Origin: Metabacillus halosaccharovorans
Lineage (GTDB): Bacteria; Bacillota; Bacilli; Bacillales; Bacillaceae
Direction of reading: 5' to 3'
DNA: 64,000 nt
NCBI RefSeq assembly: GCF_002019635.1
Contig: NZ_KV917371.1
Coordinates: 62,001 to 126,000, forward strand
Positions within the stretch are counted from its first letter, which is position 1. Each line of letters begins with the position of its first letter. The translations under genes were made by a program, and so were the position numbers. A model generated the notes under the pieces. That model was given only the letters and a program-made list of their open reading frames with translations, was not told the DNA's origin and searched no databases. Shown piece after piece: positions 1 through 64,000 of this stretch.

Positions 1-79
1 CGTAAGTTTCTCCACGGCTGATGATCTCAAGCACACAACCCTCAAGCACCCCTTTCAGCATTTCTGTAATATTTTCCAA
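1..79 (-). CDS. PadR family transcriptional regulator, N-terminal fragment (cut by window edge)
   Basis: The reverse strand reads 26 codons from a TTG start at 79, giving MENITEMLKGVLEGCVLEII and then SRGETY, before the window ends. This is the typical opening of PadR winged-helix repressors, which sense phenolic acids or other small molecules. A GAGGG ribosome binding site lies seven bases before the TTG, and no better start is in reach. The rest of the gene, including the effector region, is outside the window, so neither ligand nor target can be inferred. AGTATTAC repeats upstream (151-181) may be its own operator. The family call rests only on N-terminal resemblance. Confidence 0.6.
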   Translation of the reverse strand, partial: MENITEMLKGVLEGCVLEIISRGETY

Positions 80-411
80 CTATTTTCCCTCACTTGTATT
101 TCATATTTTTTTGTTTTCAGTATCACAGGTATTATGTGCTACTGATATTTAGTATTACTTATTACTAGTATATAGTATTACAGAATACCATCACTTGTCA
201 ATAAAACTTTTAATCAATTAAGCCCAATTTTAATAACATCATACCGGTTCTTTTCTAATTTATATCTCAGAAGTTACTCCTACCTACTGAGTGCTTACAT
301 ATAAAAAGACCAGGATAGTATCCATCCTGATCTTTTTGTACAAATAGTATACAAGAAAAAATATTGTGACAAGCACGTTTCTGAGCATATTGCTTGAACT
401 GTAAACAAAAA
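80..411. other. Intergenic region with candidate PadR operator
   Basis: No gene is seen in these 332 bases. An AT-rich stretch at 141-190 carries AGTATTAC twice (151-158 and 174-181), with TACTAGTA between them. It lies 70 to 110 bases upstream of the PadR start, so it could be an autoregulatory operator and promoter area. The other end holds a terminator hairpin (303-339). Confidence 0.4.
303..339 (-). terminator. Terminator of M20 peptidase gene
   Basis: Arms CAGGAT and ATCCTG are extended by AAAAGA/TCTTTT around a short loop, with a T-run on the reverse strand. It lies about 75 bases beyond the M20 stop codon. The sequence would also work on the forward strand. Confidence 0.7.
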
Positions 412-1551
412 CTATTCACTTAATTTTTCAATCGTTTTTGCAAGTAATGCAGTAAATTGAGGGAATGTCTTTAAGTCAGTATACTCTTCCTTTTCACTAT
501 GAGAAAACTCCCCCATTGGCCCCATTCCATCTACGGTTGGAATCCCTTCACTTGCTGTAAAAGATGCGTCCGATCCTCCACCTGAGCTTACTTCACGGAT
601 TGTTATGCCGAGATCATCCGCCACTTCATGGATAACATTCATTAACTGCTCAGTCTCACTTGTCTTTAGCATTGGGGGGCGACTAATATCTCCTTTTAGT
701 TTGGTAACGGTACCCGAAACATGCTCCTCCTGTGAAATTTCTGTTATTTTCTTCACAATATCTGCAGCCTGTTGTTCATTGTTAAACCTCACATCAATGT
801 CTGCTCTTGCAACCGAAGGGATCGTATTTGTTGAGGTCCCTCCTTGCACTAATCCAACGTTTACAGATATTCCTTCATCATAATTGTTCAGCTGTTGAAG
901 TTTCAGAATTTTATGGGAGATTTCCTCAATGGCACTTCTACCCCGCTCAGGATCTACTCCGGAATGAGCACTTTTCCCTTTTACGTCAAGAGTGAATTGG
1001 CCAACCCCTTTGCGCTCAGTTACTAGTCCTCCATTTGGGCGTGAACATTCCACAACAAGTGAATATTGTTTGTTTTCAGCAACCTGTTTGATTAATGGTT
1101 TTGAGGTAGGAGAACCGATTTCTTCGTCACTGTTAAAAATAATATGCACATTTTTATATGCATCAGATCCGGCTTCCTTCAACGCCTTTAGTGCGTATAA
1201 AACTTGAACATGACTCGCTTTTTCATCATTAACACCAGGACCAAATGCTTTGTCACCAATCACTTTAAATGGGCGTTTTTCCGCTTCTCCCTTTGGAAAA
1301 ACGGTGTCCATATGGGCAATGATTAGAATTTTCGGATCAAGATCTCTTGAAGCTTTAATTTCCAAATGATTACCCAGCTTTTCTTCATAATGAACCTTTA
1401 CATCCATACCAATCTCTTCAAATTTTTCTATTAAGATGTCACCAACAGTATCTACACCTTCTTTATCATATGTTCCGCTGTCTGTATTCACTATACGTTC
1501 CAAAAGGTCATACATTTCTTGTTCTTTTGTTTCTAAATAAGTTTCAATCAT
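412..1551 (-). CDS. M20 family metallopeptidase (glutamate carboxypeptidase-like)
   Basis: This is probably a cytosolic zinc exopeptidase or deacylase of the M20 (ArgE/DapE/CPG2) superfamily. Visible landmarks are HMDTVFP (His80, Asp82), GPGVNDEK (Asp109, the bridging ligand), the DEEIGS catalytic glutamate region near residue 143, and SGGGSDAS near the C-terminus. The order of catalytic core, lid domain and core matches the family, and so does the length of 379 residues. An upstream ATG at 1611 exists, but AAGGAGAG sits directly before the ATG at 1551, so I chose that start. The gene has its own terminator. Substrate is unknown; carboxypeptidase G2-like enzymes cleave C-terminal glutamate from folates or peptides. 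Confidence 0.88.
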   Translation of the reverse strand: MIETYLETKEQEMYDLLERIVNTDSGTYDKEGVDTVGDILIEKFEEIGMDVKVHYEEKLGNHLEIKASRDLDPKILIIAHMDTVFPKGEAEKRPFKVIGDKAFGPGVNDEKASHVQVLYALKALKEAGSDAYKNVHIIFNSDEEIGSPTSKPLIKQVAENKQYSLVVECSRPNGGLVTERKGVGQFTLDVKGKSAHSGVDPERGRSAIEEISHKILKLQQLNNYDEGISVNVGLVQGGTSTNTIPSVARADIDVRFNNEQQAADIVKKITEISQEEHVSGTVTKLKGDISRPPMLKTSETEQLMNVIHEVADDLGITIREVSSGGGSDASFTASEGIPTVDGMGPMGEFSHSEKEEYTDLKTFPQFTALLAKTIEKLSE

Positions 1552-1653
1552 TTTTCTCTCCTTATGCTTGTTTGTAGGTTCATTACCCACTGTATTCTGT
1601 GGGATAAACATATAATTAAGGTCTATACTTTTTTACTTCCGGTTAAATCGGCA

Positions 1654-1689
1654 CAAAAAAATACTCACAAAAACAAAATTGTGAGTATA
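1654..1689 (-). terminator. Terminator of GNAT gene
   Basis: The reverse strand has ATACTCAC, a 12-base loop and GTGAGTAT, followed by TTTTTT. It begins six bases beyond the GNAT stop codon. Confidence 0.8.
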
Positions 1690-1694
1690 AATAT

Positions 1695-2204
1695 CTATTC
1701 ATATTTGTTAATAGTTATTTCTTTTTCAAAATGCACGGTCTGCCATTCATCAAACTCATCCAGTGTTTCGACAAAGCCTTTTTTTCTCCAAAAAGAAAGA
1801 CCGCCTGGTAAAAATTTATGAGTATGTAGATACATTATTTTATATCCTGCTATATTGCTATAGAGTTCAATTGCTTCATATAAAAGTGTTCCAATACCTT
1901 GTCTGCGGGCATTTTTATCAACATAGCATTTAATGATTTCACATGTTTGGTCTAATTCATAGCGATCTTTAAGTGATGATATCCTTCCATCATAAGGACG
2001 AAGAGCGATGGTTCCCATTACTTCTCCTTTTGAAAATGCAGCAAGAATAGTCGCTTTACTCTTGTTTATATATAATGATTCCATGTCCGTTAAATCTCTC
2101 AATGACGCATCTCCGATTTGAAATGGATATATATCTTCCATCGTTTTTAATAAAAACCGTGAAACCTTCTCAACCTCACTTTTCCTTACCTCACGAATAT
2201 CCAT
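1695..2204 (-). CDS. GNAT family N-acetyltransferase
   Basis: A 169-residue single-domain acyltransferase of the GNAT fold, expected to transfer acetyl from acetyl-CoA to an amine. The acetyl-CoA pyrophosphate loop is seen as RRQGIGTLLYEAIE at about residues 110-123. It is preceded by the beta-strand CEIIKCYVD and followed by the late motif FWRKKGF. The ATG at 2204 follows GAGAGGAA at close spacing. It is divergent from the NUDIX gene, 85 bases from that start, and has its own terminator. The acceptor cannot be told from sequence. Confidence 0.82.
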   Translation of the reverse strand: MDIREVRKSEVEKVSRFLLKTMEDIYPFQIGDASLRDLTDMESLYINKSKATILAAFSKGEVMGTIALRPYDGRISSLKDRYELDQTCEIIKCYVDKNARRQGIGTLLYEAIELYSNIAGYKIMYLHTHKFLPGGLSFWRKKGFVETLDEFDEWQTVHFEKEITINKYE

Positions 2205-2289
2205 AAAAATGTTTCCTCTCTATATTATCTTCTTTTCTTTCTATCCTACATGGTATCATATTCAAGTAAAACGTTTTTTGGAGGAGATC

Positions 2290-2718
2290 ATGAAAAAAAT
2301 TGTGAAGGTTGTAGCTGCCATCATTGAAAATGATCGAAATGAAATTCTATGCGCACTTAGATCTCAAAACATGTCCATGGCGAATATGTGGGAGTTTCCA
2401 GGAGGTAAAGTGGAGAAGGACGAAGACATGTCTGCTGCCTTAGTTCGAGAAATTAAGGAAGAACTCAACTGTACGATCGAAGTTACTGACCTTTTCCATG
2501 ACCATACTCATGAATACGAAAGTGCTACCATTAACCTGATATGTATGACATGCAAAATTGTAAGCGGTCAACCCGAAGCAAATGAGCATTCCGCCTTACT
2601 TTGGTTAAAAAGAGAAAATCTCACATCCCTAAAATGGGCACCTGCTGATATCCCGGCAGTAGAACAATTAAGTGGGCCTTATGGTGGGCCTTGGGGACAG
2701 GTTCCTCGTCCCAATTAA
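2290..2718 (+). CDS. NUDIX hydrolase, 8-oxo-dGTP diphosphatase (MutT-like)
   Basis: A 142-residue pyrophosphohydrolase, probably cleaning oxidised nucleotides such as 8-oxo-dGTP. The Nudix box is complete: GGKVEKDEDMSAALVREIKEE at about residues 37-57, with the metal-binding REIKEE. The start is the ATG after GGAGGAG, not the earlier in-frame ATG at 2209, which lacks a ribosome site. Oddity: the C-terminus (GPWGQVPRPN) is encoded by a dispersed GGGACAGG-type repeat that also supplies the stop codon. The AraC protein at 10.4 kb ends in the same seven residues, GQVPRPN. The natural end of the family would fall near residue 132. Confidence 0.88.
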   Translation: MKKIVKVVAAIIENDRNEILCALRSQNMSMANMWEFPGGKVEKDEDMSAALVREIKEELNCTIEVTDLFHDHTHEYESATINLICMTCKIVSGQPEANEHSALLWLKRENLTSLKWAPADIPAVEQLSGPYGGPWGQVPRPN

Positions 2719-2733
2719 CAGGGACAGGAACCT
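2693..2733. repeat. GGGACAGG-type dispersed repeat, copy 1
   Basis: GGGGACAGGTTCCTCGTCCC is followed by AATTAACAGGGACAGGAACC, forming overlapping inverted repeats. It covers the 3' end and stop codon of the NUDIX gene and reaches the end of ilvA. Related copies lie near 5.2, 10.4, 23.3 and 23.5 kb. Confidence 0.75.
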
Positions 2734-3934
2734 AGACACGAATATTATATCCTTTATTTTTCAAGACTTTATGTATTTGTTCAATATGGTCATTGTTTTT
2801 TGTTTCAAGAGAAATCTCGAGTTGTGCAAATCCGGGATAAATATGTCTGCCTATATGTTGTAGGTTGACATTTTGGATATTTGCATTTAGCTCAGTAAGA
2901 TAGCGTAGAACCTTTTCAAGCTCTCCCGGCTTATCTTTTAATGTGAGTGAAAAATGTGCATATCTTCCCGCTTCAACAAGACCGCGTTCGATAATTTTTG
3001 AAATAAAATGTACATCCACGTTTCCCCCACTTAAAACAGCCGTTATTTTCTTTCCTTTTATATGTAATTTTTCATATAAAAGAGCTGCTACAGGGCTAGC
3101 TCCCGATCCTTCAACTAAAAGCTTATTTCTTTCCAATAGCATTAACATTGATCGAGCGATTTCCATTTCATCCACACATACAATATCATCAACGTATTCT
3201 TTAATGATGTCAAAATTCCGTTGTCCTGGTTTTTTTACGGCAATTCCGTCTGCCATTGTTGGAGTTGCTTCTACCATGACAGGTTTGTTATGTAATAAAG
3301 ACTGTTTCATACTTGGACAAGCAAGGGTTTGAACACCGTAAACAGATACTTTCGGATTCATCTGTTTCACCGTCATGGCAACGCCGGCTATAAGCCCCCC
3401 TCCACCAACAGGACAAATAATCGCATCTACTTCAGGAAGTTGTTCAAGTATTTCTAAACCAACTGTTCCTTGTCCAACAATCACTTCATCATCATCAAAC
3501 GCATGAATAAACGTGCCATTCATTCGTTCACAATACTCTAATGCATATGCTAGAGCTTCATCAAACACCGATCCTTCTAAAATAACTTCTGCTCCATATT
3601 GCTTAGTCGCAAGGACCTTACTAAGCGGTGCTCCCTTTGGCATCACAATCGTACAAGGAATACCTAACATTTGACTTGAGTAAGCAACACCTTGAGCATG
3701 GTTGCCAGCTGAAGCTGCAACAACTCCCTTATGTAAATCTTCCTTTGATAAAGAAATTAGCTTATTATACGAACCCCTTACTTTAAATGACCCTGTTTTT
3801 TGGAGATTTTCAAGCTTTAAATACACTTCATTTTGAGAAAGATGACTAAATGTATGTGAATAGTCAAGCGGTGTCGTATGAACAATCCCTTTCAACTTTT
3901 TCCTGGCAACTAATACATCATCCACATTCAACAA
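2732..3934 (-). CDS. ilvA: Threonine dehydratase (threonine ammonia-lyase) with C-terminal ACT domain
   Basis: A PLP enzyme that deaminates threonine to 2-oxobutanoate for isoleucine synthesis or threonine breakdown. The PLP lysine is in GSFKVRG (Lys51), the phosphate-binding glycine loop is VGGGGLIAG near 176-184, and an ACT-like domain fills about residues 325-400 (ARYAHFSLTLKDKPGELEKV onward). The 400-residue length fits the short one-ACT form, nearer to the TdcB-like branch than to the long biosynthetic IlvA. AGGAGG precedes two tandem TTG codons (3934 and 3931); either could be the start. The 3' end abuts the GGGACAGG repeat. No ilv neighbours are present, and the biosynthetic or catabolic role is open. 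Confidence 0.9.
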   Translation of the reverse strand: MLNVDDVLVARKKLKGIVHTTPLDYSHTFSHLSQNEVYLKLENLQKTGSFKVRGSYNKLISLSKEDLHKGVVAASAGNHAQGVAYSSQMLGIPCTIVMPKGAPLSKVLATKQYGAEVILEGSVFDEALAYALEYCERMNGTFIHAFDDDEVIVGQGTVGLEILEQLPEVDAIICPVGGGGLIAGVAMTVKQMNPKVSVYGVQTLACPSMKQSLLHNKPVMVEATPTMADGIAVKKPGQRNFDIIKEYVDDIVCVDEMEIARSMLMLLERNKLLVEGSGASPVAALLYEKLHIKGKKITAVLSGGNVDVHFISKIIERGLVEAGRYAHFSLTLKDKPGELEKVLRYLTELNANIQNVNLQHIGRHIYPGFAQLEISLETKNNDHIEQIHKVLKNKGYNIRV

Positions 3935-4012
3935 AAACTCCTCCTAACCTTACATGCTCTTCTTAGGATGTTCAGTTGAGTGAAGCATTATGATTATTAG
4001 CTCGTAATAAAT

Positions 4013-4041
4013 AGAAAAACTTGGCTTATCGCCAAGTCCTA
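4013..4041 (-). terminator. Terminator of SGNH hydrolase gene
   Basis: The reverse strand reads CTTGGC, GATAA, GCCAAG and then a T-run, just beyond the stop codon at 4046. Confidence 0.8.
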
Positions 4042-4045
4042 GTTT

Positions 4046-5038
4046 TTATTCTCCATCCTCATCCATGACCTCAGGTTCAACGGTAACTTCCTCCAAGTTC
4101 TCCAAAATCCGCTTTGCCATCAGCTTATATCCGCTATTATTTGGGTGGAAATGGTCATCAGATAATAACTCTTCATCAGAATCTATAAATAAATCTGAGA
4201 TTGGAATATAATTCACATTTTCAAATTGTTCAGTTACCAATCGTCCAGAATCATTCCAATCGTTGATAATCATTTCTAATTCTTCTATTTCAGCTAAATA
4301 ACGATCAAAGGGATTATAAAAACCGATTAAATAAATTTTGGTATCTGGATTTATTTCGTTAACCCTTTCAAGAATTGCTGTTAATCTCTCAAGATATGTT
4401 ATTTTTGCTTGATCAAACAGATCTAATTGAAGATTCATAATGTTATTTCTTACTATTTTCATAATGTCATTTGCACCTATTGTTATTAATACAATATCTG
4501 CTTTTTTAATTGACGTTTCAATTTCTTTTTTTTCAAGACGTTTTAATAATTGATCTGTTCGATTTCCCCGTTTGCCATAGTTTTCAATGGTAACATTAAT
4601 TTTATTTTCTATAAAAGTATTATTTAGGATCCCCACATAGCCGCCATTTTCTGTTTCATCTCCTACACCTTGAGTGAGAGAATCACCTATTGCGACAACT
4701 TTTAGATCTTTTTTAAATAATTTTATAACACCTTCTACTACTCCCTTAACCCTCTCTCTAAAGCCTTCCGTTTTTGTTTCTTCAGTCTCTCCATCTACAA
4801 CTTTTTCCTGTTCACTCTCAGCCATTTCGACCGTAACATCCTCAACCATTTCCGCATTCTCAGGATCAGATTCTTTTTCAGTTAAAGATTCATCTATTTT
4901 TTCGTTAGGATTTTCACTCACATTAAATGTTTCGACAATACCCTGTTTCGTTTCTTTGGAGTCAGAAAGAAAGAAGTAAACACTAAAACACACTACTAGC
5001 ATACTAGCAATCAGTAGCCACACTTTCCGTTTTTTCAC
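4046..5038 (-). CDS. SGNH/GDSL-type esterase or lipase, membrane anchored
   Basis: A 330-residue extracytoplasmic hydrolase of the SGNH fold. It opens with a lysine-rich tip and a hydrophobic segment (about residues 6-24) acting as an uncleaved signal or anchor. A Glu-rich low-complexity linker follows to about residue 95, then the catalytic domain: block I GDSLTQGVGDE, block III GANDI, and block V DDHFHPNNSGY with the Asp-His pair. The catalytic part resembles Bacillus YpmR-type proteins. GTG at 5038 is preferred (AGGTG nine bases upstream) over the GTG at 5050. The long acidic linker suggests it reaches through the cell wall. Substrate is unknown. Confidence 0.82.
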   Translation of the reverse strand: MKKRKVWLLIASMLVVCFSVYFFLSDSKETKQGIVETFNVSENPNEKIDESLTEKESDPENAEMVEDVTVEMAESEQEKVVDGETEETKTEGFRERVKGVVEGVIKLFKKDLKVVAIGDSLTQGVGDETENGGYVGILNNTFIENKINVTIENYGKRGNRTDQLLKRLEKKEIETSIKKADIVLITIGANDIMKIVRNNIMNLQLDLFDQAKITYLERLTAILERVNEINPDTKIYLIGFYNPFDRYLAEIEELEMIINDWNDSGRLVTEQFENVNYIPISDLFIDSDEELLSDDHFHPNNSGYKLMAKRILENLEEVTVEPEVMDEDGE

Positions 5039-5055
5039 GTTTAACAACACCTATC

Positions 5056-5149
5056 AATTTATAGTACGAATTCAACAGTTTATTTATTTTAACATGATGT
5101 TAAAAATACACAAACTTTAAGTAGGTTTTAAATCATTGTACTATAAATT
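5056..5149. repeat. 94-bp segment bounded by 12-bp inverted repeats
   Basis: AATTTATAGTAC at 5056-5067 is exactly mirrored by GTACTATAAATT at 5138-5149. Inside lies a second perfect palindrome, TTTTAACATGATGTTAAAA, at 5087-5105. The segment forms nearly all of the upstream region of the SGNH gene. It could be a miniature element or a regulatory region. Confidence 0.55.
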
Positions 5150-5189
5150 TGTATAAACACTTTTGGGATTTTATACCACCATTTAAAAG

Positions 5190-5990
5190 CTAGGCTTGTT
5201 GTTCTTCAATTTGGGACAGTGTTCCTGTCCCTATGTCCCGCTTCACAATTTTTAGAGTTGCTACGATAAGAAAGCTAACGATGACTAGTAGTAGCCATGA
5301 GCTTACTTTTCCTAGGTGGACTAGACTCCATGCTTCCGTTTGGTTTGGATATTCCCATGCTCCGAAAAATGTTGCGATGTTCTCGGCTATCCATATAAAA
5401 AATCCGATGAGGATAAAAGAAAGCGCAAGTGGCATACGATAACGAGATCCATTTACTTCGTAAATGACCATTGTTCGAAAAAAGACGATAATGACAAGTC
5501 CCGATAACCACCAGCGGATATCGATCCAGAAATGATGGGTGAAAAAATTTAAATAAATCGCTGCTGCAAGAGGAACAACGACCAAAAACGGTGGCCACTT
5601 TATCAGTTCAACCTTCAGCCTTCTCCACGCCTGGCAAAGATAACTCGCTACACTTGCGTACATGAAGCCGCTGTACAATGGCACCCCAAACACTTTCGAA
5701 AATCCATCCTCCGGATAAGACCATGACCCCATATGTACTTTAAAAAGCTCAAGAGCAAGACCAATAATATGAAACAATGTAATCACCTTAAGTTCATCAC
5801 GTGTTTCAAGTCCGGAACGCACCATCACCCACTGCATAAAAAGGCAAATGATAAGGAGCCAGTCATATCTTGGCAGAAAAGGAAGAGGTATGAACTTTGT
5901 TATAGCCAAAGATGCAAAAATGACAACGGGAAATAAACATGATAAGGCTTGCTCCCACCCAAAATGAACAAGTTGTTTAAGTACTTTCAT
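5190..5990 (-). CDS. DUF817 family integral membrane protein
   Basis: A 266-residue membrane protein with about eight hydrophobic helices and conserved aromatic stretches (HMGSWSYPEDG, GSRYRMPLAL, FFGAWEYPNQ) typical of DUF817, the family of Bacillus YoaT. No biochemical function is established. ATG 5990 with GGAGG eight bases upstream is preferred to the TTG at 6005, which would overlap the ribosome site. Oddity: the last residues (RDIGTGTLSQIEEQQA) are partly encoded by the GGGACAGG-type repeat at 5211-5241, so the cytoplasmic tail is probably not ancestral. Confidence 0.82.
   Translation of the reverse strand: MKVLKQLVHFGWEQALSCLFPVVIFASLAITKFIPLPFLPRYDWLLIICLFMQWVMVRSGLETRDELKVITLFHIIGLALELFKVHMGSWSYPEDGFSKVFGVPLYSGFMYASVASYLCQAWRRLKVELIKWPPFLVVVPLAAAIYLNFFTHHFWIDIRWWLSGLVIIVFFRTMVIYEVNGSRYRMPLALSFILIGFFIWIAENIATFFGAWEYPNQTEAWSLVHLGKVSSWLLLVIVSFLIVATLKIVKRDIGTGTLSQIEEQQA
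5211..5241. repeat. GGGACAGG-type dispersed repeat, copy 2
   Basis: GGGACAGTGTTCCTGTCCC is followed by TATGTCCC. It lies wholly inside the 3' coding end of the DUF817 gene and supplies residues near its C-terminus. Confidence 0.7.
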
Positions 5991-6187
5991 GATTTTTACC
6001 TCCAAAGGTTTTTTCCATATAAGAAGGGGTAACCATCGTTAGCCTGGTTTTCCTTGTTAAAGAAGTTATTAACTTTCCATAAAGATCCCTGCCTATATTT
6101 CCTATTTAGAATTTAGCACAACTTTTATTGTTTTACAATAAAATATTATTGCTTTTATTTTAATTGTTATTGTTATTGGATAAAACA

Positions 6188-6222
6188 AAAAAAGCATTCC
6201 TCTACAAAAAGGAATGCTTGAT
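6188..6222 (-). terminator. Terminator of PhnB-like gene
   Basis: Arms AAGCATTCCT and AGGAATGCTT are followed by a long T-run on the reverse strand, about 45 bases after the stop at 6265. Confidence 0.85.
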
Positions 6223-6264
6223 TACGATATAAAGTCTATTTTATAAAATATAAGGCGTGTTCAA

Positions 6265-6669
6265 TTAAGCTTCGTGACTAAATTGCCATTGAATCTGATA
6301 CTTATCAGTTAAACTTCCGTAACATTTACTCCACGGTGTCTCTTGCAACTCCATTTGTACAGAGCCCTCAGCTTTCAACTTCTCAAATGCATCTCTGATG
6401 GCCGACTCGTCACCGCTTACATAAGCGAGTGTAATATTATTACCTACATGATATGGAGTCCCAGGAAAATTGTCAGAGAACATCAGCTTAGTACCAGCAA
6501 TCTCTAAGTATGTATGCATAATTAAATCTTCTGTTCCTGGTGGTAGATGTTCGGAATGCATAGATCCGAATGTCATAAATTGAGGTTCCTCAAGTCCAAA
6601 CACCTTTGCATAATATTGGACCACCTCTCGAGTATTTCCATCAAAAACTAAGTATGGATTCAATGCCAT
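6265..6669 (-). CDS. VOC family protein, PhnB/YjdN type
   Basis: A 134-residue metal-fold protein of the vicinal oxygen chelate superfamily. The signature is the PhnB-like opening MALNPYLVFDGNTREVVQYYAKVFG, a central MHTYLEIAGTKLMFSDNFPG, and an end resembling WGxxYGxxTDxxxxxW, seen as WSKCYGSLTDKYQIQW. Family members are often annotated as 3-demethylubiquinone methyltransferase-like, but they have no proven methyltransferase activity. The start has AAGGAGTG upstream. It is a single gene with its own terminator. Confidence 0.83.
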   Translation of the reverse strand: MALNPYLVFDGNTREVVQYYAKVFGLEEPQFMTFGSMHSEHLPPGTEDLIMHTYLEIAGTKLMFSDNFPGTPYHVGNNITLAYVSGDESAIRDAFEKLKAEGSVQMELQETPWSKCYGSLTDKYQIQWQFSHEA

Positions 6670-6837
6670 AAGATCACTCCTTAAATTGGATAGTTTTTAC
6701 ATTAATATCATACCATACAGGAACCTCACAATCAAACATATGTTCTTTATTTTTCGCAAAAAAATAATACCCCTCTATTGTTGGGGTATTACAGATAGCT
6801 GCAATAGTTTTTCCGGTGGTATATCAAAGTTGAAATA

Positions 6838-7962
6838 CTACCTTTCAATTAATTGCCCTGCCATTAAAAACTCATCAACTTCTATCTTTGAATTCCATCC
6901 CATCTGTTGACACATTTTATGGATTCTTCGCATATCTTGCCTTGCGACAATACTTGAACATCCTACTTTTTTTGCTATATTCGCGGCCTGACGCAGCAAA
7001 TCTACTAAAGTATCAGCTTGTGTTTCCCTAAATCCAAAATCTAATAATATTAATTCCTCTTTATTCACACCAAAACGGGCATATCCCCAAAACTCGTCTT
7101 CCTTTAACTGTCCCGAAAACAACTCTCTATCCTCAACTATTTTATTTGCTTTTATTGGTTCTGTTAATTGCTGAATCCACTGCCTTTCTGAACCTCTTCC
7201 AGAGGGAGTTTTGTCTATACCCCATTCTAATGATTCAGCTGCCAGTTTTTGTCTATCTTGTGAGCTTTGTATGATCGTCCACTCATGTAAAGGTATAGAG
7301 TTAAAATCAGGAACTTTAATTGAAATTTTCCATGATCGATATTCTGGAGTAATACCTATTCCTTTTAATAAGTCAGATACTTTTACAGGTTTTAAGCCCC
7401 TATTCAAAGCACGGCGAATAAGCTGTTTTAGTGCAGCTGGAGTTTCTTTCGTAATATCATTGCTATGCAGAACGAGAATCGAACCATTATAAAGAAACAC
7501 TGAGCCATTATCGACTATTTTTTGTGCAGGAAGACCTGCCCAATCACCTGTATCATTCCCTGTAATGCTGTGATAACCCCATTTTGAAAGCCAAATTAGG
7601 TTTTCTTCATTAAAATTTAGATAAGGAAAACGGAAAAAGTTCGGGCTTGGCTGTCCTGTTGCTTCTTGAAAGGCAAGTTCTGTTTCCTTTAATTCTTCCA
7701 AAAATACGTCTTCTGTTAATTCTGTCATTCTGCGATGATAATAGGAATGTGATGCGAGTTCATGCCCCCGTGATATCAACATATTTGCCTTATCAGGATG
7801 TTTATCGATCCATTCACCTGTAAAAAAAAATGTTCCTGACACTGAAAATTGTTCAAGTGCGTCCAACCATTCTTCTAATGGTTGTTTACTAGGACCATCA
7901 TCAAATGTGAATGCACAAGCATTTATAGTTGGATTTCCTTTTGCTATCGATTTATATCCCAT
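6838..7962 (-). CDS. Polysaccharide deacetylase (NodB domain) with extra C-terminal domain
   Basis: Residues 1-205 form a NodB homology domain (CE4 family): FTFDDGPS (catalytic Asp and metal Asp), HELASHSYYHRRM with the two metal histidines, RFPYLNF, and the late motif ILVLHSND. It has no signal peptide, so it is probably intracellular. Residues 206-374 are an unrelated segment that ends like a GNAT acetyltransferase (LVDLLRQAANIAKKVGCSSIV, then a helix and a final strand). ATG 7962 after GGAGGAATAAAG is preferred to the start at 7992. It lies 17 bases downstream of the GH4 gene, so it is co-transcribed with GH4 and the kinase. It may remove N-acetyl groups from an intracellular amino sugar or oligosaccharide. 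Confidence 0.8.
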   Translation of the reverse strand: MGYKSIAKGNPTINACAFTFDDGPSKQPLEEWLDALEQFSVSGTFFFTGEWIDKHPDKANMLISRGHELASHSYYHRRMTELTEDVFLEELKETELAFQEATGQPSPNFFRFPYLNFNEENLIWLSKWGYHSITGNDTGDWAGLPAQKIVDNGSVFLYNGSILVLHSNDITKETPAALKQLIRRALNRGLKPVKVSDLLKGIGITPEYRSWKISIKVPDFNSIPLHEWTIIQSSQDRQKLAAESLEWGIDKTPSGRGSERQWIQQLTEPIKANKIVEDRELFSGQLKEDEFWGYARFGVNKEELILLDFGFRETQADTLVDLLRQAANIAKKVGCSSIVARQDMRRIHKMCQQMGWNSKIEVDEFLMAGQLIER

Positions 7963-7979
7963 CTTTATTCCTCCATTTC

Positions 7980-9305
7980 CTAATCTTTGCATCTACTAAA
8001 TTGTGGAAGAAATTCCTTATTTTCATTTAATATATCACTAAAAACCGTTTTCGCTAATTCTGCAGACCCAATAAGAGGATGAATCGTTAATGCTTGCATT
8101 CCTGCCTGATAATCGCCATGTACTGCTGCTTCAACGGTAAGTTCCTCATATGCTTTTACCACTTGTAATAATCCACGAATATGGGGAGGTAATTCTGCTG
8201 TTTTTAACTGTAAAGGTGTTGCACCTTCAGAATCTATGACACAATTAACTTCAACTGAAACATCATCCGGAAGACATGAAAGAATTCCATTGTTTTTAAC
8301 GTTGACAATTTGGATGTCTTTTTTATTGTTATAAATGGATGTCATTAGGTTTACTGCAGCTTCCGAATAATATGCACCCCCGCGTTTTTCAAGCTGTGGC
8401 GGCTTACGATTTAAAAAAGGATCTTGATAAAGTGCAAAGAGCTCTTCTTCTACCTTTTTCACTTCGTCCGCTCTTGTTCCTTTCGTCTCTAAATCTTGTA
8501 ATTGCTTTTCTAGCATTTTATCTTTCATATAGTAATATCTTAAGTAACTGCATGGAATCATCCCGACTGATTGAATAAATTCACGTTCCCATTCTATATC
8601 AGGGATATTCTTCACTGAAACACCTTTTACACCAGATATGATATCTAGGACTTCACCTGTTTTTTCGATCCCTTCCACCCATACTTTTGTCGTCCAATTC
8701 AAATGGTTGATTCCTGCCATTTCAATATCGACTTTTGAGACATCAACACCCAACATTTTCGCCACTAACATTTTGGTACCAATTGGTAGATTACACAATC
8801 CGATCGTTTTCACCTTTGTGTACTTCGTAACTGCTTCTGTCACAATTCCTGCCGGGTTGGTAAAATTTAATAAAAAGGCATGTGGAGAAAGCTCCTCAAT
8901 ATCCTTACAAATATCCAAAATAACCGGGATTGTTCTTAACGCCTTAGCAAATCCGCCTGCACCTGTTGTTTCCTGACCCAAAAGACCATATCTTAACGGT
9001 ATTTTTTCATCCCGGGATCTGGCATCAAGCATTCCAACACGTATTTGTGTTGTGACAAAGGCTGCATCTTTAATGGCTTCCCTTCGATCAAACGTCATGT
9101 GGAGTTCAATTGGTAAACCCGCCTTCTTAATCATCCGTTCAGCCAATGCACCAACCGTTTTTAATTTCTCACGTCCAGCTTCAATATCGACTAAAAACAA
9201 CTCATCAACAGGAAATTCCTGATAGCGCTTAATAAAACCTTCAATCAGTTCAGGGGTATAGGAGGAGCCCCCACCGATTACAGCAACCTTCAATTTTTTT
9301 CGCAA
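7980..9305 (-). CDS. Glycoside hydrolase family 4, 6-phospho-beta-glucosidase-like
   Basis: A cytosolic NAD- and Mn-dependent hydrolase of phosphorylated disaccharides. The dinucleotide site is VAVIGGGSSYTPEL at the N-terminus. The metal and substrate residues are in NFTNPAG, GLCNLP (Cys171 counted from the TTG) and GINHLNW (His201), the conserved GH4 positions. AAAGGAGG nine bases before the TTG at 9305 supports that start. An ATG at 9326 would overlap the kinase gene and has a poor site. Only four bases separate it from the upstream kinase gene. No PTS permease is adjacent, so the phosphosugar is either imported elsewhere or formed by that kinase. Confidence 0.88.
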   Translation of the reverse strand: MRKKLKVAVIGGGSSYTPELIEGFIKRYQEFPVDELFLVDIEAGREKLKTVGALAERMIKKAGLPIELHMTFDRREAIKDAAFVTTQIRVGMLDARSRDEKIPLRYGLLGQETTGAGGFAKALRTIPVILDICKDIEELSPHAFLLNFTNPAGIVTEAVTKYTKVKTIGLCNLPIGTKMLVAKMLGVDVSKVDIEMAGINHLNWTTKVWVEGIEKTGEVLDIISGVKGVSVKNIPDIEWEREFIQSVGMIPCSYLRYYYMKDKMLEKQLQDLETKGTRADEVKKVEEELFALYQDPFLNRKPPQLEKRGGAYYSEAAVNLMTSIYNNKKDIQIVNVKNNGILSCLPDDVSVEVNCVIDSEGATPLQLKTAELPPHIRGLLQVVKAYEELTVEAAVHGDYQAGMQALTIHPLIGSAELAKTVFSDILNENKEFLPQFSRCKD

Positions 9306-9309
9306 TTTT

Positions 9310-10284
9310 TTACGTCCTCCTTTCATCTCTGAATTTTTGATACATTTCCTCCGTTGTTTTAATACTTAAGTGATCCATCGCTAGCAGAATAGACCCATAT
9401 ACAGGCTCGATGTCTGGTATAATGACTGAAATTGTATAATTTTCACTTTCGATTTTTGCTGTCAATGATTGTATTAAATGTTGATTTCTCCCCTTTTGAA
9501 GAATAGAACCGATTAGCACAACAGGTATGTTATCGCTTTCAAAACTACCCAAGCTTTTTATAACAGCATTGGCGGCAATCCCTAATTCTTCACCCGTTTT
9601 CATCAAAAGTTGAATCGCGAGTTGGTCACCCTCAGCTGCTGCTTCATGTAAGACGATCGTTAATTCACCAGGTACTTCATAAATGTCCTGATCTAAAAAA
9701 TCATTAACAAGTTGTTCCATCGTTTGAAAGCCAAAAAACCTTGAAACTTTTTCTATTAGTATAGAAGGGATTTCTCTCTGCTCCCATGACCTTACGGCTG
9801 AACGAAACGTCTCACGTGCCAGATATATTCCACCTGCAGCATCTCCGTAAAGATATCCCATACCACCTATTTGCACGACTCTCCCTTCCTTATTTCTTCC
9901 GGCTGCATTTGTGCCGCTTCCACATACAAGGACAATCCCGACGTTATTTTTACTGCCAATTCTCAATCCTTCAAATGTGTCACATACAACATCCCACGAT
10001 CTAAGGGGTAAGGTACTCAGAGCCGGGCGTAAAATAGCAAAATCCTTTTCCCGATCAGCTCCTGCGAGTCCAAATTGTGTAAAGAATATATCCTCATACT
10101 GAAGACCAGCACTCGCCAAAGCTATATCGATCGATTCTTTTATATTCTTCATTGCAAACTGAATTCCTTCAACTTGATGATTTCCTCTTCCAGATAAACC
10201 TTCCCCTACTTTATTTCCATATTCATCCGTAATAACGGTGTATGTTTTACTGCCTCCCCCATCAACACCCATTAAATAACGCAT
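9310..10284 (-). CDS. N-acetylglucosamine kinase-like, BadF/BadG/BcrA/BcrD ATPase family
   Basis: A 324-residue ASKHA-fold sugar kinase. The phosphate-1 motif GVDGGGSKTYTVI is at residues 6-18, the phosphate-2 region VLVCGSGTNAAGRNKEG near 119-135, and the adenosine motif VVLIGSILQKG near 265-275. The closest functional relatives are glucosamine and N-acetylglucosamine kinases, including the muramic acid and GlcNAc recycling kinase MurK. It is first of three genes, followed by GH4 and the deacetylase, which suggests phosphorylation and processing of a recycled or imported amino sugar. ATG follows GGGGGAGAG. Confidence 0.82.
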   Translation of the reverse strand: MRYLMGVDGGGSKTYTVITDEYGNKVGEGLSGRGNHQVEGIQFAMKNIKESIDIALASAGLQYEDIFFTQFGLAGADREKDFAILRPALSTLPLRSWDVVCDTFEGLRIGSKNNVGIVLVCGSGTNAAGRNKEGRVVQIGGMGYLYGDAAGGIYLARETFRSAVRSWEQREIPSILIEKVSRFFGFQTMEQLVNDFLDQDIYEVPGELTIVLHEAAAEGDQLAIQLLMKTGEELGIAANAVIKSLGSFESDNIPVVLIGSILQKGRNQHLIQSLTAKIESENYTISVIIPDIEPVYGSILLAMDHLSIKTTEEMYQKFRDERRT

Positions 10285-10365
10285 AAACTCTCCCCCTGAT
10301 AATCACGTATCTTATCATAAATGATTATTCAACTAATCACGTACACATGACTACTTCTGGAACAT

Positions 10366-10414
10366 AGGTCCCTTGTCCCGTTTAATTGGGACGGGGGACC
10401 TGTCCCCTCGACCC
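10366..10414. repeat. GGGACAGG-type dispersed repeat, copy 3
   Basis: GGTCCCTTGTCCCGTTTAAT is followed by TGGGACGGGGGACCTGTCCC. It forms the 3' end and stop codon of the AraC gene, on the reverse strand. Confidence 0.75.
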
Positions 10415-11275
10415 ACTTTTTCTGTAATGTAGTGGAGCATAGCCGGTGATTGATTTGAATACTCTGCCGAAGTGTGTGATGCTTCTGAAGCCTACTTTTT
10501 TGTAGATTGTGTTGACTTTCATTGAGGAGTGTTCCAGTAGTTTTTTGGCTTCTTTAATTCTTACACTGTTCAAATATTCAATAAAGGTGAAGCCTGTTGC
10601 TTCTTTAAAAAAACGGCTTAAGTAGTAAGGACTAACGTAGAATTTCTCTGCAACTAAATTAAGTGATAAATCATTCATATAATGGTTGTTCATATAGCGG
10701 ACAACTTCTGAAATTCTTTCATGCATTGGGCTTGGGTATTCCAATGATTCTAAACTGTTTTGTTTAACATGCCGGCAGCAAATAATGAGCAGTTGGAGCA
10801 CTAGAGTCTGTGCGTACATCTCGAAGCCTGGCATCTCGTCTATAATTTCCTGACTGACCTTCTGACAAAGAGATTCAATCCATAGTCGCTCCTGAAGAGA
10901 ACACCTAACAATGATGTACTCCTGTTCGAACAAAGGCTGAAATATTTCCTGATAAGCTTGATTTACTGAGCCCATATAGTTCTCATGTATATTAACAATA
11001 AACCGCTCATGCTTTGGCATTTCAGCATTCGTTGTTCGATGGAGGATATTAGGTGAAATGATGATCACATCACCTTCCTGAACGACGAATGTCCGATCTT
11101 TTATAAAAAATTCCCGTTTGCCTGACAGTAAATAATACACTTCAAACGTACTGTGGAAATGATTCGCCGGCATATGATGACTTAGCGCTTTCCGGTATGA
11201 TACTGTAAATGTTTCTTCATCATTTTTATATAAAAGATCTTTCAGTCTGTTTCCCTCCCTCATAAACCAATTCAT
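10382..11275 (-). CDS. AraC family transcriptional regulator, cupin sensor
   Basis: The N-terminal half is a cupin-like sugar-sensing domain (HMPANHFHSTFEVYYLLSGKREFFI, then GDVIIISPNILHRT). Residues 190-285 are a two-helix-turn-helix AraC domain (LSLNLVAEKFYVSPYYLSRFFKEATG, then IKEAKKLLEHSS and VGFRSITHFGRVFKSITGYAP). It is divergent from the GH105 gene and is its likely activator. The start is uncertain: no good site precedes the ATGs at 11275 or 11263, while GGGAGGG lies seven bases before an in-frame CTG at 11245. The C-terminal SRGQVPRPN is encoded by a dispersed repeat. Confidence 0.87.
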   Translation of the reverse strand: MNWFMREGNRLKDLLYKNDEETFTVSYRKALSHHMPANHFHSTFEVYYLLSGKREFFIKDRTFVVQEGDVIIISPNILHRTTNAEMPKHERFIVNIHENYMGSVNQAYQEIFQPLFEQEYIIVRCSLQERLWIESLCQKVSQEIIDEMPGFEMYAQTLVLQLLIICCRHVKQNSLESLEYPSPMHERISEVVRYMNNHYMNDLSLNLVAEKFYVSPYYLSRFFKEATGFTFIEYLNSVRIKEAKKLLEHSSMKVNTIYKKVGFRSITHFGRVFKSITGYAPLHYRKSGSRGQVPRPN

Positions 11276-11400
11276 TTTTTATATTACACATATGTATTTC
11301 ATATCCTGCAAAATATAAGAAGTTTTTATAAAATACTGCAAAAAATGTACATTTTATTGTGCTACCCTATTGTTAAACATATGAAGGAGGAATAATTAAG

Positions 11401-12525
11401 ATGAGTACTTCAGATTCACGTACATATGAACCATCAAATAAGACGTTAACTCCTATTCAATGGGCAGAAAAAGCATGTGAAACATTAATGGCTAAATTCG
11501 AACCGGAACTGCTTCCACCGGAGCGGTTTCATTATCATCAAGGTGTATTTCTATCTGGGATGGAAGAATACTGGAGGCAGACAAATAAAAGTAAATACTA
11601 TGACTATATAAAACGATGGGTAGACAGCCATATCCTTGCTGATGGAAGCATCATGAAATTTAATTCTAATGAACTTGATGATATACAGCCTGGTGTTCTT
11701 CTTTTTACCCTCTATGAGCAAACAGGAGATGAACGGTATAAAAAGGCATTGTTCAACCTGGTACCTTTATTAAAATCCTGGAAGACGAATCCATCAGGAG
11801 GCTTCTGGCACAAAGAGCATTATCCGAATCAAATGTGGCTGGACGGTTTATATATGGCAGGACCAATTGCTGTCCAATTCGGTAAAACTTTTGATCAAAG
11901 CGACTATTTTGATATGATGACCTACCAAGCCATTCTTATGGAGAAGCACACAAAAGATCCGGACACAGGCTTGCTGTACCATGGCTGGGACGAAACGAAA
12001 GAAGCAAATTGGGCTGATCCTATTACAGGCTTGGCACCTGAGTTTTGGGGCCGTGCGATCGGCTGGTACCCTGTAGCACTTTTAGAAATGTTTGATCATC
12101 TACCAAAGGATCATAAGGATAAACAAAAACTCACAAGTATCCTTCAAGATCTGCTCATCGCATTAACAAAATACCAGGATCCTGAAACCGGATTATGGTA
12201 TCAAGTCATTGACAAAGGTAATCTATCAGACAATTGGTTGGAAAATTCTTGCACATCGCTGTTTGTTCAAGCGATTGCAAAAGCGGTTCGAATGGGTTAT
12301 CTTGATGCCAAGTATATGAAATATGCGTGGAAGGGCTACAATGGAGTCATTGATACATTGAAATATGATGAAAAAGGAAATCTTCTCATAGGCAATATTT
12401 GCATAGGTACAGGAATCGGTGACTATGCTCATTACATTGCACGACCTACGAGCGAGAATGATTTACACGGTGCAGGTGCATTTATTTTGATGTGTGTGGA
12501 AATGAGCCAGGCTAAAACAGTATAA
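11401..12525 (+). CDS. Unsaturated rhamnogalacturonyl hydrolase, glycoside hydrolase family 105 (YteR/YesR-like)
   Basis: A 374-residue (alpha/alpha)6-barrel enzyme without signal peptide, expected to act in the cytosol. It hydrates and so cleaves the unsaturated galacturonyl residue left at the ends of pectin fragments by lyases. The proposed catalytic Asp lies in NQMWLDGLYM (Asp148), the second acidic site is ELDDIQPG (about 93), and other family motifs are FWGRAIGWY and the closing HGAGAFIL. Length equals Bacillus YteR. The start has GAAGGAGGAATAATTAAG. A rho-independent terminator follows. There is no adjacent pectin lyase or transporter, so it stands alone under the divergent AraC gene. 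Confidence 0.9.
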   Translation: MSTSDSRTYEPSNKTLTPIQWAEKACETLMAKFEPELLPPERFHYHQGVFLSGMEEYWRQTNKSKYYDYIKRWVDSHILADGSIMKFNSNELDDIQPGVLLFTLYEQTGDERYKKALFNLVPLLKSWKTNPSGGFWHKEHYPNQMWLDGLYMAGPIAVQFGKTFDQSDYFDMMTYQAILMEKHTKDPDTGLLYHGWDETKEANWADPITGLAPEFWGRAIGWYPVALLEMFDHLPKDHKDKQKLTSILQDLLIALTKYQDPETGLWYQVIDKGNLSDNWLENSCTSLFVQAIAKAVRMGYLDAKYMKYAWKGYNGVIDTLKYDEKGNLLIGNICIGTGIGDYAHYIARPTSENDLHGAGAFILMCVEMSQAKTV

Positions 12526-12534
12526 AAACAAGTA

Positions 12535-12565
12535 AAAAACAGAGACATAGGTCTCTGTTTTTTAC
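12535..12565 (+). terminator. Terminator of GH105 gene
   Basis: AACAGAGAC, ATAG, GTCTCTGTT and then a T-run, starting ten bases after the stop codon. Confidence 0.85.
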
Positions 12566-12683
12566 TTATTTTCCCTTTTACATTCTATCCAACCACCAAC
12601 AAAATAAAGTGAATCGAGAGATCAAAAAAATCCAATACTTCTTTCCCACGAAATCCATTCCCTTAGAACACCTACTGTTTAAA

Positions 12684-12736
12684 ATAAAAAGAGACATTCC
12701 GCCCAACACGAAAATGTGTGGAGGAATGTCCCTTTT
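12684..12736 (-). terminator. Terminator of small coat gene pair
   Basis: A long hairpin with outer arms AAAAAGAGACATTCC and GGAATGTCCCTTTTT and an inner ACAC/GTGT stem lies just beyond the stop at 12749. It is symmetrical enough to act in both directions. Confidence 0.75.
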
Positions 12737-12748
12737 TGTCTGTCTTAC

Positions 12749-13003
12749 TTAACTTCCCTGCTGAAATTGTTGCTTAACTTCCATTACATCTTGTTGTTCG
12801 GCTTGTGAAGCTGGTGTGTAATAATTACGTTGAACAGCTGCCTGGTAAACTTCCCATTGCTTTTGTTCATCACTATTTCGAATTTGGATTAACGTATTTC
12901 GCAATTGTTGATTGTTACATTGAGCGATCATTTGTGCATAGCTTGCCAGACTGGAATTTAAATTTGATAAGTAGTCTGACACCATATCCTTTTCTTGTAG
13001 CAT
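12749..13003 (-). CDS. CotF-like small spore coat protein
   Basis: An 84-residue Gln/Asn-rich helical protein (MLQEKDMVSDYLSNLNSSLA onward) resembling the C-terminal half of the CotF coat family, as in Bacillus YraF or YraD-type proteins. It is expected in the spore coat of the developing forespore. It follows another small coat-like gene by only 13 bases, as in yra clusters where CotF halves are encoded separately. The start has AGGGAGG. A terminator follows. Assignment is by composition and helix pattern. Confidence 0.72.
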   Translation of the reverse strand: MLQEKDMVSDYLSNLNSSLASYAQMIAQCNNQQLRNTLIQIRNSDEQKQWEVYQAAVQRNYYTPASQAEQQDVMEVKQQFQQGS

Positions 13004-13016
13004 GTTTTGTCCCTCC

Positions 13017-13199
13017 TTATCCTAAAAATGACATTAATTGTTGTTTTGTTTGTCTTGCACTGTTTGCATGGTTTTGAAGCATTGCTTTTATTTGCGGATC
13101 TTGACATTGCTGTGCATATGTATCAAGCTTTGTTGCACAAGTTTCATGGCCACCGATTAAGTGACGAAGGTTCTGAAGCTCAAGTTCATTTAAATTCAC
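13017..13199 (-). CDS. Small CotF-like coat protein, N-terminal half type (YraG/YraE-like)
   Basis: From the GTG at 13199, preceded by AAGGGAGGG at good spacing, this encodes 60 residues: MNLNELELQNLRHLIGGHET, a coiled helical middle, and a QTKQQLMSFLG end. The His/Glu pattern HLIGGHETCATKL is typical of the ferritin-like N-terminal half of CotF proteins. An upstream open stretch to 13283 has no ribosome site. It is the first gene of a two-gene operon with the next CotF-like protein; together they look like a split CotF. Confidence 0.68.
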   Translation of the reverse strand: MNLNELELQNLRHLIGGHETCATKLDTYAQQCQDPQIKAMLQNHANSARQTKQQLMSFLG

Positions 13200-13370
13200 G
13201 ACCGTTTCCCTCCCTTCCTCTTTCATAATGTGTGCCTCATTGTTCCTTTTCATGTAAAAATTATTATAATAAAATCTCTCCATTGTTTTCGGATACTTTA
13301 TATGATACAGTAATCACAACTTATTAAAGAACTTTAAAAAGTAATTCAGAAAGTTTTAGGCGGTGATATA

Positions 13371-14402
13371 GTGGATGAATTAATAGCTTCTCCCAAATCA
13401 ATGAAGAAGATCATCCTTCGAGGTATTCGTAAAAACCTTTTAGAATTTGGTAGTGCAACAAAACTTGAATTAAGCAATTTATTAGAAGTTAGTCTCCCGA
13501 CAATCAGTAAGTTCCTATCACGGATGGAAGAAGAAGGTGAAATTCGTTTAGTCGGATTAGATGAATCCAGTGGTGGACGACGGGCAAAAAGATATACATA
13601 CAACCCAGAGTTTGCATTAGGTCTTGCGATTTTTTTGGAGAAATCAGATACGAATTTTACCGTTTTCAATTGCATTGGAGAAATAAAAGCACAGGGCAAA
13701 GCTCCGAGTGTATTAGTGGATGATGGAATCCATTCATTAACTACGTTCATTGAAAAATTAATGACTACTTACCCCAAAATCAGTTCTATTGCAATTGGTG
13801 TCCCCGGTTCAGTTGAAAATGGAAAGATCTTTTATATACCAGGGTATGAGCAGTTTCAACATTTTGATTTAAAAGCCTACTTTGAGGAATATTTTTCTAT
13901 TCCTGTCGTTGTTGAGAATGATATGAATGCTGCTGTTCTTGGATATCACAATACACGAGGAATGAAAGACAAACAATCCCTTATCTATTTGTATTCCGGT
14001 CAAAATGGTCCTGGAGCAGGGATTATGATTAATGGTGATGTCGTACGCGGAAGTACATTTTTCTCAGGTGAGGTTTCATTTGTTCCAATGTACGATAACC
14101 AAAACTTTCGACAAGCATTAGAAAATGATAGCGAATCAAAAAAAATGATCCAAGAAGAATATGAATTGGATGCAATTAGTAGATTGATAGCCTCATTTGT
14201 CGCGATTATTAACCCTCATACGATCATTTTTTGTAACAATGAAATGGATAAATTGAGTTTAGATAAAGTTGCTATCAGCTGTTCTAAATACATACCTTCT
14301 GAACATCTCCCAAAACTTACCGCAAGTAATTGGGAACAAGATTATTTAGATGGATTACAAAGTCTCGGACTTGATCTCATACTAAATGGAACAACCACTT
14401 AA
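13371..14402 (+). CDS. ROK family transcriptional regulator (NagC/XylR type)
   Basis: Residues 10-75 form a winged helix (ILRGIRKNLLEFGSATKLELSNLLEVSLPTISKFLSRME with a wing SSGGRRAKRYTYN). Residues 80-340 are an ROK sugar-binding domain with IAIGVPGSV, VVVENDMNAAVLG and GPGAGIMINGDVVRGSTFFSGEV. The zinc-binding Cys cluster of many ROK proteins is not visible (SFVPMYDNQ follows instead), so it may lack kinase activity and zinc. GTG start. It is followed after 24 bases by an MFS permease that it probably controls in response to that permease's substrate. Confidence 0.87.
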   Translation: MDELIASPKSMKKIILRGIRKNLLEFGSATKLELSNLLEVSLPTISKFLSRMEEEGEIRLVGLDESSGGRRAKRYTYNPEFALGLAIFLEKSDTNFTVFNCIGEIKAQGKAPSVLVDDGIHSLTTFIEKLMTTYPKISSIAIGVPGSVENGKIFYIPGYEQFQHFDLKAYFEEYFSIPVVVENDMNAAVLGYHNTRGMKDKQSLIYLYSGQNGPGAGIMINGDVVRGSTFFSGEVSFVPMYDNQNFRQALENDSESKKMIQEEYELDAISRLIASFVAIINPHTIIFCNNEMDKLSLDKVAISCSKYIPSEHLPKLTASNWEQDYLDGLQSLGLDLILNGTTT

Positions 14403-14426
14403 AATATAAAAAGGCGAGGTTTAATT

Positions 14427-15662
14427 ATGGCAACATTCCTTTTAATCATTATTTATTTGGCTTTTATTAGTTTAGGTTTACCTGATTCATTATTAGGAGT
14501 CGCATGGCCTGTGATGCAGACGGACTTATCCGCCCCACTTGAAACTGCCGGATACCTTTTTATGGCGATTGCCGGGAGTACCATTATTTCCAGCTTAATT
14601 AGCGGAAGATTACTTAAACGATTTGGAACTGGAAATGTGACATTTGTCAGTTGCTTACTCACTGCATGTGCTTTGCTTGGATTTCATTTTTCTCCATCGG
14701 TTATTTGGTTATTCGTTTGCGCCATTCCACTTGGACTAGGTGCAGGCGCAGTTGATGCTGGATTAAACGATTATGTAGCAACACATTACAAAGCACATCA
14801 TATGAGTTGGTTACATTGCTTTTGGGGAGTTGGAGCCACACTGGGTCCTGTTATCATGGCCCAGTTTATTTCCGGTCAACATTCTTGGAACAATGGCTAT
14901 CTTGCCATCGCAGGTATGCAATTCTTACTGGTGATCATCCTTTTGCTTACTTTACCTTTATGGAACAAAGTAACTAAAAAAAACCATACCGACTTAAATC
15001 AACAGCCTGGGGACACAAAAGATGTAACCAATCACCTTGAAGATGGTATGAACATAAAACCTTTACAAATTAAAGGTGTTAAATTGGCTATGCTATCCTT
15101 CCTATTTTATTGTGGAGTTGAAGCCACAATGGGTCTGTGGGGAAGTAGTTTTTTGGTTAATGTAAAGGATTTAAATGCTGCTGTTGCCGCCCAATGGGTT
15201 TCCTTATACTATGGAGGAATTACAATCGGCAGATTTATAACAGGCTTTATTACGTTTAAAATGAATAATCTTACTCTTATTCGAATTGGACAATTCATTG
15301 CCCTTACAGGTGCTGTCCTTCTGTTCCTGCCATTTCCACCTGTTTTCTCGCTTATCGGCTTTATCATGGTTGGTTTAGGTTTAGCACCAATCTTTCCATG
15401 TATGCTCCATGAAACGCCAGCACGATTTGGAAAAAAGCATTCGCAAACGATTATGGGCTATCAGATGGCCATTGCTTATACAGGAAGTACCTTTATTCCA
15501 CCGCTTCTTGGATTCATTGCATCGAAATCAAGCATTGGGATTTTCCCGTTCTGTATTGTCGTTTTCGTTGTTGTCATGCTTTTTAGTTCAGAAAAATTAA
15601 ATCAGTTAATGAAAAAGAAAGTGATAATAAATAAAAATACAAGCTCGACAGTTAGTTCCTAA
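14427..15662 (+). CDS. MFS transporter, sugar permease-like
   Basis: A 411-residue twelve-helix major facilitator. It opens with LLIIIYLAFISLGLPDSLLGVAWPVM and has GAGAVDAGLNDYVATH, the pattern seen in fucose/glucose permease-like (FucP/YfkF) proteins. A hydrophilic loop of about 30 residues near 190-220 separates the two six-helix halves. Cotranscribed with the ROK regulator 24 bases upstream, which suggests a carbohydrate substrate. AAGGCGAGG precedes the ATG. A terminator follows. Confidence 0.85.
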   Translation: MATFLLIIIYLAFISLGLPDSLLGVAWPVMQTDLSAPLETAGYLFMAIAGSTIISSLISGRLLKRFGTGNVTFVSCLLTACALLGFHFSPSVIWLFVCAIPLGLGAGAVDAGLNDYVATHYKAHHMSWLHCFWGVGATLGPVIMAQFISGQHSWNNGYLAIAGMQFLLVIILLLTLPLWNKVTKKNHTDLNQQPGDTKDVTNHLEDGMNIKPLQIKGVKLAMLSFLFYCGVEATMGLWGSSFLVNVKDLNAAVAAQWVSLYYGGITIGRFITGFITFKMNNLTLIRIGQFIALTGAVLLFLPFPPVFSLIGFIMVGLGLAPIFPCMLHETPARFGKKHSQTIMGYQMAIAYTGSTFIPPLLGFIASKSSIGIFPFCIVVFVVVMLFSSEKLNQLMKKKVIINKNTSSTVSS

Positions 15663-15696
15663 TGTTGAGATTCAATTCAAGTAATAGAAAGAAGGT

Positions 15697-15738
15697 AAAA
15701 ACGCCCTCATCATCAAGTGATTTGAGGTCGTTTTATCT
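15697..15738 (+). terminator. Terminator of ROK-MFS operon
   Basis: AAAACG and CCTCA arms pair with TGAGG and CGTTTT around the centre, followed by a short T-run. Also usable for the small reverse ORF at 15771. Confidence 0.65.
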
Positions 15739-15770
15739 AATTTAAAGGCATAAACACCCCACTTGGCTTA

Positions 15771-15890
15771 TTACGTTTTATTCCCACTCACCCATTCAAT
15801 TGTGTTCGTAAGGAGTTGAGTAGCCTGTTCTAATGAAGCTTGAATCCATTCCTGATAATAATCACCAATTATTGCAACAATTCTTTTCAC
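15771..15890 (-). CDS. Small ORF of 39 codons, possible ThuA/amidotransferase-like remnant
   Basis: A GTG start follows GGAGGAAATAAG and gives MKRIVAIIGDYYQEWIQASL, then a helical end closing in EWVSGNKT. The beta-strand plus GDYY opening resembles the N-terminus of ThuA-like glutamine amidotransferase-fold proteins, which are much longer. It is either a small functional protein or the start of a decayed gene. The strong ribosome site argues that it is translated. Function unknown. Confidence 0.4.
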   Translation of the reverse strand: MKRIVAIIGDYYQEWIQASLEQATQLLTNTIEWVSGNKT

Positions 15891-15955
15891 CTTATTTCCT
15901 CCTTGCTGCTACATTCCGTTCTACCATTGGTAAAAGTCGTATCGTAAAAATTCTT

Positions 15956-16657
15956 TTATAAAGGCATCGGATCTCCCTTACTATTAATAAACGTTGCATT
16001 TCCCGTTATTTTTTGTTTTTTCTCGGCAATATCAAGTATCCCTCTTGCCGATACTTCAGGTATCCCAGGCGCTTTATCTCCCCCCATGTCCGTTTTGATC
16101 CAACCGGGGTGAACAGCAAAAACAGACACTTGAGCATCGGCGAGATATTTTTTTAATTGTTGAGAGAACATATTTAACGCACTTTTCGATAGTGCATAAG
16201 GAAAGTCTCCGCCATAGGCATTTTGAAAGCTTCCCGCTTCAGAAGAAATGTTTATAATTGATGCATCAGGTCCTTTATTCAGATATGGCAGAAAGTGTTT
16301 GACAACCCGCATTGGACCGAAAAGATTAATATTGAAACTTTGCTCAACCTTTTCAATATCCAGTTCTTCAATACTTTTTGATCGTTCATTTAAGATTGCT
16401 GCGTTGTTAATGATTACATCCAGCGTAATGTTTTCTGATGCTAATGTTTCCGAAGCCTCCTGACAAGTCGCTTCCTCGGCAACATCTAATGAGAGAAGCA
16501 TAACTTGATGAGGAAAAAGTGAACGGAGATGGTGTAACTGGTCTGTTCCTTTTACCAAGTTTCTCACCCCGGCAATAACAGTGTGCCCCCTCTTTACTGC
16601 TTCAGTTGTTAGAGCTAAACCTAGCCCCCGATTTGCGCCTGTAATGAGTATGTTCAT
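15956..16657 (-). CDS. SDR family oxidoreductase
   Basis: A 233-residue classical short-chain dehydrogenase. The cofactor motif is TGANRGLG (6-13), the structural NNAA is VIINNAAIL near 84-92, and the catalytic set is Ser in NISSEAGS and Tyr/Lys in YALSKSA (near 174-180). VRN after the second strand suggests NADP preference, an inference only. AAGGAGG precedes the ATG. The resemblance is to carbonyl reductase-like proteins such as C-factor. Substrate is unknown, and it is a single gene. Confidence 0.87.
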   Translation of the reverse strand: MNILITGANRGLGLALTTEAVKRGHTVIAGVRNLVKGTDQLHHLRSLFPHQVMLLSLDVAEEATCQEASETLASENITLDVIINNAAILNERSKSIEELDIEKVEQSFNINLFGPMRVVKHFLPYLNKGPDASIINISSEAGSFQNAYGGDFPYALSKSALNMFSQQLKKYLADAQVSVFAVHPGWIKTDMGGDKAPGIPEVSARGILDIAEKKQKITGNATFINSKGDPMPL

Positions 16658-16805
16658 AGAAACCTCCTTGATTAATTTCTTCGTCTATTTCTCATATATC
16701 AACATTTAGCCAAGTTGAAGCAATAACGACTAACTCCATACTCTATTTATGTATAAGAGAAAATCCTTCTATATTTACAAGATTAAGATTTTTGACCACT
16801 CCCCA

Positions 16806-17279
16806 TTATTTATCATTTTCTAAAAGCTCTAACATAATCTTTAAATCTTTGAAAGTGTCCATATAGGCATATCGTCCACCTGTATATTCCCCTTTTTGGA
16901 CTAAAGGCATATTTTTTGACTCCATTAGTGTCACTTTTTCTTTCATTCCATTTATGATAAAAGCAATATGGTGAGGCCCCTCTCCATGTTGATCCAAGTG
17001 ATTTCTCCATGTACTCGGATGCTCATCCGGCTCAATTAATTCCAACTGTAGAGAACCCATATCAAAAAACGCCAACTTAGAACGAGCTTCAGAGGAAACA
17101 CCTTCAAACTCTGTTTGAGCAACATCGACTGTATCTGTCCAGTTCCACTTCGGTTTTTCCACTCCGAAGAAATCTGCGTATGCTTGCGAAACAGTTTCAA
17201 TATCATGAACCAAAATACCGATTTGAGCTATAACGTTCGTTCCTAAAACACTATTTTGAGCTTGAGTTTCATTTGCCAT
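16806..17279 (-). CDS. VOC family protein (glyoxalase/epimerase-like)
   Basis: A 157-residue protein with two beta-alpha-beta-beta-beta modules: AQIGILVHDIETVSQAYADFFG in the first and GPHHIAFIINGMKEKVTLMESK in the second. QLELIEPDEHPSTW and IMLELLEN carry the ligand glutamates, as in methylmalonyl-CoA epimerase and lactoylglutathione lyase relatives. The ATG at 17279 after GAGGAGAGG is preferred to the ATG at 17345. Enzymatic activity cannot be assigned. Confidence 0.82.
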   Translation of the reverse strand: MANETQAQNSVLGTNVIAQIGILVHDIETVSQAYADFFGVEKPKWNWTDTVDVAQTEFEGVSSEARSKLAFFDMGSLQLELIEPDEHPSTWRNHLDQHGEGPHHIAFIINGMKEKVTLMESKNMPLVQKGEYTGGRYAYMDTFKDLKIMLELLENDK

Positions 17280-17506
17280 TATATTTCCTCTCCTCTTAAA
17301 AGCTATATTTTCACATCTGAAATGGTTTAAATTCTCTTTGTACACACCTCCTTTAAGTGTATGTACGCGCGTTCATTAATAATTATAATACAAACTTTGA
17401 TTATTGTTAACGCATACATTTCGATATATTCTAAAAATATAAGTTATTCCAACAATATTTCATACCATATTCTTTTGTATTACCTCAAAAACATAAAGAA
17501 AACCTA

Positions 17507-17568
17507 CCTTTTATTGATAAGTCTCTACTATCCGGAGATTAGTAAACAACAACTAAGGTAGGTTTTCT
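17507..17568 (-). terminator. Branched hairpin downstream of DUF5105 lipoprotein gene
   Basis: A perfect 14-bp stem (AGAAAACCTACCTT against AAGGTAGGTTTTCT) encloses 34 bases, which contain an inner TACTA/TAGTA stem. It lies 34 bases beyond the stop at 17602, followed by T residues on the reverse strand. Confidence 0.6.
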
Positions 17569-17601
17569 TCTATTATATTATTTTCTGTTATAAAGCGATC
17601 A

Positions 17602-18666
17602 TCAATAAAATTTCACAAACGGTGTCGCGATATCTTCTGATCGATAATCATCCGGATCGATCTTCCATTGGTCTTCACCATGCTTCACCATTTGAATTTC
17701 AACGATGACTTCTTCAGCAGTTGTAACATTTTTAAATTCGTTCCCCATTTTTTCAAAAACAAAGTTTAATGCTTCTGCCTCAGTAGCATTCGGGTTTGAC
17801 GTAATAAATTTTTCCATTTCCTGTTCCAGGATAGGTTGTAATGAAGGAACATCTAACGGTTTCCCTTTTAACTCAACAATCGCTTCTTTACCATTGCTTG
17901 TTTTTGTAATAGTTGTTGCTCCTACTTTTTCTTTAAAAGCGGCTTTCATAGAATTTACCAAGCTTACTACAACTTTTTGATCAAGTTGGTCTTCAGACAT
18001 GTATGTTGCACTCGAAAATCCTTCGATAATCGCAGCGTCAAATTCTTCTAAGAGTGCATCTTTCTTTTCACCTGTTAACTTTTCAAATCTTGGATTTTCA
18101 ACATTATAAAATAAAATATCTAAGTAAGCAGATAAAGCTTTTGCCGGATCCTGTAATTTATCAGCTGTTTTTAATAGCTTTTCGTCAGCTCCATCAATTT
18201 CGATTTCAATAGGATCTTCCTCTTTGTCACCATATGCTAAAGGAGTGTAGACAAGTTGATATTTTTCACCTTTATCAACGATGTAAAATAAACTGCCTTT
18301 TATTTTTTTACCTTCAGTAAGTCTAGTATATTCTAACTTCTGCTTATAATCCTCTGGCTCACCTTCAGTTGCTTTTGTGTCACCTTGGTACAAAGCAAAA
18401 CTAGGTGGTTCGATATCAATTGTTTCTTTTCGTTTATTTGTCATTTCAACATCAATCTTGAGCACAAGTTGATCCTCGGACACATTATCATATTCAGATG
18501 GAAGAGTATACTCTGCATTGTCCACCTTAATTTCAACAGACGCGTTTTCATTCTTCCCTGTTTCTTTTTCTTTCTCTTCTTTACTTGTCGTTGAAGATGA
18601 ACAAGCAGCAGCAAGCATGATCACAACAAGCATTGATAATACAAGGCTAATTCTTTTTTTAATCAT
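17602..18666 (-). CDS. DUF5105 domain lipoprotein
   Basis: A 354-residue secreted lipoprotein. The signal peptide MIKKRISLVLSMLVVIMLAA ends in the lipobox LAAAC, and a charged Ser/Lys/Glu linker follows. The first domain (about 45-170) resembles the DUF4352-type immunoglobulin-like domain (TLPSEYDNVSEDQLVLKIDVEMTNK). The second (about 180-350) is a DUF5105 fold rich in alternating charged helices. ATG 18666 after AGGAGGAGAATA is preferred to the ATG at 18708. It is probably held on the outer face of the membrane. Function is unknown; it is a single gene. Confidence 0.82.
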   Translation of the reverse strand: MIKKRISLVLSMLVVIMLAAACSSSTTSKEEKEKETGKNENASVEIKVDNAEYTLPSEYDNVSEDQLVLKIDVEMTNKRKETIDIEPPSFALYQGDTKATEGEPEDYKQKLEYTRLTEGKKIKGSLFYIVDKGEKYQLVYTPLAYGDKEEDPIEIEIDGADEKLLKTADKLQDPAKALSAYLDILFYNVENPRFEKLTGEKKDALLEEFDAAIIEGFSSATYMSEDQLDQKVVVSLVNSMKAAFKEKVGATTITKTSNGKEAIVELKGKPLDVPSLQPILEQEMEKFITSNPNATEAEALNFVFEKMGNEFKNVTTAEEVIVEIQMVKHGEDQWKIDPDDYRSEDIATPFVKFY

Positions 18667-19203
18667 TATTCTCCTCCTAGGTGTAATTCGTGTTAAAAAA
18701 CACAACATCCATTATTCTAAAGAGATATTCCTTTATTTGGAATAGTCATTTATTACCTATTATAAATACAAAATAGTGCAAAATACCTCCATTCTAAATA
18801 TTGGTAAATTAACTAAAGAACAGTGAACAAGCAATTGAAAAAACCACTTAATAACATCCGGAATCATAGAGTTTAAGATTCAATAACCACTAGCAGTATA
18901 TGCTATTTGACCTAGTAATTAATTCACCTAAAATACGACTTCCCTAATATTCTAATCAACCATTTTACCTATTTTTTCCTTTGTACACTGCAGGTAATTG
19001 TATATTTTTACCTATAAGCAAACAATCATTAATTTTTAGGGGTCAACAACCTTAGATAACTATTCTATATTATTTCTCGGAAAACCATCTCAATTTGATA
19101 TTTGTTTAATATCAAATTGAGATATATAATTAAATTAAGAAATCGGAAAAACGTTTACAACAAAAAAAATAAATTGCTTCTGATTTTTTAAGGAGGAGTA
19201 AAC
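18667..19203. other. Long intergenic region upstream of 48-aa gene copy 1
   Basis: No ORF is supportable in these 537 bases. The right-hand 120 bases hold the promoter, palindrome and cre-like site of the following small gene. The rest is AT-rich and featureless to my reading. Part of it (about 19015-19160) is recognisably similar to 28185-28320, upstream of the second copy. Confidence 0.5.
19087..19160 (+). promoter_or_regulatory. Promoter, palindrome and cre-like site of 48-aa gene copy 1
   Basis: TTGTTT (19102-19107), a 17-base spacer and TATAAT (19125-19130) form a SigA-type promoter. A perfect 16-bp inverted repeat with a five-base loop (19087-19123) overlaps the -35 box and spacer. GGAAAAACGTTTACAA (19145-19160) matches 12 of 14 positions of the CcpA cre consensus. 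All three boxes recur at 28257-28316. Confidence 0.6.
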
Positions 19204-19350
19204 ATGAGCCAATTAGCGAGAGAAATCAAAGTCAAGGCATTATTAGCTAAGCAAAAATTCAATGAAAAAGAGATCTCAGACATGTCAGATGCACAAATTG
19301 AATATTATCACTGGCTCTATTTCGAAGATTCTGTTTACGATTATATGTAA
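19204..19350 (+). CDS. 48-residue small protein, copy 1 of a duplicated pair
   Basis: AAGGAGGAGTAAAC precedes the ATG. The product starts MSQLAREIKVKALLAKQKFN and ends in SDAQIEYYHWLYFEDSVYDY plus a final Met. The N-terminal half is basic and helical; the C-terminal half is acidic and aromatic. The last 27 residues are nearly identical to the protein at 28371, and codon-level similarity is high. No known domain is recognised. It is monocistronic with a strong terminator and a possible CcpA-controlled promoter. Conservation in a paralogue indicates a real protein. Confidence 0.8.
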   Translation: MSQLAREIKVKALLAKQKFNEKEISDMSDAQIEYYHWLYFEDSVYDYM

Positions 19351-19374
19351 ATCTAAAAACCTTATATAAATAAA

Positions 19375-19408
19375 CTAAGCTTTTGTACCTGGTGCAAAAG
19401 CTTTTTTG
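19375..19408 (+). terminator. Terminator of 48-aa gene copy 1
   Basis: AAGCTTTTG and CAAAAGCTT arms around a nine-base loop, followed by TTTTT, 26 bases after the stop codon. Confidence 0.85.
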
Positions 19409-19495
19409 TTTGGAACAAAGGCATATTATTCATTGAATGACGATATTGTATTTGATACAATTTAATTGCACACAATATTCCAAGGAGGAAGATGT

Positions 19496-19972
19496 ATGAA
19501 AACCGTCTATGACTTCACTGTAAAAAAACCAAATGGCGAGGAAAAATCGTTAAAGGAATATGAAGGTAAACCTTTATTAATTGTAAACACAGCAAGTAAA
19601 TGTGGATTAACGAAGCAATTTAGCGGACTTCAAGAACTCTATGATAAATTTAAAGATGATGGTCTGGAGATTTTAGGATTTCCTTGTAGCCAGTTTAATA
19701 ACCAAGAATTTGATAATATTGATGAAACAACAGAGTTTTGTCAGCTGAATTACGGTGTCTCCTTCCCCATGTTTGCCAAAATTGATGTAAATGGAGAAAA
19801 GGCAGAACCTCTATTTTCATACCTGAAAGAACAAAAGAAAGGTGTTTTATCCAAAGACATTAAATGGAATTTCACTAAGTTTCTGATTGATAAAAATGGT
19901 CAAGTGGTAAAAAGATATGCTCCAACGACAGAACCTGCGAAAATAGAAAAAGATATTACAGATCAATTCTAA
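19496..19972 (+). CDS. gpx: Glutathione peroxidase family, thiol peroxidase
   Basis: A 158-residue cytosolic peroxidase reducing hydroperoxides. In Bacillus-type organisms these use thioredoxin or bacillithiol rather than glutathione. The peroxidatic Cys36 is in NTASKCGLT; the Gln and Trp/Asn partners are in GFPCSQFNNQE and KWNFTKFLID. A second Cys in FPCSQF is the usual resolving position in thioredoxin-dependent Gpx. ATG 19496 with AAGGAGGAAG is preferred to the ATG at 19466. A strong bidirectional terminator separates it from the convergent serine hydrolase gene. Confidence 0.92.
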   Translation: MKTVYDFTVKKPNGEEKSLKEYEGKPLLIVNTASKCGLTKQFSGLQELYDKFKDDGLEILGFPCSQFNNQEFDNIDETTEFCQLNYGVSFPMFAKIDVNGEKAEPLFSYLKEQKKGVLSKDIKWNFTKFLIDKNGQVVKRYAPTTEPAKIEKDITDQF

Positions 19973-19974
19973 CA

Positions 19975-20006
19975 AAGAGGCAGAGAATTTATTCTCTGCC
20001 TCTTAC
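19975..20006 (+). terminator. Bidirectional terminator between gpx and serine hydrolase
   Basis: AGAGGCAGAGAAT and ATTCTCTGCCTCT form a 13-bp stem around TT, three bases after the gpx stop and two before the convergent stop. Confidence 0.85.
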
Positions 20007-20008
20007 CG

Positions 20009-21187
20009 TTACTCACAACAAGCACTAAAAACAATATTACGCAACTTTCTAGTTAGCGGAGTTGTGCCTGAATCTTTTTTCTGCATCATAAATAAAAAGG
20101 TTAGTTCATCTTTCGGACAGTTAATGAAATAACAGCCAAGCCAACCGTCCCAGCCATATTCGCCAAGACTTCCTATACTTGCTGATTGACTTTGATCTGT
20201 TAATACACGCATAAAGTTTCCGTAGCTATAGCCCAGTTGACCCCATAAGTCAAAGCCTTTTTGCTGTTCTATGTTTAATGTAGCCGAAGTTAAAAAGCTG
20301 ACTGTTTTTGGTCGTAATAGTTTAGTCCCCTCCAATGTTCCTTGGTTCATCAGCATTTTCGCAAATTTTGCATAATCATCGACTGTTGAAACTAAACCTG
20401 CTCCACCAGATTCAAAGGCGGGATTTCGATCCATATGATGAATAATTCCTAAGTGATTGCCCGTATATAGCTCTAAACCTCCCTCTTCAGAATTTGTATA
20501 CGTTTTCACAAGACGGCTTCTTTTTTCTTCAGGAAGCCAAAATCCTGTGTCATTCATTTGGAGAGGATCAAATAATTCCTTCCTCAAGAATTCGCCAAAT
20601 TTTTGTCCGCTTACGACTTCAATGACTGCACCTAATACATCTGATGAGGTTCCATATTGCCAGGAAGAACCAGGCTGGAATGCTAGAGGTACTTTTCCTA
20701 ATTTGTTCATTGCTTCAATAGTACTCAATGGCGAATCACCTAAAAGCTTACAATCTATCTCTTCAAACACAGCGGCTGTTCCTTGTCCTGCTTGTTCATC
20801 CCCGCCATAGACTAATCCAGACGTCATGCTGAGTAAATCATGGAAAGTAACTTCGCGTTCGACTGTTATAAGCTTTCCATTCTTTTCAACCATTTGATAC
20901 TTAAATCCATCCAAAAATTGACTAACAGGTTCATTTAAATCAATCTCCCCACGTTCAACCAGAATCATAGCCGCAGCTGCAGTGACCGGCTTTGTCATCG
21001 AGTATAAACGAAAAATAGAGTCTCTTAAAATAGGCTTGTTCGCTTCTATATCAGCAAAACCGTCTTCATGGTAAAAAATTTCTTCTCCCCTTTTTAGCAC
21101 AAGAAGGTTCGCACCTGCGATGTCCTGATTATCTAGGCTTTTTCTTAAAGCTTTTTTGATCTGATTACTAACGTTTTTATCTATCAA
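20009..21187 (-). CDS. Serine hydrolase, beta-lactamase/class C (EstB-like) family
   Basis: A 392-residue penicillin-binding-like esterase or peptidase. The catalytic SxxK is SMTK (Ser63-Lys66), and the second motif tyrosine is in WQYGTSSDVLG (near 208). The late region shows GEYGWDGWLGCYFINCPKDE in place of a classical KTG, as in EstB/LovD-type esterases. No signal peptide is evident, so it is probably cytosolic. The start is a TTG at 21187 preceded by GAGGAGAAG. Substrate is unknown; similar proteins hydrolyse esters rather than beta-lactams. Confidence 0.85.
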   Translation of the reverse strand: MIDKNVSNQIKKALRKSLDNQDIAGANLLVLKRGEEIFYHEDGFADIEANKPILRDSIFRLYSMTKPVTAAAAMILVERGEIDLNEPVSQFLDGFKYQMVEKNGKLITVEREVTFHDLLSMTSGLVYGGDEQAGQGTAAVFEEIDCKLLGDSPLSTIEAMNKLGKVPLAFQPGSSWQYGTSSDVLGAVIEVVSGQKFGEFLRKELFDPLQMNDTGFWLPEEKRSRLVKTYTNSEEGGLELYTGNHLGIIHHMDRNPAFESGGAGLVSTVDDYAKFAKMLMNQGTLEGTKLLRPKTVSFLTSATLNIEQQKGFDLWGQLGYSYGNFMRVLTDQSQSASIGSLGEYGWDGWLGCYFINCPKDELTFLFMMQKKDSGTTPLTRKLRNIVFSACCE

Positions 21188-21237
21188 ACCAATCTTCTCC
21201 TCTATGAATCGATTTTATGTATAGTTGAATTTACACA

Positions 21238-21267
21238 GTAAAAAGAAGGGAAAGATTCCCTTCCAAA
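21238..21267 (-). terminator. Terminator of fbp
   Basis: The reverse strand reads GAAGGGAA, TCT, TTCCCTTC and then TTTTT, about 75 bases after the fbp stop codon. Confidence 0.8.
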
Positions 21268-21306
21268 TTTTAAAAGTACAGAAATTATAGACTTTTACAC
21301 GAGGTT

Positions 21307-21338
21307 TTGGTGTCTAGCTCCAGGCGCATTGCGCTTTT
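21307..21338. repeat. Fragment of a TGTCTAGCTCCAG-type Bacillus repeat
   Basis: GGTGTCTAGCTCCAGGCGC is followed by ATTGCGCTTTT. I recognise the first half as a motif found in many intergenic regions of Bacillus genomes. Here only a short remnant remains, next to the fbp stop. No second copy is seen in the window. Confidence 0.4.
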
Positions 21339-21339
21339 C

Positions 21340-23274
21340 CTATTTCATATACCGATATTCCATTAAACTATTTAATATAGAGATCTCCTGCAATAATTCT
21401 TCTCCAACATTTGTCTCCAACACCTTTTTCCGCTCTAATTCTTTATCAACGATTCTTTTAACAGATAATACATCTGTTCCATTTAGTAATACATCGTCTT
21501 TTGAATTGAAATGTTTATGTGCAACGAGCTGCATGCCGTAGGAATTATATAATAATGTGTAACCGGCAATTCCTGTAGTAGATTGATAAGCTTTAGAAAA
21601 ACCACCATCTATTACAATCATTTTACCGTTTGCTTTAATTGGATTTTCTCCTTCAATTTCTTTTACAGGGGTATGTCCATTTATGATATGACCTTGATCT
21701 GGATTAAGATTGAATTCTAATAGAATTTTCCGGCAGATTTCTTCATTTTCACGTAAATAGTAATATGGATTTTTCTGCTCTTTATGTGTGGCCTTATCTT
21801 TAATAAAATAACGTTCAAATGTTGTCATTGCTCGTTTCCCAAAGAGTGAGGAATATTCTCCTGTCCATAAATACCACACCATATCTGTCGCTAGGTCATC
21901 CGTTTTTTCAGGATGTGCAAAGGAGTACCGTAAATAACGTTCAAACACATCGAGTAATTCACGGCCTGCATATGTTTTTCCTTCAATGACCATTCCTTCC
22001 ATATTCCCGTCTTCATCTAAAGGAATACAGCCATGTATCAATAAATTCCCGTTATATTTCAAATATAGGCTGCCTTTTTTCATGAGAAAATTCATATGTC
22101 GAGCCAATTTTTCTGAATGCTGAACAGAGAATAATAGCTTGTCTATTACTTGCTTTTCTTCCTCTAATAATTGATCAGGCTGCTCGGGGTTAACTGTTGT
22201 AAAACATGAATTTTCCAACGGATATGTTTTTCCGCGAATGGTTATTTCATTATGTTCAAAGTCGATTTCTTCGAGTAAAAGTCTTTCTGACATATTAAAA
22301 CCGGGACGTCTTTTAATGATAGGACTTTCAAGTTTGAATTGAATCATGGCAATCGCTTGATGGATTTTAGTAATTTGCAGTTTTTCTTCATCTGAAACGA
22401 GATCATCAGGTTGAATTTTCGGTCTGAAAGCCGGATTGTCTTTATAATATTTATCTGCTAGATTCATAAGCGGCCGCAGATTAATTCCATATACATCTTC
22501 AATTATGTCAAGATTGTTATAGCGTGCACAAATTCGAATAATATTTGCAAGACAAACCTTAGAGCCTGCAAAAGCACCGATCCATAAAACATCATGATTT
22601 CCCCACTGAATATCTACAGAATGATAGTTAATAAGGGCTTCCATTATTTTATCAGGCTCCGGTCCACGATCATAAATATCCCCTACAACATGGAGATGAT
22701 CCACAACCAAACGCTGAGTCGTATATGCCAGGCCGGTAATGAGCTTATCAGCTTGTCCAAGCGTAATAATTTGCTCAACAATGCTTGTATAGTAAGGTTC
22801 TTTAAAATTCGTGAACTCATCAGTTTTGTATAAAAGTTCCTCAATTATATAAACAAATTGACTAGGCAATGCTTTCCGTAATTTTGAACGAGTATATTTG
22901 GAAGAGGCATAGGAAATCAGCTTGATCATCCGTTCAATGATGACTGTGTACCATTGGTATAATTCTTCTTCATTACTAAAATGATTTTTCATTAGATTGA
23001 TTTTATCTTCAGGGTAATACACTAGTGTCGCAAACTCTTTTATTTCTTTTTCAGTTAACACCTTTTTATAGATGTCTTCTATTTTCTCTCTTACCTTCCC
23101 TGAGCCATTTCGCAAAACATGTTGAAAGGCCTGAAACTCTCCGTGTAAATCACTGACAAAATGCTCTGTACCTTTCGGAAGATTCAAGATCGCTTCAAGA
23201 TTAATAATCTCAGTAACTACCTTTTCCTCACGATCATACTTCTGCGCTAATAAATCCAAATGTTTTGTATGCAA
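21340..23274 (-). CDS. fbp: Fructose-1,6-bisphosphatase, class III
   Basis: The gluconeogenic phosphatase of Firmicutes, 644 residues, unrelated to classes I and II. Metallophosphatase motifs are [10 protein letters not shown] (near 42), [12 protein letters not shown] (near 196) and [11 protein letters not shown] (near 225), with [15 protein letters not shown] and [10 protein letters not shown] in the C-terminal half. Length and opening [10 protein letters not shown] agree with Bacillus Fbp. The start is a TTG at 23274 behind AAAGGGGAT. Single gene with its own terminator. In Bacillus the enzyme is activated by phosphoenolpyruvate and is constitutive. Confidence 0.96.
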
Positions 23275-23319
23275 ATCATGTATCCCCTTTCACTACTCTC
23301 TCTTTATTATACAAAAAGG

Positions 23320-23350
23320 TGGGACGGAGGGACAGGTTCCTTGGCCCAAT
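23320..23350. repeat. GGGACAGG-type dispersed repeat, copy 4
   Basis: GGGACGGAGGGACAGGTTCC is followed by TTGGCCCAATTTC, about 45 bases before the fbp start. The core GGGACAGGTTCCTTGGCCCA is repeated exactly in copy 5. Confidence 0.7.
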
Positions 23351-23462
23351 TTCACCGTATTCCTTTTAATTTTATTATATAAGATTAAGAAAATTTGGAT
23401 TGTTTTTATTTTAGAGGTCATTTTGCAGGGGGTCAATAGAAAAGCAATGTGTTTGGTCCATC

Positions 23463-23518
23463 GGGACAGGTTCCTTGGCCCAAAAAAAGAGGGACAGTGA
23501 ACCTGTCCCTCTGACCCA
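23463..23518. repeat. GGGACAGG-type dispersed repeat, copy 5
   Basis: GGGACAGGTTCCTTGGCCCA, an A-run, then GAGGGACAGTGAACCTGTCC. It ends one base before the stop codon of the secreted repeat protein gene and may act as its terminator. Copies 4 and 5 bracket about 110 bases without a gene. Confidence 0.7.
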
Positions 23519-25354
23519 TTATGAAAACAGGTTCTTTAGGCGTGCCCAGAATCCTGTTTGTTCTTTTGTTGTTTTTTCTGGTTTTTCTTGTTCTTCTTTT
23601 TTGATGCTTTCTGTTTTTATGACAAATTGAACGGAATTTATTTGATGGTTTTTAGGTGATACGAAGGATACGGCTTCGAAGTCGGATTTGTCATAGTCTG
23701 CGATCATCTGATCCACTTCTTGTTTCATTTGTTCAGGTAAATCACTTGTCGATTCATAAAGTTCATCTGTTCCATCATGAAGCTTGCCTACACCGTTTTC
23801 CAATTCATCCGTTCCATGTGAAAGTTCATTAATACCAGTGTGCAACTTAGTATAGGAGTTAGATAATTGGTTTACTCCTCCTGAATACTCTACTAGACCT
23901 GAGTGGAATGCTCCATAATTGGAAGAAAGCTGATTAATTCCTTCTTGTAACTGTGCAAATGATTCTGCAACATCCATTTGTTCAAGTGAGGATGAAATTC
24001 CATTTGCAATCGTATCAAGATTGTCAGCCATTTCTGATAGAGCACTGTTAACTTGGCTTAATGTCACATCTACTGCGTCAAATGCTTCTTTTAGAGCCGA
24101 ATAGGTTCCCTTTGCCGTACGGGCGGCAGCATATGTTTCCAGTAATTGATTCAGTACTTGTTGATCTGCTCCGCTCTTGTATAACGCTTGTGTTTGTTCT
24201 TTTGTTATTTCGTATTCAGGAATAGCTTCCATTGCTTTATTTAACTCATTGTATGCTTTGGCAAAGTTTTCATTAAATGTCATTAAACCATCAGACGTTT
24301 CTCTTAGCCCGCCTGAAATTTGACTGAGCCCATCATCAAGCTTTTTAAAATCACCAAGACCCATTTCCTCTGAACCACTGCCGCTAAGAGATGTATTCAA
24401 TGTTTCGAGTGCCTGCTGAATGTTTTTAGAGGCATTGATCAGTTCAGTTGACGAACCATCTATTTTTGACATCCCTTCTTTAAATTGAGAAGAACCGTTG
24501 CCTAATTGATGTACGCCGTTATTGAGTTCCGATACTCCATCCTTTAAGTCACCAACACCATTGTTAATGTCCTTTATAGCATCTGTTAAAATTTCCATAT
24601 CGCCTGTCATGTCATCAATATTAGGTGCATCGATTGGCATGGAAGATGGAATAGCTGTGATATCGATGCCATCCAGTTCAAAATGAAGAGCATCTGCTTC
24701 AACTGTAAGTTTTTCCTCTTTTTCAGGCATGACGGTAAATGTTACTTGTTTGTTTTTTCCGGCATTCGCTAGCATCCCGTCAGGTGCCTTAATATTGCTA
24801 TATTTATCGGTATCAAGGGCAAGTGATATTTGTAATAAGTAGTTTTCAAAAAATATCGAATCCACTTGTTCGTTAGCTGATGTACGAATTTCTATTTGTA
24901 CATGTCCCTTTTTCCCAGCCAGTTCATCAGGGTTTATTTGCTTTCCATCTAGTATATAAGAAATGGAAACATCCCATGGCAAAGGCTCTTCCTTCATATT
25001 ACCTTGATAATAAAATTTCCCCTTCGAATCAGCTGTTACTCGAACAGTATTGTTTTTTTGCTCAAGCTCTGTTAGGTCTGTTAAGTTTTTTAAGCTTGTG
25101 TATGGCCCATAATCAACTATTTCACCAGGCTTTTCAATATCTAAGATATTAACCACATATGCCTCTTGTCTTTCTCCGGTCGCACTTAGCTTTGCATAGA
25201 CAACTTCATCTTTAGATGAAATTTCTCCAGTACCTTGAGAAGAATCACCATTTGATTTGCTGTCATCTGAAACAGCCGTAACATGTAATGAAGGAATCAC
25301 GAAAATAGTTGTTGTCAAGACAAGTAGAATTTTACTTATGCTTTTCTTCATCAT
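23519..25354 (-). CDS. Secreted YhgE-like protein with Leu-x-x-Gly heptad repeats
   Basis: A 611-residue exported protein. It has a signal peptide (MMKKSISKILLVLTTTIFVI, cleavage near SLHVTA), an N-terminal beta-rich domain to about residue 250, and a long helical region (255-560). That region has repeated LxxGxxxL units such as INNGVGDLKDGVSELNNGVHQLGNGSSQF and LSHGTDELENGVGKLHDGTDEL, the X-X-X-Leu-X-X-Gly repeat seen in YhgE/Pip-type proteins. Unlike YhgE it has no C-terminal membrane bundle. It overlaps the MMPL gene by four bases (ATGA), so the two are translationally coupled. It probably serves as extracellular partner of that exporter. Confidence 0.8.
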   Translation of the reverse strand: MMKKSISKILLVLTTTIFVIPSLHVTAVSDDSKSNGDSSQGTGEISSKDEVVYAKLSATGERQEAYVVNILDIEKPGEIVDYGPYTSLKNLTDLTELEQKNNTVRVTADSKGKFYYQGNMKEEPLPWDVSISYILDGKQINPDELAGKKGHVQIEIRTSANEQVDSIFFENYLLQISLALDTDKYSNIKAPDGMLANAGKNKQVTFTVMPEKEEKLTVEADALHFELDGIDITAIPSSMPIDAPNIDDMTGDMEILTDAIKDINNGVGDLKDGVSELNNGVHQLGNGSSQFKEGMSKIDGSSTELINASKNIQQALETLNTSLSGSGSEEMGLGDFKKLDDGLSQISGGLRETSDGLMTFNENFAKAYNELNKAMEAIPEYEITKEQTQALYKSGADQQVLNQLLETYAAARTAKGTYSALKEAFDAVDVTLSQVNSALSEMADNLDTIANGISSSLEQMDVAESFAQLQEGINQLSSNYGAFHSGLVEYSGGVNQLSNSYTKLHTGINELSHGTDELENGVGKLHDGTDELYESTSDLPEQMKQEVDQMIADYDKSDFEAVSFVSPKNHQINSVQFVIKTESIKKEEQEKPEKTTKEQTGFWARLKNLFS

Positions 25355-27405
25355 TTCTTCTCCTTATAAAAATGTGCTTTTAACGTTGTTTTTGCAATTA
25401 GCTTATCGAAGACAATGAACATAGCCGGCAGGAAGATCACAACCATAATAAAGGCAAGTAATGCCCCTCTTCCCAGCAATAACCCGATAGAAGATACAAT
25501 TGGGTTTGAGGATGTAATCCATAAAATAAACCCTACACTTGATAAAATGACACCTGAAATTCCAATCGAAAATATCTTCTCATCCAGTGTTTTTTTCATT
25601 GCTTCCAGTGCTGTCATTTCTTCACGATATTCTTTATAAGCATCTGTTAAAAGGATCGCATAATCAACTGTTGCCGCAAGTTGAATAATACTAATCAACA
25701 GGTAGCCGACATAAACTAATGCTGAATCTGTAAAATACGGAACCGAAAGATTAATCCAAACAGATGTCTGAATCGTCAAAAGTAGTACGATCGGAATCGA
25801 AATCGATTTAAACGTTACGATCAGGACAATCGCAATCGTAATGATGGTCAAAAGATTTACCAATGTATTGTCTTTTTGAACGGTATTTTTTATATCATAT
25901 AATGTTACGCTTTCCCCAACTGAATAGACTTCATCATAATATTGTTTTGCCTTACTGTTGACTTGTTCAATTAATTGGAATGCCTCTTCTCCCTCGTTTT
26001 TTGTTTCAGTTTGAAGAATCAATCGACTATAATTCTCTGAATAAAACTGTTCTGTTACAGAGGGATCCAAATACTCGGGAGGAATCGCCGAACTTACCGT
26101 ATTCACATAGGCAAGAACACTTGATACATGTTCAATGTTCTCTAGCTCTTGGACAAGCTCATCTTCTTTGGCAATATCTCCCCTTGGAACAAGCAGGACA
26201 AGCGGTGTACTTTCACCAAACTGTTCTTTTATTTTTACGATATCACTTCCTACTCTTGTATCTTCTGGCTGATCTCCGACACCGTAAATGAAATTTGTCT
26301 GACTTTGTGCTAAATATGCCGGTACGATTAGTAATAAAACAATAAGTAAGCTTGGAATTTTCATTTTCACCAAAGCATTGCCTTTATTTTTAATACTAGG
26401 CAGCAATGGTTTATGCTGTGTCTTGTCAATCCATTTATAAAACACAAGCGTTAATGCCGGTAAGAACACCATTACACTTATAAAACTTAGTAAAATTCCT
26501 TTTACCAGGTTGATCCCTAAATCGGAACCAATTTCAAAGTTCATAAATGATAGTGCGATAAACCCAAAGAAAGTTGTTGATGCACTTGCCGTTATCGCCG
26601 AAAAGGACTTTTTCATTGCAAGCTGCATGGCTTCCTGTGGATCTGCTGTTTTCTTGCGATAATCAGAAAAACTATGTAGCAGAAAAATCGCATAATCAAG
26701 TGAAACAGCAAGCTGTAAAATCGGGGCAACAGACTGGGTCACAAAGGATACTTCTCCAAGAAACATATTCGTACCCATATTAATTAAAATAGACACACCA
26801 ATTGCGGTTAAAAATAGTACAGGCTCTACCCAGGAATTTGTTGAAACAACTAAAATAATAATAATAATTGGAACTAATAAAGCTGCTGCATACATGGATT
26901 CTGTTCCGGCCATCTTTTGTTGTGTGGCCGTATTAAGAGATTCCCCTGCCATCGCATTATCTTCCCCAATAAGTTCATAGATTTCATCTGTAATAGCGAC
27001 TTCATCACCATCACGGATACTGAATGAAAATAATGCTTTTTCGTCCTTATAATACGTTTCTACAACCTCTTTATCCGCCATTTCGAGCGGCGCTTTTATG
27101 TCGATCGCATCATCCAACCAAGTCACATCTGACACACCATCAATGGCAGCTAATTCTTTTTTAAAAGCAAGAGCTTCCTGAATGGTCACATCATTGATCA
27201 TCACACGGTTAGACGGAACACTTCCCTCAAACTCCTGCTCCATTATGTTCATCGCTTTCGTTGACTGAGCATCTTCCGGCAGGTAATCTGTCATATCATA
27301 GTTTACCGATACAGTTAATGTTGCTAAGGAACAAATGATCGTCAGGACCATAAACGTGATCACAACTGCTTTTTTGTGTTTAATAATTCGTGCTGCAATA
27401 TTTAT
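25351..27405 (-). CDS. MMPL/RND family exporter
   Basis: A membrane exporter of the RND superfamily with two repeats, each a large extracytoplasmic loop followed by six helices. Landmarks are the first helix, DMTDYLPEDAQS, LDYAIFLLHSFSDYRKK (Asp of the proton relay) and the repeated VDYAILLTDAYKEYREE. It may export lipids or amphipathic compounds. The first in-frame GTG (27363) has no ribosome site and would remove half of the first helix. The frame stays open upstream through INIAARIIKHKKAV to ATA 27405 or ATT 27399, behind GAGGGTG. The coordinates use ATA. It is followed by the coupled secreted protein and faces a TetR gene. Confidence 0.8.
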   Translation of the reverse strand: MNIAARIIKHKKAVVITFMVLTIICSLATLTVSVNYDMTDYLPEDAQSTKAMNIMEQEFEGSVPSNRVMINDVTIQEALAFKKELAAIDGVSDVTWLDDAIDIKAPLEMADKEVVETYYKDEKALFSFSIRDGDEVAITDEIYELIGEDNAMAGESLNTATQQKMAGTESMYAAALLVPIIIIILVVSTNSWVEPVLFLTAIGVSILINMGTNMFLGEVSFVTQSVAPILQLAVSLDYAIFLLHSFSDYRKKTADPQEAMQLAMKKSFSAITASASTTFFGFIALSFMNFEIGSDLGINLVKGILLSFISVMVFLPALTLVFYKWIDKTQHKPLLPSIKNKGNALVKMKIPSLLIVLLLIVPAYLAQSQTNFIYGVGDQPEDTRVGSDIVKIKEQFGESTPLVLLVPRGDIAKEDELVQELENIEHVSSVLAYVNTVSSAIPPEYLDPSVTEQFYSENYSRLILQTETKNEGEEAFQLIEQVNSKAKQYYDEVYSVGESVTLYDIKNTVQKDNTLVNLLTIITIAIVLIVTFKSISIPIVLLLTIQTSVWINLSVPYFTDSALVYVGYLLISIIQLAATVDYAILLTDAYKEYREEMTALEAMKKTLDEKIFSIGISGVILSSVGFILWITSSNPIVSSIGLLLGRGALLAFIMVVIFLPAMFIVFDKLIAKTTLKAHFYKEKK

Positions 27406-27420
27406 AAGATTTCACCCTCT

Positions 27421-27548
27421 CTTGCCATTTTTTCTTGTACACCCTATCATTATATGGACACGGTGTTGGCTATTCAACAATCAGTTAGTTAACATCCGTT
27501 AGTTGAACAACACATATTCAAAATGTGTTGGATAATGTATAAGAAAAG
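27421..27548. promoter_or_regulatory. Divergent MMPL-TetR regulatory region with candidate operators
   Basis: AACACAT (27509-27515) and ATGTGTT (27523-27529) form a 21-bp palindrome near the TetR start. Beside it, GTTAGTT occurs twice, 16 bases apart (27484 and 27500). These are the expected positions for TetR binding that would repress both genes. Confidence 0.45.
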
Positions 27549-27557
27549 GTGATTTTC

Positions 27558-28124
27558 ATGGCTAGTTCTAAACTGGATCGACGGAAAAAATATACTCAGA
27601 TGGTCTTAAAGGATAGCTTAATGAGGCTTTTAAAAGAGAAACAAATTTCTTCCATAACAGTTAAGGAAATATGTGAGCATGCTGATATTAATCGTTCTAC
27701 ATTTTATTCCCATTACAGTGACCAATTTGATCTTCTTGATAAAATAGAAGATGAAATCATTGAGGATTTAACAGGATATTTAAATCAATGTCATTTTGAA
27801 AATGATGAAGATGATCTTCAGATGATCGAAAAGTTATTAGAATACTTCGCTTCAAAGCATGAAGTGTGCCAAACACTCCTTAACGAAAATAGTGATACGA
27901 CATTTCAAAAAAAAGTAATGGTTTTCGCTCAAGATTTCTTTATGAATCATTGGAAGGCTGAAAAACAACTCAGTGAAGAACTCTCAATGTATGTCAGTAC
28001 GTTTATTATAAGTGGAAGTATTTACGCAACGAAAACCTGGCTTAATAACGGAATGGACAAATCTCCAAAAGAAATGGCTGAACTCATTAATCATGTCATT
28101 AAATACGGCCTCTATGGAAAGTAG
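27558..28124 (+). CDS. TetR/AcrR family transcriptional regulator
   Basis: A 188-residue repressor. The N-terminal helix-turn-helix is ITVKEICEHADINRSTFYSHYSDQFDLLDKIEDE (about 33-66). The all-helical ligand-binding half resembles the TetR_C type found in YxbF/DhaS-like regulators, with LNNGMDKSPKEMAELINHVIKYGL at the end. ATG 27558 after AAGGTGA is chosen over the GTG at 27549. It is divergent from the MMPL exporter operon, which it probably represses until an exported substrate or drug binds. Confidence 0.88.
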   Translation: MASSKLDRRKKYTQMVLKDSLMRLLKEKQISSITVKEICEHADINRSTFYSHYSDQFDLLDKIEDEIIEDLTGYLNQCHFENDEDDLQMIEKLLEYFASKHEVCQTLLNENSDTTFQKKVMVFAQDFFMNHWKAEKQLSEELSMYVSTFIISGSIYATKTWLNNGMDKSPKEMAELINHVIKYGLYGK

Positions 28125-28249
28125 CATGTTTCACTGGGTTCGTATTTCCCCTTAACATTCCCAGAAATCTCTGGCCTATTTCTTATATAAAACAATCATT
28201 CTATGTATAAATAACATTTCTATATTAGTTTTCGCAAAATCATATCAAA

Positions 28250-28316
28250 TTGATATTTGTTTTATCTCTTTTTGAGATATATAATAAAGACAAGAAGTTA
28301 AGGAAAGCGATTACAA
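28250..28316 (+). promoter_or_regulatory. Promoter and cre-like site of 48-aa gene copy 2
   Basis: TTGTTT (28257-28262), a 17-base spacer and TATAAT (28280-28285) repeat the promoter of copy 1 exactly in hexamers and spacing. GGAAAGCGATTACAA (28302-28316) is a cre-like box in the corresponding place. The palindrome over the -35 region is degraded compared with copy 1. Confidence 0.6.
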
Positions 28317-28370
28317 TATAACAACAACAAAAGATTTATTCTTGGTTTATACATAAGGAGGATTTTAAAA

Positions 28371-28517
28371 ATGAGCAAAGTTGCCAGAGATTATAAAGTA
28401 AATAAATTATTAGACAAACAAAAATTTAGTGAAAATCAAATTTCCGAAATGTCAGATGCACAAATTGAATATTACCACTGGCTCTATTTTGAAGATTCTG
28501 TTTACGATTATATGTAA
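28371..28517 (+). CDS. 48-residue small protein, copy 2 of a duplicated pair
   Basis: AAGGAGG precedes the ATG by ten bases. The product starts MSKVARDYKVNKLLDKQKFS and ends SDAQIEYYHWLYFEDSVYDY plus Met. It is the same length as the protein at 19204, with the same helical basic start and aromatic acidic tail. Between copies the N-terminal half has drifted while the tail is unchanged, which points to selection on the tail. Transcribed alone between a TetR gene and a convergent methyltransferase gene. Function unknown. Confidence 0.8.
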   Translation: MSKVARDYKVNKLLDKQKFSENQISEMSDAQIEYYHWLYFEDSVYDYM

Positions 28518-28538
28518 TGTCTAGTTCAATAGATTAAT

Positions 28539-28570
28539 AAAAGCGAACATCAATTGATGTTCGCTTTTAC
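28539..28570 (+). terminator. Bidirectional terminator between 48-aa gene copy 2 and MetE-like gene
   Basis: AAAGCGAACATCAA and TTGATGTTCGCTTT form a 14-bp perfect stem with T-runs on both strands, five bases before the convergent stop codon. Confidence 0.88.
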
Positions 28571-28573
28571 ATG

Positions 28574-29677
28574 TTATCCCCAAATCTCTTTAGAAATGTC
28601 AACGATATATTTTAACTTCTCCCATTGTTCCTCTTCCGTTAGGATATTTCCATGATGTGTGGAAGCAAAGCCGCATTGTGGGCTGATACATATTTGCTCT
28701 AGTGGTACATATTTTGTTGCTTCTTCCACACGCGCTTTAATGTTTTCTTTATCCTCTAACTTGCCATGCTTTGATGTGAATACACCAAGCACAACTTGTG
28801 GTCCACCATTTGGTATGTGTTCTAATGGCGCAAAATCTCCAGAACGGTCATCATCATATTCCAAGAAAAACCCGTTTACTTTTTCTTTTGCAAATAATGT
28901 TGGCGCAATTTTAGCATAACTGCCTTCAAACGCCCAAGTTGAACGGTAATTTCCGCGGCAAAGATGTGTTGTGATAATAAGATCTTCCGGTTTATCTTCT
29001 AATACACCGTTTGCCACACGTAATGCTAAGTCAATTAATTGTTCACGGGAATAACCACTATCATTAAATGGAATTTCCGGTGCATTTAATCCGGCAATGT
29101 ATACATCGTCAAGTTGCAGATAGCGGCACCCGGCATCATAAAAAGCTTTAATAGCATCACGGTAAGTTTGAATCACATCATTTGTGTATTCTTCAATGTC
29201 AGGGTAAATATCCAGATTACGGATTCCTGCATTAAATAATTGGTTTGGACTAGGAATCGTTTGTTTTGCAACAGCACGGTCTCCAACGATTTCCTTAAAT
29301 TCAATGAACTCTTTTACATGTGGATGGTCCTGATTAAAGGAGATTTTCCCCGTTACTCTTACATCATATCTTTCGGTTTCTTCTCCATTGAATTTGAAGC
29401 CATGTCCCGGTACATACCCTTCAACACCATGTAAATGTTCTAAAAAGTCTGTATGCCAAAATCTGCGGCGGAATTCACCGTCTGTTACTGCCTGCAACCC
29501 TACTTCAATTTGCTTGTCCACAATTTTTTTAATTTCTTCTGTTTCAATTGTATGTAATTGTTGAGCAGTAATCGTTCCTTCTTGAAAATCCTTTCTTGCA
29601 TTATGAATTCTCTCAGGTCGCAACAAACTTCCTACATGGTCTGCTCTAAATGGCGCTTTTACTAGTGTTTTTGTCAT
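28574..29677 (-). CDS. MetE-like methionine synthase family protein (YxjG/YxjH type)
   Basis: A 367-residue protein equal to the C-terminal catalytic barrel of cobalamin-independent methionine synthase. Features are FRADHVGSLLRP near the start, DGEFRR, LQLDDVYIAGL, the zinc-ligand region TTHLCRGN (His-x-Cys), and a final SPQCGFAS containing the last zinc cysteine. It lacks the N-terminal folate-binding half, so it probably uses a methyl donor other than methyltetrahydropteroylglutamate. The SAM-I riboswitch upstream ties it to methionine metabolism, as for Bacillus yxjG/yxjH. ATG after AAAGGGAG. Confidence 0.9.
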   Translation of the reverse strand: MTKTLVKAPFRADHVGSLLRPERIHNARKDFQEGTITAQQLHTIETEEIKKIVDKQIEVGLQAVTDGEFRRRFWHTDFLEHLHGVEGYVPGHGFKFNGEETERYDVRVTGKISFNQDHPHVKEFIEFKEIVGDRAVAKQTIPSPNQLFNAGIRNLDIYPDIEEYTNDVIQTYRDAIKAFYDAGCRYLQLDDVYIAGLNAPEIPFNDSGYSREQLIDLALRVANGVLEDKPEDLIITTHLCRGNYRSTWAFEGSYAKIAPTLFAKEKVNGFFLEYDDDRSGDFAPLEHIPNGGPQVVLGVFTSKHGKLEDKENIKARVEEATKYVPLEQICISPQCGFASTHHGNILTEEEQWEKLKYIVDISKEIWG

Positions 29678-29724
29678 ATCTATTTCTCTCCCTTTTTGGT
29701 ATTACAGCATAACTTTCTGATAAC

Positions 29725-29888
29725 ATAAAAAACCCTCTTCCAAAAATAAGAAGAGGGGTCAGTTAGCATCATTATGCCTTGCTCCTCTTATCTCTATAGC
29801 GTCACACGCTACTGGAATTGGCACAGTACTTTTGAAAGTCCGCTGCCGAGGTTTCAAAGGGCCAGTCCCTCCACCTCTCTTGATAAGA
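29725..29888 (-). ncRNA. SAM-I (S-box) riboswitch with terminator
   Basis: On the reverse strand CTTATC opens P1, followed by AGAGGUGGAGGGACUGGCCC, the GAAACCUCGGCAGC core, UGUGCCAAUUCCAG, and the P1 partner GATAAG (aptamer 29786-29888). The S-box consensus is easily recognised. A terminator (29725-29759) with CCTCTTC/GAAGAGG and a T-run follows. The AAGAGG after P1 can pair with the terminator's left arm as antiterminator. It should shut off the MetE-like gene when SAM is high. Confidence 0.93.
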
Positions 29889-30006
29889 AAATATCAAAAT
29901 ATTAAATTAATATCATTACTATACAGTGAGTATTCATCCATTGTCAAACGTTTGAGTTGATTTCTTCCAAAAACCGACTTTTTTCTCCATATTATCCAAC
30001 ACTGTA

Positions 30007-31188
30007 TCAGCCTGTTTTGCTTGGAAAAGGAGAAACTTTCACTTTATGTAGACTGTTGCTTACTAACAAACGTTTTACTAGCATATGAAACATGATCAAT
30101 GAAAAACCGACAGCCACAGCACTTACTATAAACAAAACTTGATAGCTTGTATGTTGGGAAACCCAGCCCAACAAAATGGCACCCAGGCCAATTCCAAGAT
30201 CAGTCGCTGTTGTAAAAGAAGCATTCGCTACCCCGGTTCGTTCTGGTTGAACAAGGCGAATGGTAGCAGCTTGTAAAGCAGGTTGAGCAGCACCAAATCC
30301 AATCCCGTAAAGGATTGCAGCTAAAAGAACAGCAAACAATCCGTTCGAAAATCCTAATACAGCCAATGCGATTATTGTGATGATGAGGGCCGGACCTATG
30401 ACAAATGATTCTCCGTATCGGTCTGAAAGCTTACCGGCAATTGGTCTAATAAGAACGAGAGTAAAAGCATAAACGAGAAAAAATGTTCCGGAATTAACGC
30501 CAATGGAACTAGCAAACAATGGAACAAATGTGGTGACTCCGCCATATGCGATAAATAGAAAAAAGACGGTAATTGTGACGGGTAAAACTGATTTTTCGAA
30601 AAACTCCATTTTCTTCAAGCTCGATTGCGGTTGAAAAGGAATTTTTGCTCCGAAGATTAAGAGCAAGGCAATGACGGACAGACTAAAAGCAAATAGAAAT
30701 AAAGAATGATAGGAAAGGTTTTCCATAACCCAAATTCCAAACATCGGACCGATCGCCATTGCAAGCGTCATTGCCATACCAGACCAGCCTAATCCTTCTC
30801 CTCTGCGGCCTGATGGAATCATATCTGTGATCGCTGTAAGAATTGAAGTTGTGGAAACAGCCCAGCTCATCCCATGCAAAATTCTTAATGCCATCAACAC
30901 AACAATTCCACCAACCCAGTTATAAAGGTACATTGAGATAGAAAAAAGAAGGACACCACCTATAATAAATGGCAGTCTTCCGAACCGGTCCAGTAGACCA
31001 CCTACTATTGGACGAAAAATAACCGCAGAGAGCATAAACGCTCCCATCATAAGTCCGACCTGTGATTCATTACCACTGATCTCTTTAATAAACAAAGGTA
31101 GTGTAGGATACAACATATAAAATGCGGTAAATAAAAACAGCATGCTTATCAGCATATTAATATATGACTTCGTCCATAGTCGTTCCAT
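30007..31188 (-). CDS. MFS transporter
   Basis: A 393-residue twelve-helix major facilitator. Family marks are the loop 2-3 motif GGLLDRFGRLPF and its echo GKLSDRYGESFV in the second half, and an antiporter-like stretch SGRRGEGLGWSGMAMTLAMAIGP in helix 5. This fits drug or metabolite exporters of the YfnC/YwoG kind. AAGGAGG precedes the ATG. It lies 53 bases downstream of an HPr-like gene on the same strand, so the two are probably one transcript. Substrate is unknown. Confidence 0.83.
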   Translation of the reverse strand: MERLWTKSYINMLISMLFLFTAFYMLYPTLPLFIKEISGNESQVGLMMGAFMLSAVIFRPIVGGLLDRFGRLPFIIGGVLLFSISMYLYNWVGGIVVLMALRILHGMSWAVSTTSILTAITDMIPSGRRGEGLGWSGMAMTLAMAIGPMFGIWVMENLSYHSLFLFAFSLSVIALLLIFGAKIPFQPQSSLKKMEFFEKSVLPVTITVFFLFIAYGGVTTFVPLFASSIGVNSGTFFLVYAFTLVLIRPIAGKLSDRYGESFVIGPALIITIIALAVLGFSNGLFAVLLAAILYGIGFGAAQPALQAATIRLVQPERTGVANASFTTATDLGIGLGAILLGWVSQHTSYQVLFIVSAVAVGFSLIMFHMLVKRLLVSNSLHKVKVSPFPSKTG

Positions 31189-31241
31189 TTTTTCCTCCTT
31201 TAAAGGAGATTTGTTCGTACTTTCACTGGTGTCATTTCTTT

Positions 31242-31562
31242 CTATAAGCTTAATTTAACGTTTTCTAACAGGACAAGTTTCTTGCTGTTTTTTACCGCTT
31301 GAGCTTCTCGTATATGAACATTAATTGTGTGTAAAGCTTCATAAGCATCAACTCCATGTACTGTTATTAGAAATTGACAACCGGGATACAGTTTTAGATC
31401 CATAAGCTCCATTAATGACTGTGCTGAATTTTTTAAATTAACTTTATGTCCTTGGTATTCAAGTTCGATCTTTGAACTGAACCTGCTTGAAACAATGACC
31501 AACATTGCTGATAACCGGGCAATTCCTGTATTCGGTTTCATTTTAAATTGTTTTTTAATCAC
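31242..31562 (-). CDS. HPr-like protein lacking the phosphorylatable histidine
   Basis: 106 residues that align along their length with HPr of the phosphotransferase system: FKMKPNTGIA-RLSAMLVIVSSRFSSKIELEYQGHKVNLK, then SLMELMDLKLYPGCQFLITVHGVDAYEAL. In HPr the corresponding stretch is GIHARPA; here it reads GIARLSA, so His15 is missing. The Ser46 region has two extra residues (NLKNSAQSLMEL). A tail of about 20 residues follows. It cannot carry out normal phosphotransfer and may be a regulator or decoy. GTG start after AGGAG. Probably co-transcribed with the MFS gene and divergent from an AraC gene. Confidence 0.72.
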   Translation of the reverse strand: MIKKQFKMKPNTGIARLSAMLVIVSSRFSSKIELEYQGHKVNLKNSAQSLMELMDLKLYPGCQFLITVHGVDAYEALHTINVHIREAQAVKNSKKLVLLENVKLSL

Positions 31563-31633
31563 CCTTCTCCTCTTCCCCTTTCTAATAATGTGTTTTCCTC
31601 TTTTTAGAAAAGTGTTATAGTCTCATTATCCAA

Positions 31634-31676
31634 CAAATGTTAGCATTCTGATATCGCATTCCTATCAAATGTTTGC
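31634..31676. promoter_or_regulatory. Candidate AraC operator direct repeats
   Basis: CAAATGTTAGC (31634-31644) and CAAATGTTTGC (31666-31676) are direct repeats 32 bases apart, about three helical turns. They lie between the divergent HPr-like and AraC genes. Confidence 0.4.
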
Positions 31677-31766
31677 CTAATCCTCTCACACCATCTTACG
31701 GATTTCCTTAAAATGCTGTAAAATAAAGTGAAATATTTATCCTTGTTAAAGAGAGGAGAATGACAA

Positions 31767-32684
31767 ATGTCTGAACAAATGCATTTGCAGCAGTCTGAAC
31801 TTGCCAACATCATTGAACGAAAGGCAGATCAAAATGGTGTTTCCCTTACTGATATTCCTTCTTTATTTTTCATCAATAGAACTAGTGTGACAGAGCCTTT
31901 TCACGGAGTTTATAAACCATCTTTTTGCTTGATTATTCAAGGTGAAAAAGAGGTATTCCTGGCGAAGGAACGCTATGTTTACAGTCCTGCCGATTATCTT
32001 GTAGCCTCAGTCAATGTACCTGTTACAGGACAAGTGATAAAAGCTTCTACTGAATCTCCATACATAGCATTAAAACTTGAATTTACACCAAGCCAAATTT
32101 TAGAGATATTAGATGAAACGAAGATACAAGTCGGATTCGAAAAGAAATCAAGCCGCGCTATTCTTGTCAGCAAAGTGGAAGAGTCATTGTTGGATGCGGT
32201 TGTCAGGTTAGTGAGATTAGTTGACTCTCCTAACGATATTCCAATTCTCGCTCCGATTTTCAAAAAGGAAATTTTATATAGAATTCTTCAAGGACCTCAT
32301 GGAAGTGCCCTGAAACAAATGGCTATTGAAGGTAGTGAAGCATATCGAATTAGAGAAGTTATTAGTTATATTATGAACAACTTTGAAAAGTCATTTCGAA
32401 TTGATGAACTTGCTGAATTAGCAAAAATGAGTGTCTCATCATTACATAGACACTTCAAAGAAATATCAGCAATGAGTCCGATTCAGTTTCAGAAGCAGTT
32501 AAGACTACAAGAAGCTAGACGCTTGTTACTTTTAGAATCAACTGATGCTGCTGAGGTTTCTTTTCGGGTAGGTTATGAAAGTCCTTCACAATTCAGCCGT
32601 GAATATTCCCGTATGTTTGGCCTTCCACCTAGAGAAGATATGAAGCGTTTGAGGAAGAAGCTTGATTATAAAATTAATGCTTAA
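31767..32684 (+). CDS. AraC family transcriptional regulator (AraC_N type)
   Basis: 305 residues. The N-terminal cupin-like AraC_N domain (about 20-180) shows FFINRTSVTEPFHGVYKPSFCLIIQGEKEVFL and YLVASVNVPVTGQVIKAS, as in E. coli YqhC. The AraC DNA-binding domain is at about 200-295 (FRIDELAELAKMSVSSLHRHFKEIS, then VGYESPSQFSREYSRMFGLPP). GAGAGGAG precedes the ATG. It is divergent from the HPr-like and MFS genes, which are its most likely targets, and convergent with gnd. Confidence 0.87.
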   Translation: MSEQMHLQQSELANIIERKADQNGVSLTDIPSLFFINRTSVTEPFHGVYKPSFCLIIQGEKEVFLAKERYVYSPADYLVASVNVPVTGQVIKASTESPYIALKLEFTPSQILEILDETKIQVGFEKKSSRAILVSKVEESLLDAVVRLVRLVDSPNDIPILAPIFKKEILYRILQGPHGSALKQMAIEGSEAYRIREVISYIMNNFEKSFRIDELAELAKMSVSSLHRHFKEISAMSPIQFQKQLRLQEARRLLLLESTDAAEVSFRVGYESPSQFSREYSRMFGLPPREDMKRLRKKLDYKINA

Positions 32685-32689
32685 CATGT

Positions 32690-32731
32690 TAAAAGCTACC
32701 CAAGTTGCAACATGCAGAGGGTAGCTTTTCC
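32690..32731 (+). terminator. Bidirectional terminator between AraC gene and gnd
   Basis: AAAAGCTACCC and GGGTAGCTTTT form an 11-bp stem around a 17-base loop, between the convergent stops at 32684 and 32734. Confidence 0.8.
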
Positions 32732-32733
32732 TA

Positions 32734-33627
32734 CTATTTCTTCTCTACTGCATGTCCACCAAACTCATTTCTTAATGCTGCAACAACTTTACCAGTAAAC
32801 GTATCGGTTTCAAGAGAACGGTATCTCATCATTAATGAAAGAGCAATAACAGGTGTTGCCGCCTGGAGATCTAACGCTTCCTCTACTGTCCACTTTCCTT
32901 CACCGGATGAGTGCATAATCCCTTTAATTCCATCCAACTTCGCATCTTTAGCAAAAGCGTTCTCAGTTAGTTCCATTAACCATGAGCGAATAACTGATCC
33001 GTTACTCCATACTCTTGCTACTCGTTCATAATCATAATTAAATTGGCTTTTTTCCAAAACCTCGAAACCTTCGCCAATTGCTGCCATCATTCCATATTCA
33101 ATCCCGTTATGAACCATTTTTAAATAGTGACCACTTCCTGATTTACCTGTATACACATATCCTTTTTCAACAGATGTATCCCGGAAGATCGGTTCCACGA
33201 TTTTCCATGCATCTTGGTCTCCACCAATCATGTAGTTGGCACCATTGCGGGCACCTTCCATTCCTCCTGATGTACCAACATCAAGGTAGCTAACACCAAC
33301 TTCCTTAAACTCTTCATATCTGCGCATTGACTCTTTGTAATGGGAATTTCCCGCCTCAATGACAATATCACCGTCAGATAGCAATGGCTTTATGTCCTGA
33401 ATCACTTGATCAACGACTTTATGCGGAACCATGATCCAGACAATTCTTGGACGATCTAGTGATTGTACCAATTCATTTAGATTTGTCGTTCCTTGTGCTC
33501 CATATTGTTTAATCTCTTCGATTGCTTGTTCATTAATGTCAAACGCAACCACTTCATGATGGTGATCAATTAAGTTTTTGCTAATATTTAGGCCCATTTT
33601 TCCTAAACCAATTAATCCAACTTTCAT
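32734..33627 (-). CDS. gnd: 6-phosphogluconate dehydrogenase, decarboxylating, short type (paralogue 1)
   Basis: Oxidises 6-phosphogluconate to ribulose 5-phosphate and CO2. It has the Rossmann motif GLIGLGKMG, the VGTSGG and GSGHYLKMVHNGIEYGM catalytic stretches (Lys and Asn), and the ending FGGHAVEKK. At 297 residues it belongs to the short form (YqeC/GndA type) without the long C-terminal tail of E. coli Gnd. ATG 33627, with GGAG eight bases upstream, is preferred to the GTG at 33636. It lies 69 bases downstream of zwf, so the pair forms the oxidative pentose phosphate steps. A close paralogue is at 60440. Confidence 0.93.
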   Translation of the reverse strand: MKVGLIGLGKMGLNISKNLIDHHHEVVAFDINEQAIEEIKQYGAQGTTNLNELVQSLDRPRIVWIMVPHKVVDQVIQDIKPLLSDGDIVIEAGNSHYKESMRRYEEFKEVGVSYLDVGTSGGMEGARNGANYMIGGDQDAWKIVEPIFRDTSVEKGYVYTGKSGSGHYLKMVHNGIEYGMMAAIGEGFEVLEKSQFNYDYERVARVWSNGSVIRSWLMELTENAFAKDAKLDGIKGIMHSSGEGKWTVEEALDLQAATPVIALSLMMRYRSLETDTFTGKVVAALRNEFGGHAVEKK

Positions 33628-33696
33628 CAAAATCACTCCTACGATCTAGTCTATGATCTGTACTAAGATGTTCGTCTCCTGGCACTAAATAGTGCT

Positions 33697-35187
33697 TCAT
33701 TTCCCATCTTCATCTATATCTTCTTTTTCGTTTTTATTGTCAATTGACCACCAAAAGAATCCTTCTTCTTCAAGTAATATGTGAGCGGCTTTTGGACCAT
33801 ATGATCCGGATGGATAGTCATGTAGAGGGACTAAATTTTCCTCAAAAGCCTCTAAGATTGGCTGAACAAGCTGCCAAGATAATTCAACTTCTTTCCAATG
33901 AGCGAAAAAAGTAGCATCACCTTCTAATGCATCTACTAATATGTTCTCATATGCCTCCGGAATTCCCCTCTGTTCAGGTGTAAAGTCAACATGTATAGGT
34001 TCAATTTCCCCTTCTTTCAACGGATTTCGGCTATTTAACTGTAATGACACTTCACTTTCCGGGTTAATTCCGATTTCCAATAGATTAGGCTCTGTTTGTT
34101 TATTATATTTTTTCAAAGGATTTTTAAATTCAATCACGATCCTTGTTGATTTTTCCTTCATACGTTTCCCTGTACGAATATAAAACGGAACACCTTTCCA
34201 TAAAGAATCATCTATCCAAAGGCGGGCTGCGATGAATGTATCATTTGTTGAAGATGGATTCACACCGGGTTCTTTCTTATAACCTATTACTTGTTCACCA
34301 TTTATCTCTCCTGGTCCGTATTGACCCCTAATAACTTCTTTGAATACATCCTCTTTTTTTATAGGACGAACAGCCTCCATGACCTTTCTTTTTTCTTGAC
34401 GAATGTTTTTCGCAGAAAAACCATTTGGAAAATGCATGCTGAACATCATAAGCAATTGAAGTAAATGATTTTGAAACATATCACGAATTGCCCCTGCTTT
34501 TTCATAATAGGCAGCCCGCTTCTCGACTCCAACTATTTCACTTGCTGTAATTTGGACATTTGCAATATACTCATTGTTCCAAAGAGTCTGGAGAACAGGG
34601 TTCGCAAATTCCAATGTTTCCAAGTTTTGAACCATTGGCTTTCCTAAGTAATGATCTATTCTGTAAATTTCTTCTTCATCAAAAACACGTGATAATTTTT
34701 CATTCAATTCTCGTGCAGTAGTCACATCTTGTCCAAATGGTTTTTCAATAAGAAGTCGCTTCCACCCATTTGTTTGAACGATTTTAGACTCTTGTAGCTT
34801 TTTAACAATTACGCCAAAAAACTGGGGAGCTACCGAAAGATAAAACAGTCTGTTTTCCGGAATATGTAACGCGGTTTCTTGCGCTTTGATTAACGAATAT
34901 AATCTTTCATACTCTAAACCTTTTGTCACATCGACCTTACAATATCGAATGAGATGAAGAAAATCACTCATTTTTGGATCACTTGATGAATGATGTGAAA
35001 ATGAATCGATCGATGATTTGACATGATCGTGAAACGCATCATCGGTATACTCAGTAATACTCGAACCTATAATTGAAAATGGGGTTGGCAGCTTTTGGCT
35101 AAGAAATAATTCAAATAAGGCCGGAATGATTTTTCTTTTAGCTAAATCTCCAGTAGCTCCAAATAAGACAAATGTAGAACAATCCAT
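33697..35187 (-). CDS. zwf: Glucose-6-phosphate 1-dehydrogenase
   Basis: First enzyme of the oxidative pentose phosphate pathway, 496 residues. The NADP site is FVLFGATGDLAKRKIIPAL near the N-terminus, the active-site signature RIDHYLGKPMVQN lies near 170-182 with the catalytic His, and LIEKPFG is also present. ATG 35187 behind TGGAGGGCGG is chosen over the upstream ATG at 35211. It is the promoter-proximal gene of zwf-gnd. 6-phosphogluconolactonase is not in the cluster, as usual in Bacillus. Confidence 0.96.
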   Translation of the reverse strand: MDCSTFVLFGATGDLAKRKIIPALFELFLSQKLPTPFSIIGSSITEYTDDAFHDHVKSSIDSFSHHSSSDPKMSDFLHLIRYCKVDVTKGLEYERLYSLIKAQETALHIPENRLFYLSVAPQFFGVIVKKLQESKIVQTNGWKRLLIEKPFGQDVTTARELNEKLSRVFDEEEIYRIDHYLGKPMVQNLETLEFANPVLQTLWNNEYIANVQITASEIVGVEKRAAYYEKAGAIRDMFQNHLLQLLMMFSMHFPNGFSAKNIRQEKRKVMEAVRPIKKEDVFKEVIRGQYGPGEINGEQVIGYKKEPGVNPSSTNDTFIAARLWIDDSLWKGVPFYIRTGKRMKEKSTRIVIEFKNPLKKYNKQTEPNLLEIGINPESEVSLQLNSRNPLKEGEIEPIHVDFTPEQRGIPEAYENILVDALEGDATFFAHWKEVELSWQLVQPILEAFEENLVPLHDYPSGSYGPKAAHILLEEEGFFWWSIDNKNEKEDIDEDGK

Positions 35188-35267
35188 TTTCCGCCCTCCA
35201 TAAAAACTCATCTTTTACCTGTAGTCTGTCCAGTTTATTCCGATTTATCTAATTATTTTTGATCACG

Positions 35268-35304
35268 CCAAAAAATCCTTCATGTCTGCACAAAAAGGAT
35301 TTTC
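35268..35304 (-). terminator. Terminator of TauE/SafE operon
   Basis: AAAATCCTT and AAGGATTTT arms around 13 bases with T-run on the reverse strand, 20 bases after the stop at 35324. Confidence 0.75.
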
Positions 35305-35323
35305 ATTCAAAAAGAGTACCATT

Positions 35324-36136
35324 TTATAAGCCTTGAAAAATCAACCGGACCCCGACAACAACCAGGACAAGTCTTAAAATGACAATAACCGTTCCGTCTT
35401 TTAGGCGACGATTAATAAAAGCACCTGCTTTCGCACCAATCCAAGCTCCTGGTGCTAAAACAAGGATCCATAGCCACTCAATATTACCAAGCTGAATATG
35501 CGCAATTGATCCAACAATCGAAGACAAAAACACCATAAACATCGAAGTTGCCACCACAATGGAGGCAGGAAACCTGAATAATAAAAGCATCGTCGGAACC
35601 ATTAAGGAACCACCGCCAATTCCAAATAAACCGGACAAAACGCCAACGATAAAAGCAATCAAAACTGCAAGTACAGGTTGAAATTGTAAGATGTGCTCTT
35701 CACCCTGTTTATCTCTAAACGTATGAGTAATACCAACTGGATTTGTATTCGGCTTCAAATATTTTTGAACACTTAGGAGGAGTGAAATGAAAATGACAAA
35801 AGTCCCGAAGAATATGTAGAAAAGATGTAAATCAATTGTTTTATTAATCAATGCTCCCACAAAAGCTCCAGGCCCGCTTCCGATAAAAAAAATCATTCCT
35901 GCCTTAAAGTAAACTGTTTTTTGCTTCATATAACTTAGTGTTGAAGAAAGGCCTGTAACAATTAAGATGATCATTGAGGTCCCAACAGCAAGCTGTGGTG
36001 TTATGGATGGCAATAGACTTGTATAGTTTCCAATAAAAAGTAAAGCAGGTACGATAATAATTCCTCCGCCTAATCCGACTAGGCTACCGAGCATTCCTCC
36101 TGCTAGACCTATAAAGAATAATAAAACCAACAGCAT
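35324..36136 (-). CDS. TauE/SafE family anion exporter (UPF0721)
   Basis: A 270-residue membrane protein with about eight helices and the internal duplication typical of TauE/SafE: GMLGSLVGLGGGIIIVPALL in the first half and GVLSGLFGIGGGSLMVPTMLL in the second. A cytosolic loop of about 30 residues lies at 128-155. Family members move sulfite, sulfoacetate or related organic anions. Substrate is not deducible here. It is the second gene after a small membrane protein, 14 bases apart, with its own terminator. Confidence 0.87.
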   Translation of the reverse strand: MLLVLLFFIGLAGGMLGSLVGLGGGIIIVPALLFIGNYTSLLPSITPQLAVGTSMIILIVTGLSSTLSYMKQKTVYFKAGMIFFIGSGPGAFVGALINKTIDLHLFYIFFGTFVIFISLLLSVQKYLKPNTNPVGITHTFRDKQGEEHILQFQPVLAVLIAFIVGVLSGLFGIGGGSLMVPTMLLLFRFPASIVVATSMFMVFLSSIVGSIAHIQLGNIEWLWILVLAPGAWIGAKAGAFINRRLKDGTVIVILRLVLVVVGVRLIFQGL

Positions 36137-36150
36137 ATAAAAATCTCCCT

Positions 36151-36426
36151 TTAAGATTTCAACTTTTTACCTACTATGTAACCCGCATAAAATATGACAA
36201 GTGTGTAACCAAAAACCAGCAAAATTGATGTAGGAATGGACTTAGCAAACGTAATAAGAGCAGCAGATAGCTTCATTAGTTGTGGAAGCAATTGATCAAT
36301 GGTTGATAAATAATATACATGAACAATGAGCAAACAAAAAACAATGATAAAAATTGGACGAAATAACTTAATAATAGTCCTTTCTTTATTACCTTTTTTA
36401 TTTGCAGTTTTTCTCACCACAGCCAC
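36151..36426 (-). CDS. Small two-helix membrane protein, unknown function
   Basis: 91 residues: a basic cytosolic head (RKTANKKGNKERTIIKLF), a first helix at about 26-45 (PIFIIVFCLLIVHVYYLSTI), and a second at about 65-84 (TSILLVFGYTLVIFYAGYIV) with a GKKLKS end. GTG start at 36426 behind GAGGTG, with other in-frame GTGs close by. Only 14 bases separate it from the TauE/SafE gene, so it may be an accessory subunit. No family recognised. Confidence 0.65.
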   Translation of the reverse strand: MAVVRKTANKKGNKERTIIKLFRPIFIIVFCLLIVHVYYLSTIDQLLPQLMKLSAALITFAKSIPTSILLVFGYTLVIFYAGYIVGKKLKS

Positions 36427-36528
36427 ACCCCTACACCTCTTTCTATCATTCTACTGATTCTAGTATGAAGGATTGATATATCTTAAGCAAGAAGAACAGA
36501 TTTGATCTGTATGAAAGAAGAAACTTAA

Positions 36529-36562
36529 AAATAAAAGCGACCCCTTATAAAAGAGTCGCAAC
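36529..36562 (-). terminator. Terminator of cupin gene
   Basis: GCGAC and GTCGC arms (extended with one mismatch) and a T-rich tail on the reverse strand, 20 bases after the stop at 36579. Confidence 0.65.
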
Positions 36563-36578
36563 CTAACTAATGATTATC

Positions 36579-37148
36579 CTAATAGGATTCTTCCGCTGCC
36601 ATCGCTTCAGCTTTGGTAGTATGAACTGTACCAAATGGATGGTTAGGAGGGGCATAAATCGAGTAAAGCTTCAAAGGAGAATTCCCCGTATTTATAACAT
36701 TATGCCATGTTCCTGCCGGTATCAAGATAGCAAAATCATCATAAACATTTCGTTCAAAGCTTAAATTATTTTTTCTTTTTCCCATTCGAACAAGTCCCTG
36801 CCCTTGTTCTATACGTAAAAATTGGTCAACATTTGGATGCATTTCCAATCCAATATCCTCACCGGCATTAATACTCATTAATGTAACCTGTAAATGTGTT
36901 CCAGTCCACAAAGCTGTACGAAACGTATTGTTTTGCTTCGTTGCTTCATCAATATTCACAACATATGGCTTAGCTCCGTAATCTGCAATCGCCACTCTTT
37001 GATTGGAAAATTGTTGCCCATTTATCACATTGGCTTGATCAGTTACATTTGGGTATGTCCAATAGACAGACTGTCTTCCATAAGACGGCATCGGTGAAGG
37101 AACATAGTAAGAATATGGATTTTGATATACATAAGGAACAAAGTACAT
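36579..37148 (-). CDS. Cupin domain protein with Tyr/Pro-rich N-terminus
   Basis: 189 residues. The first 35 are Tyr/Pro-rich (MYFVPYVYQNPYSYYVPSPM), like spore coat or surface proteins. Residues 80-180 form a single cupin: motif 1 GEDIGLEMHPNVDQFLRIEQGQG with one of the usual histidines, and motif 2 FAILIPAGTWHNVINTGNSPLKL. The ending HPFGTVHTTKAEAMAAEE recurs in a cupin subfamily common in spore formers. Possibly spore associated, by composition. AAAGGGG precedes the ATG. Metal and substrate unknown. Confidence 0.78.
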   Translation of the reverse strand: MYFVPYVYQNPYSYYVPSPMPSYGRQSVYWTYPNVTDQANVINGQQFSNQRVAIADYGAKPYVVNIDEATKQNNTFRTALWTGTHLQVTLMSINAGEDIGLEMHPNVDQFLRIEQGQGLVRMGKRKNNLSFERNVYDDFAILIPAGTWHNVINTGNSPLKLYSIYAPPNHPFGTVHTTKAEAMAAEESY

Positions 37149-37221
37149 TGATCTTACCCCTTTCCTAGGTTCTAACCTATCCTATGCAATAGAAGATAAA
37201 ATGTACTTTTAATTACTCTTA

Positions 37222-38265
37222 CTAATCTAATTTGTCAAAACTATTTATTTTCTTTACAATATACTCCGCATCAAATCCAACCCCTTGTAATAAAGCAGAA
37301 CTACGACGATATTGCCAAGGTAGACCGATAAAATATAACCCTTTAATATTTGTTACTCCACGGGTATGGATAACATATCCTTTTTCATTTATTATATGAT
37401 TTATGTTCAACCAAGAAAAATTAGTTTTAAACCCTGTAGCCCAAATGACATTTTGAATTTCGAGTTCTGTTGAGTCCTCGAAAACCACTTTATGTTGATT
37501 TCCATCAGTTACACGTTTTTTCAACTTGATACGACCTTGTTTTATCGCTTCTTTTAATTCAAATCCAAAAATAGGGTCGCCTCTTTTTTGGATGAGCCTC
37601 CCTATTAAAGAAGTATTCGATGCTTTTAAAATACCGATTTTATCAAACCACCAGAAGATACTTTTTCTCCTAAGTAGCAATGGTAAGTAATTTAATTTCC
37701 TGCTAACAGCTAAAAATGTCTCTCTTTCTTTCGATAACTCAACAGCAATCTGTGCCCCACTGTTTCCACCTCCAACCACAAGAACATTTCCATCTACCAG
37801 TTGTTTTGAATTTCTGTATTGTGAAGAGTGAAGTTGATTGATGTTTACTTTCTTTGATAATGCAGGCAATGAGGGTATCTGAAAAGGACCTGTAGCGATG
37901 ACAAGATTTTCTGCTGAAAATTCATCATTTTTTGTCTTTATTATAAAATGACCTTCCTTTTCTGAAACACTCACAACTTCTGATTGAAAACGAATCTGTA
38001 TATTAAATTTCACTACATACTTCTGTAAGTAATCCACAACGTCATCTTTTGTTGGAAAACCGTGTGATTCTCCCTGAAACTTCATACCTGGTAAGGCACT
38101 GTACATACGGGGAGTAAATAAGACTAACGAATCATATCTTTGTTTCCAACATTCCCCTACCTCATTCTCTTTGTCTAAAATGAGAAAGCTTTTGTTAGAT
38201 TGTTTTAAATAATATCCCACAGCAAGCCCGGCTTGACCAGCTCCTATTATGATTGTGTTGTACAA
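37222..38265 (-). CDS. FAD-dependent monooxygenase-like oxidoreductase (CzcO/FMO family)
   Basis: About 347 residues. The FAD motif is IIIGAGQAGLAVGYYLK and the NAD(P) motif is VLVVGGGNSGAQIAVEL near 160. Between them are KQRYDSLVLFTPRMYSALPGM and the ATGPFQIP hinge, all as in CzcO/YrpB-like flavoproteins. The start is probably TTG 38265 behind AAAGGGGTG, because homologues begin at (M)YxTIIIGAG; the ATG at 38298 has no site. The true substrate is unknown; czcO-type genes are linked to metal resistance only by context elsewhere. Confidence 0.85.
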   Translation of the reverse strand: MYNTIIIGAGQAGLAVGYYLKQSNKSFLILDKENEVGECWKQRYDSLVLFTPRMYSALPGMKFQGESHGFPTKDDVVDYLQKYVVKFNIQIRFQSEVVSVSEKEGHFIIKTKNDEFSAENLVIATGPFQIPSLPALSKKVNINQLHSSQYRNSKQLVDGNVLVVGGGNSGAQIAVELSKERETFLAVSRKLNYLPLLLRRKSIFWWFDKIGILKASNTSLIGRLIQKRGDPIFGFELKEAIKQGRIKLKKRVTDGNQHKVVFEDSTELEIQNVIWATGFKTNFSWLNINHIINEKGYVIHTRGVTNIKGLYFIGLPWQYRRSSALLQGVGFDAEYIVKKINSFDKLD

Positions 38266-38466
38266 TGCATACACCCCTTTATATGTATAAGTGTTCATAT
38301 AAACATAATGACTGGAGATATTTGGTTTTTCAATAATTTTGTTCTATATAATATATGTAGAATTACGTCGAATATTGTCTAATCGAAAATAAACTAGTAG
38401 AATCGTACAATATCTAGCGATAATCGTTAATATCCTACTAAAATCGTAAATAAACTGTGTCATTTG

Positions 38467-38994
38467 TCAATTTCTATGTACTTTTGAAAAACCCGTAATT
38501 AAAAAACAAGTTAAAAAGGCAACTGCTGTAACAAAAGAGGCAAAAAATAGACCAATAAACCTCATAAACGTGTCTTCACCAGGATATTGAGGCTCTATCG
38601 TCATCATCATATAAATAAAAACGATCGTTAATATTAAGTAAAAACTACTGCCAACAGCTCCAAGTTTCAGTCTGTTACCTTTTGTTCCTTCCCAAGCTTT
38701 GTTGATCAAAATCCAAACATAAATACTTATGATAACAGCTAAAAACATAATCACTAAATGTAAATATGGAATCATGAGAAACATATGGCCATACAACAAA
38801 CCTCCTGTAAGGAGAAATAAACCGGCGTTTATTCCAAATAAACTTAAACCCGCTAACCAATGATACTGAAACCACCCTAACTTTTCCAACCTTTCAACAA
38901 ATGAATGATTTTCAGGTATTATTCCTCTTAACCGATTCTTAAAAAGAATGATCAATAGTAGGACCAAAAAACCAAAAAACAAAATTGAAGTCAT
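38467..38994 (-). CDS. Multi-pass membrane protein, unknown
   Basis: 175 residues with about five hydrophobic helices (residues 3-18, 46-65, 71-93, 111-131, 146-168) and short charged loops (KNRLRGIIPENHSFVERLEKLG after helix 1). AAAGGAG precedes the ATG. I do not recognise the family. It stands alone between the flavoprotein gene and an intergenic region with a Fur-like palindrome. Confidence 0.6.
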   Translation of the reverse strand: MTSILFFGFLVLLLIILFKNRLRGIIPENHSFVERLEKLGWFQYHWLAGLSLFGINAGLFLLTGGLLYGHMFLMIPYLHLVIMFLAVIISIYVWILINKAWEGTKGNRLKLGAVGSSFYLILTIVFIYMMMTIEPQYPGEDTFMRFIGLFFASFVTAVAFLTCFLITGFSKVHRN

Positions 38995-39144
38995 TTACTC
39001 TACTCCTTTTCCACTTTCTTTTAATATATTTCTAGCTTAATTTATATTTTATTGTTTTTCAATAAAAATGATTTATTTATCAATATTTTTTTGATGATTA
39101 TTAACAATATTAAACAAAAATATGTCTCAACTGTATATTCTTTT

Positions 39145-39156
39145 TGATAATTATCA
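39145..39156 (+). promoter_or_regulatory. Fur-like palindrome
   Basis: TGATAATTATCA is a perfect palindrome inside a run resembling half of a Fur box (GATAATnATTATC-type). It lies 54 bases before the small gene at 39210. Confidence 0.4.
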
Positions 39157-39209
39157 TAATAAGGAAGGCAAACAAAATATCATTTATTTGAAAAGGCGGT
39201 GTATGAACA

Positions 39210-39323
39210 ATGAAAAAAGGTCTACAAAATTCTAGTCTTGAGCAACAAAGAAATGATCATGAAACAGAATCAGCTTTTAAAAATGAGGGTGCAAAACAAA
39301 AAAATAAAGGTTCAAAAAAATAA
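39210..39323 (+). CDS. Small basic hydrophilic protein, 37 residues
   Basis: Starts MKKGLQNSSLEQQRNDHETE and ends in a lysine-rich AKQKNKGSKK. GGCGG lies ten bases before the ATG; an overlapping ATG at 39203 in another frame reads only ten codons. A strong terminator follows, and a Fur-like palindrome lies upstream, so it may be an iron-regulated small basic protein analogous to the Fbp peptides of Bacillus. It has no sequence similarity to them that I can see. Function unknown. Confidence 0.5.
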   Translation: MKKGLQNSSLEQQRNDHETESAFKNEGAKQKNKGSKK

Positions 39324-39350
39324 AATTCAGATCAGTTTTAATCTACAATA

Positions 39351-39385
39351 CAAAAAAGCACTCGTTTTACGAAGTGCTTTTTTTA
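39351..39385 (+). terminator. Bidirectional terminator between small basic gene and LLM gene
   Basis: AAGCACT and AGTGCTT arms with CGT/ACG extension and T-runs on both strands, 28 bases after the small gene's stop. Confidence 0.8.
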
Positions 39386-39393
39386 TTATTTGT

Positions 39394-40452
39394 TTATTTC
39401 AATCCACTTTGAGACTCCCATGCCGCTACTTCCTCACGAACTCTTGGTGCAACTTCTTTTCCTAATAACTCAATCGCTCTCATGACATCTTCATGTGGCA
39501 TTGATCCCACTGGAACATGGAGCATAAATCGTGTAATCCCTACGTTTTTGCGAAGGTGAATAATTTTCTCTGCAACCGTATTCGGATCTCCTACATATAG
39601 AGCGCCATCAAAACTTCGGGCTGCATCAAAGCTTTTCCTGTCATAATAACCCCATCCTCGTTCTTTCCCAAGCTGATTCATTACTTGTTGTGTAGAAGGG
39701 AAAAATTTATCTGCTGCCTTTTCAGTCGTTTCGGCAATAAAACCGTGTGAATGGGATGCAACAGTTAGTTTTGAGATGTTATGCCCCGCATGAGCAACTG
39801 CTTTTTTATATAGCTGAACCAATGGTTCAAACTGGATCGGACTTCCACCGATAATAGCCAATACTAATGGTAAGCCAAGAATACCTGCCCGGACTACCGA
39901 TTCAGAGTTTCCTCCACTACCTATCCACACTGGAAGCGGATCTTGCACTGGTCTTGGATATACACCTCTGTTTTGAATAGCTGGCCGGTGACCACCTCTC
40001 CATGTTACTTTCTCAGAGTCTCTTATTTTGAGTAACAGTTCGAGTTTTTCTTCAAATAATTCATCATAATCTTTTAAGTCGTAGCCAAACAAAGGGAAAG
40101 ATTCAATGAATGAACCTCTTCCTGCCATAATTTCTGCTCGTCCATTTGATATCCCATCAAGAGTTGCAAAATCCTGAAACACCCGGACCGGGTCAGCTGA
40201 AGAAAGAACTGTTACAGCACTTGTTAAGCGAATATGTTTCGTTTGAGGTGCTGCTGCTGCTAAAATGATTGCAGGATTCGATGCAGCAAAATCTTCACGA
40301 TGATGCTCACCGACTCCAAACACGTCTAATCCTACCTGATCAGCTAAGATAATTTCCTCCACTACTTCCCTGATTCTCTGTGCATGACTAACAACTTCAC
40401 CGGATTCTACATCTGGTGTTGTTTCCACAAATGTACTTATGCCTATTTCCAT
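39394..40452 (-). CDS. LLM class flavin-dependent oxidoreductase (bacterial luciferase-like), gene 1
   Basis: A 352-residue TIM-barrel flavoprotein. It opens MEIGISTFVETTPDVESGE, then shows VFGVGEHHREDFAASNPAIILAAAA, LDGISNGRAEIMAGRGSF and PVWIGSGGNSESVVRAG (FMN phosphate site). These fit the Atu2307/SP_0267-like subgroup of luciferase-like monooxygenases. Expected to use reduced FMN. Substrate unknown. AAGGGAG precedes the ATG. Single gene. Confidence 0.87.
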   Translation of the reverse strand: MEIGISTFVETTPDVESGEVVSHAQRIREVVEEIILADQVGLDVFGVGEHHREDFAASNPAIILAAAAPQTKHIRLTSAVTVLSSADPVRVFQDFATLDGISNGRAEIMAGRGSFIESFPLFGYDLKDYDELFEEKLELLLKIRDSEKVTWRGGHRPAIQNRGVYPRPVQDPLPVWIGSGGNSESVVRAGILGLPLVLAIIGGSPIQFEPLVQLYKKAVAHAGHNISKLTVASHSHGFIAETTEKAADKFFPSTQQVMNQLGKERGWGYYDRKSFDAARSFDGALYVGDPNTVAEKIIHLRKNVGITRFMLHVPVGSMPHEDVMRAIELLGKEVAPRVREEVAAWESQSGLK

Positions 40453-40555
40453 ATTATTTTTCTCCCTTGTAATTAGCTAGTATGTAAAACAAACAGGTAC
40501 TTTTAACTACTATATTCTAATATTTTTTTTCAATTCTTTGTAGTAATACAGCTTA

Positions 40556-40590
40556 AAGGAACATCCTCTCCTAAAAGTGAATGTTCCTAT
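40556..40590 (-). terminator. Terminator of ArsR-SRPBCC operon
   Basis: AGGAACAT and ATGTTCCT arms around a 16-base loop with a short T-run on the reverse strand, close to the stop at 40594. Confidence 0.6.
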
Positions 40591-40593
40591 GAG

Positions 40594-41031
40594 TTATTTT
40601 GTTTCAAGTATTCGTTTTATCTTCTGTAAGTCTTTATTATTTGCCTTTTTCATCATAGTTGACATAAATGGCGTAAAAAGTTTAGAAAATCCAGTTGGAA
40701 TTCCTTTATTTCTTAGAATCATCCGTGTTCGTCCCAGATCTTCTTCCTGCCATGTATACGTAGTTTCCATTGGAAATGGTCCAGTTGCAGTTTTCATCAC
40801 TAATTTTCTTTGTGGTTCATATTCGACAATTTCGTATACGTATGCAAGTTCCCGCCCCAGGAAATTGGCTTTAAAAGCAATTTGACTTCCTATAGCGAGA
40901 GGTTTTGGTGTTTTCCACTCAACAGCATGAATATTTACATACCATTTCGGAGCATGATCAGGATCTGTTGCATAATCTGAAACGACTTCAATAGGTTGAT
41001 TAATTACTATATCTGTTACCACATCCACCAT
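40594..41031 (-). CDS. SRPBCC family protein
   Basis: A 145-residue START-like helix-grip fold (polyketide cyclase/dehydrase type): VVTDIVINQPIEVVSDYATDPDHAPKWYVNIHAVEW at the start, then TYTWQEEDLGRTRMILRNKG and a long C-terminal helix. Such proteins bind hydrophobic ligands. It is the second gene of an operon, 21 bases behind an ArsR-SRPBCC fusion, which makes two START-like domains under one promoter. GGGGGAGG precedes the ATG. Confidence 0.83.
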   Translation of the reverse strand: MVDVVTDIVINQPIEVVSDYATDPDHAPKWYVNIHAVEWKTPKPLAIGSQIAFKANFLGRELAYVYEIVEYEPQRKLVMKTATGPFPMETTYTWQEEDLGRTRMILRNKGIPTGFSKLFTPFMSTMMKKANNKDLQKIKRILETK

Positions 41032-41052
41032 TTTTTGTTCCTCCCCCTGTTT

Positions 41053-41835
41053 CTAGGCTTTATTTTCTACATATTTTTTCAATAATGTTCCTAGGAGATA
41101 TTCCCAACCATGTTTATGATCCTGCTCCCAGTTTTCTTGGAGGACTCCTGAAGCAGTATGGGAAAGCTGAAGGACTGTTCCACCGTCTTTGTCAATAAGT
41201 TTATAGGTGTATGCACTGTTTACGGCTCCTTGCATTCCTAAATGACCTTGAACACGTATTTCTTCGGGTGCATTGACATAATAAACTGTCCCCCAAACAG
41301 CTCCTGCATTTTCTCCCCATTTTTCCATAAATTGTCCTCCCGGAACAGGTTCGAATGTAAATTGAGAGGATAGATGTTTAGGAGCTAAGCGGAATTCCCA
41401 CCAATCTTCAACTTTTTCCGTTAGTGCTTTAAATACTTGTTCACGACTTCCATCTATAAAAATCTCTTGTTCAATATGAAAAAACTTATTTGTTTCCGTC
41501 ATTTTTTGACCATCTCCTTTTTTCTCTACAACTGATCTAAGATTTAATAAAGAATTTGCCGTTGGCTGCATATACTTACCAACCCATCGGTTATACATTT
41601 CTTGTAGCGGGACAGCATTTAAATAATTGAGTTTGAATTTCCCTTTTCGTCTTGTAACAATCAGATTCCCTTCTTCTAAAATCGTTAAATGCTTCATTAT
41701 GGCATATCGTGTTACGTCAGGAAATGACTCATTAAGTTCACCTGTTGTTTTCGGTGATTGTTTTAGTAAATCGAGTATGTTTCTACGGATTGGGTGGCCC
41801 AATGCTTTAAAAACATTTGAAAGCATCTCTTCCAT
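41053..41835 (-). CDS. ArsR-type HTH fused to an SRPBCC (AHSA1-like) domain
   Basis: 260 residues. The N-terminal 90 are an ArsR winged helix without metal-binding cysteines (FKALGHPIRRNILDLLKQSPKTTGELNESF, then YAIMKHLTILEEGNLIVTRRKGKFKLNYLN). After a linker, residues 118-260 form an AHSA1/SRPBCC ligand-binding fold (IEQEIFIDGSREQVFKALTEKVEDWWE, ending in HGWEYLLGTLLKKYVE). The fusion suggests a repressor sensing a hydrophobic ligand directly. ATG 41835 behind AGGAGGGGTGAA is preferred to the GTG at 41850. A 47-bp palindrome just upstream is the likely operator. Co-transcribed with the SRPBCC gene. Confidence 0.85.
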   Translation of the reverse strand: MEEMLSNVFKALGHPIRRNILDLLKQSPKTTGELNESFPDVTRYAIMKHLTILEEGNLIVTRRKGKFKLNYLNAVPLQEMYNRWVGKYMQPTANSLLNLRSVVEKKGDGQKMTETNKFFHIEQEIFIDGSREQVFKALTEKVEDWWEFRLAPKHLSSQFTFEPVPGGQFMEKWGENAGAVWGTVYYVNAPEEIRVQGHLGMQGAVNSAYTYKLIDKDGGTVLQLSHTASGVLQENWEQDHKHGWEYLLGTLLKKYVENKA

Positions 41836-41870
41836 TTCACCCCTCCTCACTTAATCATTCATTGTTTCTT

Positions 41871-41917
41871 ATGTTACCAAATGGTCACTTATCAATCATG
41901 TGACCTTATGGTAACAT
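41871..41917 (-). promoter_or_regulatory. Large palindrome, likely operator of the ArsR-SRPBCC regulator
   Basis: Outer arms ATGTTACC and GGTAACAT and inner arms ATGGTCAC and GTGACC flank a short centre, giving a 47-bp dyad. It begins 36 bases before the regulator's start codon. The repeated GTTACC/GGTCAC units suggest two dimers. Confidence 0.6.
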
Positions 41918-42098
41918 GTTAATAATATATTGGTCAAGCCTTCAAATGGATAAGCTAATACACTGTTTCTTAAAGTCTTACCTATTCACTTATTCAATTT
42001 AACTATCTTAATTATGGGCCAATTGATAAACTAACTGTTATCTCATTCCTATCAAATTATTGCCTTTTTATTCCAATTCAATTATTTAAACTGAAATA

Positions 42099-42135
42099 AA
42101 AAAAGCATGGAAATGACCGTAGATTCCACGCTTAA
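42099..42135 (-). terminator. Terminator of DUF421 gene
   Basis: AAGCGTGGAA and TTCCATGCTT (one mismatch) with a long T-run on the reverse strand, about 20 bases after the stop at 42157. Confidence 0.75.
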
Positions 42136-42156
42136 ATATCCTATATTCATTTCCAA

Positions 42157-42822
42157 TCATGACATAATTCGTTTCTTAATGATCAACTTTTTTGTCTTCT
42201 CATTCACATAAGCATAAAAAATATCTTTTTCTGTCAGGTTTTGCTCTTTTAATTTATTTTTCAACCATTCCTTGGTTTTTCCTAATAATTTCAAATTACG
42301 TACCTGGATTCTCCTATCGACAATGACGGAAATCGGTAATCCTTCATCTTCAATTGGTATGTTCATGTGTTGTACCGTTACTGGTGTATTTTCTGGTTTT
42401 GCTATGACACTAATTTCTCCGATTGGCTCCAAAATTGCATAATCGATATCGGAAACCTTTGGAAAACCTTGACTTCTTAAGATTGATAATATCTGCGCAA
42501 TGGATAGTCTTGATTTTTCAATATTGTCCTCCACAAACTCACCATGCTTAATTAAAATGGTAGGTTCTCCTAAAAAAAAACGGTTTCCCCATTGCCATAA
42601 TGTAAGCTTTGAGAACAAGATATGAATTAAAACCAGGATCGCCAGAGCATAAACTGTTGGAAGAAACTCTGTGCTTATAAGAGGTTCTGATGCTACTGTA
42701 CCAACAATAATAATTGCCACTAAATCATAAGGTGTCATTTGAATGATCGTTGATTTTCCCATTAGCCTCATGATCATTATCGTTAGGAGATAGATTACAA
42801 AAATCTTGAGGAGCAATTCCAT
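42157..42822 (-). CDS. DUF421 domain membrane protein (YetF/YcaP family)
   Basis: 221 residues: three N-terminal helices (about 4-20, 32-50, 58-76), then a cytosolic alpha/beta domain beginning at LGEPTILIKHGEFVEDNIEKSRLSIAQILSILRSQG. The central RLMGKSTIIQMTPYDLVAIIIVG motif is characteristic. Bacillus paralogues such as YetF and YdfS occur in several copies, and relatives have been linked to spores, but the function is not established. ATG 42822 after GAGGTGA is preferred to the GTG at 42831. Confidence 0.87.
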   Translation of the reverse strand: MELLLKIFVIYLLTIMIMRLMGKSTIIQMTPYDLVAIIIVGTVASEPLISTEFLPTVYALAILVLIHILFSKLTLWQWGNRFFLGEPTILIKHGEFVEDNIEKSRLSIAQILSILRSQGFPKVSDIDYAILEPIGEISVIAKPENTPVTVQHMNIPIEDEGLPISVIVDRRIQVRNLKLLGKTKEWLKNKLKEQNLTEKDIFYAYVNEKTKKLIIKKRIMS

Positions 42823-42939
42823 TCCGTTCACCTCATACTATTTTTTCCTATCTTCCCCACTTTTTTCCCATTTATGCTGAATTGGAATTATATCACAATT
42901 TAAATAACAGTGAAATTCATTATGTCTATTATTTAGGAT

Positions 42940-42986
42940 AAAAAATCCCTTAAATGTACAGGATTTGTCCAACATTTAAGGGATAG
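42940..42986 (-). terminator. Terminator of LLM gene 2
   Basis: ATCCCTTAAATGT and ACATTTAAGGGAT form a 13-bp stem around 14 bases, with T-run on the reverse strand. Confidence 0.82.
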
Positions 42987-43004
42987 ATCAATTATGTTTC
43001 TATT

Positions 43005-44006
43005 TTATTTTCCATCAACAACTTCTTTTAATATTTCGTATGATCGTTTTTGTTTTTCCGGATCATAAATGTATGATACTGCCATAATTTCATCAACGTT
43101 ATATTTTTCTTGGAAACTTGTTAACTGGTCTTTAATTGATTCCCTGGAACCTAATAATGTAACACTTGACATTGAAAGTGACATTTCTTTTTCATGCGGT
43201 TGCCATATACCCTCCATGCTTTCTACTGGAGGACGTAATGGACTTTGAGTTCCCCTAACGACATTTAAGAAGAATTGCTGCATAGTTGTTTGTTCTCGTC
43301 TCGCTTCATCATCACTTTCAGCCGCAATGACATTTAGGCATACCATCATATATGGTTTTTCTAGGTATTCAGATGGTTGGAAGCGGCTACGGTAAATTGA
43401 GATCGCTTCTTCCATGTATCGTGGAGCAAAATGGGACGCAAACACATACGGTAAGCCCAACTTCGCCGCTAAATATGCTGAGTCTGTTGATGAGCCGAGA
43501 ATATAAATTGGAATATTTGTTCCAACTCCAGGAAAAGCCTTCACATATTCTTGTTTATCGGATGGTCCGAAATATGTGAGTAATGCATTCACATCATCAG
43601 GAAATGTGTAAACAGAATCGTTCTGTGAACGTCTTAATGCACTTGCCGTCATCATATCAGTACCCGGTGCACGACCAAGTCCAAGGTCCAGACGATTTGG
43701 ATAGATTGTTGCCATTGTTCCGAATTGCTCGGCCACAACTAATGGTGAATGATTTGGCAGCATAATTCCACCAGATCCCACCCGGATTTTATTAGTATGC
43801 TCTAACGTATGTTTCATTAAAATAGAGGTCGCCGAGCTTACCAAAGTTGATGTATTATGATGCTCAGCAATCCAGTATCGAGAGTAACCCATCGCTTCAA
43901 TAGCTTGAGCTAAATCAACCATTGAATCAATTGCTTCCTTAGCATCCTGCCCTTCACGAATTGGCACTAAATTTAAGACTGAAACAGGAATTTGTATATT
44001 CGACAT
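43005..44006 (-). CDS. LLM class flavin-dependent oxidoreductase (MsnO8-like), gene 2
   Basis: A 333-residue luciferase-like barrel. It has [62 protein letters not shown] and [20 protein letters not shown], typical of the widespread MsnO8/YwcH-like group. It is only distantly related to the LLM protein at 39394. Uses reduced FMN. Substrate unknown. AAAGGAAAG precedes the ATG. Single gene with its own terminator. Confidence 0.88.
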
Positions 44007-44126
44007 TTCTACTTTCCTTTCTTCATTAAGTTACGATTCTATAGTAACAAGTTCAACGACAGAAACAAACTTTTATGCTTAGCATTCACTTCTATTTACA
44101 TTCCATTCTTTTAAAAAAACGAAAAA

Positions 44127-44157
44127 AGCTGCTGTTTACAAGAACAGCAGCCTTATC
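44127..44157 (-). terminator. Terminator of serA
   Basis: GCTGCTGTT and AACAGCAGC arms around a six-base loop, with T-run on the reverse strand, about 20 bases after the serA stop. Confidence 0.85.
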
Positions 44158-44172
44158 CTAATATCATTAATT

Positions 44173-45372
44173 TTAGATTAAACGAGTTGTAACAATTCCT
44201 TCAATATTTGTAATTTGAGCTTCTAGTTGAGGGATAATATCACCGTTTACTTCATTGTCAATGTCAATCATTGTGTATGCATATTCCCCACGGCTTCTAT
44301 TCACCATGTCTGCGATATTTAAATTATAACTTGAGATCGCTTGAGTGATTTGACCAACCATGTTTGGAACATTTTTATGGAATGTCGCAACACGGCGCTT
44401 ACCAGTGTATGGAAGTGCTGCATTCGGGAAGTTTACAGAGTTTTTAATATTTCCAGTTTCTAAAAAGTCCTTTACTTGACGAGCAGCCATAATCGCACAG
44501 TTTTCTTCAGATTCTTTCGTAGATGCACCTAAATGTGGAATCGGTACAACATTATTCATTTTCAATACATTTTCATTTGGGAAATCTGTTACATATTTGC
44601 CTACTTTTCCACTTTCAAGTGCTTCTTTCATGTTCTCTTCATTTACTAACTCACCACGAGAGAAGTTTAAGATGTGCACACCCGTCTTCATAATCGCAAA
44701 TGTTTCTTCATTGAACATACCTTTAGTATCAGGTGTTAATGGAACGTGGACAGTAATATAATCAGAATTTGCATATAATTGCTCAAGGCTCATCGCACGC
44801 TGTACTTTACGAGATAAGTTCCATGCTGTATCGACAGAGATGAATGGGTCAAAACCGATGACGTCCATATCTAATCCAAGTGCATCGTTTGCCACAAGTG
44901 CACCAATTGCACCTAACCCGATTACTCCAAGAGTTTTTCCTTTGATCTCTTTACCAACGAATTGTTTTTTACCTGCTTCAACAAGTTTCGGTATTTGGTC
45001 TCCTTCAGCTTCCAGAGATTTTGTCCATTGAACACCTGCAAATAAATTTCGTGAAGAAGCCATTAATGTTGTCAAGACCATTTCTTTTACCGCATTTGCA
45101 TTTGCACCAGGTGTATTAAATACAACAATTCCTTGATCAGTGCATTTATCAACAGGAATATTATTTACACCTGCACCGGCACGTGCGATAGCTTTTAAAT
45201 TGTTCGCAAATTCCATTGAGTGCATGTTGTAGCTTCGTAAAACAATGGCATCAGGATTTTCGCTATCATTGTCAATTGTGTAGTTGCCTTTGCTAAACAC
45301 ATTTAAACCAACTTCTGCGATATTGTTTAACGTTTTAATTGTTTTTACTTTTTCTAGAGTTGTTGTACTCAT
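44173..45372 (-). CDS. serA: D-3-phosphoglycerate dehydrogenase, short form with ACT domain
   Basis: First step of serine synthesis, oxidising 3-phosphoglycerate. 399 residues: a substrate-binding domain (ARAGAGVNNIPVDKC, GIVVFNTPGANANAV), a Rossmann domain with LGVIGLGAIGALVAND, active-site stretches NFSRGELVNEE and PHLGASTKESEENC, and a C-terminal ACT domain (RVATFHKNVPNMVGQIT onward). It lacks the intervening domain of the long B. subtilis SerA (about 525 residues). A ZTP-type riboswitch upstream ties it to one-carbon supply. GAGGAG precedes the ATG. serC is not adjacent. Confidence 0.93.
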   Translation of the reverse strand: MSTTTLEKVKTIKTLNNIAEVGLNVFSKGNYTIDNDSENPDAIVLRSYNMHSMEFANNLKAIARAGAGVNNIPVDKCTDQGIVVFNTPGANANAVKEMVLTTLMASSRNLFAGVQWTKSLEAEGDQIPKLVEAGKKQFVGKEIKGKTLGVIGLGAIGALVANDALGLDMDVIGFDPFISVDTAWNLSRKVQRAMSLEQLYANSDYITVHVPLTPDTKGMFNEETFAIMKTGVHILNFSRGELVNEENMKEALESGKVGKYVTDFPNENVLKMNNVVPIPHLGASTKESEENCAIMAARQVKDFLETGNIKNSVNFPNAALPYTGKRRVATFHKNVPNMVGQITQAISSYNLNIADMVNRSRGEYAYTMIDIDNEVNGDIIPQLEAQITNIEGIVTTRLI

Positions 45373-45479
45373 TGAAATCTCCTCTTTTCAGGTATTTTTA
45401 AAATTTTATGAATATTTTCATTTTAATAAGATAATGGGATTATATCATAATTCGACATAAACGTCCTCCTTATTAAACA

Positions 45480-45590
45480 GAAAAAGGCAAGGGATTTAAT
45501 CCCTTACCTTTGCCCAGGCGAACGGCTTCGACACTATGTGCTCCCTCACGGTAATCCGTGTTTCGCCAGTTACACATAGCCTTTTCAATT
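45480..45590 (-). ncRNA. ZTP (pfl) riboswitch with terminator upstream of serA
   Basis: The reverse strand reads CTATGTG, AACTGGCGA, an internal ACGG/CCGT stem, GAGGGAGCACATAG (closing P1 with CTATGTG), and then the conserved CGAAGCCGTTCGCCTGGGCA. GGCG and CGCC give the expected pseudoknot. This arrangement matches the pfl/ZTP consensus as I know it. A terminator follows directly (AAGGGATTTAATCCCTT core plus T-run, 45480-45510). ZTP, which rises when 10-formyl-THF is short, should switch serA on. About 107 bases separate it from the serA start. Confidence 0.82.
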
Positions 45591-45938
45591 ACCTATATGA
45601 TACCATATTTTGAATGAACTTCAACCTTAATTTGAAGAATATTCTTATTAACATAATAATTATATTATTGGCTTTTTCTAAAAGCATTTTTTGAAAACGA
45701 GCCTCCTTTTAGTCAAACCTTGGTTTAATATGCTCTTAAATTATGATAGAGTTAAAAACCCAGCTCCACTAAAATTAATTTCTAGATCACAAGACATTTC
45801 CCGGGTAAGCGCAGGAGTTGACTTTTTTCATGGTTTTGTGTCGATTTTTAGAAAGTTGGGGTGTGTAAGTTCAAGTGTTTGCAACTGGATTGAACAAATT
45901 GCTAAAATAGCTTCATTAATAACATAGAGGTGACGTTT
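45591..45938. other. Intergenic region between serA leader and DsbA-like gene
   Basis: A TTG-started open stretch of 78 codons (45691-45927) lies here but has no ribosome site and no recognisable product. I see no other feature apart from the GAGGTGA site of the next gene. Confidence 0.4.
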
Positions 45939-46667
45939 ATGAAAATTGAGATTTGGTCAGATTTTGTTTGTCCATTTTGTTATATAGGAAAACGTAGATT
46001 GGAGATGGCACTTGAGCAATTTCCACATAAAGATCAAGTTCAAATAGAGTATAAGAGTTTTGAATTAGACCCTCATGCACCAACTCATTCAGAGCAAGGT
46101 ATATATGAAGCATTGGCAGCTAAATATGGCTCAACTGTAGAACAAATGAAGCAAATGAATATAGGCCTGATCCAACAGGCTGCAGAACTCGGGTTATCTT
46201 TTGAATTTGAAGGGATGAAGCCAACTAACACATTTGATGCCCATCGTTTATCAAAATACGCTAAAACCATTGGAAAAGATAAAGAAATAACTGAAAAGCT
46301 ATTATCTGCATACTTTACAAAATCTAAAAATGTTGGGGATATCGATACATTAGTTGAAGTTGCTTTAGAGGCTGGAATTGAAAGAGAAAAAGCATTGGAA
46401 GTTTTATCTAACAAAACATCTTATGAACAAGAAGTACGAAATGATCAAAGCTTGGCAAAGCAATATGGAATTCAAGGAGTACCATTCTTCTTACTTAATC
46501 AAAAGTATGCCATCTCTGGTGCACAGTCTCCTGAAACATTTGCAGGTGCACTTCAAAAAGTTTGGGATGAGGAACATCAAAAGCCAATGTTTCAAGACCT
46601 AACAGTTTCTGATCAGGATGTATGTACTGATGATGGTTGCATAGTACCGCAAAACACTGAAAAATAA
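45939..46667 (+). CDS. DsbA family oxidoreductase (FrnE-like)
   Basis: A 242-residue cytosolic thioredoxin-fold protein with helical insert. The active site is CPFC at residues 11-14, and the cis-proline loop is GIQGVPFFLLN near 180-190. The central helical domain contains NTFDAHRLSKYAKTIGKD and the end is GCIVPQNTEK. FrnE-type proteins act in disulfide exchange and oxidative stress protection; the Bacillus relative is YwbO. ATG 45939 after GAGGTGA is preferred to the ATG at 45930. Convergent with the next gene through a shared terminator. Confidence 0.9.
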   Translation: MKIEIWSDFVCPFCYIGKRRLEMALEQFPHKDQVQIEYKSFELDPHAPTHSEQGIYEALAAKYGSTVEQMKQMNIGLIQQAAELGLSFEFEGMKPTNTFDAHRLSKYAKTIGKDKEITEKLLSAYFTKSKNVGDIDTLVEVALEAGIEREKALEVLSNKTSYEQEVRNDQSLAKQYGIQGVPFFLLNQKYAISGAQSPETFAGALQKVWDEEHQKPMFQDLTVSDQDVCTDDGCIVPQNTEK

Positions 46668-46679
46668 CAGAACCAATAA

Positions 46680-46713
46680 AAAGAATGACTAAAAACTATA
46701 AGTCATTCTTTTT
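46680..46713 (+). terminator. Terminator shared by convergent genes
   Basis: AAGAATGACT and AGTCATTCTT with T-run on the forward strand. The right arm contains the stop codon of the reverse gene ending at 46703. Confidence 0.82.
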
Positions 46714-47161
46714 CTATTTTTAAAATCCATTTATAATACCCAACCAAAATAAGCAGTAGAATTGGATTAATGAAGGCTGAAATGCCTAGATTCCACCATC
46801 CATATCGAAAATACCCCCACGGTGAAGGCGAATTAGCTAACCATTCGTAAAATAGTAAAAATATTTCCCAAATGAAAATATAACGTGCAATTTTAAAGAA
46901 ACCTTTTTTAAAAGGAAACCAGTTAAGAAACATAATATTAACAGGTGGAATTAATACTGTATATGCTGGAAATGCCAGCCAATCTATTCCTTTTGTTATA
47001 TACCAATAGCCATGGTATTTTAAGTCCACAAATATATCGAAAACTAACTGAAATGCTATAGTAAAGACCCAAATATGGACAATATGGTTTTTTGTCAGCC
47101 TCTCATTCGTTTTAAAAGCTAAATAATTAAAAATAATGACTGAAAGAAGTAATATAATCAA
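46703..47161 (-). CDS. CBO0543 family membrane protein
   Basis: About 152 residues with five hydrophobic segments. Conserved aromatics (DIFVDLKYHGYWYITKGIDW, SPWGYFRYGWWNLGISAFINP) are typical of the CBO0543 family found in many Bacillaceae and Clostridia. TTG 47161, with AAGGAG seven bases upstream, is more likely the start than the ATG at 47185, which would include the ribosome site. Function unknown. The stop codon lies inside a terminator arm shared with the convergent gene. Confidence 0.75.
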   Translation of the reverse strand: MIILLLSVIIFNYLAFKTNERLTKNHIVHIWVFTIAFQLVFDIFVDLKYHGYWYITKGIDWLAFPAYTVLIPPVNIMFLNWFPFKKGFFKIARYIFIWEIFLLFYEWLANSPSPWGYFRYGWWNLGISAFINPILLLILVGYYKWILKIEKE

Positions 47162-47338
47162 CTGATTACTCCTTCCTGTATGCAATTACCAAGTCTTAAG
47201 GAAAGAATCATGAAATCAACGTTACTAACAAAGAATTGAACCATATTATGTCTCCGTTCTAGTTAATAATCTCTCCCTGTATTCTTCACCTTAATGAAAA
47301 TCTTTATCCTCAAATTGAAAATTTTGGAAAATAAAAAA

Positions 47339-47382
47339 ATGACTTATAAGATACTTTTTCAGTAGCCTGATAAGTCATTTCA
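47339..47382 (-). terminator. Terminator of HD-GYP gene
   Basis: ATGACTTAT and ATAAGTCAT arms around an inner hairpin, with long T-run on the reverse strand, directly after the stop at 47383. Confidence 0.78.
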
Positions 47383-48489
47383 TTACAATAATGCATCTGC
47401 CTCAACAATTTCTAATGTTAAATTTCCCCGTTCTGATAAATCGACTTCATATGGCGTTATGCTTTGGCCGGCCTCACCTTTAATAATTCGAATCGTCGGA
47501 CGTCCTACCGAATGGAAATGATATTTCGTTACTATTCCGAGCCTGCCATCATTTAATTTAACAGTTAATCCTTGTGGATAGATTGCTATACAATTTTTAA
47601 ACAGCTTTAACTGCTTTGTATCGAATTGGGTTCCACTTCCTGAAAATAGTAGTTCCATTCCTTGATGTGGCAGCATTGCCGGCCGATAGACTCTATGACT
47701 GGTAACGGCATCAAAAACATCGGCTACACTCAAGATTTTTGCATACGGATGAATTTTGTCACCTTTTATTCCCCTGGGATATCCTCTTCCATCGATTCTT
47801 TCATGATGCTGCAGGGCACAATGTGCTACAACCAAGGGTATTTCATGTACCTTTCGAAGAATATCAAACCCTAACTGAGAATGTGCCTTCATTTGTTGGT
47901 ACTCTTCTCCATTGAGTCTTCCCGGTTTATTTAAAATTTCAGGTGCCACAAATATTTTCCCCAAATCATGTAATAGAGCACCTAAACCAATTTCCTCTAT
48001 TTCTTTTGTAGACATACCATTTTTAATCGCAAGCTGACAGGAATAGATTGTAACATTTAAACTATGCGTGTAAACATGACTTTCATGAATCTTTGTTGTT
48101 GCAAGTAGATTTAGAACACTTGGATTCTCGGTTAAACATATCATGATATCTCTAAAGATTTTTTGAAAGGTCCGAACTGTTTTTTCTGTTTCAATCATGG
48201 CCTTAAATGTAGGCTTAGTTCCGTTCAATTCGGCGATTGTTTCTATTCCTTCTTTAATGACATTAGTTGCTTCGTTTAATAGTTCTATCGGAATCGACTC
48301 AACAATGTCAATCCCTTCAGAGGCTTTATCTTCTATGTAAACTGTATAGATATTTAAGTTTTTCAATCTTTTGATAAAACTATCAGTAAGCTCCGTCCCC
48401 TTAGTTAAAAGAATTTTACCCTTTTCACTATATATGGATCTACCTAATTTGATACCTGATTGACAATGATCTAATTTTACTAAACGCAT
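47383..48489 (-). CDS. HD-GYP domain protein, probable cyclic-di-GMP phosphodiesterase
   Basis: 368 residues. An N-terminal region (1-125) without a recognised sensor starts RLVKLDHCQSGIKLGRSIYSEKGKILL, the DUF3391-like opening of many HD-GYP proteins. The catalytic domain spans about 130-300 with HSLNVTIYS, HDLGK (174-178) and HHERIDGRGYPRG (228-240), and a small C-terminal beta domain follows. All metal-binding residues appear present. No membrane segment, so cytosolic. AGGGGAAAG precedes the ATG. Substrate could be cyclic-di-GMP or another cyclic dinucleotide. Confidence 0.9.
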   Translation of the reverse strand: MRLVKLDHCQSGIKLGRSIYSEKGKILLTKGTELTDSFIKRLKNLNIYTVYIEDKASEGIDIVESIPIELLNEATNVIKEGIETIAELNGTKPTFKAMIETEKTVRTFQKIFRDIMICLTENPSVLNLLATTKIHESHVYTHSLNVTIYSCQLAIKNGMSTKEIEEIGLGALLHDLGKIFVAPEILNKPGRLNGEEYQQMKAHSQLGFDILRKVHEIPLVVAHCALQHHERIDGRGYPRGIKGDKIHPYAKILSVADVFDAVTSHRVYRPAMLPHQGMELLFSGSGTQFDTKQLKLFKNCIAIYPQGLTVKLNDGRLGIVTKYHFHSVGRPTIRIIKGEAGQSITPYEVDLSERGNLTLEIVEADALL

Positions 48490-48803
48490 TTTCTTTCCCC
48501 TGTCTCTTTTATATTTCTTTATTAAGTGACGTAAAATGCGTTCACAGCATTGTGTTGCATTTTTGACCTTTATATCTATAAAAGGCGGATGCAGAAATTT
48601 GTCTCTTACTGTCGATTATAGTCAACTTTCATTTGAATTTCAATGAAATATCTACCCTAAAAGAACTGGTTTTCATTGAAAATATGACAATCGAACCATA
48701 ATGTTACTTTTTGATCGTTCAAAGGTCTGTTCAAAAATATCACGTTATTTATCTTGCAATTTAGAATTATTAAACTATAATTCTAAAAGAGGGAGGTTGA
48801 TTT
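48490..48803. other. Intergenic region between divergent HD-GYP and HPr-like genes
   Basis: No gene is seen. An 11-bp inverted repeat, TTTAGAATTAT (48760-48770) and ATAATTCTAAA (48777-48787), lies just before the ribosome site of the following gene. It could be an operator or a 5' leader hairpin. Confidence 0.45.
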
Positions 48804-49028
48804 ATGGTCATTCATTTTAAATTATCCGATAAAGATCAAGTACCAAAGTTAAACAAAATTGCGTCAAAATATCCTTTCGATATATGGATTCATAGTGAAG
48901 ATCGAAAGTATGACGCAACTTCTATCCTTTCATTGTATACCCTACCTTTTAAGACAGAGTTAAAACTCGTAGTTGAAGAAGACGTTAACTCTACAGCATT
49001 ACTGGAGGATATGAAAGCCTTTCGATAA
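48804..49028 (+). CDS. HPr-like small protein without active-site histidine
   Basis: 74 residues that follow the HPr fold from helix 1 on: VPKLNKIASKYPFDIWIHSEDRKYDATSILSLYTLPFKTELKLVVEEDVNSTALLEDMKAF. The DATSILSL segment matches HPr DAKSIMGV, so a Ser46 equivalent is kept. The expected HARPA loop reads QVPKLNK and has no histidine. It could be a serine-phosphorylated regulator or simply a structural relative. GGGAGG precedes the ATG. Single gene behind an inverted repeat. It is not closely similar to the HPr-like protein at 31242. Confidence 0.68.
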   Translation: MVIHFKLSDKDQVPKLNKIASKYPFDIWIHSEDRKYDATSILSLYTLPFKTELKLVVEEDVNSTALLEDMKAFR

Positions 49029-49065
49029 TCCTCTATCAGGTGTAACTATTTTACATAAACATTAC

Positions 49066-49110
49066 TTGCTCCCCTTCTTTTAATAATATGGTGGAGCAAC
49101 ACTTCTTTTT
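49066..49110 (+). terminator. Weak terminator after HPr-like gene
   Basis: TTGCTCC and GGAGCAA arms around a 20-base loop, followed after a few bases by CTTTTT. Confidence 0.4.
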
Positions 49111-49260
49111 CTATTTCTGATTAGTTTGTCTTGTATCGTCCTGTGTTGAAGTTGTTGATGTGACAGATTCCAATCCATAGCCAGTAGAACTTATTTCCAG
49201 ATGCTCTTCTTTTTTATTTCCGTTTAAATGTAACATATCATCGTATTGATCTTTTCTCAT
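49111..49260 (-). CDS. Small hydrophilic protein, 49 residues, unknown
   Basis: AAAGGAG precedes the ATG at 49260. The product starts MRKDQYDDMLHLNGNKKEEH and ends in a Ser/Thr/Gln-rich tail (ESVTSTTSTQDDTRQTNQK). No domain is recognised. It lies 74 bases downstream of the manganese catalase gene, with a small ACAGCC/GGCTGT hairpin between, so it may be read through from it and be sporulation linked. Composition is like small acidic spore-associated proteins. Confidence 0.55.
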   Translation of the reverse strand: MRKDQYDDMLHLNGNKKEEHLEISSTGYGLESVTSTTSTQDDTRQTNQK

Positions 49261-49334
49261 CTTCTATTCTCCTTTCTTAAATAAGTGAACAGCCCGTTTA
49301 GGCTGTCCATATTTACCTTGTTACTGTATGTGAG

Positions 49335-50198
49335 TTATTGCAGCGGTTCCATTTTCCCTAACCCTTGTTTAACTCTCAACTCTTCAGGATTCGTTCCGTG
49401 TAAAGAAGCAGGACCCGGCTGAAGAGATGGTTTCTGCCCCATTGGTTGAGGATGTTGAACATATTGGAAATTTGCTTGTCCATCCAAAGTTGGCCCATTT
49501 GCCCAGCTACCGTTGCTGCTATCTTCACCTTCAGAAAAGTTCATAAACGAATAGGACACATCTTGTTTTTCATACTCTTGATTAAAATTACTCGGAACAA
49601 TGGAACCTTGTGTTTGCTCAATTTCTTCAATTGCAGCCATCCATTGATTTTGATGCATTGTATCACGGGCAATCAAGAAAGACAGCATATCTCTTACACC
49701 AGGGTCTGTTGTCATTTCGTACAAACGACATACTTGTAACCTTCCTTGAGATTCTGCATTTAAATTTGCCCGAAAGTCAGCTAATAAGTTTCCGCTTGCA
49801 ATCGTATATCGGGCATTCCATGGATAACCTGCACTATCGTTTGGCTGAGCCCCAAGACCATTTACAATAGCATGTTGGGGATTCATCCCACCTAAAACTG
49901 CTTCAATAACAGGATCTTTTGCTGCATCCTCCTGATCTTGAACAGGTGCACCATCTAATAATTGAGCAATCATTGTTGCAAGCATTTCAACATGACCAAT
50001 TTCTTCTGTTCCAATGTCTAGAAGCATATCTCGATATTTTCCTTCTGCACGACAGTTCCATCCTTGAAAAAGATACTGCATCATAACCGATATCTCCCCA
50101 AATTGACCACCAAGGACCTCTTGCAATTTCTTGGCATATACAGGATCTGGTTGGCTTGGTTTTGCCGTATATTGTAATTCTTTAACATGATAGAACAT
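49335..50198 (-). CDS. Manganese catalase, spore-type
   Basis: A 287-residue non-heme catalase that breaks down hydrogen peroxide, of the kind found in Bacillus spore coats (CotJC/YdbD group). The four-helix di-Mn core has GGQFGEISVMMQYLFQG (Glu35), TEEIGHVEMLATMIAQ (Glu66, His69), NLNAESQGRLQVCRLYEM (Glu148) and RDTMHQNQWMAAI (His182). The C-terminal tail beyond 200 is Pro/Gly/Gln-rich and ends in VKQGLGKMEPLQ. GGGGG precedes the ATG. A SigG-like promoter lies upstream, and neighbours are coat-type genes. Confidence 0.93.
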   Translation of the reverse strand: MFYHVKELQYTAKPSQPDPVYAKKLQEVLGGQFGEISVMMQYLFQGWNCRAEGKYRDMLLDIGTEEIGHVEMLATMIAQLLDGAPVQDQEDAAKDPVIEAVLGGMNPQHAIVNGLGAQPNDSAGYPWNARYTIASGNLLADFRANLNAESQGRLQVCRLYEMTTDPGVRDMLSFLIARDTMHQNQWMAAIEEIEQTQGSIVPSNFNQEYEKQDVSYSFMNFSEGEDSSNGSWANGPTLDGQANFQYVQHPQPMGQKPSLQPGPASLHGTNPEELRVKQGLGKMEPLQ

Positions 50199-50231
50199 CT
50201 AATTTCCCCCTCGAAAATTAACTTTCTTACT

Positions 50232-50262
50232 TTACTAGTATGAGGAACCTGCCAAAGGATAT
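50232..50262 (-). promoter_or_regulatory. Candidate SigG-type promoter of manganese catalase
   Basis: On the reverse strand CATACTA fits the SigG -10 consensus, with CTATA 17 bases upstream matching four of five -35 positions. It lies 35 to 60 bases before the start codon. An inverted repeat GTGAC/GTCAC lies just upstream. Confidence 0.4.
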
Positions 50263-50298
50263 AGTGACCAATTGTCACCATTTAGAGTTCCAGGACAA

Positions 50299-50336
50299 AA
50301 AATAAGGCTCAGAACAATACTTATTCTGAACCTTTC
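50299..50336 (-). terminator. Terminator of YozQ-like gene
   Basis: GGTTCAGAA and TTCTGAGCC arms (one G-T pair) followed by a T-rich run on the reverse strand, just after the stop at 50344. Confidence 0.65.
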
Positions 50337-50343
50337 CGGTATC

Positions 50344-50556
50344 TTATTGATTTTTATAGCCCTCACGCTTTACTTGAATATCTTCACCCTCAACATTTTC
50401 AATAACTGCATTGACTTCACCTTCCATGTAAGCATCTGACGCTTGCTCATGTGTGGTTGCTAAACCTGATGATAATGTGTTATTTGCTTTGTAATCTTCC
50501 ACTTCATACGTTTTACCTGCAAGTAGAGATGAATGACTATTATTCGTTTTTTTCAT
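50344..50556 (-). CDS. DUF4025 (YozQ-like) protein
   Basis: 70 residues: a Ser/Asn-rich start, then AGKTYEVEDYKANNTLSSGLATTHEQASDAYMEG and an acidic end with IENVEGEDIQVKREGYKNQ. The DYKxxxTLSSGLATTHEQ motif is that of the DUF4025 family of Bacillus YozQ. Function is not established; the family is restricted to spore formers. AAGGGAAG precedes the ATG. It stands between the manganese catalase and CotF-like genes. Confidence 0.75.
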   Translation of the reverse strand: MKKTNNSHSSLLAGKTYEVEDYKANNTLSSGLATTHEQASDAYMEGEVNAVIENVEGEDIQVKREGYKNQ

Positions 50557-50673
50557 GATCGCACTTCCCTTTTATCTAGAATTGTGAGAATCTTATTTCA
50601 TTATGTCCAACGTTGATAAAACCATGTATGAAAAGTAATTGAGCGAATTTCTATTTTGAGAAAAGCCTTTTTG

Positions 50674-50967
50674 TCAAAATTGCTGATCTGGATGTAAATT
50701 GTTTTGCATATATTCCTTCACCTTCTCCATTTGATCGGATGAAGCAAGTTCAGTTTTGTACCAGCCCTTTTGTTCCATTAGTTTAAAAAGCCGATAATGA
50801 TTATTTGTTGCTTTTTCAAGACATTGTTGATAGATGTCCCGAAGATCTTTATGTGACGCCTCTAACATCGTACTACTAATGCTCTGACATCTTCCCTTTT
50901 CCAGCTCCAAACAAAGCTGTGTCATCTCCCGATCTGTTAAACCGCGTCCTTCCATATTGTTCGGCAT
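50674..50967 (-). CDS. CotF family spore coat protein
   Basis: 97 residues with the ferritin-like helix pair of CotF C-terminal halves: LTDREMTQLCLELEKGRCQSISSTMLEASHKDLRDIYQQCLEKATNNHYRLFKLMEQKGWY. It ends in DQMEKVKEYMQNNLHPDQ. The KGWY motif near the end is common in coat F proteins. AAAGGGGAC precedes the ATG. It is second in an operon after another small helical protein (19 bases). Expected in the spore coat. Confidence 0.82.
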   Translation of the reverse strand: MPNNMEGRGLTDREMTQLCLELEKGRCQSISSTMLEASHKDLRDIYQQCLEKATNNHYRLFKLMEQKGWYKTELASSDQMEKVKEYMQNNLHPDQQF

Positions 50968-50986
50968 AAACTTGTCCCCTTTTATC

Positions 50987-51190
50987 TTATTGAATCATTT
51001 TTGATTGGTTAAAGTATTGTGATAGAGCGGCAACATTTAATTGATGTTGCTCCGCTAATTGTTCTAACTCATTTTTTAATGTTTGATCATCACATAATGA
51101 TGCACACCAGTTCATTGTCTTTCCTAAGATTTCTTCCGCCCTTATTTCGTCTTCTATAAAGGAAAGTTCTTTCATTGTGAGCTGTTTCAT
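50987..51190 (-). CDS. Small helical protein, probable coat-associated
   Basis: 67 residues: MKQLTMKELSFIEDEIRAEE, then ILGKTMNWCASLCDDQTLKNELEQLAEQHQLNVAALSQYFN. This resembles the N-terminal half of CotF-type proteins, with the downstream gene giving the other half. ATG 51190 behind TGGAGGTGAGG is preferred to the ATG at 51214. It is transcribed just ahead of the CotF gene. The arrangement matches the pair at 12749-13199. Confidence 0.68.
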   Translation of the reverse strand: MKQLTMKELSFIEDEIRAEEILGKTMNWCASLCDDQTLKNELEQLAEQHQLNVAALSQYFNQSKMIQ

Positions 51191-51332
51191 CTTCCTCACC
51201 TCCAAAAATCTCACCCTTTTCTAAACTAGTATTGATTAGTACAAGAGCTTTTATCCAATTGGATATATTTTCTTACATAAGCCTTATTTTTAGAGTAAAT
51301 AGTAAGGATGTAAAAGTGAGGAGGAATAGTAG

Positions 51333-51776
51333 GTGAACCATATTCAAGCTTTTTTGATAAAAGCAGGCGCTACTTTCTTGTTGCTAATGATTATTTTAGG
51401 TTTACTGTTTCGATATTCAGTTGGAGATGTATTTATCTTAACGTTAATCATCGGAGTTGTATCTTATCTACTTGGGGATCTTATGCTATTGCCAAGAACA
51501 ACAAACATGACAGCAACTATTTCCGATTTCGCCATTACAATGCTTATTACGTGGTTTTACTTAGCAAACATTACCACTTCAGCAACAAATGTATTTCTAG
51601 CTTCACTCTTAACCGCTCTGGGTGTAGCTTTATTTGAAATGTTTTTCCATCGATATATGATTAATCATACCCTCCATCAAAAAGATGAATTCGAAAGACT
51701 TGGTCACTTGCGATATAATACTGAAATATCAGAAGAAATCACTCCAGATCGATCTAAAATTAGAGATCAAGAATAA
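51333..51776 (+). CDS. DUF2512 (YndM-like) membrane protein
   Basis: 147 residues with four hydrophobic helices (about 8-28, 30-48, 60-80, 84-105) and a charged cytosolic tail (MINHTLHQKDEFERLGHLRYNTEI). SYLLGDLMLLPRTTNMTATISDFAITML is the YndM/DUF2512 signature. GTG start behind GAGGAGGAATAGTAG. Function unknown. It is divergent from the coat operon and convergent with the GerP-like gene. Confidence 0.83.
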   Translation: MNHIQAFLIKAGATFLLLMIILGLLFRYSVGDVFILTLIIGVVSYLLGDLMLLPRTTNMTATISDFAITMLITWFYLANITTSATNVFLASLLTALGVALFEMFFHRYMINHTLHQKDEFERLGHLRYNTEISEEITPDRSKIRDQE

Positions 51777-51778
51777 AG

Positions 51779-51808
51779 TAGAAGGCACGTAAAACTGTGC
51801 CTTCCATT
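51779..51808 (+). terminator. Bidirectional terminator between YndM-like and GerP-like genes
   Basis: GAAGGCAC and GTGCCTTC arms around an eight-base loop, between stops at 51776 and 51812. Confidence 0.75.
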
Positions 51809-51811
51809 TGT

Positions 51812-52006
51812 TTATTTATTATTTGGATCAGAGCAATTCGTCATACTTTTCCCATTAATTACTAGCTGGAAATCTCCTATTCCTCCTCCACCCGAACCCG
51901 AAGTTGACGATTCAACATTTTTGGGAGAAATACAATGCGAATCTCCAAAATTCACCACACCACCATTAACACTTTCTATGGTTACTTTTTTAATAAAACA
52001 TGGCAT
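51812..52006 (-). CDS. GerPA/GerPF family spore germination protein
   Basis: 64 residues resembling the small GerP proteins that let germinants pass the spore coat: MPCFIKKVTIESVNGGVVNF, then GDSHCISPKNVESSTSGSGGGGIGDFQLVINGKS. The NFGDxxxISPK segment and the Gly/Ser bridge are typical. Extra cysteines (Cys3, Cys25, Cys58) are unusual for GerPF and could cross-link in the coat. AAAGGAG precedes the ATG. It is a lone gene, not part of a gerP operon, with a SigK-like box upstream. Confidence 0.78.
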   Translation of the reverse strand: MPCFIKKVTIESVNGGVVNFGDSHCISPKNVESSTSGSGGGGIGDFQLVINGKSMTNCSDPNNK

Positions 52007-52311
52007 CGTTTTAACTCCTTTTCACCTGAGACCTTGTTGTATAGTATGTACTGAATGTCCATTGTTGTGGACATGACTACTAGTAAAGGAGAAAATGGAC
52101 TATAAAAGGTATAATAATAAAAAAGGACACACTCATAGTTCATTCATTTGCCATTGTTTCACTTTATACCCCTGTTCGTTTTCTTGACAATCATACCTCT
52201 TAGAATTAATATACCAAGTAGTATATTCATTAGTTTAATATACATATTTCATAGATAATAGAACGATCGAGATAGAAAAGAAAAATGATGTAGATAGAAG
52301 GGGAAGAAAAA
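52007..52311. other. Intergenic region with SigK-like box and palindrome
   Basis: On the reverse strand CATACTATA (52040-52048) fits the SigK -10 pattern CATAnnnTA for the GerP-like gene. TGTCCA (52056-52061) and TGGACA (52068-52073) form a perfect inverted repeat beside it. The rest, up to heme O synthase, shows no gene I can support. Confidence 0.4.
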
Positions 52312-53223
52312 ATGGACCAAGGAGATATACGACAAAGACAGCCTTTGTCAAAAATCTTGGCATTGACGATTAAAACAGGAATTATAAAATCTAACTTGAT
52401 TCCAATGTTTGCCGGATTAACATTATCACTATATACCTATCAATACGGGCTTTTAGAAAAATTACCAGATATAATTTTTGCATTGATTGGTTCTATTTTA
52501 GTCATCGGGGCTGCTGGCGCTTTTAATAACCTCTATGATCGGGACATTGATGCAATCATGCAAAGAACCAAAAACCGTCCAACTGTTACTGGGGAAATTA
52601 ACCCTAAAGTGGTTTTATGGCTTGCAATATTCATGTCTATTTTTGGAATACTGGCACTTTCATTAACAACTATGTTAGCTGCATTCCTGGGATTTCTAGG
52701 TTTGTTTTTTTATGTTATCCCCTATACAATGTGGAGTAAAAGGAAAACCGTTTACAATACCGAAATTGGAAGTATTTCAGGTGCAATGCCTCCTCTCATA
52801 GGGTGGGCAGCTATTCATCCTGATATCACACACCCAGCTATACTAGGACTATTCGTTATCTCCATTATTTGGCAAATGCCACATTTCTATGCAATTGCCA
52901 TAAGAAAACACGATGAATATAAGGCTGCTAATGTACCTATGCTGCCAGTTGTCAAAGGGGTTAAGAGGACATATATCCAAACGAATATATACTTAATCAT
53001 TTTAATTGGAAGTAGTTTTCTTTTTAGCTCTTTAAGCATTGGACTTATGTTAGTTGCCCTTCTTTTAAGTGTAATTTGGCTTGGAATAAGTATTTACGGT
53101 TATAAAAGAATGGATTCAGAGAAATGGGCAAAATCACTGTTCATTTATTCTCTAATACACATGACCATACTCTTTTCAACCGTTATTATCTATTCTCTTA
53201 TGGGTATTATCTTTGATCTATAA
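52312..53223 (+). CDS. ctaB: Protoheme IX farnesyltransferase (heme O synthase)
   Basis: A 303-residue UbiA-type prenyltransferase with about nine helices, adding a farnesyl chain to heme B to make heme O for cytochrome oxidases. Motifs are GAAGAFNNLYDRDIDAIMQRTKNRPTVTG (first Asp-rich site, near 70-98) and WQMPHFYAIAIRKHDEYKAANVPMLPVV (second, near 192-218). It stands alone, away from ctaA or the oxidase genes, so it may be a second copy like Bacillus ctaO. AAGGGGAAG precedes the ATG. A hairpin follows. Confidence 0.92.
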   Translation: MDQGDIRQRQPLSKILALTIKTGIIKSNLIPMFAGLTLSLYTYQYGLLEKLPDIIFALIGSILVIGAAGAFNNLYDRDIDAIMQRTKNRPTVTGEINPKVVLWLAIFMSIFGILALSLTTMLAAFLGFLGLFFYVIPYTMWSKRKTVYNTEIGSISGAMPPLIGWAAIHPDITHPAILGLFVISIIWQMPHFYAIAIRKHDEYKAANVPMLPVVKGVKRTYIQTNIYLIILIGSSFLFSSLSIGLMLVALLLSVIWLGISIYGYKRMDSEKWAKSLFIYSLIHMTILFSTVIIYSLMGIIFDL

Positions 53224-53253
53224 GAAAATGGGTATACTAAATCTCCATATGAA

Positions 53254-53288
53254 AACGGGCGGTGCACATGATCAACACCGCTCTTTAA
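53254..53288 (+). terminator. Terminator of heme O synthase gene
   Basis: GGGCGGTG and ACACCGCTC arms around a ten-base loop, followed by TTT, 30 bases after the stop. Confidence 0.65.
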
Positions 53289-53337
53289 AACAATGTTTGT
53301 ACTATAAAAAGAAAGTGTTATTGAATACAAGTTTCGT

Positions 53338-53904
53338 TCATTGTAATGTATAACTAGAAACACTCCAATGCTTCGAGTTTTTTATTTTCTTACCTTCCCA
53401 CCCTCTTGCAAGAAGCTCTTTTGCAATTAACATATTAAAAAATCCGTGACCAACGACAACAACTGAGTGATATCTTTCTGCATATTCAATAAGTTGATTC
53501 GCCGCCCGTTTTGATCTGAGCTTTGCATGCTTATATGATTCACAGTTGCTCGAATAACCACTAAACCACAAACATCTAAATAAGGTAAACCACATCTGCG
53601 TGGACACTTTTATATTCAGTAATCTTGTAGAAGGTATTGGCATTTCTACTTCCCGAAATAATGGATCTGTTATCATATATAAATTATTTCGCAGCAATCG
53701 AGCTGAGTCTATCGATCTTTTTAAATCACTTGTAATAAAAACTTTAGCATGAGCTACCTTCTGTTGCGTAGTCTGAGGAAAATCGTTTTCCTCAATAACC
53801 CCATTTGAATTATAATCATTAACCCATTCCTTAAATTCTTCACAATTTTTCCGTTGGTTGTCATTCAATAATGACCTACCATGTCTAATCAATGATATTT
53901 CCAT
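53338..53904 (-). CDS. Histidine phosphatase family protein
   Basis: 188 residues. The branch-1 signature is LIRHGRSLLND (phospho-accepting His8), and the second catalytic histidine is in VVVVGHGFFNMLIAKEL near 155. FITSDLKRSIDSARLL is the usual second motif. Insertions between motifs (for example FPQTTQQKVAHAKV and LWFSGYSSNCES) are unlike phosphoglycerate mutases, so the substrate is open. AAGGGAG precedes the ATG. Single gene. Confidence 0.85.
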   Translation of the reverse strand: MEISLIRHGRSLLNDNQRKNCEEFKEWVNDYNSNGVIEENDFPQTTQQKVAHAKVFITSDLKRSIDSARLLRNNLYMITDPLFREVEMPIPSTRLLNIKVSTQMWFTLFRCLWFSGYSSNCESYKHAKLRSKRAANQLIEYAERYHSVVVVGHGFFNMLIAKELLARGWEGKKIKNSKHWSVSSYTLQ

Positions 53905-53985
53905 TCTTTTTCTCCCTTATTTACAAAAAACTATTTTCTTTTATTTTATCACTAGTTATTAGTACTTGGTACTAATTCTAATAAA

Positions 53986-54020
53986 AATAAAAGCTCAGTG
54001 TTTTTGTCATCACTGAGCTT
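53986..54020 (-). terminator. Terminator of GNAT gene 2
   Basis: AAGCTCAGTG and CACTGAGCTT form a ten-bp stem around a ten-base loop, directly after the stop at 54022. Confidence 0.82.
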
Positions 54021-54021
54021 G

Positions 54022-54435
54022 CTATAAAATTAGAGACATTCCCGGTGCATCTTGTTCTCTTTCCTCAAAACCTAATTTTTTATAAAAATGTTGTTTGCCC
54101 TTTGCCGAGAAAAGTTGAATCGATTGGATACCTGACTCTTTGCATGTTTTTAGAAGCTGTTCAATAATTTGTTTGCCAAGTCCTTGATTTTGATAGGTTG
54201 GATCTACCATTACATCACAGATGAGTGCCTGATACACACCGTCTGAAATCATTCTTCCAAACGCAATTAATTGGTCTTGATCATAAATCGATATATGAAA
54301 CCAGCTATTCTCTGCAGCTTGGTACAATTGTTCACGTGTATAGGTTCCTTTTTTATTTTTTATTAATCCACTCGCTTCATGTAGCTGAACAAATTGTTCA
54401 AAAGAAGGAAGTACATTTGAATACGTATAGTTCAT
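54022..54435 (-). CDS. GNAT family N-acetyltransferase
   Basis: A 137-residue compact GNAT. The acetyl-CoA loop is VDPTYQNQGLGKQIIEQLLKTC (near 82-103), with the late FSAKGKQHFYKKLGFEER motif. The short, aromatic N-terminus (NYTYSNVLPSFEQFVQLHEASGL) matches a subgroup often annotated as YjcF/ElaA-like acetyltransferases. ATG 54435 after GAAGGTGAAAAG is preferred to the GTG at 54444. Acceptor unknown. Confidence 0.83.
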   Translation of the reverse strand: MNYTYSNVLPSFEQFVQLHEASGLIKNKKGTYTREQLYQAAENSWFHISIYDQDQLIAFGRMISDGVYQALICDVMVDPTYQNQGLGKQIIEQLLKTCKESGIQSIQLFSAKGKQHFYKKLGFEEREQDAPGMSLIL

Positions 54436-54544
54436 TCTTTTCACCTTCTATATAAATCATGTATTTCTATGTATCTATACATATATTTATACAGTAAGTT
54501 GAATAAAAATTCAATTATATTTTTTACATTTTTTAAAATGGAAT

Positions 54545-54575
54545 TAAAAAAAGACGAGTTTCCCCGTCTAATTTT
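54545..54575 (-). terminator. Terminator of His/Asp-rich gene
   Basis: AGACG and CGTCT arms around a short loop, with long T-run on the reverse strand, ten bases after the stop. Confidence 0.6.
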
Positions 54576-54580
54576 CTCGA

Positions 54581-54778
54581 TTATTTGTCGTCTCTATCGT
54601 CTTCACGATCTTCATTTGGTCTTCTTCCCCAAAGCAATCCCCATGGATCTCTTCTTCTTTCATGATGATGATGGTCCTCATCGTGATCATGCTTTTTTTC
54701 TGTAATAATATTTACTTCTTTTGCATGAATAACTAAATTGTCTACTTTAATGACTTGTTCTTTTTTAGGCTTTGACAA
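54581..54778 (-). CDS. Small His/Asp/Arg-rich protein
   Basis: About 65 residues: a lysine-rich start, then a predicted beta segment (VIKVDNLVIHAKEVNIITEK), and a highly charged tail with HDHDEDHHHHERRRDP, WGLLWGRRP and EDREDDRDDK. TTG 54778, six bases after GGGGGAG, is likely the start; the ATG at 54793 overlaps the ribosome site. The His/Asp block could bind divalent metals. Small charged proteins of this kind occur in spore coats, but nothing proves that here. Confidence 0.6.
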   Translation of the reverse strand: MSKPKKEQVIKVDNLVIHAKEVNIITEKKHDHDEDHHHHERRRDPWGLLWGRRPNEDREDDRDDK

Positions 54779-54875
54779 ATCCCTCTCCCCCATTCTCTTT
54801 AAATCGTTATATTTTATTCAAATCTGAGAAAAGGGTATAGGCAGTCGCCGCTTTTCTTTGTATTAAACCATTTCT

Positions 54876-55700
54876 TTATTCACAATAATCTCCAGCAACC
54901 TTTTTCACTTGTTGAATACCGTCCCAAAGGCTTCCAGGACCATCATAAACTAATGTAATCGGACCATTATACCCTTGAGCCGCTATAATATCTAACGATT
55001 GGCGAAACTCTTCTTCATCAATGATGCCGCTTTCGTCACAATTTGCCTTTGCATGTACCGATTCAGCATATGGCATTAAATGCTTAATGGATTCATATTT
55101 AACATCACTGTTAAAATTCCCAAAATCGACTGTGAGTCCTATTTCATTATTCGTTAGTAATTCAATACAGTTTTCCTTTGTTGAAGAAAGCGGTTTAAAA
55201 TTTTCGGTCACGACACGGACTTGTTTTGGTAGAGCGTATTCGGCCAATTCTTTTAAGCTTTCCTTCGATCGATTTAATGCTTGTATATCTGTAGGAGACG
55301 CTTCTCCAGCAACAGCACGAATACTTTTAGCACCAACGATTGAGGCAATATCAATCCACTTTTTTATATATTTGATATCAGCTTTTCGTCTATTATCATC
55401 AGGAGAACTAATATCCCCATAATCGACTAGTAAACAATGAAAATTCAACTCTGCTTTTTCAAATGAATGTTTTAGCTGTAACAAATAGTCATTTTCCAAA
55501 GTTGGAAAATGAAAATGACATACTTCTAGTGACTTAAATTGTTGATTAGCCAAAATCGAGGGTAATTCAAGTAATGTTGTATTTTCCGGTTGTTGTTCGA
55601 TTTTCGTTTTATGAGTTCCTTTATTTTCATCCCAAAACGTCCATCTTAACGGTCCCAGTTCGCGATGAAGACTCCAGGTTGTTAGTGACAAATGTGGCAT
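54876..55700 (-). CDS. Sugar phosphate isomerase/epimerase family protein
   Basis: A 274-residue xylose isomerase-like TIM barrel (AP endonuclease 2 family). Strand ends carry the metal-type residues: HFHFPT, LLVDYGDISSPDD, RVVTENFKPLSS (Glu), GLTVDFGNFNSD (Asp), VHAKANCDESG (His) and ITLVYDGPG. Family members isomerise or epimerise sugars and inositols. Substrate unknown, and no sugar genes are adjacent. AGGAGGAG precedes the ATG. Confidence 0.83.
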   Translation of the reverse strand: MPHLSLTTWSLHRELGPLRWTFWDENKGTHKTKIEQQPENTTLLELPSILANQQFKSLEVCHFHFPTLENDYLLQLKHSFEKAELNFHCLLVDYGDISSPDDNRRKADIKYIKKWIDIASIVGAKSIRAVAGEASPTDIQALNRSKESLKELAEYALPKQVRVVTENFKPLSSTKENCIELLTNNEIGLTVDFGNFNSDVKYESIKHLMPYAESVHAKANCDESGIIDEEEFRQSLDIIAAQGYNGPITLVYDGPGSLWDGIQQVKKVAGDYCE

Positions 55701-55791
55701 AGTTAAACTCCTCCTAATGGTTTCTCACTTATAAATTCACCGTGAGAGTGCTGTCTTCCTGCTGTTTAAACAATCCATTTAGAGGAGTCTT

Positions 55792-56265
55792 TCATTCTTT
55801 TGTAGGATCTCGATAAATATACTTTTCATATACAACTTGAAAACCGTACAATGCGATTGATTTAACTAAAAATAATAGGGAAAGCTGAAACTTTGTTAAT
55901 CGAACAAGAGTCACATACCCAATTTTCTTGAACCAATCTATTGTAAAATATGTAAAAAAAGCGTCAACTACAATGTTAATCAACATGTATAGCTTAAACT
56001 TTCCAAAGGTATATTTAAGGATCCAAATTGATCCAACGAAAAATGGTCCAAAAATTAATGGAAGCTCACCAATTACGTTCGGTTTTACGGAGAGTGGAAA
56101 CCACCACCACCTTTTCTTTTCAGCTAAATAGCCTTCTGCCATAACATAAAAACTTATAAAAAGTACAGCAGGAAGAAATCTTTTAAATACTTTTGCAGAT
56201 AAGAGCGGAACAGATACCCAGGGCAGGATAGTTATTAACATCATAAAGAGTTTTACATTCCTCAT
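55792..56265 (-). CDS. Multi-pass membrane protein, unknown
   Basis: 157 residues with four or five hydrophobic helices (MLITILPWVSVPLL, FLPAVLFISFYVMAEGYL, LPLIFGPFFVGSIWIL, LYMLINIVVDAFFTYF, LSLLFLVKSIALYGFQVVY). The loop AEKKRWWWFPLSVKPN and the size are close to the CBO0543-like group at 46703, but I cannot confirm a relationship. AAAGGATG precedes the ATG. Single gene. Confidence 0.6.
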   Translation of the reverse strand: MRNVKLFMMLITILPWVSVPLLSAKVFKRFLPAVLFISFYVMAEGYLAEKKRWWWFPLSVKPNVIGELPLIFGPFFVGSIWILKYTFGKFKLYMLINIVVDAFFTYFTIDWFKKIGYVTLVRLTKFQLSLLFLVKSIALYGFQVVYEKYIYRDPTKE

Positions 56266-56478
56266 TTTTCAAGACATCCTTTTTATTTTTCTCTTACATT
56301 TATCTTTCCAATTTTGGATCATATTATGTGGATCTTCAGTATAAATTAACCAATTATATCAAGTATTCATTTCTGTTCCTCATTCATCATAAATATAAAA
56401 ACAATAACCGCAAACACAATATTTGATTTTTACATGTAACGATTCATAAAAAAGGCTAAATAATAAAGGTGGGGTAAG

Positions 56479-57318
56479 ATGACATCCAATATGATACCCG
56501 TTTGGGATGAACATTTATTTTGGTTGGAGGTTTTGCAAGATCATGCTTATTTTGTGAGGGATCATCTTTCTGTAAGTGAGGCTGAATATGTAAATACAGC
56601 ACAGCAATATATCCATTTATTTGGTGAACTCCTATCCTTGTTACATTCGATTCCAAGAACAGCTCAATATCATGATGAAGCGATGATTCACTTTGCTAAA
56701 AAAGCTTGGCCTGTTTCAAAAGGCTATTATGAATTTGAAGGGAACCTGCAATCACTTCGTATTGATAATAAAGTGAATTTAAATCTATCTCCTACATATT
56801 TAAATGGTACACTTGGTGAAAATCAGGAGTACCTGCGAATCTTAACGTTTCTAGCACAAGGGAAAAACCCTGTACCTCTCCCCTTAGTAGATTTAATGGA
56901 CTTATGGCTTGAGGATCAATTAGGACATGTCGTTCTTTTCGAAAACATACTTGATCCAATAGAATTGATGGTAACTAGGCAAGCTGAAGTCTATAAAAGC
57001 CTTTATCAGGCATTTATTATTCAAAATCGTCATTTAAAAGGTTATTTAAGATTTAAAAAACCTAATTTTGCGAGACAAAAAGAATTTGCCAATGATGTAG
57101 GAAAAACAACAATTGAAATGAGCAAGTTTATTAATAGTATGATAATGAAATATAAAGAAAATACGTTGCTTAATAAATCGACTCTCCGTTTCCTTGAACA
57201 TCATTTTCCCGAAACATGCTATTTTATTAAAAAGTTAAGCTATTACGCTCCAGGTTTACATGAAGAAGCAAGTAAGTGTTCCCTAAAAAGACCATCATAT
57301 TCGAACGAATCTTTTTAA
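56479..57318 (+). CDS. DUF2935 domain protein
   Basis: A 279-residue helical protein with two four-helix-bundle repeats, the DUF2935 layout. It has EHLFWLEVLQDHAYFVRDHLS at the start and LWLEDQLGHVVLFENILDPIE with a second set of helices. Repeated E/H positions recall ferritin-like metal sites, but no activity is established. Known mainly from Bacillus and Clostridium. AAAGGTGGGG precedes the ATG. Single gene with terminator. Confidence 0.85.
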   Translation: MTSNMIPVWDEHLFWLEVLQDHAYFVRDHLSVSEAEYVNTAQQYIHLFGELLSLLHSIPRTAQYHDEAMIHFAKKAWPVSKGYYEFEGNLQSLRIDNKVNLNLSPTYLNGTLGENQEYLRILTFLAQGKNPVPLPLVDLMDLWLEDQLGHVVLFENILDPIELMVTRQAEVYKSLYQAFIIQNRHLKGYLRFKKPNFARQKEFANDVGKTTIEMSKFINSMIMKYKENTLLNKSTLRFLEHHFPETCYFIKKLSYYAPGLHEEASKCSLKRPSYSNESF

Positions 57319-57327
57319 AGAGATCAC

Positions 57328-57363
57328 TAAAAAACGTCGAGTAGCCATTGACTCGACGTTTTC
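57328..57363 (+). terminator. Terminator between DUF2935 gene and gntK
   Basis: AAACGTCGAGT and ACTCGACGTTT form an 11-bp stem around a short loop, and the site can serve both convergent genes. Confidence 0.85.
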
Positions 57364-57385
57364 ATGTTATGGCTCGTTAAGTTAA

Positions 57386-58921
57386 TTAAAGAAATTTCTG
57401 CTGAAATGCACTAATCGCATTGTATTCATTTTCTAATAGTCTTGGAAGACGAATAAATATTGGCATTAGCTCTCGATAGGCAGCTGTTGCCTCTTTATTT
57501 GGTTGATGAGAATGGATAGAGCCGACCATTTTTTCGACTTCACTTAATGAGTCGATTTCCCCTAAACCGTACATCCCCAGAACAATTGCCCCTAAACATG
57601 AACTTTCGAAGCTTTCAGGAATGGTTACTTCTTGATCAAATACATCTGCAAGCATTTGTCTCCAGAGCTCTGATCTTGCAAATCCACCGGTAGCTTGTAC
57701 ACGTGTTGGCATACCAATCAGTTCTTCAAGTGCCAGCAGCACACTATATAAATTCAGCATAACTCCTTCGAGAACTGCACGGATCATATGTTCTTTTTTA
57801 TGGTGCATTCCTAAGCCGAAGAAGGAGCCTCTTGCATTTGCATTCCATAATGGAGCCCTTTCACCTGCCAAATATGGATGAAATAATAGCCCATTTGATC
57901 CTGGTGGAACGGTTGAAGCTATTTTTGTTAACACCTCATATGGATCAATTCCTAAACGTTTGGCCGTTTCCACTTCGGCATTTGCTAATTCATCACGTAC
58001 CCAGCGGAAAATCATTCCACCATTATTAACAGGTCCACCGATCACCCAATGCTTTTCTGTTAAAGCATAACAAAAAATACGGCCCTTTGGATCTGTCACC
58101 GGACGGTCTGTGACAGCCCGAATCGCACCACTTGTCCCTATCGTCACGGCCACAACCCCAGGCTCAATAGCATTCACCCCAAGGTTGGAAAGTACACCAT
58201 CACTAGCCCCAACGATGAAAGGAATATCTTCAGGGAGCCCGGTTAATTTTGCAAATTCTAATGACATGCCTTTTAGACTCTCAGTTGTGCTAACAGGCTT
58301 TGAAAGTTGATCTTTACTCACACCAGCAATCTCAAGTGCCTCTTCATCCCAATCTAAGTTTTCCAAATGGAACATCCCTGTTGCTGAAGCAATTGAATAA
58401 TCGATCACATATTCACCGAATATACGATAAAAAACATATTCTTTAATAGAAATAAATTTATTCTTAGGCTGAAGTAATTCTGGATGTTCATTTTTCAACC
58501 ATAATAACTTAACCAATGGAGACATCGGATGAATGGGAGTACCTGTACGTAAATAAATATCATGGCCATTATATTCATTTTTTAATTTTTCCGCATAATC
58601 GGCACTTCTGTTATCAGCCCATGTAATAGAAGGAGTTTGCGGCATTCCTTCATCGTCCATGACAATTAAACTGTGCATAGCTGAACTAAAGGATACAAAT
58701 TGAACATCACGACCAGTAATGTTTGCTTCAAGTAAACTATTCTTCATAACCGATAAAACAGCTTGGAAAATTTCCTCCGGATCCTGTACTGCCGTTACAG
58801 GAGTTGGTGTATAAAGTGGGTACTCCACACCATAGCGGCTGATTGCTTTCCCTTCTTTATTAAAAATTACAGCTTTTGTGCTCGTTGTTCCTATGTCTAC
58901 ACCCATCATGTACTTGCTCAT
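57386..58921 (-). CDS. gntK: Gluconokinase, FGGY family
   Basis: Phosphorylates gluconate to 6-phosphogluconate, 511 residues. The N-terminal FGGY motif is MGVDIGTTSTKAVIFNKEG, VSFSSAMHSLIVMD carries the substrate loop, PSITWADNRS follows, and the C-terminal signature is VQATGGFARSELWRQMLADVF. Its operon with gntP and gnd fixes the substrate. ATG 58921 behind AGGAGG is preferred to the TTG at 58924. It is the last gene of the operon, 62 bases after gntP. Confidence 0.95.
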   Translation of the reverse strand: MSKYMMGVDIGTTSTKAVIFNKEGKAISRYGVEYPLYTPTPVTAVQDPEEIFQAVLSVMKNSLLEANITGRDVQFVSFSSAMHSLIVMDDEGMPQTPSITWADNRSADYAEKLKNEYNGHDIYLRTGTPIHPMSPLVKLLWLKNEHPELLQPKNKFISIKEYVFYRIFGEYVIDYSIASATGMFHLENLDWDEEALEIAGVSKDQLSKPVSTTESLKGMSLEFAKLTGLPEDIPFIVGASDGVLSNLGVNAIEPGVVAVTIGTSGAIRAVTDRPVTDPKGRIFCYALTEKHWVIGGPVNNGGMIFRWVRDELANAEVETAKRLGIDPYEVLTKIASTVPPGSNGLLFHPYLAGERAPLWNANARGSFFGLGMHHKKEHMIRAVLEGVMLNLYSVLLALEELIGMPTRVQATGGFARSELWRQMLADVFDQEVTIPESFESSCLGAIVLGMYGLGEIDSLSEVEKMVGSIHSHQPNKEATAAYRELMPIFIRLPRLLENEYNAISAFQQKFL

Positions 58922-58983
58922 CAATATTCCTCCTAAATGTGAGAAAAGGGAAAACCGTCACAGGTTGTCCCCTTCTCAACTAA

Positions 58984-60327
58984 TTATCCAATAAAGGCTC
59001 CTAAAATTAATGCCACTGCGACACCTACTAAACCAATGAGTGTCTCCATCACAGTCCAAGATTTTAATGTGTCTTTTACACTTAATCCAAAATAGCGTCC
59101 TACTAACCAGAAACCTGAATCGTTTACATGTGATAATACAGTTGCTCCTGAAGCGATTGCAATAACAAGTAAACCTAAAACAGGACCTTCTAGATTTAGC
59201 ATTTCAATAAGTGGTGCCATTAACCCTGCAGCTGTTACCATAGAAACTGTTGCTGAACCTTGTGCAACACGAACAGCCGCCGCAATTAAAAACGCTAACA
59301 AAATTGGTGGTAAAGGAGAACCTGCCATCATTTCACCAAGTACTTCACCAACACCGGAGTCAATTAGGACCTGCTTAAACACACCACCGGCACCAGTAAC
59401 TAAAATAATAATTCCTGCCGGTTCTAATGCTTTTGTTGCGATATCCTGTACTTCTTGACGAGAATATCCTCTTTTTGTTCCCAAGAAAACAAACGTTAAG
59501 ATTGTTGCAATTGTTAATGCCACAAATGGGTGACCTAAGAATGTTAAAATTTGACGAATGATATTTCCTTCTTCTAATAATACACCTGAAACCGTGTTCA
59601 GTAAAATCAGTACTAAAGGAATCATAATTAATGAAGCAATTAATTTAAAACTTGGTAATTCTTTATCATACTCTATTTCTTCAAGATTCATATAATCCGG
59701 AACAACAACATGTAGTTTCTTTGAAATATATTTTGCAAAAAGTGGTCCTGCAATAATCATTGCCGGAATACCTGCGATTGTACCGAATAAAATAACCCAA
59801 CCAAGATCTGCTCCAATTAAATCAGCTACCGCAATTGGTCCTGGAGTTGGTGGTATAAAACTGTGGGTAACAGCTAAACCAGCAAGCAATGGAATTCCAT
59901 AATATAAAAGGGATTTTCCTGTTTTCTTTGCTAAACCGTATACAATTGGAACTAAAATAATAAAACCTACGTCAAAGAAAACCGGAATTGCTACTAAAAA
60001 CCCTGTAATCCCTAATGCCCATTGTGATTTATCTTCACCAAATTTTTTCACAAGTGTTTGAGCTAAACGTTCCGCACCGCCTGACACTTCAAGCATTTGA
60101 CCAAACATAGCACCTAAACCAACAACGACAGCTACAAATCCAAGCGTTCCACCCATACCGTTTTGCATGGATGTAACAACATCATTTAAAGGCATTCCAG
60201 CTAAAATACCTACGATTAAACTGACTAATAATAATGAAACGAATGCATGTAATTTTGTACGAATAACTAAAAATAATAGAAGAAAAATTCCGGCTAATGC
60301 CACTAAAATCAACATTTGATCTGACAT
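58984..60327 (-). CDS. gntP: Gluconate:H+ symporter, GntP family
   Basis: A 447-residue permease with about twelve to fourteen helices. GntP family marks include GLGAMFGQMLEVSGGAERLAQTLVKKFG, PVFFDVGFIILVPIVYGLAKKTGK, HSFIPPTPGPIAVA and the ending HVNDSGFWLVGRYFGLSVKDTLKSW. Imports gluconate for the neighbouring kinase. GAGAGG precedes the ATG. It is the middle gene of gnd-gntP-gntK. Confidence 0.95.
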   Translation of the reverse strand: MSDQMLILVALAGIFLLLFLVIRTKLHAFVSLLLVSLIVGILAGMPLNDVVTSMQNGMGGTLGFVAVVVGLGAMFGQMLEVSGGAERLAQTLVKKFGEDKSQWALGITGFLVAIPVFFDVGFIILVPIVYGLAKKTGKSLLYYGIPLLAGLAVTHSFIPPTPGPIAVADLIGADLGWVILFGTIAGIPAMIIAGPLFAKYISKKLHVVVPDYMNLEEIEYDKELPSFKLIASLIMIPLVLILLNTVSGVLLEEGNIIRQILTFLGHPFVALTIATILTFVFLGTKRGYSRQEVQDIATKALEPAGIIILVTGAGGVFKQVLIDSGVGEVLGEMMAGSPLPPILLAFLIAAAVRVAQGSATVSMVTAAGLMAPLIEMLNLEGPVLGLLVIAIASGATVLSHVNDSGFWLVGRYFGLSVKDTLKSWTVMETLIGLVGVAVALILGAFIG

Positions 60328-60439
60328 ATTATTTCACTACCTCTCTATGATGTAACAAATCATTTTGGAAATAAGAAGAAAGCAGTCATTTAAAACTCTG
60401 TCTTCTTATTTCATAGTCTTTCTTATTTATGGAAAATAA

Positions 60440-61336
60440 TCATTTTTTCTCTACTGCGTGACCGCCAAATTGATTTCGCAAAGCTGCCACCACTTTTCCG
60501 GTAAATGTGTCATCCTCAAGAGAACGATAACGCATCATTAACGCAAGAGTTATAACCGGTGCAGCTGTTTGAAGATCCAACGCTGTTTCAACAGTCCATT
60601 TCCCCTCACCTGATGAATGCATGATCCCTTTAATGCCTTCAAGCTTTTCATCTTTTGAAAAAGCATTTTCAGTTAATTCCATTAACCAAGATCGAATGAC
60701 AGACCCGTTGTTCCATACTCTTGCTACCTTTTCATAATCATAGTCAAACGGACTTTTCTCCAGAAGATCAAATCCTTCAGCAATCGCTTGCATCATCCCG
60801 TACTCAATACCGTTATGAACCATTTTTAGAAAATGTCCGCTTCCGGCTTTTCCAGAATATAGGTAACCGTTTTCAACTGTGATATCTTTAAATATCGGTT
60901 CTATCTCTTTGAAAACCTCTTCATTTCCACCGATCATTGTACAAGCACCATTACGAGCACCGTCTACTCCACCACTTGTACCACAATCAAAGAAATAAAT
61001 CCCTTTTTCTTCACATTTCTCATTACGTTTAAGTGAATCTTTGTAATGAGCATTTCCACCATCTATAATCCGATCTCCCTCTTCTAAAAATGGAAGCAAT
61101 TGTTCAAAAACAGATTGAGTTGCATCACCTGCAGGTACCATCATCCAAACTGTCCTTGGCTTTGAAAGGTTGCTAACAAGTTGTTTAATCGTGTCAGCTG
61201 TTTGAACTCCTATGGAAGAAATTTTTTTCATAGATTCATGATTTACATCAAAAGCTACAACTTCGTACTCTTTATCTACTAAATTAAGAGATAGCTGATA
61301 TCCCATCTTTCCTAAGCCTATCATTCCTATTTGCAT
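60440..61336 (-). CDS. gntZ: 6-phosphogluconate dehydrogenase, decarboxylating (paralogue 2, gntZ-like)
   Basis: 298 residues of the same short form as the protein at 32734, with long stretches identical in the second half (for example WLMELTENAF, GIKGIMHSSGEGKWTVE and FGGHAVEKK). Rossmann motif MIGLGKMGYQ, then CGTSGG and GSGHFLKMVHNGIEYGM. Here it heads the gluconate operon and oxidises the product of GntK, like gntZ in B. subtilis, although there gntZ is last. TTAGGATGA precedes the ATG. The N-terminal half differs more between the paralogues. Confidence 0.93.
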   Translation of the reverse strand: MQIGMIGLGKMGYQLSLNLVDKEYEVVAFDVNHESMKKISSIGVQTADTIKQLVSNLSKPRTVWMMVPAGDATQSVFEQLLPFLEEGDRIIDGGNAHYKDSLKRNEKCEEKGIYFFDCGTSGGVDGARNGACTMIGGNEEVFKEIEPIFKDITVENGYLYSGKAGSGHFLKMVHNGIEYGMMQAIAEGFDLLEKSPFDYDYEKVARVWNNGSVIRSWLMELTENAFSKDEKLEGIKGIMHSSGEGKWTVETALDLQTAAPVITLALMMRYRSLEDDTFTGKVVAALRNQFGGHAVEKK

Positions 61337-61383
61337 GTTTAAATCATCCTAACTGTTACGGAATTAATTTTCTTGATATCTTC

Positions 61384-61411
61384 ATTATAAGAAAAAAAAT
61401 TCTTTTTGCAA
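61384..61411 (-). promoter_or_regulatory. Promoter of gnd-gntP-gntK with candidate RpiR operator
   Basis: On the reverse strand TTGCAA, a 16-base spacer and TATAAT form a good SigA promoter about 50 bases before the gnd start. The spacer is a near palindrome (AAGAATTTTTTTTCT), the likely repressor site. Confidence 0.6.
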
Positions 61412-61419
61412 GCGTAATC

Positions 61420-61457
61420 AGAAAAATATTTTTTCTTTTTATGAAATTTAGTATAAT
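61420..61457 (+). promoter_or_regulatory. rpiR promoter region with palindrome
   Basis: AGAAAAATATTTTTTCT (61420-61436) is a near-perfect palindrome resembling the one in the gnd promoter. TATAAT (61452-61457) is a good -10 for the regulator gene, with a poor T-rich -35 region inside the palindrome. Confidence 0.5.
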
Positions 61458-61484
61458 AAAAGAAAGCCCTATCAGGAGTGAAAC

Positions 61485-62342
61485 ATGATGAAAAAGTCTC
61501 AAGAACCATGTCTCGTCACCATTCGAAAGCTTTATCCAAAGTTTAGTGTGACAGAAAGAAAAATTGCCGATTTTATTTTAAAAAATCCCAATAAGATTAT
61601 ACATTCTTCAATTAATCAATTAGCTGAGGACTTAGAGGTAGCTGATTCAACTGTTTTCCGTTTTTGCAAACGAGTAGGTTATAAAGGATATCAAGCGATG
61701 AAAATTGCTCTCGCTTCAGAGGTTGTTTCCCCTCTACAAGATATACATGAAAAAGTCACTGAAGGTGATACTGTTGATACCATCGCCACAAAAGTCGTTC
61801 GTTCTAATATGAAAACGCTTGAAGATACGCTCTCAATCTTAAATGAAGAACAGATTCAATTGGCTGTGGACAGTATGATCGGAGCAAATACGATTGAATT
61901 CTTTGGAAGCGGTGGTTCAAGTATTATTGCACTTGATGCCTATCATAAGTTAGTTCGAACTGGATTAAAAGTACACACTGTTATTGATACACATTTCCAG
62001 CTTATGGCAGCATCGCAAATGACAGAAAAAGATTGCGCGGTATTTATCTCCCATTCTGGATCATCTAAAGATATTCTTCATATTTTGAATATCGTCAAAT
62101 CAACAGGAGCGAAAATGATTGCTATTACAAACTATGCAAAATCACCATTAAGCGCAGCAGTTGATATCCCCCTTTATACCGTGTCAGATGAAACAGAGTA
62201 TCGTTCTGAGGCATTATCATCACGAATTGCACAGTTAACAATCATTGATGTGTTATATGTAAATATCTTGATGAAGCGCGGCACGGAAGGAAAAGAAGCG
62301 TTAAAGAAAATGCGTGAGGCGATTATGGTTAAAAGAATTTAA
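61485..62342 (+). CDS. MurR/RpiR family transcriptional regulator of gluconate genes
   Basis: 285 residues. The N-terminal RpiR helix-turn-helix (about 8-85) has ITRKLYPKFSVTERKIADFILKNP-like sequence and VADSTVFRFCKRVGYKGYQAMKIAL. The C-terminal SIS sugar-phosphate domain (about 125-260) has FFGSGGSSIIALDAYHKLVRTG and VFISHSGSSKDILHIL. It is divergent from gnd-gntP-gntK and takes the place of the GntR repressor of B. subtilis. The effector is probably 6-phosphogluconate. AGGAGTG precedes the ATG. Confidence 0.9.
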   Translation: MMKKSQEPCLVTIRKLYPKFSVTERKIADFILKNPNKIIHSSINQLAEDLEVADSTVFRFCKRVGYKGYQAMKIALASEVVSPLQDIHEKVTEGDTVDTIATKVVRSNMKTLEDTLSILNEEQIQLAVDSMIGANTIEFFGSGGSSIIALDAYHKLVRTGLKVHTVIDTHFQLMAASQMTEKDCAVFISHSGSSKDILHILNIVKSTGAKMIAITNYAKSPLSAAVDIPLYTVSDETEYRSEALSSRIAQLTIIDVLYVNILMKRGTEGKEALKKMREAIMVKRI

Positions 62343-62388
62343 ACAAAAAGCAGAGACGAATCTAAACATCGCCTCTGCTTTTTGTTTA
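62341..62388 (+). terminator. Bidirectional terminator between rpiR gene and pepF
   Basis: AAACAAAAAGCAGAG and CTCTGCTTTTTGTTT form a 15-bp stem around 17 bases, overlapping both stop codons. Confidence 0.88.
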
Positions 62389-64000
62389 ATTTAATAATTG
62401 TGAAAGCTCATCCACTAATTCTGTAAACTTTCTAAGTGAATTTTCAATAGGCTCTGATGATCTTAAGTCTACACCCGTTTTCTTTAGTAACTCTAGAGGA
62501 TAATCAGAACTTCCGCTTTTCAGGAACTCTAAATAGGATGTTAGTGTTTCTTGATCACCTTCAAGTATTTTTGTGGCAATATGAATGGCTGATGCAAAAC
62601 CTGTTGCATACTTATACACATAAAACGGACGATAAAAATGAGGAATTCTTGACCAGCCGTATTTTACCTCTTTATCAAATACAACTTCATCACCATAATA
62701 CTCTCTAAACAATGATTCATATGTTTCATTGAAGACATCAACATTTAACGGACGGCCTTGTTCAGCTAATTCATGTGTTTTCATTTCAAACTCTGCAAAC
62801 ATAACTTGTGTAAAAAATGTCCCTTTAAATTGATCAATAAAATGATTGACTAAATGTTTGCGAATTTCTACATCTGTTTCGGTGTTTAATAAGTAATTAA
62901 TCAGCAATACTTCATTTACTGTTGATGCTACTTCAGCGACAAAAATACTATATCTTGCTGTAATTTGCGGCTGATGCAAAGAGCTTAATTTACTATGTAC
63001 ACCATGTCCGCATTCATGTGCCAATGTAAACAAGCTGTCAAGATCATCCTGATGATTCAAAAGAATGAAAGGATGAACTCCGTAAACACCTAAATTATAT
63101 GCGCCTGAACGTTTACCAGGTGTTTCTCTTACATCAAGATAACGTAATTGCTTAAATTCCTTTAAGGTGTTGAGATAATCTTCTCCTAGAGGCGATAGTG
63201 CCTTACACATGGTCTCATAAGCTTCATCATATGTAATGATTTGCTTAACACCACTTACCAGTGGAACACTCATATCATATTGCCTTAATTCGTCCAGCTT
63301 CAATATTTGTTTACGTACTTTTGAATATTGATGCAGGGATGATAGGTTTGCCTTCGTTGACTTTATCAAGTTGACATAGACTTCTTTCGGCACATTATCT
63401 CCAAATAGCGCTTTTTCCAACGCCGAAGGATAATGACGCAGCTTTGACATTGTCACATTGTTCTTGATCGCAGCTGAAAGTGTAGAAGCGATAGAGTTTT
63501 TCAACTGAACATATGGTTGGTAATATGCTTTATATGCTTCTTTTCGTTTGTTTCGGTCTTCATCTTCAATTAATTTTGCATACATGCCTCTTGTTAGTTC
63601 AACTGACTCTCCGTCATCATTTGAAATGTCACCAAACTTAATATCTGCATTATTCAACATACCAAATGTGTTACTTGGAGCAGAAAGTGCCTCCCCCAGT
63701 TTAGAGACAATTTCTTCTTGCTCTTTACTTAATACATGTTTTTTATAGCGAAAAGCTTCCCATAAATCTTCTTCAAAGTAATGAAGTTTCTCCTCTGATG
63801 TGATGTACTCTTTTAACGTGCCTTCTTTCAAACTTAAAAGAAACGGCATAAAAAACGAGGTAGCAGCCCCAACCTTAACACTTAGTTGTTTTGCTTGATC
63901 TAATAATGATTGTGAACTTGTCTGTCTTGTATCTTCATCTACTTTTAACATTGCATAAGCATACAATTTATTAAACGTAAAAGATAATTCTTCCTTTTGT
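62386..64000 (-). CDS. pepF: Oligoendopeptidase F (M3 family), 5' end beyond the window
   Basis: The frame is open to the window edge, giving about 538 residues of a usual 600, so the first 60 to 70 residues are missing. A TTG at 63966 is internal, because the frame continues upstream with QKEELSFTFNKLYAYAMLKV, which matches the family. The zinc motif is AHECGHGVHS (HExxH form). The region from GAYNLGVYGVHPFILLNHQ to SIFVAEVASTVNEVLL carries the third ligand, and the late YKYATGFASAIHIA is typical. Cytosolic peptidase cutting short oligopeptides. Confidence 0.93.
   Translation of the reverse strand, partial: QKEELSFTFNKLYAYAMLKVDEDTRQTSSQSLLDQAKQLSVKVGAATSFFMPFLLSLKEGTLKEYITSEEKLHYFEEDLWEAFRYKKHVLSKEQEEIVSKLGEALSAPSNTFGMLNNADIKFGDISNDDGESVELTRGMYAKLIEDEDRNKRKEAYKAYYQPYVQLKNSIASTLSAAIKNNVTMSKLRHYPSALEKALFGDNVPKEVYVNLIKSTKANLSSLHQYSKVRKQILKLDELRQYDMSVPLVSGVKQIITYDEAYETMCKALSPLGEDYLNTLKEFKQLRYLDVRETPGKRSGAYNLGVYGVHPFILLNHQDDLDSLFTLAHECGHGVHSKLSSLHQPQITARYSIFVAEVASTVNEVLLINYLLNTETDVEIRKHLVNHFIDQFKGTFFTQVMFAEFEMKTHELAEQGRPLNVDVFNETYESLFREYYGDEVVFDKEVKYGWSRIPHFYRPFYVYKYATGFASAIHIATKILEGDQETLTSYLEFLKSGSSDYPLELLKKTGVDLRSSEPIENSLRKFTELVDELSQLLN

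Follow-up and report, generated by a model that had tools for sequence, protein, structure and literature searches.

The window, which is the whole stretch of 64,000 nucleotides of Metabacillus halosaccharovorans DNA analysed here, contains two genes for 48-residue proteins that, by their sequences, are paralogues within the BH0509 family, an already described family to which NCBIfam assigns no function. Each copy reads as an autonomous one-gene unit consisting of a promoter, a tandem operator, a cre-like box, the gene and a terminator. We give an even chance to the reading that these genes encode catabolite-repressed BH0509 paralogues which modulate a central-carbon enzyme or complex, the target, the regulator and the phenotype being putative.

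Two one-gene units in the window

The two copies lie 9 kb apart, both on the + strand, with the following features.

19053..19411 (right border approximate), + strand: whole conserved unit of copy 1, from upstream element to terminator (extent of blastn similarity to paralogous loci)
19054..19077, + strand: AT-rich conserved upstream element of copy 1, AGATAACTATTCTATATTATTTCT (alignment of 52 upstream regions, anchored consensus)
19087..19101, + strand: operator 1 of copy 1, ATCTCAATTTGATAT (upstream alignments and operator scans)
19102..19107, + strand: -35 of copy 1, TTGTTT (17 bp from the -10)
19109..19123, + strand: operator 2 of copy 1, ATATCAAATTGAGAT, within the promoter spacer (upstream alignments and operator scans)
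19125..19130, + strand: -10 of copy 1, TATAAT (TATAAT in 103 of 104 loci)
19145..19159, + strand: degenerate cre-like box of copy 1, GGAAAAACGTTTACA (sequence; aligned place of the conserved box)
19190..19196, + strand: Shine-Dalgarno sequence of copy 1, AAGGAGG (sequence, conserved)
19204..19350, + strand: gene of copy 1, 48-residue BH0509-family protein of the tail subfamily, P0001 (open reading frame, NF033562 match, homologue searches)
19377..19403, + strand: intrinsic terminator of copy 1 (terminator scan)
28206..28567, + strand: whole unit of copy 2 (start by blastn, end by terminator stem)
28242..28256, + strand: operator 1 of copy 2, ATATCAAATTGATAT (tandem-pattern scan of the genomes of the order)
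28257..28262, + strand: -35 of copy 2, TTGTTT (sequence)
28264..28278, + strand: operator 2 of copy 2, ATCTCTTTTTGAGAT (operator scans)
28280..28285, + strand: -10 of copy 2, TATAAT (sequence)
28301..28315, + strand: cre-like box of copy 2, AGGAAAGCGATTACA, 1 mismatch (cre scans)
28355..28361, + strand: Shine-Dalgarno sequence of copy 2, AAGGAGG (sequence)
28371..28517, + strand: gene of copy 2, 48-residue BH0509-family protein of the tail subfamily, P0002 (open reading frame, NF033562 match)
28540..28567, + strand: perfect terminator-like stem of copy 2, followed by a short T run only (sequence; not called by the scan)

Both genes were found where an earlier note on this DNA had placed them, and both translate to 48 residues. 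P0001 and P0002 are 77% identical (E 2.2e-20), and a search across the entire genome (5.4 Mb in 4 contigs) gave exactly these two window-type copies, the third match (E 0.6) being due to chance. The note had described a nearly identical tail behind a diverged head. This was borne out, since the last 22 codons of the two copies differ by two synonymous changes only, while about 13.5 nonsynonymous and 9.5 synonymous changes separate the heads. The promoter TTGTTT-17-TATAAT that it had reported is also present upstream of both genes, at 19102-19130 and 28257-28285; the scan missed both promoters because TTGTTT has only three of the six consensus bases. As for a terminator belonging to each gene, that of copy 1 was called by the terminator scan, but that of copy 2, a perfect stem at 28540-28567 with a short T run, was missed.

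The borders of the units were analyzed by blastn. Against non-orthologous loci, the match of copy 1 starts at about 19053 and ends between the stop codon and about 19419, and that of copy 2 extends mostly from about 28206 to the stop codon. At the orthologous loci of close relatives (L033, L034 and L037), the similarity extends further out, as expected. Since the similarity between non-orthologous loci ends near the edges of the unit, the two copies do not stem from a recent large duplication.

Beside copy 2, at 23519-28124, the window carries genes for a TetR-type regulator, an MMPL-type transporter and a YhgE-like protein (names assigned by eye). The TetR gene adjoins the copies in several Metabacillus genomes. 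A SAM riboswitch was detected on the - strand at 29785-29889, upstream of a MetE-like gene (by eye) of 367 residues at 28574-29677.

Membership of the BH0509 family and predicted fold

The earlier note had recognised no described family. This does not hold, as both proteins match the NCBIfam model of the BH0509 family, NF033562, above its cut-off. The cut-off of 30 was passed narrowly, with 32.1 bits for P0001 and 31.6 bits for P0002, and several Metabacillus paralogues fall below it (22.6-29.6 bits). Searches of Pfam, PHROGs and PDB sequences gave no match for the protein. The M. halosaccharovorans genome also contains a canonical BH0509 gene, a third family member (contig C1, at 2906775). 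Comparison of the subfamily profile with canonical BH0509 gave an hhalign probability of 91% (E 1.2e-6), and the window-type and canonical proteins, joined by intermediate sequences, align from end to end. Across 24 aligned members of the family, M1, R6, D29 and E33 are invariant. The two types share their length, the start MSxxxR, the core M27-[ST]-D29-x-x-[IV]-E33-[YH] and the three-helix fold. They differ in the tail, which is HWLYFEDSVYDYM in the window subfamily, whereas canonical BH0509 has a long third helix at this place. The window subfamily is moreover multicopy, is usually accompanied by a cre sequence and has an operator other than the aceBA-type promoter dyad of canonical genes. 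This dyad, which is a criterion of ours and does not belong to the NCBI definition of the family, is absent from the window copies; its two sites in the genome are at canonical BH0509 and at aceBA.

No function for BH0509 was found by a full-text search of the literature, which gave a gene list with a single mention of the name, placing a 53-residue BH0509-family gene on the epidermin plasmid of Staphylococcus epidermidis (PMC8765612), and an unrelated paper on bird phylogeny. Among the matches listed for small proteins and the glyoxylate shunt, nothing concerned the BH0509 family.

AlphaFold models were obtained for both types. The window type is predicted to form helices at residues 3-15, 21-25 and 29-38 (mean pLDDT 86.9, about 60 in the last block of residues), and canonical BH0509 at residues 3-17, 21-24 and 29-47 (mean pLDDT 92.8). 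According to these confident models both types are three-helix domains, the tail of the window type being less certain. Foldseek and VIA, run on the window type only, gave no convincing match to a solved structure, and such an absence is not evidence of a new fold. The head carries a charge of +2 and the tail of -5, for a calculated pI of 4.8. The acidic, aromatic character of the modelled third helix and tail favours a protein over DNA as the putative binding partner.

These properties also bear on the proposal that the product is an RNA chaperone similar to the Fur-regulated basic proteins, assisting a small RNA. The size is similar, and there is weak similarity over the segment up to the third helix. 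However, none of the 16 families listed at E<=10 for 73 members of the BH0509 family was PF13076 (FbpA), hhalign probabilities were 4.5% and 6.7% (10 of 19 loci entered the FbpA alignment, 7 of the 19 being left out as misread), and the product is acidic, not basic. We consider such a chaperone very unlikely, and a relationship with PF13076 was rejected on the family search and the hhalign values.

Distribution and selection

Window-type genes were found in 21 of the 60 genomes searched (E<1e-9), namely in M. halosaccharovorans itself, in 18 of its 20 congeners, in one other genus of the family and in one other family. These genomes hold one to four copies each, for a total of 52 genes. A scan of named genomes extended the distribution to at least 13 named genera among the matches listed; these include Neobacillus, Niallia, Peribacillus, Priestia, Robertmurraya, Mesobacillus and Domibacillus, and further Aquibacillus, Gracilibacillus, Sediminibacillus, Terrihalobacillus and Alkalihalobacillus.

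Pooled over the 48 distinct genes of the 52 in these nearest 21 genomes, the head had a dN/dS of 0.21 and the tail one of 0.095. In the 48 genes, residues M1, S2, R6, L13, K16, M27, I32, E33, Y34, H36, W37, L38, Y39, S43, D46 and M48 never change. These substitution patterns indicate that the protein is under purifying selection, strongest on the tail. The earlier note had proposed selection on the tail, which agrees with the lower ratio there, and had counted a lack of homologues outside the strain or a dN/dS near 1 against its reading; numerous genera have homologues, and in head and tail alike dN/dS lies well under 1.

Selection at the level of the protein is an argument against a different role for the locus, in which the transcript would be a dual-function regulatory RNA of the SR1 kind, acting mainly by base pairing and with the peptide as a secondary product. 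A short single transcript of about 270 nt (a predicted length) with its own terminator, and a conserved leader (AAGAA, and CTTCT before the Shine-Dalgarno sequence), would suit such an RNA. Leader and terminator sequences nevertheless vary between lineages, single-sequence folds of 18 of the 104 leaders showed no common structure by eye, and Rfam gave no match at the genes, only a SAM riboswitch further on. A main role as an RNA is thus quite improbable.

The units might also be mobile or selfish, spreading in several copies as part of a phage, a plasmid or a toxin-antitoxin module. The presence of as many as four copies in one genome, each in another location, the sharp borders of the unit and the BH0509-family gene listed on a Staphylococcus plasmid (PMC8765612) are in keeping with this, but phage records and viral contigs yielded no relative, 72,556 plasmid records yielded one, and PHROGs gave no match. 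In addition, positions and flanks are kept between related species, and no partner gene is linked to the copies throughout. We regard mobility as extremely improbable.

Several unusual arrangements were noticed among the relatives. Genome G087 (loci L200, L202 and L203) has eight NF033562 matches, and in the four tail-type copies inspected there the tandem operator is eroded and the cre-like box kept. At L138, L139, L146 and L125, in Aquibacillus and Niallia, second matches to the unit lie close to the gene and are perhaps tandem copies. The Niallia taxi plasmid NZ_CP102590.1 carries a copy of the gene at 411981-412124, a stretch under which no gene is listed.

A tandem operator around the promoter

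The upstream regions were aligned for 104 loci, which were picked by protein and not by promoter: 52 rows of relatives (window included) and 52 of named contigs. The latter are 52 of 78 loci, the other 26 repeating relatives already included. As L071 and L152 are the same contig, 103 of the 104 are distinct, and all counts of loci and genomes in this work are inflated by relatedness and are not independent.

The loci share a common architecture. A 15-bp palindrome, ATCTCANNNTGATAT (operator 1), abuts the -35; after 7 bp, a palindrome, ATCTCANNNTGAGAT (operator 2), fills the spacer and nearly abuts the -10. Downstream, TATAAT is followed by AAGAA, the cre-like box and the Shine-Dalgarno sequence. 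Operator 1 is matched at 10 or more of 12 fixed bases in 99 of the 104 loci and operator 2 in 101, and the distance between them is fixed at 22 bp. The -10 is TATAAT in 103 loci, and the -35 is TTGTTT in 58 and TGGTTT in 29. This conservation of the promoter signals supports the earlier suggestion of selection on expression. The shared palindrome of the earlier note was confirmed, but it is one half of a tandem operator, which overlaps the promoter (19087-19123 and 28242-28278) and was found only at this gene.

To what extent the operator pair is confined to this gene was assessed by pattern searches. In M. halosaccharovorans, the extended operator pattern with up to three mismatches has two matches, both at the copies. 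Over 25 genomes, this one included, operator 2 plus the -10 has 39 exact matches, all 39 at copies of the gene; with one mismatch there are 7 matches, 1 at a copy and 6 elsewhere, against 11 for the reversed control pattern. Of the 299 genomes of the order that were searched, 18 contain the tandem pattern ATCTCANNNTGATAT-N7-ATCTCANNNTGAGAT followed by the -10, at 19 sites (control, 0), and each of the 19 has, about 100 bp downstream, a gene that NF033562 had detected independently. Tail-type genes lacking an operator match include the G087 copies, whose operators are eroded, and that of G055, with more than the three mismatches allowed. Single-operator matches with at most one mismatch occur at 24 places in the M. 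halosaccharovorans genome, 3 of them at the gene; 12 of the 21 away from it were inspected, and none resembles this promoter. The tandem operator thus looks private to this gene in the genomes searched, and, as far as sequences tell, the protein and its tandem operator, set around a sigma-A-type promoter, have been passed on jointly across genera.

Variation within the operators is partly symmetric. At L094, L102, L107 and L127, both halves of operator 2 change from CTC to CTA at the same position, and the left half of operator 1 carries the same CTA change. The left half of operator 1 is also altered in many loci with an unaltered operator 2, and the right half rarely follows. Very similar proteins of Robertmurraya and Peribacillus are associated with operator 2 sequences that differ symmetrically (CTA against CTC half-sites). 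This pattern suggests a dedicated dimeric protein drifting with its sites. The symmetric change as proof of co-evolution was toned down, since both halves of operator 2 have changed in only 4 loci. Neighbour clustering and a crude motif scan revealed no transcription-factor gene that stays near the copies.

The half-sites resemble those of the MarR-type regulator MhqR, whose operator is described with ATCTC...GAGAT-like half-sites in a single even-centred repeat of 9-9 bp (PMC6798810). MhqR reads one such repeat, whereas the sites found here are two odd-centred repeats of 15 bp, 22 bp apart. Membership of an MhqR regulon was rejected on this spacing, operator 2 being a 15-bp odd-centred palindrome (at least 10 of its 12 fixed bases matched in 101 of 104 loci). 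As the operator pair was found only at this gene, a single DNA probe could serve to fish for the candidate regulator.

The cre-like box

The cre consensus is WTGNAANCGNWNNCW. The earlier note had described a box close to it at both genes, and this is correct for copy 2, whose box AGGAAAGCGATTACA has one mismatch and belongs to a feature shared across genera. The box of copy 1, GGAAAAACGTTTACA, is degenerate, with three mismatches to the consensus (counted by eye); the best cre place that the scan found in the copy 1 leader is elsewhere than 19145-19159 and has two mismatches.

A cre sequence with at most one mismatch is present in 66 of the 104 loci (67 under a second anchoring), against 0.7% of dinucleotide shuffles of the leaders. 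In 86 of the 104 leaders, the distance from the presumed start to the beginning of the best match is 6-12 bases, and in 67 of the 104 no more than 5% of the leader's own shuffles do as well. Of the 20 genus or strain groups tabulated, 18 include at least one locus with no more than one mismatch; in the Metabacillus set, only 25 of the 52 rows reach one mismatch. Some deeper relatives have a perfect consensus, for instance TTGAAAGCGATTACA in a G087 copy; in Sediminibacillus (2 loci) and Terrihalobacillus (1) no cre was found within 2 mismatches. Cre sites downstream of a promoter usually repress, and from the position of the box the gene is probably turned down by sugar.

Canonical BH0509 and the glyoxylate shunt

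Canonical BH0509 promoters contain a distinct conserved dyad around the -10, CTGTTATATAATA-N18-TGTATTATAACA, which was derived from 13 of 30 canonical loci, the other 17 being left out. A first search of 60 genomes with the exact pattern gave 15 sites (control, 0), 11 at BH0509 and 4 at aceA or aceB. When up to three mismatches were allowed, 73 sites appeared in 43 of the 60 genomes, again with 0 for the control; 32 are upstream of canonical BH0509, 37 at aceA or aceB and 4 at something else. Two of the 37 are weak, L324 with a malate synthase from 525 bp downstream and L326 with 25% identity. Of the 36 searched genomes with a canonical BH0509 gene, M. halosaccharovorans included, 32 have the dyad immediately ahead of it. 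In M. halosaccharovorans exactly two sites exist, at canonical BH0509 and at the malate synthase gene of the aceBA locus. Separate inspection of 20 aceBA loci, 14 from genomes with BH0509 and 6 from genomes lacking it, drawn from the 244 with a true isocitrate lyase, revealed the dyad in 19, with at least 22 of the 26 bases matched; at the remaining one, G080, 20 bases match, which is no better than a chance match found in another stretch.

The gene contents point in the same direction. Canonical BH0509 is present in 99 of the 244 genomes with a true isocitrate lyase and in 1 of the 55 without (Fisher's test, 7e-10, kinship ignored). The cut-offs (best E<1e-12 for canonical BH0509 and best E<1e-50 for the lyase) were set after the lists had been seen, and the genomes were counted by hand. 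The strict lyase cut-off was needed because PF00463 also matches in Bacillus subtilis, an organism described as devoid of the glyoxylate shunt (PMC3728045). No BH0509 match was found in 14 control genomes, B. subtilis among them. Canonical BH0509 very probably belongs to the glyoxylate-shunt regulon, and apparently this sister protein is induced along with the glyoxylate cycle. Given the probable sugar repression on one side and the apparent co-regulation of the sister with the glyoxylate cycle on the other, both proteins probably help adjust central carbon metabolism. A carbon-linked function of the small protein, as the earlier note had suggested, is thus favoured by the shared cre-like box and by the dyad common to the canonical member and the glyoxylate-shunt genes, its target being a conjecture. 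These results provide a first functional context for the BH0509 family, so that a small protein hitherto without a role can be tested as a component of the acetate and fatty-acid metabolism of bacilli.

For the window copies, the target cannot simply be the glyoxylate shunt, since genomes G127 and G299 have window-type genes without an isocitrate lyase and window-type genes do not share the aceBA dyad. A gene for fructose-1,6-bisphosphatase lies within 4.5 kb in 15 of the 104 loci. Of these, 13 are in the Metabacillus set, where shared descent accounts for them, and those outside are L123 and L140, so that this enzyme is a weak lead.

Other neighbours of the dyad were also recorded. At L278 (G036) and L329 (G042), in genomes without a BH0509 match, an aceBA-type dyad precedes the gene of a tiny protein with a CPxCxGxG zinc-finger motif, which, judged by its position, may be another small partner that takes this place in the regulon. 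At L323 (G052:C40:48134), the dyad is upstream of a small open reading frame that reads MTKTESIARRILGWKLNRWDRWF near its start. At L274, the aceBA locus of G080, a gene resembling an Lrp/AsnC-type regulator (by eye) stands beside aceB on the opposite strand; judged by its location, it could encode the reader of the aceBA-type dyad.

The two kinds of operator allow a further possibility to be weighed, namely that the 48-residue protein is a tiny autorepressor binding its private tandem operator. CopG-like repressors offer a comparison, as proteins acting on their own operator. An operator found only at this gene, the different dyad of the canonical subfamily and a compact helical domain with a basic head would all be expected of an autorepressor. 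Yet the protein has a calculated pI of 4.8, and DAQIEYYHWLY, the helix expected to contact DNA, has an acidic and aromatic character. The canonical dyad also occurs at aceBA, where 5 of the 6 inspected genomes lacking BH0509 retain at least 22 of its 26 bases (20 in G080); BH0509 is therefore not needed as the reader of the dyad. Finally, the Robertmurraya and Peribacillus proteins are very similar in spite of their CTA and CTC half-sites. Autorepression is accordingly unlikely.

Proposed mechanism and comparison with known systems

In the reading that we prefer, a catabolite-repressed modulator of central carbon metabolism, CcpA bound at cre, where the site is intact, would keep the gene low as long as a preferred sugar is present. 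A dimeric regulator dedicated to this promoter, bound at the two sites 22 bp apart, would add a second signal. The degenerate box of copy 1, the loci with no cre sequence or an eroded operator, and the neighbour searches that revealed no linked transcription-factor gene count against this reading. In the absence of sugar, a short mRNA of about 270 nt would be made once the private regulator leaves or remodels the tandem operator. Its 48-residue product would fold into a small three-helix domain (residues 3-38), from which the conserved C-terminal segment HWLYFEDSVYDYM would dock on a central-carbon enzyme or complex and modulate it. This may happen when the cell changes over to carbon sources of the gluconeogenic or acetate type. 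For the canonical paralogue, the isocitrate branch point would be the place of action, and the window copies may serve a related switch under a different signal.

A more specific version treats BH0509 proteins as switches of the isocitrate branch point. The canonical member would restrain or redirect an enzyme of the tricarboxylic acid cycle, sending carbon into the shunt, and the window copies, under their private regulator, would act at another node of gluconeogenesis. We hold this version to be possible, though on the doubtful side. If it were true, canonical BH0509 would play a part corresponding to that of AceK.

In its logic, the closest precedent for the window genes is SR1P of Bacillus subtilis, which likewise stems from a small single-gene transcript under CcpA and a second regulator. 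SR1P is described as a 39-residue protein encoded by a 205-nt RNA that is repressed by CcpN and CcpA; sr1 is made under gluconeogenic conditions, and SR1P binds and modulates GapA (PMC8152036). SR1P differs in its 39 residues and in coming from a dual-function RNA, and we liken it to the window genes by mode of action alone.

For canonical BH0509 only, the control of isocitrate dehydrogenase by AceK is a second parallel, as both are tied to the genes of the glyoxylate shunt. In Escherichia coli, AceK is co-expressed with these genes. An action of canonical BH0509 on isocitrate dehydrogenase is a conjecture from this analogy, AceK being a kinase/phosphatase (PMC6591243), whereas BH0509 is a helical protein of 48 residues.
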